34,588 nucleotides of DNA from Anaerolineae bacterium (GTDB taxonomy: Bacteria; Chloroflexota; Anaerolineae; Aggregatilineales; JAFGMM01): the NCBI GenBank assembly GCA_016927535.1, contig JAFGMM010000295.1, positions 1 through 34,588 of the forward strand, given 5' to 3'. Positions 1 through 34,588 of the stretch are shown here, piece after piece. Numbering within the stretch: the first letter of the stretch is position 1; each line of letters opens with the position of its first letter. Both the position numbers and the translations under genes were made by a program. Below the pieces are notes generated by a model that was not told where the DNA came from, did no database searches, and saw only the letters and a list, made by a program, of their open reading frames with translations.

Positions 1-61
1 CCTCGCCCCTTGAGGGAGAGGGGTCGGGGGAGAGGGGGAAAAAGCGCTTAAGTTGATGCAT

Positions 62-87
62 ATGGGCGGGTTTCAAACCCGCCCCAT
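62..87. repeat. Intergenic perfect hairpin (gggcgggttt-c-aaacccgccc)
   Basis: 10-bp inverted repeat 64-73 / 75-84 around a single C; same design as the hairpin at 8358-8378. Confidence 0.8.
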
Positions 88-125
88 ACCCCAAACCGGC
101 AACCACGCTATCTTGCAGAGCTATC

Positions 126-1265
126 TCATAACAGGCTTTGGTACAGATTTTTGATCTTATCCAGCATTATCTGGATCGAGAGTTCTCCGATGTCCTCGCG
201 GACAGATGCGATCATACGCATACGGAGATCAGCATCGGACAGCAAGTTCTCGATTGCACCGGTTAGCGCGCGGGCGTCGCCCGGCGGCACAACGAATCCC
301 TTTACACCGTGGGGAACTAGAAAATGCGAATCGCCGACTTCGGTCATGATGCACGGTAGACTTGCCGCTTGTGCTTCCATGACGGTATAAGGGCCAGTTT
401 CGGCATATGAAGGATGCACAAACAGATCACATGCATTGAGAAAGCCGGGGATATCTTCGTGAGGCACATAACCCAGGAATTGAACCTTGTCCTCAAGCCC
501 TTTCTGCCGGGCGATTTGTTCAAGAGTTGGGTGCATAGGGCCGCTGCCGGCAACCGCAAGCCGCCAACCGGGCACGGTGTCAGGTAATAAGGCTGCTGCT
601 TCGAGCAAGAGATCATAACCCTTAAGCGGGACTAATTGACCGACACTGCCTAACAATAGTGTGCCGGGATGGATGCCGAGTCTCTGCCGCCAGATAGCGC
701 GGCGTTGTGCGTTTGGCGCGTAATCGTCGAGAGCGACGCCGTTACGAATAATCCGTGTCTTTTGCGGGCGCGCCAGGCCTCGTCGAGTATAGAGCTGCTG
801 CGTGTTCTGTGAGACGAATACTGACATATCCGTAATGAGCAAATTTAGCAATGCCTCGCCGATATGATAGAGAATGCGGCGGAGGCGAGTCGTCTGATAG
901 TGGAGGGGCGAGATGTGATAAGTGTGTATGACAGGTTTACCTGCCAACCGTCCGGCGATGCGTCCGGTGATGCTAGTTCGGGCATCTTGGGTGTGAACGA
1001 TGTCAATATGATAGCCGGTGAAGAACCTGTGGTAACGGCGAATGCTGCCCAGATCAAGTTGACCAGCGCCGGGCATCTCAACGACAGAAGCGCCGCGCGC
1101 TTCGAGTTGTTGGCGCATCCGGTCGGAACAAAGCGCCAACACATAGAAATTGAATTCATCGCGCAGGCCCTCGGTTACTTGCAGGATGTGGGTTTCGGTG
1201 CCGCCGATATCACCGAGGCGGCTAGAGAGAAGCGCGATGACCGGACGTCTGGCGTCATGGCGCAT
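126..1265 (-). CDS. Glycosyltransferase family 4 (GT-B) protein
   Basis: ORF with GGTETHI N-terminal motif, GSVGQLVPLKGYDLLLEA and C-terminal PSYAETGPYTVMEAQAASLPCI (E-x7-E-like) typical of GT4. Confidence 0.9.
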   Translation of the reverse strand: MRHDARRPVIALLSSRLGDIGGTETHILQVTEGLRDEFNFYVLALCSDRMRQQLEARGASVVEMPGAGQLDLGSIRRYHRFFTGYHIDIVHTQDARTSITGRIAGRLAGKPVIHTYHISPLHYQTTRLRRILYHIGEALLNLLITDMSVFVSQNTQQLYTRRGLARPQKTRIIRNGVALDDYAPNAQRRAIWRQRLGIHPGTLLLGSVGQLVPLKGYDLLLEAAALLPDTVPGWRLAVAGSGPMHPTLEQIARQKGLEDKVQFLGYVPHEDIPGFLNACDLFVHPSYAETGPYTVMEAQAASLPCIMTEVGDSHFLVPHGVKGFVVPPGDARALTGAIENLLSDADLRMRMIASVREDIGELSIQIMLDKIKNLYQSLL

Positions 1266-1271
1266 ATGCTA

Positions 1272-1373
1272 TCATTTCCTTTTGGATATAGGGCGCTGTC
1301 GCCAATTAATAGCCCGGTCGCGCAAGTCGGCACGGTTATACGTGAGGATGACGAGACTGACGGTCGCGCTCAT
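1272..1373 (-). pseudogene. Truncated GT2 glycosyltransferase N-terminal remnant (33 aa)
   Basis: Translated by hand: MSATVSLVILTYNRADLRDRAINWRQRPISKRK*. Starts in a 4-nt ATGA overlap with the upstream GT2 stop; VSLVILTYNRADL is a canonical GT2 N-terminus, then homology stops. Confidence 0.75.
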
Positions 1374-2416
1374 CGTCCCTCCGCCAGGCGGGCAAGGCGA
1401 TTTCTGAGATGAAGCGCCAATTCACGCAAGTTCAGCCCGGTCACGGCGTCAATCATCATCAGCAAAACCAACGCGGTACGCGGGCGCAGCGGCGCCATCC
1501 ACAGGCCGCGCCACAGCCATTTGAGGCCCGCTTTGCGGTCGCCGGCCTGGGCCAGGCTGCGGCCCCGGTAAATCGCTTCGTTGCTGTAAGCTTCTTGTTG
1601 CCAGGCGCGCTGTTCTGGCATGAGATCGGGCTGTGCAAAGAAAAAGTCTTTGATCTTTTTGTCTTCGTCGCGGAAGCGCAAGTCGGCGGCGATGGTCTTC
1701 GACTCGCCGTGCAGCCGGTACTTAGCCCGCTTGACCGGTACATAGGCCAGCCGGTAGCCGTGCGAAGCGATGCGCACCCACCATTCTAAATCCAGGCTGT
1801 AGTGAAAATCGGCGCGCAGCGGCCCTACCGCGTCCAGGACGGCGCGGCGCAGAAAGACGCTTGGCTGCGGGATGCTACAGAAGTCGGTGACCAGACGCTT
1901 GAGGTTAAAGGGTTCGCTTAAAAATGTGCCGAGTGGATTCCCGTTTACGTCGGTGTACACAACATCGCCGTACACCAGATCGACTTCAGGGTGTTCAAGC
2001 AAATACTTGACCGAGCCGGGTATGGCATCCGGCAGGTACACATCGTCGCTGTTGAGCCACGCGATGATATCGCCGGTGGCGCGCGCAAAGCCCTTGTTGA
2101 TCGCGTCGCTCTGACCGCCATCCGGCTCGCTGACCCACCACGCCAGGCAGCCGGTGTAGCGCTCGATGATCTCGACCGAGCCGTCAGCGCTGCCGCCGTC
2201 CACGACGAAGTACTCCAGGTTAGGATAGCCTTGCAGTAGTACCGAGCGGGCGGTCTCCTCGATGAAAGCTGCCTGGTTGTACGACGGCGTGACGACGGTG
2301 ACGCGCGGCCACGGCGTCCCGTCCGGCTGTGCGGCGGGGAACGGGGCGGGCGCTTCGGTCCAGGGCCAGCCGGTCTTGCCGGGCGGCGGAGCGGGGAGGT
2401 CGTTTAGAGTCATCAT
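1370..2416 (-). CDS. Glycosyltransferase family 2 protein
   Basis: PRVTVVTPSYNQAAFIEETARSVLLQGYPNLEYFVVDGGSADGSVEII and WLNSDDVYLPDAI (DxD region). Confidence 0.92.
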   Translation of the reverse strand: MMTLNDLPAPPPGKTGWPWTEAPAPFPAAQPDGTPWPRVTVVTPSYNQAAFIEETARSVLLQGYPNLEYFVVDGGSADGSVEIIERYTGCLAWWVSEPDGGQSDAINKGFARATGDIIAWLNSDDVYLPDAIPGSVKYLLEHPEVDLVYGDVVYTDVNGNPLGTFLSEPFNLKRLVTDFCSIPQPSVFLRRAVLDAVGPLRADFHYSLDLEWWVRIASHGYRLAYVPVKRAKYRLHGESKTIAADLRFRDEDKKIKDFFFAQPDLMPEQRAWQQEAYSNEAIYRGRSLAQAGDRKAGLKWLWRGLWMAPLRPRTALVLLMMIDAVTGLNLRELALHLRNRLARLAEGR

Positions 2417-3708
2417 CGGTCGTTGTCCTTAGCCGCACTTGCGCGGTCCAATAACTCGGTATAGAGGTCAATGTAGCGCCCGGCCATGCGCGGCAAAGTG
2501 AATTGATCTTCGATGCGCCGGCGCGCCCGGCGCGCAAGCTCCGCATGGCGGGCATCGTCTTCCAGCACCCAGGCGATGCCGCGCGCCAGGTCTCCGGCTT
2601 CGTAGGGCTGCGCCAGGTAGCCGGTGTGCCGGTGTTCGACGATATCGAGCAGGCCGGTCGCGCCGAACGCCACGACCGGCGCGCCGCAGGCCATCGCTTC
2701 GGTGGCGGTCTGCCCGAACGCTTCTTGAACCGACGGGACGACCATCACGTCGGCGGCGCTGTAGAGCAGCGCCAGGCTGATATCGTCGTGCAGGTGGCCC
2801 TGATAGTGCGCGCGCATGCCCAGGTCGGGCGGGTCGGGCGGCTCCGACGCGCCGAAGACGATCAGTTCGGCCTGTTCGGCCCGCCCCGCCCATTCTTCGT
2901 CCGCCAAACGTCGCAAGGCCGGCTGCAAATATTGAAACCCCTTGCGCGGGTCGCTCGTGCTGTTGACCGCGCCGAACAAGATAAGCTTTTTGTCGGTGGG
3001 CAGGCTGAGCGTTTGGCGGGCGAGGCGCCGGCCCAGCGGGCGGTAGCGGTCCGTGTCTAAGCCGGTGAGGATGACCGCCACGCGCGCATCGCGGAACAGC
3101 GCGCCGGATTTGATGCACTCCGCCATCCACCGGCTGGGCGTGACGATGGTCAGGTCGAGATTTCGCCAGCAGCGTTTCTTGCGCCACAGCGTCCAATAAC
3201 TCAAATCGTGCTGGCGCGTGGAGCCAAGCTGCGGGCACGCGCCGCATGCCTGCCGGTAGCGCGTGCAGTCGCCGGGGTAGTGGCAGCCGCCGGTGACCGC
3301 CCATAGATCCTGGAAGGTCCAGACCAAAGGCTGCTTCAGCCGTGGAATCGAGGCGACCGGCATAAAACCGTGATTCATCCAGTGGAGATGCACGAGGTCG
3401 GCGCCGGACTGCCCGGCCAGCCGCGCGACCGGGTTGGGCGCCCACGCGAGGCCCCACGGCACGGGCTGTCGCCTGGAATACAGGTGCAGCGGGACGAGTT
3501 CGAGGCGCAGCATGGCTTTGGTATATTCCCTGGCGAGCCGGCCCAGCAGCGGCAGCATCGACGTGACCGAGGGATCGTCGCCGTCTTTGTGCAACACCAG
3601 CATCCGCGAGTCGAGACTGGCGCGCCGCAGCCCGCAGTGCAGGCGATAGGCGGCGCGCGCCGCGCCGCCCCGGATATCGTAGGTGTTGAGATGAAGGATG
3701 CGCATCAA
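2413..3708 (-). CDS. Glycosyltransferase family 4 protein
   Basis: MRILHLNTYDIRGGAARAAYRLHCGLR start; PSVQEAFGQTATEAMACGAPVVAF motif. Confidence 0.92.
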   Translation of the reverse strand: MMRILHLNTYDIRGGAARAAYRLHCGLRRASLDSRMLVLHKDGDDPSVTSMLPLLGRLAREYTKAMLRLELVPLHLYSRRQPVPWGLAWAPNPVARLAGQSGADLVHLHWMNHGFMPVASIPRLKQPLVWTFQDLWAVTGGCHYPGDCTRYRQACGACPQLGSTRQHDLSYWTLWRKKRCWRNLDLTIVTPSRWMAECIKSGALFRDARVAVILTGLDTDRYRPLGRRLARQTLSLPTDKKLILFGAVNSTSDPRKGFQYLQPALRRLADEEWAGRAEQAELIVFGASEPPDPPDLGMRAHYQGHLHDDISLALLYSAADVMVVPSVQEAFGQTATEAMACGAPVVAFGATGLLDIVEHRHTGYLAQPYEAGDLARGIAWVLEDDARHAELARRARRRIEDQFTLPRMAGRYIDLYTELLDRASAAKDNDR

Positions 3709-4637
3709 AAACTTCGGACTGTTCTAAAATAATCCATCTCGGCTTTTCTTACAGTTTCAAAAAGATCGACGTCTGCTTCGCCAAACGCACAAATATCACA
3801 ATAGACGATGCGGTCGCGGCCCGAAAAATACTCGTGGATTTCCCGGAGCAGCCGTGCGTCGGTCGTATCCAACGAGAGCATGTATTCGCCGGTGTGGTGA
3901 TAAATCATCAACTTGCGATAGCCGGCGGATGCCAGCAGCGGAAATATCGAAAGGCCATCGTCGCCTACCTTGCTGAACAACGTAGGCTGGTATTCGAAAA
4001 ACACAACCGGCTGCGCTTCGGCGAGCCAGCCGGCGGCCCCTCGGATAATCTTGCAGTCGAATCCGTCGGTATCTATTTTAAGCATTTTAGCGCGATAGAA
4101 CGCCGGATTCGCCTCCAAGATGTCGGTCAGGCTTCGGGTTGTTATGGTTTGATTGCCCTGTACGATTGCCGATGTTCCTCGCCGGGTTTCCAGCCTCCCG
4201 CCAAGGGTTTCGCTCGCTTCGCCGACCAGCGCTTTGACCAGGTAGACTTCTGGGAACTGCCCGGCATTGACTTGAAGCAGTTGGAAGAAAGAAGCATCGC
4301 CTTCTACCGCGAGAATCGGAAAATGCGCGCGGCTTCTCAGTATGGCAATCGTATCGCCGACATTGGCGCCGATATCGATGAAGGTCAAATCAGGATACTT
4401 TTGCTGCACGAGCGCAGCGATCCTTGAGGGATTAGTCGAATAATCAGGAAAGGCGCTTTGATTGATCCCGATGTCATGCGACAGCGGCACTTGCAGGACA
4501 AATCGCCCGATGCGCTGCCTGACCGGTGGATCGTATCCTCGTTGGATGAGCAGGCGTCGTACCAATAGGGCGAGCCAGGTCGCCACACGGCGGCGCGGCT
4601 GCGCAGTCGCCAGGTTGTGAATGCGCTGTGCAAACAT
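3705..4637 (-). CDS. FkbM family methyltransferase
   Basis: TFIDIGANVGDT SAM-binding motif, MLKIDTDGFDCKIIRGA. Start trimmed to MFAQRIHNL to reduce overlap with the upstream gene. Confidence 0.85.
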   Translation of the reverse strand: MFAQRIHNLATAQPRRRVATWLALLVRRLLIQRGYDPPVRQRIGRFVLQVPLSHDIGINQSAFPDYSTNPSRIAALVQQKYPDLTFIDIGANVGDTIAILRSRAHFPILAVEGDASFFQLLQVNAGQFPEVYLVKALVGEASETLGGRLETRRGTSAIVQGNQTITTRSLTDILEANPAFYRAKMLKIDTDGFDCKIIRGAAGWLAEAQPVVFFEYQPTLFSKVGDDGLSIFPLLASAGYRKLMIYHHTGEYMLSLDTTDARLLREIHEYFSGRDRIVYCDICAFGEADVDLFETVRKAEMDYFRTVRSF

Positions 4638-4654
4638 AGAACAACGCCCTCGCC

Positions 4655-5944
4655 TCACGTTATCCGCTCGATCTCCCAAGACAACTGCGGACAAATCACC
4701 CCTGCCCACTTATCGCTGAAACGCGCGCTGATCCCGCCGGTTTGTTCCACCTGGAAGCTCAGGACATTGTTTTGCCAGAACACGAACTCGACAAAAGGCA
4801 CATCCGAGGCGACGTTGATGTTATATCGGGTCTCGTTAAGGAAGTTGCCGGGGATTTCGCACCGACTCACATAGATACCCGGCTCACGCGGGGCTTCGCC
4901 CCATGCGCTGTTGGTATCGACCGAAGTAAAGACGATTGTGCCATCCTGTGTCATCAACTCAAAGAAGATGCGCGTGTTGGTGAGACGTTTCAATGCCTCG
5001 TATTCAATTTCGATGTAGAAGGGCTTGCGAATGTCCAGCGTCGCGTTGACCGTACCTTCCGAGTCGCGCACGCGCACGGCGCGCAGACAAGCCCGGTCGT
5101 TGCCGGGCGCTTCGTCTGCTCTCCAACGCCGCTCTCCGCCGGCTTCGGCGCCCTCCGACAGGTAGGCGGCGACCACGCTTTCAGGCGCGCCGGTCATGCG
5201 CACACGGCCCGCGTCGAGCCAGATGGCATGGCTGCAAAGGTTGTTGATCGCGCCCATGTTGTGGCTGACGAAGAACACCGTGCGCCCGCTCTTTGCCACG
5301 TCGCCCATCTTCCCCAGGCATTTCTTTTGGAAGGCCGCATCGCCGACCGCCAGCACCTCATCGACCAGCAGGATTTCCGGCTCCAGGTGCGCCGCCACCG
5401 CAAACGCCAGCCGCACATACATCCCGCTGGAATAGAACTTCACCGGCGTGTCGAGAAAGCGCGTCACTTCGGCGAAGGCGACGATCTCGTCAAACTTCTG
5501 CTCGATCTCGGCTTTGTGCATACCCAGGATCGCGCCGTTGAGATAGATGTTCTCGCGCCCGGTCAATTCGGGGTGGAAGCCGGTCCCCACCTCCAGCAGC
5601 GACCCGACGCGCCCGCAGACCCTGGCGCAGCCTTCGGTCGGCTCGGTGATGCGCGAGAGGATTTTGAGCAGCGTCGATTTGCCCGCGCCGTTGCGCCCGA
5701 TGATGCCCACGACCTCGCCCTGTTCGATTTCGAACGAAACGTCTTTGAGCGCCCAGACCGTCGCGCGCAGGTCCGACGCCGCGCCCGCCTCGCCGCGCAG
5801 AAGCCGGGTCGCGCGCCGGAGCGGGGCCGACGCCATATCGATCAACGTATCGCGCAGGGTCTTGTAGCCAAAGTGCGCCTGGTTCGCACCGATCCGGTAC
5901 TGCTTGGAAAGGCCTTCGGCCTGGATGGCGACGAGTCTGCTCAT
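4655..5944 (-). CDS. wzt-like: ABC transporter ATP-binding protein of polysaccharide export (Wzt-like with C-terminal substrate-recognition domain)
   Basis: Walker A GRNGAGKSTLLK, signature YSSGMYVRLAF, Walker B ILLVDEVLAVGD, plus ~190-aa C-terminal extension. Start trimmed to MSRLVAIQAEGLSKQY. Confidence 0.93.
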   Translation of the reverse strand: MSRLVAIQAEGLSKQYRIGANQAHFGYKTLRDTLIDMASAPLRRATRLLRGEAGAASDLRATVWALKDVSFEIEQGEVVGIIGRNGAGKSTLLKILSRITEPTEGCARVCGRVGSLLEVGTGFHPELTGRENIYLNGAILGMHKAEIEQKFDEIVAFAEVTRFLDTPVKFYSSGMYVRLAFAVAAHLEPEILLVDEVLAVGDAAFQKKCLGKMGDVAKSGRTVFFVSHNMGAINNLCSHAIWLDAGRVRMTGAPESVVAAYLSEGAEAGGERRWRADEAPGNDRACLRAVRVRDSEGTVNATLDIRKPFYIEIEYEALKRLTNTRIFFELMTQDGTIVFTSVDTNSAWGEAPREPGIYVSRCEIPGNFLNETRYNINVASDVPFVEFVFWQNNVLSFQVEQTGGISARFSDKWAGVICPQLSWEIERIT

Positions 5945-5951
5945 TCTATCC

Positions 5952-6800
5952 CTACACCACGTCCGCAAAGGTTCTTTCCATGCGCCGGAAGTAGAACGCG
6001 CCGCCCAGTAGCAAGAGCACGGCGGCCAGCGCCGACACCAGCACCACCGGCCCCGGCGCGGTATCCACACCCAGCAAAGCCCACCGGAACCCCTCGACGA
6101 CGCCGACCATCGGGTTAAGGCCGTAGAGCGTGCGCCACGGCTCCTCCAGCAGGCTGCTGGGGTAGGCGATGGGTGTGGCGAACATCCAGAACTGCGTGAT
6201 AAACGGGATGGTGTAGCGCACGTCGCGGAACTGCACGTTCATCGCCGAGAGCCACAGGCCCACGCCCAGCGCGGTTACCAGCGCCAGCAGCAGCAGCAGC
6301 GGCAGCCAGACGATGTTGGCGGTCGGCGCGATCCCATAAAAGAGCATCAGCGCCAGCAGCGTCAAAAAGGCCAGCGCGAAGTCCACCCCTCCGGCGATCA
6401 CCGACGACATGGGGATGACCAGGCGCGGAAAGTAGACCTTGCGGATCAGGTTGGCGTTATCGACCAGGCTGTTCGAGGACTGCGTGAGGGCGTTGGCGAA
6501 GAACTGCCACGGCACCAGCGCCGCAAACGCAAAGGCCGGGTAAGGCAGGCCGTCCGAGGGAATCTCGGCGAGCCGGCCGAAGAACAGGCTGAACACGATC
6601 ATCGTAAAGAACGGCTGGATGATGGCCCACGCCGCGCCGATGACGGTCTGCTTGTAGCGCACTTTGATGTCGCGCCAGGTGAGGAAGTAGAGCAGTTCCC
6701 GGTACTGCCACAAATCGTACAGCCCCAGGTTGACCCAGCCGCGCGTGGGGCGGATCAACGTGAGGGGGGATGTGGGGTTTTCGACTGCCGGTTGCGCCAT
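5952..6800 (-). CDS. wzm-like: ABC transporter permease of polysaccharide export (Wzm-like)
   Basis: LTWRDIKVRYKQTVIGAAWAIIQPFFTMIVFSLFFGRLA, typical ABC2-type Wzm N-terminus; TM-rich. Confidence 0.93.
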   Translation of the reverse strand: MAQPAVENPTSPLTLIRPTRGWVNLGLYDLWQYRELLYFLTWRDIKVRYKQTVIGAAWAIIQPFFTMIVFSLFFGRLAEIPSDGLPYPAFAFAALVPWQFFANALTQSSNSLVDNANLIRKVYFPRLVIPMSSVIAGGVDFALAFLTLLALMLFYGIAPTANIVWLPLLLLLALVTALGVGLWLSAMNVQFRDVRYTIPFITQFWMFATPIAYPSSLLEEPWRTLYGLNPMVGVVEGFRWALLGVDTAPGPVVLVSALAAVLLLLGGAFYFRRMERTFADVV

Positions 6801-6884
6801 AGTGGTTTGTTACTTCAAACGTTAACGTCCGTGTTCGCATTATAGCCGTACCGGGTAGTTTGCGACAATAGCGCCGGCCTCCTA

Positions 6885-6921
6885 CAACAAAAAGCGCGGG
6901 CCGCCCGGCCGGGCAGCCCGC
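6885..6921 (-). terminator. Rho-independent terminator for the 6956-7993 gene
   Basis: 12-bp GC-rich hairpin (6896-6907/6910-6921) with one G-U on the minus transcript, followed by GCTTTTTGTTG. Confidence 0.75.
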
Positions 6922-6955
6922 AACAACTGGTAAGTTAAGCGATCAAACGCGGGGA

Positions 6956-7993
6956 TTACATCCCGACGCCTGCGCCCAGCATCTCGTCGGGCAGCTCGGT
7001 AGCGCCTTCAGGAACCACATGCTCGAAGGTGGCGCCGTAGTCCCACAGGTTCACGTCCAGATTCAGGTTAACTTCCACCGGTTTCGGTTTCTCTTCATCG
7101 CCGCCGCCCATGCCCATCATAGACGGGTCAACGGTCATGTCGAAGTGCAGCGTGAAGCCGTGGAAGTTGGCGGTGTCCGGGGCGATCTTGACGCTGTAGG
7201 TCAGGTTGGCGTTTTGGAGGATCATGCTCACCATACCGATTAAGAAGCCGGACATGCCCTGCGCCGCCCCTTCAAGCTCCTCTTCGGTCATTTCTGCACC
7301 GGTGGTCATGCCCATCGAACTGAGTATCTGGGGGTTGGACTTCAGGAGTCCGGTGAAGCCCTCGGTCAAGCCGGGGTCCTTGACGAGGCCGGCGATATCG
7401 AATTTCGCGTCGAACATGGCGACGGTGATGTCGCCGACTGCGCCGTCTGCGCCGCGCACCACGCTGTAGTAGCTCTTAACCAGATCGGCCAGCGGCCCCA
7501 TCGACTCCGTGAAGCCTCCCATCGCGCCCGCTGCTGCGCCTTCGCCCGTGAACATCGACGAGGGGTCGATGGGCATGTTGGCGGCCTTCATGAGGGCGTC
7601 AAGCGCCTTGAATTTCCACTCGCCGGTCTTGGGATCGGTCATGTAGAACACGCCGTCGATGATGCGGAACTCGAACGAGGCGCTCTCTTTGCCATCGTCG
7701 CTGTTGACCGTCATTGCTATGCTGAAGCTCTTCATCGGGTCTTCGGCGCCTTCTACCACCGAGAAACTGCCCTCGCCGCTGGAGGTGATCGTGGTCGGCT
7801 CGTCGCCGGTGGTCGCCAAATCAAAGGTGAAGCTCATGGCAAAGCTCTTGGCGTCCTTCGGACCCATGTCGGTAAACAGCTTGCAGTCGGCTTCAGACAG
7901 GCCGTAGCAGTCGTCCTGGGCCAGCGCCGCCGTGGGCACGACCAAGGTTAGGACGAGAACCACCAATAAAGCGATGCGGGTTAGCCTTTTCAT
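6956..7993 (-). CDS. Secreted hypothetical protein (LppX/LprAFG-like fold possible)
   Basis: Signal peptide MKRLTRIALLVVLVLTLVVPTAALAQDD; SD taaggag at proper spacing upstream of ATG. Confidence 0.7.
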   Translation of the reverse strand: MKRLTRIALLVVLVLTLVVPTAALAQDDCYGLSEADCKLFTDMGPKDAKSFAMSFTFDLATTGDEPTTITSSGEGSFSVVEGAEDPMKSFSIAMTVNSDDGKESASFEFRIIDGVFYMTDPKTGEWKFKALDALMKAANMPIDPSSMFTGEGAAAGAMGGFTESMGPLADLVKSYYSVVRGADGAVGDITVAMFDAKFDIAGLVKDPGLTEGFTGLLKSNPQILSSMGMTTGAEMTEEELEGAAQGMSGFLIGMVSMILQNANLTYSVKIAPDTANFHGFTLHFDMTVDPSMMGMGGGDEEKPKPVEVNLNLDVNLWDYGATFEHVVPEGATELPDEMLGAGVGM

Positions 7994-8024
7994 TGTGTGT
8001 TAATCTCCTTAGTTGTAAACAAGT

Positions 8025-8040
8025 AAGCACAGTTGTGCTT
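8025..8040. promoter_or_regulatory. Operator-like inverted repeat aagcaca-gt-tgtgctt in the 5' leader of the secreted protein gene
   Basis: Perfect 7-bp arms, 2-nt centre, just upstream of the SD. Confidence 0.35.
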
Positions 8041-8116
8041 TACGGGGTGAATTTTAAAACGGAACTTTGATAACCTTCTTCTGGATGTTTTTCTCCTTTC
8101 TTCACGGACCGGGGAG

Positions 8117-8181
8117 AATCACCATTTTGCTTTGACGCTTTATACGACAAATCGGTGTAGCGAGTTGCGTTTGTGGTGATT
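8117..8181 (-). promoter_or_regulatory. Candidate structured 5' leader element
   Basis: Nested inverted repeats: aatcacca(8117-8124)/tggtgatt(8174-8181), acgc(8135-8138)/gcgt(8167-8170), cga-caaa-tcg(8145-8154). Confidence 0.35.
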
Positions 8182-8219
8182 TTGTACTGCTGTTCAGGGT
8201 ATCTTACATACTTGCGTCT

Positions 8220-8225
8220 TGTCAA
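8220..8225 (-). promoter_or_regulatory. Candidate -35 TTGACA for the secreted protein gene
   Basis: TTGACA on minus strand followed by a weak -10 (GATACC, 16-nt spacing). Confidence 0.35.
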
Positions 8226-8263
8226 GAGTCAACGCCCGTACAAGAGTACTATCGGGTTCTTCA

Positions 8264-8395
8264 GGAATTCGCGGGGTGAATAGACGACCTGCGCGAAGTT
8301 CGCATTTTGTGCGCGATTCGCTGGGCGGGTTTGACGCTCCGCCGCCGCGCTTCGTAGGGGCAGGTCTCAGACCTGCCCAACACCCCGCGAATTCC
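8264..8395. mobile_element. MITE-like 132-bp element with 15-bp perfect terminal inverted repeats
   Basis: ggaattcgcggggtg (8264-8278) is the exact reverse complement of caccccgcgaattcc (8381-8395); internal perfect hairpin 8358-8378; no coding capacity. Confidence 0.6.
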
Positions 8396-8422
8396 CAGAG
8401 AATCTACTATCTCCACTACATA

Positions 8423-10426
8423 TTATATCGGTGAGTGTTTTTGAACGGCAACACTCGATTCGTCCGGCGCGGCAGCGCCGGCGCTGTCGCTCGCATCCTG
8501 CTCCATCTCGCTCAGCGTCTGCGCCAGCGCGTTGATGGCGACGCGCTGCTTTCGATACAGGTCCGACTCGCTGATCGCCAGGCGCTTGGCTACGTCGCGT
8601 ACTTTGCGTCCCTGGATAAAGCGCATTTCCAGGATGTTGTACAAAGTCCACTCGGCGGCGGTCATGCTGCGTTTGCCTTCCGGTTGCAGGCGTTCAATCG
8701 CATCCAGTAACACGGCGCGTAGCGCGTTGGCGGGGCTGTGGTCGTACTTGGGCAGGGCTTCTTGCACGGTGCGCAGGTTGAGCAGTTCGCTTTCGGTCAG
8801 CCTGGGGCCGCCCCAGTAATGACCGAGCGCTTCTTTAACGATCGATGCAAACTCCGGCTGCCCTACGATGCTCTCGGCGGTCTCGCCCGGCTCGCCCCGG
8901 TACCGCGTGATCCAGCGCAGTTGGTCGATGGCCTCCACCTCCGGCACCAATTGCTCCATGCGCTTGAAGATCTCGGCCTGGATACGCATATCGCGCAGCG
9001 TGCAGCCGGCGCGCTCGGCCAACTGCTCCAGGATGCGCGCCTCCTCCAGGGCGAGCGCCGGCTGAGGCGAGCGCGCCTGTACGGCCATCACGCCAAAAAG
9101 CGAGCGCTCGCTGCCGTTGCCGTTGCCATTAGCGCGTTGCCAGAGCGGGATCAGCCAGAAGTGCCGCCCGGCGACCGAGGTCGGAGCTTCGGGAATGGAC
9201 GGCGCTTCGTTGCCGGGCGCGGTGTTGATGAAAGATGAAAACACCGCGTTGAACGCCTCGGCGGTCAGCGCCGCCGTGACCGATTCCCGCCCGCCCACCG
9301 ACTGCTCCAACACCGGCCCGTCGGTCGTGGTGGAGGCGATAAAGGCGATGGTTACTTGCAGGTAATCGCACGCCGAGGCCAGGATGCCTTCGAGAAGCTG
9401 GTCGATGTCGGTGCGGGTGAGGATGCGGGCGTTAAGGTCGCGGATGTGCTGCATTTCGGTTTTGTCCGCGCCGTAGATCAGGATATCCTCCAGCGTCGGC
9501 AGCACGCGCCCAATGGCCCATTCCAGCAAGATCAGGCTTCCCACCGCCGCGAGCGGCATCATTTCGTCGCCCGGCATACCCAGCACCCGCCCGGCGCGCG
9601 GCAGCCCGATGATGATCGCCAGGGTTGCGATCCCCACGAACGGCCCGCGCAGGAAAAACTCCAGCAGTTCGGCTTTGATGATCCGGTCGGGCACCCTGCC
9701 GCCGAAGAAGGAGAGCGGGTAGGCCATGAAGCTCAGCATCACGATGACGCCGATATTGCTGAGTGTGACCAGCAGCCAGAACAGGTCGATGAGGTTGGCG
9801 CCGGGGTTGATGAGGGTGGTATACGGGAAGACGCCCACGATGGGGGTGACGATGGAAACCAGGATGAAGGTCATCCGCCGGCGCGTAAAGTGGGTCAGGC
9901 AGCGCGCCCTGGCCCGCGTGACGTTGAACAAGGCCAGCGCCGACGCCGATAGGGCATAGAGCACGTACACCGGGAACCACGGCCCGGCCTCAATGTGCGG
10001 CACCGGCAGGAAGCGCGGCGTATTGACAACCTGGTCGGTGGTGGCCGCCGCACCCATGAACGCGATAGCCAGCCCGTAGAGCAGGCTCACGCCAAGCCGC
10101 CGCCGCCAGCGCGATATGCGTCCCGTGGTCGAAAGCAGGACGTGCGAGAGGTGAAAGAGCGCCGCCGGGACCAGTGCAATGCCGATCCACCGGAGGCGCA
10201 GCCAGGTGTTAAGCGATTGATAGGTCGAGGGGCCGAGCGCAATCACAACATCGCCTAGATAGACCACGGTGACGGCGCTCAGCACGATCCCTGCTGTCCG
10301 GCTCACCCAGTTGTCCAGCCCGCGCGCGAGGTTGTACAGCAGCATGGAAACGGCGACGATGACGATGCCGGCGGTCAGGATTTCGTTTGTGAGCGGCAAG
10401 ACTTGGCGGAGCACTGACCAGAACAT
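8423..10426 (-). CDS. Multi-TM membrane protein with GAF-like domain and C-terminal HTH-like region (predicted membrane-bound regulator)
   Basis: ~8 hydrophobic segments in the N-terminal half, then LNARILTRTDIDQLLEGILASACDYLQV (GAF-like), then MTAAEWTLYNILEMRFIQGRKVRDVAKRLAISESDLYRKQRVAINALAQTL (HTH-like). Confidence 0.65.
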   Translation of the reverse strand: MFWSVLRQVLPLTNEILTAGIVIVAVSMLLYNLARGLDNWVSRTAGIVLSAVTVVYLGDVVIALGPSTYQSLNTWLRLRWIGIALVPAALFHLSHVLLSTTGRISRWRRRLGVSLLYGLAIAFMGAAATTDQVVNTPRFLPVPHIEAGPWFPVYVLYALSASALALFNVTRARARCLTHFTRRRMTFILVSIVTPIVGVFPYTTLINPGANLIDLFWLLVTLSNIGVIVMLSFMAYPLSFFGGRVPDRIIKAELLEFFLRGPFVGIATLAIIIGLPRAGRVLGMPGDEMMPLAAVGSLILLEWAIGRVLPTLEDILIYGADKTEMQHIRDLNARILTRTDIDQLLEGILASACDYLQVTIAFIASTTTDGPVLEQSVGGRESVTAALTAEAFNAVFSSFINTAPGNEAPSIPEAPTSVAGRHFWLIPLWQRANGNGNGSERSLFGVMAVQARSPQPALALEEARILEQLAERAGCTLRDMRIQAEIFKRMEQLVPEVEAIDQLRWITRYRGEPGETAESIVGQPEFASIVKEALGHYWGGPRLTESELLNLRTVQEALPKYDHSPANALRAVLLDAIERLQPEGKRSMTAAEWTLYNILEMRFIQGRKVRDVAKRLAISESDLYRKQRVAINALAQTLSEMEQDASDSAGAAAPDESSVAVQKHSPI

Positions 10427-10509
10427 AAGATTATGACGCTATTCCCTTAATTCCCGGTTTCTTTACTTTACTTTTTTTACTTTACTGTGATTACACCAGT
10501 TTGCAAGAT

Positions 10510-11055
10510 TTACCGTACTCGCTGGTCGAAGAACAGCGCGATATCCTGGTTGGGGTAGTATTTGTCGTTGAATCCACAGAATGCCAGCCCGTACTTTTGG
10601 CAGAAACAGATGCCCGGAAAATTCTTGGTCTGCGTTTCGACCGTGATATGGCCCAGGCCGTGCTCGCGCGACCAGACGAACGCCGCTTTGAGGAGCGCGC
10701 CGCCGATGCCCTGCCGCCGGCGCGCCGGCGTGACCACCAGGTCCACCACCCACCCATGCGCGCGCGCGGCGTCGGCGCGCATGCCCAGGTAGCCCAGCAT
10801 GGTTTCGCCTTCGGCAGCGACCAGCAGGCAGTCCAGGCTGTGCAGCAGATCGATGTCAGGGGTGGAGACGACGCGCATGGGCCGGGGCAGGCGCACGGCG
10901 CGGAAGATCACGGCGACCCGTTCGTCGTCGGTCTGCATCTCCATTTGCCAGACGTGCTCGGTGAGATAGGCGCGGTCGATGACCAGGCATGCCGCAAGAT
11001 CGGTCTCGATGGCGTCTCGTACAATAAACGGATTGTGTGAAGATTCAACGCTCAT
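10510..11055 (-). CDS. GNAT family N-acetyltransferase
   Basis: VVDLVVTPARRRQGIGGALLKAAFVWSREHGLGHITVETQTKNFPGICFCQKYGLAFCGFNDKYY; acetyl-CoA motif RRRQGIGGAL. Start trimmed to MSVESSHN. Confidence 0.9.
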   Translation of the reverse strand: MSVESSHNPFIVRDAIETDLAACLVIDRAYLTEHVWQMEMQTDDERVAVIFRAVRLPRPMRVVSTPDIDLLHSLDCLLVAAEGETMLGYLGMRADAARAHGWVVDLVVTPARRRQGIGGALLKAAFVWSREHGLGHITVETQTKNFPGICFCQKYGLAFCGFNDKYYPNQDIALFFDQRVR

Positions 11056-11099
11056 AAAAGTGTATCTTGTTGGGGTTGCTGCCCTGCTCTCAAAAGGGA

Positions 11100-11105
11100 T
11101 TATAG
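11100..11105 (-). promoter_or_regulatory. Candidate -10 TATAAT for the GNAT gene
   Basis: Exact TATAAT on the minus strand in the divergent intergenic region; -35 weak. Confidence 0.35.
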
Positions 11106-11179
11106 CATATGGCAAGTACCGGGAAAGGCGGTGCTGGTATAAAATAGGTGAGCGACGTTTGGGTACGGTGTGAAAGCCT

Positions 11180-14100
11180 ATGGATCTCGCAGGAAAAACG
11201 CTCGGTCAGTATGAGATTATCGACCAGTTGGGCAAGGGCGGCATGGCGACCGTCTACCGCGCTTACCAGGTTGCGATGAATCGCTATGTGGCGATCAAAG
11301 TCTTGCCGCCGCAGTTCATGCATGACGATACTTTCGTCGAGCGTTTCTTGCGAGAAGCGCGCGTCATCGCCAACTTGAACCATCGCTATGTTCTGCCGAT
11401 CTACGATTTCGGCACCGCGGGCGACCTGGCGTATATCGTGATGCGGCTCGCCGAGGGCGGCACGCTCGCCCAGTTGTTGGAGCAGCGCGGCCCGTTCTCG
11501 GTGCGCGAGACGAGCCGCATCGTCAAGCAAATCGCCGCCGGGCTGGACTACGCGCACGCCGCCGGCATCGTCCACCGTGATCTGAAGCCGCAGAATATTT
11601 TGATCGATGCCAAAGGCGATGTATACCTTTCGGACTTCGGCATTGCTAAGGTGATGGAGACCACCGCCAAGCTCACCGGCAGCGACCTGATGGGCACACC
11701 TACTTACATGTCGCCGGAGCAAGGCCAGGGCGGCGTCATCGACCGGCGCGCCGATATCTACGCGCTGGGCATCGTGGTGTACGAGATGCTCACCGGCAAG
11801 GTGCCCTTCACTGGCGAGTCGTCGGTCAGCATTGTGTACCAGCACAATAACGCGCCGGTTCCCTCGACCCGCGATGTGATGCCCAAAGTGCCGGCGAGCG
11901 TCGATGCCGTGGTGCGCCGGGCGCTGGCGAAGGCCCCCGACGACCGCTACAAGACGGCGGGCGAGTTCGCGCAGGCTTTCGAGACGGCTCTGCTCACCCG
12001 GCGGATGAAAAGCGCCGGGGTCGAGGCCAAGCCCGCCGAGGAGCCGGCGCCGGCGCAGCGCGCCGGCCTGGATGTCGCCGCGCTCCGGCGTGTGCTGGCG
12101 CGGGCGGCGCTGATTCTGGCGCTGCTGGTTGCGATTGCGCTGGTGATTGGCGCGGCGGCGGCCGGCGCTGCGCTCCTGAGCCGCCCGACCGGGCCGGAGC
12201 CGGCGCTGAGCTGGGCGGCGGACCTGGATACGGTTTGGGACCTGGCGTTCAGCCCCGGCGGTGACAAGCTCGCCGCCGCCAATGCCGACGGCACGGTGCG
12301 CCTCTTTAACCCCGGCACCGGCCAAGAGATCGGGGTGCTGCGCGGGCACCAGGGCGCGGTCAATGCGGTGGCCTTCCGGCCCGACGGTGAGCACATGGCG
12401 ACCGCCGGCGCGGATGGCACGGTGCGGGTGTGGTGGGCGATCACCGGCGCCGAATTGGTGCGACTGCGCGGGCACCAGGGCAGCGTGTTGTCGGTCGCCT
12501 ACAGCCCGGACGGCTGGCGGCTGGCGTCGGGCGGCGAGGACGGCATGCTGCGCATCTGGGCGCTGCGCATGAACGAGCGCGGCGAATTGGAAGGCGAAGA
12601 AGTGACCAGCCTCCAGACGCCCGGCCCGGTGACCGACGTAGCCTTCAGCCCGGACGGCGGCTACCTGGCCGTGGCCGGCCAGGGGCAGCGCGTGCTGCTT
12701 TCGGCGCTGGAGGGTTCGGCGCTGCCGGAGGGCGTGCCGGTCTCGTTGGACGGGATGGGGCGCGCGGCGGCCTTCGATACAGGCAGCGATTTATTGGCGG
12801 CAGCCGGGGATGGGCCGACTGTGCATGTGTGGAATGTGCGCAACGACGCGAAGACCTTCACCCTGACCGACGGCGACGCGCCGCTGTACGGCGTGGCGTT
12901 CAGCCCGGACCGGACGCGCGTCGCATCGGCGCGCGAGGACGGCGTGCGGCTGTGGTCGTTGGCGGTCAGCGAGGGCGAGCCGGGGCGCGTGGTCGGGCGG
13001 CTGTTGGGCAAGCTGGGGGCGGTGTGCGCGCTGGTGTACAGCCCGCGCGGGGATTACGTGGCGGCGGCGGGCTGTGATGGCCGGGTGCATGTCTGGGATA
13101 TGACGCGCGGCGGTACGGTCGCGGTGGTCGCCGCGCCGACTCAAACGCCTTCGCTCACGCCGCTCCCGCCCAGCGCCACGCCTGAGATTCCCACGCCCAC
13201 GCCGACCTTGCCCCGCACCGCGACGCCCACGCCCACGCCCACCGAAACGCTCGCGCCGACGCCGGTGCTGGGCCAGGGCATCGCACGGGCGGCGGAGATG
13301 GCTTATGTCGAGGAGACGTTTACGAATCCGCTGGACTGGCGGATCGAGTCGGACGATACGCACAAGTTCGAAGTGGTAGACGGCGCGATGGAGATCACGG
13401 TCTTCGAAGAAAGGTCGGTGCGCTGGAACTGGCTTTCGGGGCCGGCTTACGTTTTCGACGACTTCGTTTACAGCGCCGACGTCCAACTGGTGGAGGGGCA
13501 GGACGAGAATTACGGTCTGATCTTCCGGCGCAGCGAAGACGATGATTTTTATATGGCCCAGATCATCGAGGGCAACGTCTTCGAGTTTTGGGAGCGGCGC
13601 GACGGCGAGTGGAGCGATGAACCGCTGCTCCGCGCGCTCGATGTGGAGGCCATCGCGCCGCCCGGCGAAGTGAATAATATGCGGATCGAGGCGGTCGGGC
13701 CGTGGGTTTCGTTCTTCATCAACGGCGAGATGGTGGGCGAGATGGTGTTGGACGGCGACGGCTATCTCAAGTCCGGCAGGGTGGGGGTATTTGTGGGGTC
13801 GCTCACCGGCAGCACGACGACCGTCGCGCGCTTCGATAATGTCTCGGTGCGCGGCGCCGGCGTGCTCCTCATCGAGGATTTCTCCGACAAGGCCGGCGGT
13901 TGGATCGAGGAAGAGACCGGCGTGGTGGAACGCGGCTACGACGACGAGACTTACTTCATCAACGTATTGGAGAAGGGTAATATCGTTTGGTCATTCGCGG
14001 CGGAGGGCTACCGCGATGTGGTGATGGATGTCGATATCACTTATGAGGGCAGCGCCGACCGCGCGGCCTACGGCCTGGTGTGCCGCCGGAACGAGGACAA

Positions 14101-14404
14101 TAATATGTACGAAGCGCATCTGTTCCCTAACCAGGAGGTGGTGATCTGGCGTATGGACGATTTCGGCGGGCGGGTGGCGCTCCGGCGCTGGACCGATGTC
14201 GTGCCGCTGGAGCCGGGCGAGGCGCGTAATATCTTACGTATGGCGTGCGTGGGCGACACTATCGCCGTGGCCGTAAACGGGGTGTACCTGGGCAGCGTCA
14301 CCGATACGACGTACCGGCAGGGGCAAATCGGGTTGGCGGCGAGTTCCTTCAACGAGGGCGATGTGGATGTCCGGTTCGACAACTTGGCGGTGACCGGCAA
14401 GTGA
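11180..14404 (+). CDS. Transmembrane Ser/Thr protein kinase with seven WD40 repeats and C-terminal beta-sandwich-like repeats
   Basis: [43 protein letters not shown] helix [20 protein letters not shown]; seven GH/VAFSPDG-type repeats; Thr/Pro linker; two related segments with [14 protein letters not shown] / ARFDNVSV and [12 protein letters not shown] / VRFDNLAV. Confidence 0.92.
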
Positions 14405-14453
14405 TGGGGATGGAAGGGTTTTTTCACCGCAGAGACACCAAGGGGAGAAGGGT

Positions 14454-15722
14454 ATGGGGTGTTTGAGAAAGTTCATTGCGTTGGGGTTGGCGCTGGCGTT
14501 CCTGGTCATGTTCCCGCTGGTGGTCTGGAGCGTGAGCCTGGAATTGGTGCTGCTCAACCGAGCGACGTATGCCGACGTTCTGGAGCATGCCGCCTGGTAC
14601 GAGAGCATGATCCCTGACCTGCTGCCTACCATGATGATGGACCAGGAGATGGCGCGGCGGCAGGTGCCACAGACCGATGTCACCGTCGCCGAGGTGTTCG
14701 GCGCCCTGGGACCGGACGACTGGCGCGCCATCAGCGAACTGCTTATCCCGGAGGATTGGCTGTACACTCAGATCAGTCATAACATCGGCGCACTGTTTAA
14801 CTGGTTTGAAACCGACGAGGCCATCCCCGATTTACGGGTGGATACGTCGCCGATTCGGATGAATGTGCTGGGCCTGCCGGGGCGCGAGGTTGCCGGTATG
14901 TTGATCCTCTCGTGGGATCGATGTACGGCGGCGCAAGAAGACCAGTTGCAGAAGTTTTTGGACGGCGCCGGCGACCCGGTGCTCTGCCAGCCGCCCGGCT
15001 CGATGATCGCGCGGATGAGCAGTGCCATCGCCGAACCGGCGATGGGCGCCATCGCGTCGGAGATAACGGGCAATTTTGATTATTACAGGTTGGTCTGGGA
15101 GTTGTCGCCGGCCGAGCAAGACGGCATTCGCTACGGGTGGAATGCGCTCAAGTATAACCTGAACCTGGCGAAGCGGCTTTTCTGGATGTCTTACCTGTTC
15201 CCCCTGGCGCTGCTGGCGCTGATCGTTATCCTGGTGGTGCGCAATGCCCACGCTTTTTTCGCTTGGGTGGGGTGGCCGCTGCTCATTGGCGGTTTTCTAT
15301 CGCTGCTGCTGCCGGTGCTCCTGCTGCTCTCCGGCCTGGGCGCACTGGGCGAGCGCGTCGCCGTTGAAATTAACCGGGGAATAGAGGCCCGGCAGGCCGG
15401 CATCCTGTTATACGGCGGCTTTGAAAGCGTGATGACTTCGCTGATCGGCGCCTATTCGCAGCCCATGTTGATCCAGTCGGCGATAGCCATCGTGATCGGG
15501 TTTGCCGCGCTATTCCTGGCGGCGTCGGCGTTCAAAGCGCCCGAAGAGTCGTTCACGGAGATGGTCACACTGTCGCCCGAAATGCAGTCGGCAATTGAGG
15601 CGCGGATCCAGTCGGAGGTCGAGTCGCGTTTGCAAACACACGCCCGCATTATGCCCCGTTCGCAGTTTGCACCGCCCGGCGGTGAAACAAAACCGGAAGA
15701 ACCACAGGACAAAGACGCATGA
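14454..15722 (+). CDS. Multi-TM membrane protein, unknown function
   Basis: N-terminal hydrophobic segment, three further TM segments; follows the kinase gene by 49 nt. Confidence 0.75.
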   Translation: MGCLRKFIALGLALAFLVMFPLVVWSVSLELVLLNRATYADVLEHAAWYESMIPDLLPTMMMDQEMARRQVPQTDVTVAEVFGALGPDDWRAISELLIPEDWLYTQISHNIGALFNWFETDEAIPDLRVDTSPIRMNVLGLPGREVAGMLILSWDRCTAAQEDQLQKFLDGAGDPVLCQPPGSMIARMSSAIAEPAMGAIASEITGNFDYYRLVWELSPAEQDGIRYGWNALKYNLNLAKRLFWMSYLFPLALLALIVILVVRNAHAFFAWVGWPLLIGGFLSLLLPVLLLLSGLGALGERVAVEINRGIEARQAGILLYGGFESVMTSLIGAYSQPMLIQSAIAIVIGFAALFLAASAFKAPEESFTEMVTLSPEMQSAIEARIQSEVESRLQTHARIMPRSQFAPPGGETKPEEPQDKDA

Positions 15723-16246
15723 ATACAGATGCGCGCCCTCGGCGCCCCTACGGGCTTTCCCTGATGATTATCGCCTGCACATTGGTATATGTGGTGCTGC
15801 CGCTGGTGGGTGTTTTGTACCCGCTGGTGTTGGCGCTGGTGCTGGACACCGAATTTCAGCAGGATGCGACGGTCGGCGCCGGCCAGGATTACGGCAGCGC
15901 GGGCGCGCGGCTGGGCGGGGCCGGCGCGCTGCAAATTGTGTTTAGCCTGGTGTTTGCCGTTGTGATGGTCATCGCATGGCGCGGGCGCCGGCGTTGGGTC
16001 CGTTGGGCAGTGGTGGGTTTGGTGTTTTTCCAGGCGGCGGCGGTGCTGGTGAACGGCGTACAAATCCTTAACTCGGCGCCGACCAATTCGGCGGAGCAGT
16101 TGACCAAAGATGCCCAACCGGTGATGATGGTCGGCGCGTCGCTGCTGGCCTTGTTCGTCAGTTGGTATTTTAGCCGTGCGCCTGCCGTCGCTTTTTTCAC
16201 TGGGGAGCCGGTGAAGTACATCGAGGAAGAGGAAAAAGAAACATAG
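15719..16246 (+). CDS. Small multi-TM membrane protein, unknown function
   Basis: ATGA overlap with the preceding gene; hydrophobic segments. Confidence 0.75.
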   Translation: MNTDARPRRPYGLSLMIIACTLVYVVLPLVGVLYPLVLALVLDTEFQQDATVGAGQDYGSAGARLGGAGALQIVFSLVFAVVMVIAWRGRRRWVRWAVVGLVFFQAAAVLVNGVQILNSAPTNSAEQLTKDAQPVMMVGASLLALFVSWYFSRAPAVAFFTGEPVKYIEEEEKET

Positions 16247-16328
16247 CCATATCTTGGGCGGCCCGCCAATGTCAGAAATATCGCGTAAGACACAAGGGCC
16301 GATTCGTCCTGATGTTTCTTTCAAGATA

Positions 16329-16399
16329 ACCTCATCCCCTCTGTCCCCCTCTCCACAGCGTGGAGAGGGGGAAGCGCGCGCTGCGCGTGGGGGTGAGGT
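16329..16399. repeat. Nested intergenic cruciform-type repeat
   Basis: Outer arms acctcatcccc/ggggtgaggt; inner perfect 11-bp stem ccccctctcca (16345-16355)/tggagaggggg (16361-16371). A related half-element occurs at 1-38. Confidence 0.65.
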
Positions 16400-16452
16400 A
16401 AAACAACGTTAGAACGGATCAGCCCTCCGTAAGACACTGAGGGATAAGCGGT

Positions 16453-18582
16453 ATGAAGTCTAGGCGATTGTTTGTTGCGATAGCGCTTGTGGTGCTTGGT
16501 TTTTCGGGGACGGTGGGCGCGGCGCAACAAGATGATCTTGTTGCGCCGGAGGTGAGGCAAGCGCTGGCAAGCACGGGGCAAGCCGGGGTCATCGTCGCGT
16601 TTCATGATCCCGTCGCCATCGGCGCGGACAATGCGACCCGGCGCGCGGCGGTGGCGCAGTTGCAAGATGATCTCCTGGCGAATCTGCCGGGTTTTACGCT
16701 CACGTACCGCTATATGTATATCCCCGCGCTCGCCGGGACGATTGCGTCCGCGCACCTGGCGGCGCTCGAAGCAAAGCCGTACATCGCGCGTGTCGAGTTC
16801 AACATCCCGCTGCAAGCGACCTTGAACGACGTCCGGCAGTTGATTAACGCGGACGCCGGGTATGCTCTGGGATATACCGGCGCCGGGATCCGAGTGGCGG
16901 TGCTGGACAGTGGCGTTGACACCGACCACCCGGACTTGCAGGACTCGATCATGGCGCAGCAGTGCTACAATAGCGCGCCTGCCGACTGCCCGCCGGGTAA
17001 CACGCCTACAGGCAGCAGCGCCGAGGATGAGAACGGGCACGGGACCAACGTCGCCGGTATTATCACTTCTAACGGGACCGTTGCGCCACGCGGCGTCGCG
17101 CCCGATGCCGAGATTGTCGCGGTGCGGATCCTCAACACGTGGGGCGGCGGCAGTATGGCCGACGTCATCGCCGGCCTGGACTACGTGCGCGGCCTCGGCA
17201 GTGTGCACCTGATCAACCTCAGCCTGGGCGGTGCGACGACTTACCCGGCTGCCTGCGATGCGGTTGTTCCTGCCCTGGCGAACGCCGCGCACCAGTTGGC
17301 GGCGCAGGGTACGGTCATCATTGCGGCGTCGGGTAATTACGCCTCGACCGGCGGTGTGTCGATCCCGGCCTGCGTGAGCGATATCATCCCGGTCGGGGCG
17401 GTTTATGACGCCGACGTGGGGTCTCAAAACTGGGGCGTATGCATCGACGCAACCACCGCCGCCGACCGGGTCGCCTGCTTTACCAACCGTGGCCCTAATC
17501 TCGCTCTGTTAGCGCCGGGCGCCCTGACCCTTGCGCCGGGCGCCGGCGGCGGGACCTCGCAGATGGGCGGGACCTCGCAGGCCGCGCCCGTGGTCACGGC
17601 AGCGGCGGCGGCGCTTTTCCAGGCCGGCGGGGTGATGTCGCGCGGGGCGTTGGCCGGCCTGCTCCACGATACCGGCGTGCCGATTTTTGACGCAAGTACC
17701 GGCTTGACGTTCCGGCGCATCGACTTGTATCGCGCGCTGCAACAGGTTCTCTCGTGGGCCGGGAGTGCGCAGCCGGAGACCGTGTGCCGGACCGCGATGG
17801 CTTTCCGCAGTGCAGACCCCGCGCCGTTCGACGGCGAGATTCGCTTTTATACGCGCTTCGATTACGATCCGGCATTCCAGGTCGAGGGTTGGCTTGAAGA
17901 TACGCTGCCCGTGGTCGCCGGGGTCTATACGGCCGGCGAGGTCGAGGTGGGCTGCGGCTTGCATGTGCGCGCCTGGCTGTTCGATGCACACGGCGCGCCG
18001 GCGGGCCTGGTACCCAGCCAGTACGAAAACGGCGACGCGACCTTCGTCCCGTACACCGAGGACTATGGGACCGGCGGCGATGCAGTCCTTAACCCGGTAT
18101 ACGCCGGGCGCTATGCCGATTTGTTCCCGGCGGCTAAGAGCGACGCGCCGGCGGCTTTGCGGGGCGGCGAGATTATCAAGACCACAATGGGCGACGCGCT
18201 TGAGTGGGGTCTGGTGCGAGATGGCGTGTACCGCGCGTTGGGCTGGTCCTGGACGGCGGGCGATGGATCGGTGGGCTGCTCGGTCCCGGAGGCCGGCCTG
18301 TTATCCCTGGATGAGTTCTGCGCGTGGGTCGGCGGCGCGCCGGCGGCGACCGGGACCGGTAAGAGCGAACCGGTGAATGCTGCCGCCGCTCCCCAACTCG
18401 GCGGCGAGATTATGCAGCACGCCGTGGGCGACGCGATTGAGTGGGGCTTGGTGCAGAACGGCGTCTACACGACGCTGGGTTGGAGTTGGGACGCGGGCGA
18501 AAACTTGGTCGGTTGCTCCATCCCGGAGGCCGGCCCGATGACCGTCGAAGCATTTTGCGCCTTCGTCGTCAGGCAGCAGTAG
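16453..18582 (+). CDS. Secreted S8 family serine peptidase (subtilase) with tandem C-terminal repeats
   Basis: Signal peptide; catalytic motifs AVLDSGVDTDHPDL, HGTNVAGII, GGTSQAAPVVTAAAAALF. Confidence 0.92.
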   Translation: MKSRRLFVAIALVVLGFSGTVGAAQQDDLVAPEVRQALASTGQAGVIVAFHDPVAIGADNATRRAAVAQLQDDLLANLPGFTLTYRYMYIPALAGTIASAHLAALEAKPYIARVEFNIPLQATLNDVRQLINADAGYALGYTGAGIRVAVLDSGVDTDHPDLQDSIMAQQCYNSAPADCPPGNTPTGSSAEDENGHGTNVAGIITSNGTVAPRGVAPDAEIVAVRILNTWGGGSMADVIAGLDYVRGLGSVHLINLSLGGATTYPAACDAVVPALANAAHQLAAQGTVIIAASGNYASTGGVSIPACVSDIIPVGAVYDADVGSQNWGVCIDATTAADRVACFTNRGPNLALLAPGALTLAPGAGGGTSQMGGTSQAAPVVTAAAAALFQAGGVMSRGALAGLLHDTGVPIFDASTGLTFRRIDLYRALQQVLSWAGSAQPETVCRTAMAFRSADPAPFDGEIRFYTRFDYDPAFQVEGWLEDTLPVVAGVYTAGEVEVGCGLHVRAWLFDAHGAPAGLVPSQYENGDATFVPYTEDYGTGGDAVLNPVYAGRYADLFPAAKSDAPAALRGGEIIKTTMGDALEWGLVRDGVYRALGWSWTAGDGSVGCSVPEAGLLSLDEFCAWVGGAPAATGTGKSEPVNAAAAPQLGGEIMQHAVGDAIEWGLVQNGVYTTLGWSWDAGENLVGCSIPEAGPMTVEAFCAFVVRQQ
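18163..18567 (+). repeat. Two 56-aa tandem protein repeats (GGEI...GDAxEWGL...GVY..LGWSW.AG...GCS.PEAG....FCA.V)
   Basis: Copy 1 18163-18330 and copy 2 ~18400-18567, aligned by eye without gaps. Confidence 0.85.
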
Positions 18583-18587
18583 GGTAG

Positions 18588-18623
18588 GGGGCAGAGCATT
18601 TGCCCTGCCCCGGACTCCTTTTT
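18588..18623 (+). terminator. Candidate terminator downstream of the subtilase
   Basis: ggggcag (18588-18594)/ctgcccc (18605-18611) followed shortly by ccttttt. Confidence 0.45.
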
Positions 18624-18694
18624 GGCGTGGGAGGCGGCGGCGGACGACCGTGTACCCCTCGCGTCGGCGGCCGGCGCACCCGCGCTATCTAAGA

Positions 18695-19711
18695 TTATTC
18701 CACTGGCGCCATACCGGTGGCAATGGCGGCGGCGGTCGCGGCGACTAGTTCGGCGGTCATCTCGACCTGCGCCGGTTTGACGTTTGTATAGATATCCCCC
18801 TCGGTGTGCATCACATCACCGTCTTCGGTCTCGGCGCCCCACCAGGGATTCTCGATGCCTTCGCCCTCCCACAGCCACGCCTCGAAGTAGACAATCGGCA
18901 CGTCCGCTTCTACAAAGGCATAGTGGTCGCTCCAATCGCCGGTGAACCCGCCCCAGGTCGTGTCCGGCGTGGTGCCGAAGGGCAGCCCCATCTCGGCGGC
19001 CAGGTCGAGCGCGAGGTCGCGCACCCACACCGGTCCGCCTTCGATTTCGGGGGCGGCGTCTTCGGGAGCATCCTCGCCCGGCCAGGTGACGAGCGCGCCT
19101 GCGTAGGCATTGAGCGCGTCGCCCACGCCCACCGAGTCGATGTTAATCATGGCGATCACGTCTTCGACGCCCTCGCCCAAGCTCTCGACGTAGTAGCTGG
19201 CCCCAGACGGCGAGCCGCCCTCCTCGGCGCCGAACGTGATGAAGACCAGGGTGTGCGTCGTCGCAACGCCGGCGAGCGCCTCGGCGGCGGCAAGCACCGT
19301 GGCGACCCCGGTCGCGTTGTCGCCGGCGCCGGTCGCAGCGGTCACCGAATCCATGTGCGCGCCGACGACGACAATGCCTTCATCGCCGGCTTTGGTCGCA
19401 ATGACGTTATGAGAGGTTACCGGCTCTTTTGCCTCCTCGCCGTGCGCGGGCGGCGTGGTCTCGAATGCCTGGATTTCGACCTCGTAGCCCCAGTCGATGA
19501 ATGCGGCGGCGATGTACTCGGCAGCCTTCATCTCGGCCTCGCTGCCCATCGGGCGCGCGCCGATAGCGACCGACAGGGCGCGGACGTGCGACATGACATC
19601 TTCGGTGGCGATGAGCGTGACGAAATCGGGCAGCCCATCCTCGGCGAGCGCAGCGGCCGGCATGACGACCAGCGTCAGCGCCAGCAAGAACATAAAGGGT
19701 TTGCGAAGCAT
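18695..19711 (-). CDS. Secreted M28 family metallopeptidase (aminopeptidase-like)
   Basis: VVVGAHMDSVTAATGAGDNATGVATVLAAAEAL, FITFGAEEGGSPSGASYYVESL; signal peptide MLRKPFMFLLALTLVVMPAAALA; SD aggagg. Start trimmed from 19792. Confidence 0.9.
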   Translation of the reverse strand: MLRKPFMFLLALTLVVMPAAALAEDGLPDFVTLIATEDVMSHVRALSVAIGARPMGSEAEMKAAEYIAAAFIDWGYEVEIQAFETTPPAHGEEAKEPVTSHNVIATKAGDEGIVVVGAHMDSVTAATGAGDNATGVATVLAAAEALAGVATTHTLVFITFGAEEGGSPSGASYYVESLGEGVEDVIAMINIDSVGVGDALNAYAGALVTWPGEDAPEDAAPEIEGGPVWVRDLALDLAAEMGLPFGTTPDTTWGGFTGDWSDHYAFVEADVPIVYFEAWLWEGEGIENPWWGAETEDGDVMHTEGDIYTNVKPAQVEMTAELVAATAAAIATGMAPVE

Positions 19712-19750
19712 GGATTCCTCCTGTGAAACGATGAGTTGAGTTGGTATAGA

Positions 19751-19781
19751 TAAACAAAACCCCCGGACGCAGGTCCGGGGG
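19751..19781 (-). terminator. Attenuator-type intrinsic terminator between leader peptide and M28 gene
   Basis: Minus-strand CCCCCGGAC-CTGC-GTCCGGGGG-TTTTGTTTA: 9-bp perfect stem, 4-nt loop, U-tract. Confidence 0.8.
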
Positions 19782-19850
19782 CGGGTACACAAAGGCGATC
19801 AGGGAATGCTAACAAGCGTACATCAACCGCGCCGAACCTGTGCGATTCGG
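19771..19850 (-). promoter_or_regulatory. Alternative attenuator pairings (segments 1:2 and 2:3)
   Basis: Segment 1 CCGAA (19850-19846) pairs with TTCGG (19836-19832). AGGTTCGG (19839-19832) pairs with CCGGACCT (19778-19771) by 7 Watson-Crick pairs plus one G-U, disrupting the terminator. Confidence 0.6.
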
Positions 19851-19894
19851 GTGTTACGACGACTACGGCGGCTGATGAGTGTCTTATAGAACAT
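19823..19894 (-). CDS. Arg-rich 23-aa leader peptide MFYKTLISRRSRRNTRIAQVRRG
   Basis: Read codon by codon; ATG 19894, TGA ending 19823; SD AGGGGAG (19906-19900) 5 nt upstream; promoter immediately upstream. Confidence 0.65.
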   Translation of the reverse strand: MFYKTLISRRSRRNTRIAQVRRG

Positions 19895-19917
19895 GATTAC
19901 TCCCCTGGCTTGCGCAT

Positions 19918-19946
19918 ACAGTACCCCATTTGCGAGAAAGTGTCAA
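19918..19946 (-). promoter_or_regulatory. SigA-type promoter for the leader peptide/M28 transcript
   Basis: TTGACA (19946-19941), 17-nt spacer, TACTGT (19923-19918). Confidence 0.7.
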
Positions 19947-19966
19947 TATGACAAAATGTGCAAGAT

Positions 19967-21679
19967 TTAAGCGCCTTGCACCTCGCGCGCCGGCGCGACC
20001 GTGACCGACGTTTCGTTGCGATAGGTCACCATGCCATCCCCGGCGCCCTTGATCTTGCGGACGTGCTTCCGCCGCGTCACGTCCACCAGCACGCCGGCTT
20101 CGCCGCGTTTGGGCGAATAGCGCGCGGCGAGCGCGGCGGCGTATTCGATGACCTTATCTGGGATGGTGCGCCCGTCGTTCTTGATGATGACGTGCGCGCC
20201 GGGCACGTCACGCGCGTGCAGCCACAGGTCTTCGGGCGCGCCGCGTTTAAAGGTCACCTCGTCGTTCTGGCGGGCGTTGCGTCCCACCCAGATCACAAAG
20301 CCGTCGTCGGTAGTAAGGCGCAGCGGTTGGGCCTTGCCACCGCTGGGGCGCTTCTTTTGCGGGCCGGGCACGTAGCCGAGCCTTTCCAGCGTCTCGCGCA
20401 CTTCTTCGATTTCGGGCCAGTTGCTCGCCAAGTCCAGGTCGAGCGCCAGTTGATCCAGGAAAGCGGTCGCGCGCCAGACCTCGGCGATGAGCTTGGGCAC
20501 GCCGGCGTTGGCGCTCTTGGCCTTGTTGTATTGTTTGAAGTAGCGCTGGGCGTTCTCGACCGGGCTGAGCGCGGGGTCGAGTTCGACGGTGATCTCCGGG
20601 CCGTCTACCTCGTAGGCGGCGGCGAAGCGAGTCTGGCCCGGCTTCAGCGTGTACTGGTAGGCCAGGATCAGCTCACCGCTGCGGCGCAGGTGTTCGAGTT
20701 CGGCGGGGTCTTGCTGCGAGCGCTCCAGCGCTTCCAGCTTGCGGCGCAGTTTATCCTGCGCTTCTTGGATGCTCTCCCGAACCGGCTTCTTGGCAGCGTT
20801 GTAAGCGTCGGCGCCGACCGGCGCGCCGTAGAACGCTTCGACCGCTGCGCTGATCGACGCCGCCGGGCGCACCCGGTCCAGGTGAGTCAACCGGTAGGGC
20901 GCAAAGGCCAGCGCGCCGCCGTACTCGTCTTCGGCGATGCAGGGCTGCCAGTCGCGCTCCCAGAGCGGCATGATGACGGTCTCGATTTCCGCTTGCAGGT
21001 CCTCGACCGAGGGAATCGCCCCGGCCGGCGTGTCGATGTCCTGCGCCGTGCGGAAGACCACCTCGCGCGCGAGCAGCGGGCTGAACCCCGCCAGATGCTT
21101 GACCAACATACGCCAAGCCGCCAGGTCGGGGTCGGCCTGTATCCAGCCTTCGAGCACGCGGCGGGTGACGCCGGTCGGGTCGGTTTTGATCTGGGGCGGC
21201 GGCGGCGCGTAGAGGTGTCCCGGCAGGCTCAGCCGCACCCGGTTATCCTGCGGCCCCACGCGCCGGATGCACTCCAAGATCATGTCGTCTTCATCGACCA
21301 GTAAGATGTTCCCGCGCCGCTCGATGCACTCCGCGATCACGCGGTACCCGCCGTCGAGACTCTCAAAGTCGAAGCACAGCACGCGCTCCCAATCCGGGAC
21401 GGTGACGGCGCGCAGCCGGGCGCCGCTCAGGTGGCGGCGCAGGCGCAGCGTCAGCGGGTCGGGTTGCTGCACGCCGCGCCGGAACTTATCGCTTGCCAGG
21501 TGGACGCGCGGGTTCTGGGGTGTGGCGCTCAACAGCAGGTAATGGCGCGCCTGCTGCGCGTAGATTTCCATGCCGACGCTGAAGTCATCGACCTGGAGGA
21601 TGTTCTGCACACGCCCGCCTTTGAGCCGTGCGCGCAGTTCGTCGCCGACGGCGGCGGTGGTCAGTGCGTCGAAATACAT
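19967..21679 (-). CDS. rqcH-like: NFACT family protein (RqcH / Rqc2 homolog, FbpA-like)
   Basis: MYFDALTTAAVGDELRARLKGGRVQNILQ start; NARQNDEVTFKRGAPEDLWLHARDVPGAHVIIK and VLVDVTRRKHVRKIKGAGDGMVTYRNETSVTV, typical NFACT-N/NFACT-R. Confidence 0.95.
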   Translation of the reverse strand: MYFDALTTAAVGDELRARLKGGRVQNILQVDDFSVGMEIYAQQARHYLLLSATPQNPRVHLASDKFRRGVQQPDPLTLRLRRHLSGARLRAVTVPDWERVLCFDFESLDGGYRVIAECIERRGNILLVDEDDMILECIRRVGPQDNRVRLSLPGHLYAPPPPQIKTDPTGVTRRVLEGWIQADPDLAAWRMLVKHLAGFSPLLAREVVFRTAQDIDTPAGAIPSVEDLQAEIETVIMPLWERDWQPCIAEDEYGGALAFAPYRLTHLDRVRPAASISAAVEAFYGAPVGADAYNAAKKPVRESIQEAQDKLRRKLEALERSQQDPAELEHLRRSGELILAYQYTLKPGQTRFAAAYEVDGPEITVELDPALSPVENAQRYFKQYNKAKSANAGVPKLIAEVWRATAFLDQLALDLDLASNWPEIEEVRETLERLGYVPGPQKKRPSGGKAQPLRLTTDDGFVIWVGRNARQNDEVTFKRGAPEDLWLHARDVPGAHVIIKNDGRTIPDKVIEYAAALAARYSPKRGEAGVLVDVTRRKHVRKIKGAGDGMVTYRNETSVTVAPAREVQGA

Positions 21680-21694
21680 AACGTCCCTCTGTGC

Positions 21695-22558
21695 TTACGG
21701 CTCGAAGGCCGGCTGCTCCTCGTAGCCCAGGCCGGCCAGCAGCCCGCGCAGCGCCTCGACCGCGCGCTTCATGCCGTCCGCGCCGCTGAAGCCGCCGCTG
21801 TGCCCGGCGATGACCAGGTGCGGCTCGACTGCCAGGAAACCCCGGAAATCGTTCTCGTGCAGCTTTTGCAGCAGTTCGGGCAGTTCGCCGTCGCCCTCGC
21901 CGGCCGGCGTGACGCCGCCGTCTGCCTGCCGCGCGTCTTTGATGTGAACATGGGTATCGGTGTACTTGCCCAGCAGCGGCCAGCCGTTGGTCACCGGCTT
22001 CGCCACGCCCACCTGGACGAAGTTCGCGCTGTCCCAGGTAAAGCGAAAGTGCGGGCTGTCGATGCTGCTCACGATCTTCGCGCAGCGCGCCGGGCTGTCG
22101 CCGACCACGTGCCGCTCGTTCTCGAACATCAGGTAAAAGCCGGCCGCCGCTGCCAGTTCGGTGAGCCGGGTCAGGCGCGCAATCGATTCATCGACGTAGC
22201 CGTCGTAGGCGGCGGCGTCGTTGATATCGGGCGGGTAGAACGAGAACAGCCGAATCCGGTTCGAGCCGAGCGCACCGCCTACCTCGAAAAGCCGCTCCAT
22301 GTTCTTGATCTCGTTCTCCAGCGGGTCTTGGATCGGCGACTTACCGACCGGGCTGCCCAGGCAGCTTACCTTGACGCCGTACTGACCGCAAAGCGCTTTG
22401 ACTTTCGCAAGCTGTTCATCGTCGAGTTTGGTCACGTTGACGCCCCACGCGCTGCGAAGCTCCAGGTAATTGACATTGATCGCGCGCAGCAGCGCAAGCT
22501 GCGCCTCCAGATCGGCGTCGATCTCGTCGCCGAACGCGCTTAACGTAAAGTATGCCAT
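21695..22558 (-). CDS. Sugar phosphate isomerase/epimerase (xylose isomerase-like TIM barrel)
   Basis: LSAFGDEIDADLEAQLALLRAINVNYLELRSAWG; FENERHVVGDSPARCAKI; HVHIKDAR. Confidence 0.88.
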   Translation of the reverse strand: MAYFTLSAFGDEIDADLEAQLALLRAINVNYLELRSAWGVNVTKLDDEQLAKVKALCGQYGVKVSCLGSPVGKSPIQDPLENEIKNMERLFEVGGALGSNRIRLFSFYPPDINDAAAYDGYVDESIARLTRLTELAAAAGFYLMFENERHVVGDSPARCAKIVSSIDSPHFRFTWDSANFVQVGVAKPVTNGWPLLGKYTDTHVHIKDARQADGGVTPAGEGDGELPELLQKLHENDFRGFLAVEPHLVIAGHSGGFSGADGMKRAVEALRGLLAGLGYEEQPAFEP

Positions 22559-22625
22559 GTTTTACACCTTTCTATGTCGGGTTAGAAACAGAATGACTAA
22601 TTAAAGAGAAAACAAAGCTGCGCAG

Positions 22626-22653
22626 ATTATACTGCATCCGAATCGCCTGTCAA
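22626..22653 (-). promoter_or_regulatory. Consensus SigA promoter for the isomerase/NFACT operon
   Basis: Exact TTGACA (22653-22648), 16-nt spacer, exact TATAAT (22631-22626). Confidence 0.75.
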
Positions 22654-22698
22654 GCGGCGCGCGCCGGGCCGGTGCGCCGCCGGCGCGCAATAAGGCAG

Positions 22699-22728
22699 TT
22701 GTCAAAAAGCTGTTTTTGCTCTTAATAT
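22699..22728 (+). promoter_or_regulatory. Promoter for mscL
   Basis: TTGTCA, 18-nt spacer, TAATAT; SD aaggag at 22753-22758. Confidence 0.65.
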
Positions 22729-22766
22729 ATGAATAGCGAAGCCCCATGTCGTAAGGAGCAAGAGCT

Positions 22767-23207
22767 ATGTGGGAGGAATTCAAGGCGTTCATCATGCGCG
22801 GCAACGTGCTCGACCTTGCCGTCGGCGTGATTATCGGTGGGGCGTTTGGCACCATCGTTAACTCGCTGGTCAACGACATCCTCATGCCGCCCATTGGCCT
22901 GGTGCTGGGCCAGGTCGATTTCTCGCAAATCTTCATCAACCTCTCCGACCAGAGCTACGAAACCCTCGCCGCTGCGCAAGAGGCCGGCGCGCCGACAATC
23001 AATGTCGGCGTGTTTCTGAACGCGATCATCAACTTTCTCATCATCGCGTTGGTGATCTTCTTCATCGTGCGCTGGTTCAACCGGCTGACGCAGAAACCCA
23101 AAGAGGAAAAGGTCGAAGCGCCCGCCGAGCCGCCGGTATCGCCGGAGGATTTGATGCTCGAAGAACTACGCGCGATTCGTAAAGCGTTGGAGGAGGGCAA
23201 TCCCTGA
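22767..23207 (+). CDS. mscL: Large-conductance mechanosensitive channel MscL
   Basis: [45 protein letters not shown]. Confidence 0.98.
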
Positions 23208-23243
23208 CCGGGAACGAGAGGGGTCGTGTTAAGTAAGAAACTG

Positions 23244-23276
23244 GCCCCACACTGGCGCGTGTGGGGCGCTTTGTTC
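23244..23276. terminator. Convergent terminator between mscL and the permease gene
   Basis: gccccacac (23244-23252)/gtgtggggc (23259-23267) followed by gctttgttct. Confidence 0.65.
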
Positions 23277-23310
23277 TAATAAGGGGCATCTCGGCGATCC
23301 CAGGCTCAGA

Positions 23311-26136
23311 CTATACGGTCTCGCCCAGCTTGATCGCTTCGAAAATCTTCGTGCGCCACAACAATACCGCGAGAACCCCCAACATGATGAGAAAGAGCAG
23401 CCCCAGCAGGAAGTAGATGCGAAGGATATCTTGCCAGGCGATGCTGACCAGGAAGGGAGGAATCGTCTCCTCGGGTGTGACGCCGACTTGCAGGTAAGGG
23501 ATAAACAGTGTGCTGGCCGCGACTCCTAACGCCGTGCCGGCGACGCCGCCGATCAAGACCAAAAATGCCAGCTCCCAGGCCACGCAGCCCATCATCTGCC
23601 GGACCGATAGCCCGATGGCGCGCATGACGCCGACCTCGATGAAGCGCCGCCGGAACGAGAACGCCATGTAGAGCAAGAAGCCCAACGCCGTCAGCGCAGC
23701 GGCGGCGACGAAACCCACCGATAGGATGCCGAACAGCCCTTGGCGCTCCGGCTGCTGTTGGGCGCGGGCGATTTCGGAAGCGGCAGACCGCCAGAATATG
23801 GGCCGGCCGGGGACTTCATCCGGCTGCACGGGACGGTCGGTGCTGAGCCACACACTGTAGGGGAACTGCCCGCCGGCAAGCTCAAACAAGTAGTCGAGAT
23901 TGCCGACAAAGAGCGGTCCGTCTTCGGGGTACCAGCCGGGGAACAAATCGACCCCGCCCACAATTCGCAGGTCGAACTCGTAGCTCTCCCCGTAAAGCTC
24001 GACCACGACCCGGACCGTATCGTTTACGTTAAGCAGATGCTCGCGCATAAATGCCCCGGATACCAACACCGCATCGGGTTCGAGCGCCAGGGCGTTGGTC
24101 AGGGCTTCCAGGCTTTCAGGAGCGAAGTCCTTGCGCCAGAAAGCGCTTTGGGCAAATTCATAGCGGTCGATTCCCAGAAATGTGCCGTGCTGCCGGCCGC
24201 CGCCCATCGACGTATACGCCGGGAATTTGCCCACCCGCGCCGCCGACCGCACCCCCGGCGTTTCGAGATACGCCGAAACCGGCAGGAAGCGCCAGTCCAG
24301 CGAGTTGGCCTCGCCGGATTGGCTCGTCTCGGCGACTTCACCGAAATCGGAGAAGCTGATATCTGCCCCGTTTTGATAGTGCACCCGGTCGTACAAGTGG
24401 CTGTCGAGGGTCAGCGCCAGCGAGGCCGTAAACACGGAAAGGCTCAGGGTCAGCACCAGCAGCAAAAACGGGATGTCGTAAAAACCGGGCGTCCGGGAAA
24501 GATGCCGCGCCGCTATCAACAGCGCGACGCTCTTGGTCTGCGCCGCCGCCCAGCCGATCAACCCGACCAGCGCGGGCACCAGGCGCAGGATGAAAAGCGT
24601 GATCGCAAGTACCCCCAGCGTCGGGACGAAGAAAAGCAGGGGATTCTGAAAAAGGCCGCGGCCGGTTTTGTCCTCAAAGACGACGACGGCCCCCTGCTGG
24701 TGGAGCAGGAAGGCCCCGTAGAGGGTCGGGATGAGCAGCAGCCCATCCAGCCCGATCCGCTGCCACCAGGCGCGCGCCAACCAGCGCGCACGCTCCTGCT
24801 TATACGAGGTGACCGTGTGGCGCGCGGCGCGGACCGTCGGCGCCAACTGCGCAATCAAAGCCACGCCTACGGTGACGATCCCTATGGCGATGGCCGGCGT
24901 GGTCAGGCTGATGCGGATATCGGAATCGGGCGCCGGCTGAAAATCTAGGAAGCTGCGCGTGCTCAACAGCGCCCTTGCGACGAGCCGGCTTAGCGGCGCG
25001 CCAACCGCAAGCGAAATAATGCCCAGCAGCAGCCCCTCTACCGCAGCGATGCCGACTAGCTGTAGGCTCGTGCTGCCCCGGCTGCGGAGCACGGCGATCT
25101 CGTTGCGGCGCTGCTCGACCGCGAGGCTCGCGGTGATGCTGATAAAGGCCAGGAACAACCCGACAATCGGGGCGCTGAAAGCATAAAGCAAAACCGTGAG
25201 CAGGGCCGCCGCCGTCTGGTAGTTCTTCAACTCGCCGCGCGGGGATACGTCCAGGGTGACCGCCGGCAGCAGGTGCTTGGCCTGGCGCTCGACGATATTG
25301 ATCCGCTCTAGCAGCGGGCCGGCGTCGTCGTTATCGACGCCGGCACCGTCCATCACGAAGTACCACATGGCGACGTAAACCTCGCCGGAAACATACGGCG
25401 CGATGCGCCCGGCGAAGGTTTCTTCGGGCACGAAGAGATAATTGCTCAGCAGGTCCGGGCCGGTGGGCCAATACTCCTCCAGGGGATCGACCGCTTGCCA
25501 TATCCCGGCGACGGCTACCGGGATCGGGGCGGTCGGTTGGACGCCGTTCGCGGTTCGCCCGGCCATCGAGACGACGAACCGCTCGCCGACTTGCAGCCCC
25601 AGCTTCAACGCCAACTGGTCGCTTGCCAGGACTTCCACGATGCTGTCTTCGCCCGGACCGGCTGCTCCCGGATAGACGCCCTCCAGGATCGTAACGTGCT
25701 GCTCGAGGTCATCGAGCGCGGCAAGCCGGACCGGGGCGAGAGTTTCGTCTGGGCTTGTGTATTGGGATGGAACCGCCGGGTCGGGGTGGAGATCATAGTA
25801 CCTCGTCTGGAAGAAGCGCACGCCGAGCTTCTGGGGCAGTCCGAGCATGTCGGCGGTTTGCGCGGTGAGGTAATGGTCCACGCTCTGGATGTCTTCCCAC
25901 TCCGACGGCCCTTGCAAATCGCCCCCGGCCTTGAAAACAAACGTGAGAGGCGATTTTGCCCCGCCGGGCGCGACCTTCCTGAGGAACGTTTGGTAGTAGA
26001 CTGCATCCGAATAGATGGGAATGCTCATGGTCAGCGCGATGGCGACGACCTGCCCCAGGATGGTCGCCATCGCCAGGCCGGGCTGCGCCAACAAGCGCTT
26101 GGCGGCAATGGTCAAAATTGCCAGGATACGCCTCAT
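23311..26136 (-). CDS. ABC transporter permease, FtsX/MacB family with two FtsX modules
   Basis: FISITASLAVEQRRNEIAVLRSRGSTSLQLVGIAAVEGLLLG and FSFRRRFIEVGVMRAIGLSVRQMMGCVAWELAFLVLIGG; 941 aa. Confidence 0.9.
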   Translation of the reverse strand: MRRILAILTIAAKRLLAQPGLAMATILGQVVAIALTMSIPIYSDAVYYQTFLRKVAPGGAKSPLTFVFKAGGDLQGPSEWEDIQSVDHYLTAQTADMLGLPQKLGVRFFQTRYYDLHPDPAVPSQYTSPDETLAPVRLAALDDLEQHVTILEGVYPGAAGPGEDSIVEVLASDQLALKLGLQVGERFVVSMAGRTANGVQPTAPIPVAVAGIWQAVDPLEEYWPTGPDLLSNYLFVPEETFAGRIAPYVSGEVYVAMWYFVMDGAGVDNDDAGPLLERINIVERQAKHLLPAVTLDVSPRGELKNYQTAAALLTVLLYAFSAPIVGLFLAFISITASLAVEQRRNEIAVLRSRGSTSLQLVGIAAVEGLLLGIISLAVGAPLSRLVARALLSTRSFLDFQPAPDSDIRISLTTPAIAIGIVTVGVALIAQLAPTVRAARHTVTSYKQERARWLARAWWQRIGLDGLLLIPTLYGAFLLHQQGAVVVFEDKTGRGLFQNPLLFFVPTLGVLAITLFILRLVPALVGLIGWAAAQTKSVALLIAARHLSRTPGFYDIPFLLLVLTLSLSVFTASLALTLDSHLYDRVHYQNGADISFSDFGEVAETSQSGEANSLDWRFLPVSAYLETPGVRSAARVGKFPAYTSMGGGRQHGTFLGIDRYEFAQSAFWRKDFAPESLEALTNALALEPDAVLVSGAFMREHLLNVNDTVRVVVELYGESYEFDLRIVGGVDLFPGWYPEDGPLFVGNLDYLFELAGGQFPYSVWLSTDRPVQPDEVPGRPIFWRSAASEIARAQQQPERQGLFGILSVGFVAAAALTALGFLLYMAFSFRRRFIEVGVMRAIGLSVRQMMGCVAWELAFLVLIGGVAGTALGVAASTLFIPYLQVGVTPEETIPPFLVSIAWQDILRIYFLLGLLFLIMLGVLAVLLWRTKIFEAIKLGETV

Positions 26137-26151
26137 GGCCGTCTCTCTATG

Positions 26152-27237
26152 CTAGGGCGCGGCGACGACTTGGCCTTCGCTCAGGCCTTCGACGATTTCC
26201 ACGCGGTCATCGCCCTTCAGTCCCAGGACGACATCGACGCGCCGCTCGATGTTGTCCTCGCGGACGACGACGAACTGCCGTCCCCCGAAAATCCGTATGG
26301 CTTGAGCCGGCAGCCACAGCACATCCTCTTTGCGCTCCAGGACGACCGTGACGGTCAGTTGATCGCCCAGCACGAGACCCGCCTCGGCAGCCGGCGCGTC
26401 GAGCGCAATCCGAACCGAGGTGTCCTGGCTCGCCGCCGGCGCAGCCGCGCCGGCGCTGTCGCTATAGCGATAAGGCAGCCGCCGGACCGACCCGGTAAGA
26501 GTCTGTCCAGGCCGGCTCCTGGGCGACAGGGTCGCCGGCATGCCGGCGACCAGTTCTTCAAGCTCCATCTGTCTCAAGAACGCGCTTAACTCCAGCGCGC
26601 CGGGGTCGGCAATCACCATCACTGGGTCGAAAGCCCGGACCGTCCGTCCTTCCGAGGTGTTGATCGACATCACCTGGCCGTCAAAAGGGGCGATGATCTG
26701 CGCGTTCTGAACCGCCAGGTCGATATCTTGTATGCTCAATCGCGCTTCATCGAGCGCCACCTGCGCCAGTTCGACCTCGACCTGCTTGATCCCGATTTCG
26801 ATCTCCTTGGTTTCGGGCTGCGCGCGCGCTTCGGTCAGGCGCAGGTTCATCTCGGCAATTTCCAGGTGTAATTCTGCGCGCCTCAGCGCCAGCGCATCCA
26901 GGGCATGCCGGCGCGCCAAGTCGCCGATGACGGCCAGGTCCGCGAGGACCTGACCTTCGGAAACGAAGTCGCCCTCTTCCACGTAGACTTGCTGTACCGA
27001 GCCGTCGATACGGAAGAATAACGCCTGCTCTTCGACCGGCACGACGCGCGCAGTAAATTGAAGCTGCCGAATAATATCCCCGCGACTGACTTCGTAAGTT
27101 GGCTTAAGCGGCGCCGACGCGAGCGGGATCAGAGTCGGCACCGGCGTTTCATCATGCGCCGGCGCACAGGCCGCTATAATCATAACCACACACACAAGCG
27201 TGAGGAGGCGTGAGTATCTAGGTATTTTGCGTTGCAA
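26152..27237 (-). CDS. HlyD/RND-type periplasmic adaptor-like lipoprotein
   Basis: Lipobox LVCVVMIIAACAP; biotinyl-lipoyl-like EEQALFFRIDGSVQQVYVEEGDFVSEGQVLADL; IIAPFDGQVMSINTSEGRTV. Start uncertain (possible TTG at 27237; ORF track opens at 27396). Confidence 0.8.
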   Translation of the reverse strand: MQRKIPRYSRLLTLVCVVMIIAACAPAHDETPVPTLIPLASAPLKPTYEVSRGDIIRQLQFTARVVPVEEQALFFRIDGSVQQVYVEEGDFVSEGQVLADLAVIGDLARRHALDALALRRAELHLEIAEMNLRLTEARAQPETKEIEIGIKQVEVELAQVALDEARLSIQDIDLAVQNAQIIAPFDGQVMSINTSEGRTVRAFDPVMVIADPGALELSAFLRQMELEELVAGMPATLSPRSRPGQTLTGSVRRLPYRYSDSAGAAAPAASQDTSVRIALDAPAAEAGLVLGDQLTVTVVLERKEDVLWLPAQAIRIFGGRQFVVVREDNIERRVDVVLGLKGDDRVEIVEGLSEGQVVAAP

Positions 27238-27242
27238 CGACT

Positions 27243-27620
27243 TTACCTGTCCTTCATCCGGTGCGATGCGGTGGAATCGGGACGAATGGGCAGCCTGGCC
27301 TCGCCGCGCAGGTAGAGCGGGATTCGCTCCAGCGGCGCATCCGCCGTGACCCACGCCCCGCCTTCGAGTATATCGCCGGTCCATGCGTCGGTCCACATTG
27401 TCCCTGCCGGCAGATACACCGCGCGGCTGCGCGCACCTTCGTGCAGCACCGGCGCGACGAGCAGGCCTGGCCCGAACATGAACGCATCATCCACCGCCGC
27501 ACAGCCGGCGTCTTCGGGGAAGTCGAAGAACAGCGGGCGCATCGGCGGGACGCCGGCGGTGTGGGCCGGCCGCATCTGGTCCATGCGGACCCGTTTTTGC
27601 AGCGTCTCGAACCATGTCGG
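27243..27620 (-). pseudogene. GH31 glycoside hydrolase internal fragment
   Basis: FPTWFETLQKRVRMDQMRPAHTAGVPPMRPLFFDFPEDAGCAAVDDAFMFGPGLLVAPVLHEGARSRAVYLPAGTMWTDAWTGDILEGGAWVTADAPLERIPLYLRG; catalytic N-terminal region and distal beta-domain absent; in-frame TAG lies upstream. Confidence 0.8.
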
Positions 27621-27842
27621 AAAACTGTCGGCAGTGGCGCGCCTACCTGGTGACGACTACAATAACGAGCAGGTAAACCCAACGCCTCCTAGGGTTTGGC
27701 GTTCAGGAGGTTGAGGCCGGCGGGAAGTGACCGCCTGGAAAGTTGAAATCGCCGGGTCTGGCCCGTGATACACTCAACAGCCACGCGCAGGGAATTGAAT
27801 TCAAAAACAAGGTCAGCGTTGTGAAAAAGATCATCCACCTCA

Positions 27843-30800
27843 GTGACCGATTGCACCCGCAATTCTCAAGTGAGCTTTGTGATTGGCTCACCGGCTAGCC
27901 CGAAAAGTGCAGAGGTAGAGACTTTGGATGACAAAGACAAGACTAAAGCGCAACTCTTACGAGAGTTGGAAGGTATGCGCCGGCGGGTCGCCGAGTTAGA
28001 AGCCACTGGAGCGTACTACCGGCTGCTCACAGAGTATGCGGGCGACATGATTTGCCTTCACAAGCCTGATGGCGCTTACCTTTATGTCAGTCCTTCGTGC
28101 ACAGCGCTGCTGGGCTACGAGCCGGAGGAATTGATCGGGACCGATCCTTACCGCTTATTTCATCCCGACGATATTGAGTTTATCCGGTCCGATTCTCATC
28201 ACAAAGCGCTGGAAGGAAATATCATCAAGGCCATCACTTACCGGATACGGACCAAGACCGGCTCCTACAAATGGGTCGAGACGTACACCCAGCCGATCGT
28301 CAACGAGGAAAAGACGGCAACTCACCTGGTCACGGCGACCCACGATATCACCGAGCGTAAACGAATCGAGAATCGGCTTAGAGAATCTGAAGAGCGGTAT
28401 CGGGACATCGTCGAACTGGTGCCCGAAGGTATCGTAACAGCGAATTTGAGAGGTGTTGTCACTTCGTGTAACTCAGTCTTTACCAAACTGACCGGTTTCT
28501 CACAAGATGAGATCGTCGGCAAACATTTTTCCCGTCTGCCTACTCTGCGGCTTAAAGATATCCCAGGATACATCAGGTTATTCATTGCGATTTTGCGCGG
28601 GAAGGTTTCGGAGCCGATTAAATTCAGGTGGGTTCGCAAAGACGGCGCGCTGCGTTGGGGAGAGGCTTATGTTCGTCTGTTAGCAGAAGAGGGAGGAAAG
28701 ACGACCGGGATTCTCATGGTTTTGAGAGACATCACCGAAGCCAGGCAAGCGGAGGAAGCGCTGCGAGAGAGCGAAGAGCGATATCGACAGCTTGTCGAGC
28801 TTTCGCCGGATATGATTGCGATTCACCAAGACGGGGATATCCGCTTTATCAATAGAGCAGGAGCGTGGATGCTCGGCGCATCGGCGCCGGAAGAGCTTAT
28901 CGGACGGTCTATACAAGAGTTTGTTAACCCGGAGAAGCCGGCGCTTTCCCGACAAACCGTCCACGATCTGTTGCAAAATGGCGGATATCCCCCGCTCTGT
29001 GAACGGAAGCTAACCCGTCTTGACGGTCAGGAACTCGATGTCGAGGTGTTGGAGATACCCTTCAGCGACCAGAATGGAACTGTCATTCAACTTATTGCGC
29101 GTAACGTTACCGAACGCAGGCGAGCAGAAAGAGAATTGGTTAGAGCGCAGATACTTCTTCAATCCGTGATAGAACAGTCTCCAATTCCAATGGCAATCGC
29201 TGCGCCGGATGGCACGCTTGAGATCTTTAACGATGCCTGTCGAGAACAACTTGGCATTGACGAGACGTTGAGTATACAGCCGGGCGTTAATTTCCTCGAC
29301 ATAGACCGAACCTGGATGGACTTTGACCTGGACGGCGCTGCGGTTTCTACCGATGAGCTGCCGCTGATCTTAGCGCTACAGGGTAAAACGACAAGTGGTC
29401 GAGAAATGAAAGTTGTCAGAAAAGATGGAACGGAGAGATGGGAAATCGTATACAGTGTCCCTATATATGATAAAAATGGCAACCTCATTGCCGGATTCAT
29501 AGTCTTTCCAGACATCACGGAGCGCAAACAGGCTGAAGATGCGCTGCGCGACAGCCAAGAGCAGCTTGCCCTGATTATCGACAACATTCCTGCGCTCCTT
29601 GGATATGTCGATTCGAAACAGCGATATCTTTATGTTAACCGGGCATATGCAGATTGGTACGGCTATACCAAAGAAGAGTTGGTCGGCAAACATCTAAAAG
29701 ACGTTTTGCCGGAGAAGTCGTATAAAGGCGCTGTTCAACATATTCAGGCGGTGCTTCAAGGGCAAACCATCTCCTTCGAGAACGTCGCTTATAACCCAAA
29801 TGGACAACTATCCGCCGTGCGCGCCTCGTATGTCCCGCACTTCAACAACGAAGGCGTTGTGGACGCTTTCGTGGGTTTAGTCGAAGACATCACAGAACGT
29901 AAGCAAGCGGAGGAAGATCGGGCGCGCCTGATGGCGCAAATCCAGGAGCATGCCCGGCAGGTTCAACAAATCGTCGATACTGTACCCGAGGGCGTCCTGT
30001 TGATCGACGCCGGACAGCGCATCGTCCTGACCAACCCGGCAGCCCGTAGAGATTTGCTTGTGTTGACCGATGCCGAGGTTGGCGACAAGCTTACCCATTT
30101 GGGAACTCGCCCATTGGAAGAATTCTTGACTTCGCCTCCTAAAGGATTATGGCACGAGATCGAGATCCACGGCGACGCCCCGCGAACTTTCGAGCTTATC
30201 GCCCGGCCTATTGAAACCGGCCCTTCGTCTGGGGGATGGGTCCTGGTTATTCGAGATGTGACCCATGAGCGCGAAGTTCAAAGATATGTGCAGCAACAAA
30301 ATCGGTTGGCTGCGGTAGGACAACTTGCCGCCGGCATTGCTCACGACTTCAACAACATCATGGCCGTGATTGTGTTATACACCCAGATTGTCCAAAGAGT
30401 GGCCGACTTGCCGCCTAAAGCCCAGGATCGTTTGGAAACCATCGCCCAGCAGGCGCGCCGCGCCACCAATCTCATCGAACAGATTCTCGACTTCAGCCGC
30501 CGGTCAATCATAAAGCGCCAGCCCTTGAACTTGGTCCCGTTCGTGAAAGAACAGGTCAAGCTGTTGGAGCGCACCCTGCCGGAGAACATCAAGATTGATC
30601 TGGCGTATGGGATGAGCGACTATGTTGTAAACGCTGATCCGACGCGCATCCAGCAGGCGATCATGAACCTGGCGGTCAATGCACGCGATGCGATGCCTGA
30701 AGGTGGAAAGCTGCAAATTGAAATCGCGCGAATACGGGTTGACGTCGAGGCTCCACCGCTGCCGGGAATGGAGCCGGGCGAATGGGTGCGAGTTTCTGTG

Positions 30801-31436
30801 TCAGACACCGGGACGGGTATTGCACATGACGCTTTGCCGCGCATTTTCGAACCCTTCTTTACCACTAAAGCGCCCGGAGGTACCGGCTTAGGTTTGGCTC
30901 AAGTCTATGGCATTGTCAAACAACACGAAGGTTACATCGACATCGCCACGCAAATCGGGGAGGGAACAACCTTTATTCTGTATTTGCCCGCTTTGTCGGC
31001 CTTGACGGGCGCTTCGCCGGCTTTTGAAACGCCCGCACTGGTTGAGGGAGATGGGCAGACTATCCTGGTGGTGGAGGACGATCAAGTGACGCGAAAAGCG
31101 CTGGTAGACAGTCTTGAATGGATGGGCTATCGGACTTTGACGGCGGAGAACGGTCAAGCCGCTTTGTCAGTTTGGGAACAACACGGCGATAAAGTTGCGA
31201 TGGTCTTGAGCGATGTGGTCATGCCGGAGATGGGCGGCGTCGCTTTGTTCCACGAGCTAAAGCAAAGGGACGCTTTGGTCAAGGTCGTGTTGCTCACCGG
31301 ACATCTGTTGGAAGATCAACTGGGTGGTGAACTTGAGCGCTTGAGGACACAGGGCCTGATGGGCTGGCTCCAAAAACCACCCAGTTTGGAGCAATTAGCT
31401 AAGACGATAGCACAGACCTTATCCTTGACGCCTTGA
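27843..31436 (+). CDS. Hybrid sensor histidine kinase with six PAS-type domains and C-terminal receiver
   Basis: Repeated PAS/S-box motifs (YRLLTEYAGDMI, YRDIVELVPEGI, YRQLVELSPDMI, LLQSVIEQSPIPMAI, LALIIDNIPALLGY, VQQIVDTVPEGVLLI); H-box GIAHDFNNIMAV; ATPase GTGIAHDALPRIFEPFFTTK; REC ILVVEDDQVTRKAL...LSDVVMPEMGG. Confidence 0.93.
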   Translation: MTDCTRNSQVSFVIGSPASPKSAEVETLDDKDKTKAQLLRELEGMRRRVAELEATGAYYRLLTEYAGDMICLHKPDGAYLYVSPSCTALLGYEPEELIGTDPYRLFHPDDIEFIRSDSHHKALEGNIIKAITYRIRTKTGSYKWVETYTQPIVNEEKTATHLVTATHDITERKRIENRLRESEERYRDIVELVPEGIVTANLRGVVTSCNSVFTKLTGFSQDEIVGKHFSRLPTLRLKDIPGYIRLFIAILRGKVSEPIKFRWVRKDGALRWGEAYVRLLAEEGGKTTGILMVLRDITEARQAEEALRESEERYRQLVELSPDMIAIHQDGDIRFINRAGAWMLGASAPEELIGRSIQEFVNPEKPALSRQTVHDLLQNGGYPPLCERKLTRLDGQELDVEVLEIPFSDQNGTVIQLIARNVTERRRAERELVRAQILLQSVIEQSPIPMAIAAPDGTLEIFNDACREQLGIDETLSIQPGVNFLDIDRTWMDFDLDGAAVSTDELPLILALQGKTTSGREMKVVRKDGTERWEIVYSVPIYDKNGNLIAGFIVFPDITERKQAEDALRDSQEQLALIIDNIPALLGYVDSKQRYLYVNRAYADWYGYTKEELVGKHLKDVLPEKSYKGAVQHIQAVLQGQTISFENVAYNPNGQLSAVRASYVPHFNNEGVVDAFVGLVEDITERKQAEEDRARLMAQIQEHARQVQQIVDTVPEGVLLIDAGQRIVLTNPAARRDLLVLTDAEVGDKLTHLGTRPLEEFLTSPPKGLWHEIEIHGDAPRTFELIARPIETGPSSGGWVLVIRDVTHEREVQRYVQQQNRLAAVGQLAAGIAHDFNNIMAVIVLYTQIVQRVADLPPKAQDRLETIAQQARRATNLIEQILDFSRRSIIKRQPLNLVPFVKEQVKLLERTLPENIKIDLAYGMSDYVVNADPTRIQQAIMNLAVNARDAMPEGGKLQIEIARIRVDVEAPPLPGMEPGEWVRVSVSDTGTGIAHDALPRIFEPFFTTKAPGGTGLGLAQVYGIVKQHEGYIDIATQIGEGTTFILYLPALSALTGASPAFETPALVEGDGQTILVVEDDQVTRKALVDSLEWMGYRTLTAENGQAALSVWEQHGDKVAMVLSDVVMPEMGGVALFHELKQRDALVKVVLLTGHLLEDQLGGELERLRTQGLMGWLQKPPSLEQLAKTIAQTLSLTP

Positions 31437-31466
31437 GCGCGGCTTGTGCTGCGCCGGGCCGGCGGC

Positions 31467-32468
31467 CTACTCCGACCACGCCTCGAACACCGCCGCGATG
31501 TTTTCTGCCGGTACGCCGATGCCCCATTCGCACTGTGCGATGACCCCGCCGCTGCCGTCATCGAGCGCCGCACGGACGCGCCGCACGGCGGCGCGCACCT
31601 CGTCCGGCGTGCCGAACGGCAGAATATGCTGGCGGTCGATCTCGCCCCAAAAGGTGATCTTGCCTTTATAGAGCCGCCCCAGTTCCTCGATGTCCATGCA
31701 GAAAAGCTGCGAGTTGAGCGCGTCCACGCCGATTTCGATCAGGTCTGGGTAGATGGCGGAGATGTTGCCGTCGGAGTGCATGAACGCGAATTTGCCCGCT
31801 TCGTGCGCGCCCCGGCAGTAATCGGCATAGAGCGGCTTGAACAGTTCGCGCCACAGCTTCGGCGCGATCAGCAGGCTGTTCTGGGATCCCCAGTCGTCCA
31901 TGAACGAGATGCCGTCAACGTCTAGGTCGCGCACGAGCGCCAGGTTTTGCATGTTATACTCGTGCACCATGTCGCGCAGCTTGAGCACTTCGTCGGCGCC
32001 GTAAGCCAGGTCCATGTAAAGCGCCTCCGGGCCGCGCAGGTATTGCATCCGCTCGAAAGGGTTGCCGATAAACCCAAGCACGAACTTGTCGGTTTCGGCG
32101 TAGAACGGACTCGCGGCGCCGGCGTCGGCATGCTCCAGCAGTTCGTAGGGCGGCGTGTAATTCGCCAGCGCTGCCCAATCGGCGAGCGGCGGCTTCTTCA
32201 CCTCGCCGATGATGCCCGGCTCGCCCACCGACCAGACGCAGCCCCACTCGTCGGTGTAGGTTCCGACGACGTTTGGCGTACCGGATGCGCGCTTCGACTC
32301 GCCGTAGCGGATGGGCGCGCCGGCGAAGTCCTCCGGGTAGCGCGTCTGCATCGCCTCAAGTTCGTCCTGCCGGAACATCGAAATGCCCGGCAGATGCCAC
32401 AGATGGCGCGGCGCACGGTCGGGCCGTTCAAAGCGCAGCGTTTTGATCACACGTTCCCGGCTGTTCAT
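31467..32468 (-). CDS. Uroporphyrinogen decarboxylase (URO-D) family protein / methyltransferase-like
   Basis: MNSRERVIKTLRFERPDRAPRHLWHLPG; FMHSDGNISAIYPDLIEIGVDALNSQLFCMDIEELGRLYKGKITFWGEIDRQHILPFGTPDEV. Start trimmed from 32615. Confidence 0.88.
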   Translation of the reverse strand: MNSRERVIKTLRFERPDRAPRHLWHLPGISMFRQDELEAMQTRYPEDFAGAPIRYGESKRASGTPNVVGTYTDEWGCVWSVGEPGIIGEVKKPPLADWAALANYTPPYELLEHADAGAASPFYAETDKFVLGFIGNPFERMQYLRGPEALYMDLAYGADEVLKLRDMVHEYNMQNLALVRDLDVDGISFMDDWGSQNSLLIAPKLWRELFKPLYADYCRGAHEAGKFAFMHSDGNISAIYPDLIEIGVDALNSQLFCMDIEELGRLYKGKITFWGEIDRQHILPFGTPDEVRAAVRRVRAALDDGSGGVIAQCEWGIGVPAENIAAVFEAWSE

Positions 32469-32648
32469 GAATGATTCCTCTTTTCCTGGTGAGTACGGTA
32501 TGGCATATGTGAGTATAAGTATACCTTGCGTGTTCACGGATAGCTCCGGGAGCGCTCGATATCGCTTGGCGAAAGCTGCCACCGCGCGCAGTTTTGATGT
32601 AAAATGAAACGGCAAGTCACCGGCTCACATCGAAAGGTGGACAAACTC

Positions 32649-33809
32649 ATGCGAAATTTTGCTTCAGAACGTGCCCAGACCATCCCGCCTTCCGGGATTC
32701 GCCGCTTCTTTGACATCGCCGCGACGATGGATGATGTGATCTCGCTCGGTATCGGCGAGCCAGACTTCGTAACACCCGATCACATCATGCAGGCCGGCAT
32801 CGAGTCGCTGAAACACGGCCACACACATTACACCTCCAACAATGGCACGATAGAATTTCGAGAGGCGCTCAGCGTGTACCTGGAGCGCATGTACGGCGCG
32901 AAGTACGCGCCGGAAAACGAACTGCTCGCGTCGGTCGGGGTCAGCGAGGCGATGTACCTGGCGGTCACCGCCTTCGTAGATTTCGGCGACGAGGTGCTGA
33001 TCCCGGAGCCGTGCTTTGTCGCCTACGCGCCGGAGGTGACCCTGGCGGGCGGCAAGCCGGTTATGGTGCCGACGCGCGTCGAAGAAGATTTTCAGATCAC
33101 CGGCGCGGCGCTGGAGGCGGCGGTCACCGGCAAGACCAAAGTTATTCTGATCGGCTATCCCAACAACCCCACCGGCGCGGTCATGACGCGCGAGCGCCTG
33201 TTGGAGGTGGCGGCGGTCGCCGAGAAGTATGATCTGTTGGTGATCTCGGACGAGATTTACGACCGGCTGGTCTACGGCATCGAACATACCTGCTTCCCCA
33301 CGCTGCCGAATATGCGCCGGCGCACGGTGCTGCTGGGCGGGATGAGCAAGGCTTACGCGATGACCGGCTGGCGCATCGGTTATGTGGCGGCGCCGGTCGA
33401 GTTGATGCAGGCGATGCGCAAAATTCACCAGTACACGATTATGTCTGCGCCCACCACCGCCCAGGCCGCCGCGACCGAGGCGCTGTGGCACGGCGAGGAC
33501 GCGGTGCAGGAGATGGTGGCAGAGTACGACCGGCGTCGCAAGCTGATTGTGGGCGGGCTGAACGAACTTAGCCTTGCCTGCTTCGAGCCGCGCGGCGCGT
33601 TCTACGCCTTTCCCAACGTGAAGGCCTCCGGCATGGACGATAACGTCTTTGCCGAGACGCTGCTGCAAGAGGAGCGGGTCGCGGTGGTGCCGGGCAGCGC
33701 GTTCGGCCAGAGCGGGTTGGGATTTGTGCGCTGTTCCTATGCCACCGCTTACGAAAAGATTGAGGAAGCTTTAGAGCGCATGGCTCGCTTCATGCGCCGG
33801 CACGGATAG
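32649..33809 (+). CDS. Pyridoxal-phosphate aminotransferase class I/II
   Basis: ISLGIGEPDFVTPDHI, YPNNPTGAVM, VISDEIYDRLVY, LLGGMSKAYAMTGWRIGYV (PLP Lys); SD aaggtgg upstream of this ATG. Confidence 0.95.
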   Translation: MRNFASERAQTIPPSGIRRFFDIAATMDDVISLGIGEPDFVTPDHIMQAGIESLKHGHTHYTSNNGTIEFREALSVYLERMYGAKYAPENELLASVGVSEAMYLAVTAFVDFGDEVLIPEPCFVAYAPEVTLAGGKPVMVPTRVEEDFQITGAALEAAVTGKTKVILIGYPNNPTGAVMTRERLLEVAAVAEKYDLLVISDEIYDRLVYGIEHTCFPTLPNMRRRTVLLGGMSKAYAMTGWRIGYVAAPVELMQAMRKIHQYTIMSAPTTAQAAATEALWHGEDAVQEMVAEYDRRRKLIVGGLNELSLACFEPRGAFYAFPNVKASGMDDNVFAETLLQEERVAVVPGSAFGQSGLGFVRCSYATAYEKIEEALERMARFMRRHG

Positions 33810-33817
33810 ACAAAGGT

Positions 33818-34447
33818 ATGGACCTGGACAACAACGAGAAAAAGGACGCCTTACAGTCTACTATCGAAGAAATCGACCGCAACCTGCGCAGAGCGTACAG
33901 CACCCAAACGACGGTCGAGGAATACACCGACATTTTTACGCGGCAGCTTTTCGAGGGGTTAGAAAGCTTCATCGACGAGCTTATCGCGCTCGGCGTGCCG
34001 GGCGTCCAGAAGGCGCGCCGCTTGAAGGTGCCCACCGGCCGAGAGGCGCTGCAACTCCAGCTTACGGGGTACAAGATTCTCTTTGTGCGGCTGGCGGAAG
34101 TGGCCTGGCCCAACCTGCGCGACGAGGCGCGGATCCCCGGCGTGAAGTTCAAAGAAGAATGTGGGCGCATCGCGGTCTTTCTCAGCGAGAACCCGGACCG
34201 CGAATCGTTCTATGATTTTTTGATCTGGGCGGATGGAAGCTGGTTTGCATGGGGGTATGGCTGGCCCAAGCAGGACTCGGAGTTGAACCAGACCAACTTC
34301 CGCGCGCTCGCCGCCGAGTTGATTCAGAGCTTTGTGAAGGATATCCATCGCACCTGGAAGGTCCGCGACGAGACGACGCTCGGCGACGCTACCTCGCCCA
34401 ATATCGCGCGGCGCTGTTATAATTACGGTTTGCCGGGCGACGAGTGA
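33818..34447 (+). CDS. Hypothetical protein, no recognised family
   Basis: 209-aa ORF 8 nt downstream of the aminotransferase stop; consistent coding composition. Confidence 0.65.
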   Translation: MDLDNNEKKDALQSTIEEIDRNLRRAYSTQTTVEEYTDIFTRQLFEGLESFIDELIALGVPGVQKARRLKVPTGREALQLQLTGYKILFVRLAEVAWPNLRDEARIPGVKFKEECGRIAVFLSENPDRESFYDFLIWADGSWFAWGYGWPKQDSELNQTNFRALAAELIQSFVKDIHRTWKVRDETTLGDATSPNIARRCYNYGLPGDE

Positions 34448-34492
34448 GCGCGCCGGGCAATTGGCGACTTTTTTGCGGAGGGCAGGCCGTTC

Positions 34493-34588
34493 GTGCCTCG
34501 CCTTTTGTTGTACGCCCGGCATGGGCGATGATTGGGGAGTGAAAGTCTCCTGTGGGCGTTGGTCCGACGAACCACAAGCCGAAGGCAA
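34493..34588 (+). mobile_element. Probable 5' part (domain I) of a group II intron, truncated by window end
   Basis: cgcccGGCATgggcg hairpin followed by ggGGAGtgaaagtCTCC and gaaccacaagccgaaggcaa, a motif order characteristic of bacterial group II intron domain I. 5' boundary uncertain. Confidence 0.55.

Follow-up and report, generated by a model that had tools for sequence, protein, structure and literature searches.

A predicted arginine attenuator of an argC/argG leader family precedes a secreted M28 peptidase gene in an uncultured Aggregatilineales bacterium

The window analysed here is a DNA stretch of 34,588 nt from an uncultured bacterium of the order Aggregatilineales, phylum Chloroflexota, in which an M28 peptidase gene is preceded on the minus strand by a short open reading frame (ORF) and a set of alternative stems. 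The original prediction had described this arrangement as an Arg-responsive transcription attenuator controlling the peptidase, and all of its minus-strand coordinates were verified in the sequence (Table 1). By inspection, the peptidase has a signal-peptide-like stretch at its N-terminus. It contains 4 Arg in 338 residues (1.2%) and its orthologs are mostly Arg-poor as well; the low Arg content would fit a scavenging purpose, though it may be a family trait. A gene for a secreted subtilisin-like protease of 709 aa (16453–18582, plus strand; catalytic motifs by inspection) converges on the M28 gene, so that two secreted proteases are adjacent.

The upstream neighbour of the element, rqcH, ends in a weaker terminator-like hairpin, GTGCAAG...CTTGCAC (ATTTTGTC), at its stop codon (19981–19958, minus strand), and this hairpin would shield the leader promoter from rqcH. 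A leader tied to rqcH itself was rejected, since the stretches behind rqcH read in 26 relatives contained no comparable leader. In one genome of the same family (G001), rqcH was present as two adjacent frames (L067, G001:C24:520928-522617), probably by a frameshift or a sequencing error.

The leader ORF and its Shine-Dalgarno (SD) sequence were present exactly as originally described, with 7 Arg at codons 9, 10, 12, 13, 16, 21 and 22, which makes it a short ORF with a ribosome binding site in which codons for a single amino acid are clustered. The positions of the proposed promoter were also correct and its −35 sequence is perfect, but the −10 sequence is weak (3 of 6 positions matched) and a promoter scan of the window called no site there. 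The competing upstream hairpin, given earlier as CCGAA/TTCGG, was found as CCGAAUC (19850–19844) paired with GGUUCGG (19838–19832), and is additionally nested in an outer stem of 10 pairs between CAUCAGCCGC (19877–19868) and GCGGUUGAUG (19830–19821). The claimed antiterminator pairing of AGGUUCGG (19839–19832) with CCGGACCU (19778–19771) turned out better than described, extending to nine continuous pairs (CAGGUUCGG:CCGGACCUG). Between the leader ORF and the M28 gene lies the expected intrinsic terminator, a GC-rich hairpin of 10 pairs (−21.0 kcal/mol) with a T-tract behind it. The argG leader of this genome (CCCCCGGACCACCCGUCCGGGGGUUUUU) and the argC leader of one other genome of the same family have near-identical terminators.

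Table 1. Positions of the leader element and its neighbouring genes in the window
Feature	Position	Strand	Basis
Probable promoter: TTGACA 19946–19941, 17-nt spacer, TACTGT 19923–19918	19918–19946	−	Sequence
Leader ORF Shine-Dalgarno, AGGGGAG	19900–19906	−	Sequence
Leader ORF MFYKTLISRRSRRNTRIAQVRRG, 23 codons, ATG 19894, TGA 19825–19823	19823–19894	−	Sequence
Segment 1:2 protector hairpin, outer and inner stem	19821–19877	−	Sequence and folding; family 1:2 helix covaries
Segment 2, CAGGUUCGG, leader codons 19–21, predicted antiterminator 5′ half	19832–19840	−	Folding; family 2:3 covariation
Segment 3, CCGGACCUG, predicted antiterminator 3′ half, overlapping terminator arm and loop	19770–19778	−	Folding; family covariation
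Intrinsic terminator (3:4), GCCCCCGGACCUGCGUCCGGGGGU then UUUGUUU	19759–19782	−	Scan and sequence
Stretch matched by covariance model R1, 38.1 bits	19750–19870	−	Model of argC leaders, window left out
M28 gene Shine-Dalgarno, AGGAGG	19717–19722	−	Sequence
M28 peptidase, 338 aa, ATG 19711	18695–19711	−	Pfam PF04389, E 6.4e-27
NFACT/RqcH-type protein (rqcH), upstream neighbour, outside the switch	19967–21679	−	Pfam PF05833

In relatives, the upstream regions of argC contained short ORFs with RRxRR clusters followed by a C-rich terminator and a U-tract, such as MKIVFNLPRRQSRRTPSTLYGFGQAIARALGVV with the terminator GCCCCCGGACCCGTAGGTCCGGGGGC in the other genome of the window's family examined and MFFNAIPRRRRSRRPVTNEVSSGFLR in another family. 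Many genomes of Aggregatilineales, and some Anaerolineae outside that order, had an Arg-rich leader and a terminator before argC or argG; what these leaders conserve is the Arg cluster, the peptides otherwise varying widely. We built a covariance model (R1) from an alignment of eight argC leaders, with the window excluded. RNAalifold on the same eight leaders recovered the 1:2 hairpin as well as the terminator, with 7 of the 17 pairs changed on both sides. R1 matched the window element significantly at 38.1 bits (E 1.6e-7 for 214 kb and 3.9e-6 for its whole genome, both rough values). Over that whole genome, the element ranked second to the argG leader (41.8 bits) and ahead of a leader before a transporter gene (25.5 bits) and the next match (18.1 bits), so that, the one intermediate leader aside, it stands well clear of the background in bits. 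Seven further argC leaders from other genomes, left out of R1, scored 22–59 bits.

Matches to R1 were obtained in 51 of 101 relatives. Within the order, every match of at least 27 bits preceded argC or argG, the window's excepted, and matches of about 20–26 bits were counted as Arg attenuators solely when they preceded either gene. In Anaerolineae outside the order, 7 of 12 further matches read precede argC, most with Arg-rich leaders, and one precedes an aminotransferase-like gene, possibly argD. The position before argC or argG is a feature of the family's usual target and not of its mechanism. A TTGAC sequence stood before the leader in 40 of the 48 family members aligned. Among these, the closest relative of the window element was the argG leader of its own genome (65% identity over 106 aligned positions), in which TTGACA lies ∼17 nt before TATCTT; the two are alike in promoter, Arg cluster and terminator. 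A T-box or other Rfam riboswitch was rejected for the window, where nothing matched near the gathering score, and the argC/argG leader loci scanned against Rfam 15 matched no family.

We evaluated covariation in the alignment of the 48 family members (A8). For the 1:2 and 3:4 pairs, 90.7% of cells were standard with a score of 0.456, compared with at most 0.11 when the pairing was slid, these counts being inflated by the fitting of A8 to the R1 structure. The 2:3 antiterminator, which is outside the R1 structure, was paired in 67.6% of cells with a score of 0.191, compared with 28–50% and at most 0.133 when slid. All three stems postulated for the window therefore covary in the argC/argG family.

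Predicted folding of the window element depended on the ribosome. With a ribosome at codons 9–13, the antiterminator had a probability of about 0.99 or higher for as long as the 3′ arm of the terminator had not yet emerged; with no ribosome, the 1:2 hairpin had a probability of 0.999 and the antiterminator one of ∼0; and with a ribosome near the leader stop codon, segment 2 was covered and the antiterminator impossible. The postulated choice between mutually exclusive stems by ribosome position thus holds in predicted folding and in covariation. At equilibrium the completed terminator was more stable than the antiterminator, and the switch must therefore be kinetic, as in trp. The fold model gave the family as a whole a mean sequestration of the terminator arm of 0.76 with a stalled ribosome, 0.52 with no ribosome and 0.19 with a ribosome at the stop codon, many members being without a clear no-ribosome state (median contrast 0.12).

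The ribosome-dependent contrast of the window was reached by none of 1000 dinucleotide shuffles with the stall fixed at codons 9–13 and by 2 of the 1000 when any of the tested stall positions was allowed. The 8-nt 2:3 duplex alone was ordinary, being equalled by 80% of shuffles, but only 1.4% of shuffles matched the complete duplex between the leader and the terminator arm (−19.6 kcal/mol). In a comparison with 58 natural terminators taken from 787 kb of this genome, comparable or higher contrast was found for 2 with the fixed stall and 5 with any stall, placing the window third and about sixth, respectively; fold contrast by itself is therefore suggestive, and we rejected it as a proof in its own right because some natural terminators reach similar values. 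The top match in this set was a convincing Leu/Ile/Val attenuator before ilvD-ilvB. Judged on sequence, it is the comparative evidence that settles the reality of the element.

Conservation before M28 orthologs, proposed earlier as a check, did not hold. An R1 search around the orthologs fetched from 17 genomes of the order and 14 GTDB loci detected no such element, and no leader or terminator of this type preceded any ortholog found; the orthologs were mostly 52–72% identical, mostly of one sister family and mostly located behind an epimerase-like gene. Viral contigs searched for an M28 relative contained none. By this criterion, which the original prediction had named as a refutation, the attenuator would have failed; but the element is conserved before argC and argG, and a comparison of M28 upstream regions was thus, as far as these genomes indicate, directed at the wrong genes. 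With the element missing before all M28 orthologs examined in other genomes, its pairing with M28 depends on a single MAG contig and is best described as a predicted link.

The same absence would be expected if a real Arg attenuator were an accidental neighbour of the M28 gene, a relic or stray copy that had moved in while the peptidase used a private promoter just past the terminator. A −10-like TATACC is indeed present at 19748–19743, downstream of the leader terminator, and several M28 orthologs have TATAAT/TATACT/TAAAAT-like sequences ∼40 nt before their start. On inspection, however, TATACC has no convincing −35 sequence alongside it, and the stems, Arg codons, SD and U-tract of the element are all intact. 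The M28 gene has a good SD, no gene intervenes, and the 48 nt between terminator and M28 start are similar to the spacing in argC and argG leaders. We consider an accidental neighbourhood unlikely.

Two other readings fared far worse. The original prediction had named drug-responsive arrest as an alternative, in which macrolide-bound ribosomes stall at the RxR/RRSRR motif and induce the downstream gene. ErmDL-type leaders have +x+ patterns, and such patterns do occur within RRSRR, but family members precede argC or argG instead of resistance genes and a peptidase is implausible as a resistance determinant; a macrolide-type leader was thus rejected on gene association and is very improbable. 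It is just as hard to credit an independent short transcript, from a gene for an sRNA or a small basic protein that has its own terminator and is unrelated to M28. The ORF does have a terminator, an SD and a promoter-like sequence to itself, and peptide searches in 61 relatives and 298 genomes of the class gave nothing but chance matches inside other genes. However, the 1:2, 2:3 and 3:4 pairing is family-wide at a constant position before arg genes, and the peptides diverge outside the Arg cluster, which would be expected if they served as sensors rather than as proteins.

We also observed other leaders in this genome and its relatives. As an Ile/Leu/Val-rich leader (MTRQTLISLLSIIVIVLVLDGA) with a terminator precedes ilvD-ilvB, the organism evidently uses classical attenuation, to judge from its genome. 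This locus (L151, G000:C67, 6243–6700) apparently has tandem leader units downstream of a TTGACA promoter-like sequence, MTRQTLISLLSIIVIVLVLDGA with its terminator being followed by MPAAALILALIVVVIVGLLLAIEKEEPQVGTAPVQAREAG with a second terminator-like hairpin. The 25.5-bit match to R1 corresponds to the leader VFKSQTRRHHRNQNNVL (Arg/His/Asn/Gln; RRHHRNQNN), which with its terminator precedes a gene for an SBP_bac_3 amino-acid-binding protein and has a TTGACA promoter-like sequence (L291, G000:C209, 1136–1400, minus strand). Before a leuS-like gene (L161, G000:C77, 8270–8620), a T-box-like sequence AGGGTGGTACCACG with a terminator, below the Rfam gathering score, was followed by another short ORF, MRQDVMDGVYNHRAVCRLALSLTMPVC, and a further terminator. 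In two relatives, leaders with Met codons (L271 and L267; e.g. MSMVMRSPRRDRRRDALRA) preceded metG (MetRS)-looking genes, which suggests Met attenuators, and in another (G056, L266) a candidate leader containing Phe/Tyr, MMATLYFAYPSFYGPSCACAVRWMGAG, preceded a chorismate mutase/DAHP synthase-like gene. Neither argC nor argJ was detected in the window's own genome, an 89%-complete MAG, though argG is present; either a gap in the assembly or an incomplete Arg pathway may be the cause, and in the latter case scavenging would be more important.

Together, the match to R1, the sister copy at the genome's own argG, the covarying stems and the folding logic support the Arg-responsive attenuator that had been proposed. 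We regard it as highly probable that the element is a ribosome-mediated attenuator sensing charged tRNA-Arg and a member of the Anaerolineae argC/argG leader family, located before a secreted M28 peptidase gene. The leader codons and the association of the family with argC and argG point to Arg as the signal. With ample Arg, the ribosome would reach the leader stop codon and cover segment 2, the terminator would form and M28 would be left untranscribed. With scarce Arg, stalling at codons 9–13 would open the 1:2 hairpin, and the freed segment 2 would capture segment 3, delaying or preventing the terminator so that M28 is transcribed. Without translation, the 1:2 hairpin would keep segment 2 and transcription would terminate. 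We infer that the promoter is used, that transcription reads through into M28 and that Arg limitation induces the peptidase; the cell thus probably makes a secreted enzyme when short of arginine, the presumed purpose being peptide scavenging alongside induction of argG. Whether argG, an amino-acid-binding transport protein and an Arg-poor secreted peptidase are induced together by a single family of Arg-sensing RNAs, as a leader-RNA starvation regulon, is, in our estimate, evenly balanced; if so, amino acid attenuation in this lineage extends beyond biosynthesis to nutrient acquisition.

Arginine genes are usually regarded as being under ArgR/AhrC repressors or T-boxes. In the open-access literature, we found no description of an Arg attenuator from Chloroflexota or of a peptidase under attenuation, and both the Arg attenuator family and its secreted-peptidase target are provisionally new. 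The family is a covarying Arg attenuator across an order, in a phylum with little genetics, and the leaders of argC, argG, M28 and the transporter gene are testable members of a possible leader-RNA regulon. If true, the M28 leader would clearly exemplify the recruitment of a classical attenuator for scavenging.

The logic of classical ribosome-mediated attenuators, such as those of Escherichia coli trp and Salmonella his, has been reviewed (PMC1183508). The window element has in common with the trp, his and ilv attenuators the clustered regulatory codons in a leader peptide, the 1:2, 2:3 and 3:4 stems and the intrinsic terminator before the gene, but it would sense Arg and its target is a secreted peptidase rather than a biosynthetic enzyme. 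With the argC/argG leaders of Aggregatilineales, and the argC leaders of other Anaerolineae, it shares an RRxRR-type cluster, the GGUYYGG/CCGGACC antiterminator, a C-rich terminator with a U-tract and the position before a gene, while differing in that this gene encodes an M28 peptidase. In the Salmonella speF leader, consecutive Arg codons of ORF34 sense Arg supply and alter the folding of the downstream RNA (PMC6386406). Arg codons in a leader ORF that affect RNA folding downstream are thus common to both systems, whereas speF involves Rho, RNase G, sequestration of the ribosome binding site and an ornithine decarboxylase gene, with no intrinsic terminator switch described (PMC6386406). In a survey of Actinobacteria, attenuators and T-boxes were reported for Trp, Cys and branched-chain amino acids, arginine operons were without a conserved RNA element, and T-boxes for Arg were cited from elsewhere (PMC1262725); what the window element shares with those actinobacterial attenuators and T-boxes is RNA-level control of amino acid genes outside the Proteobacteria.
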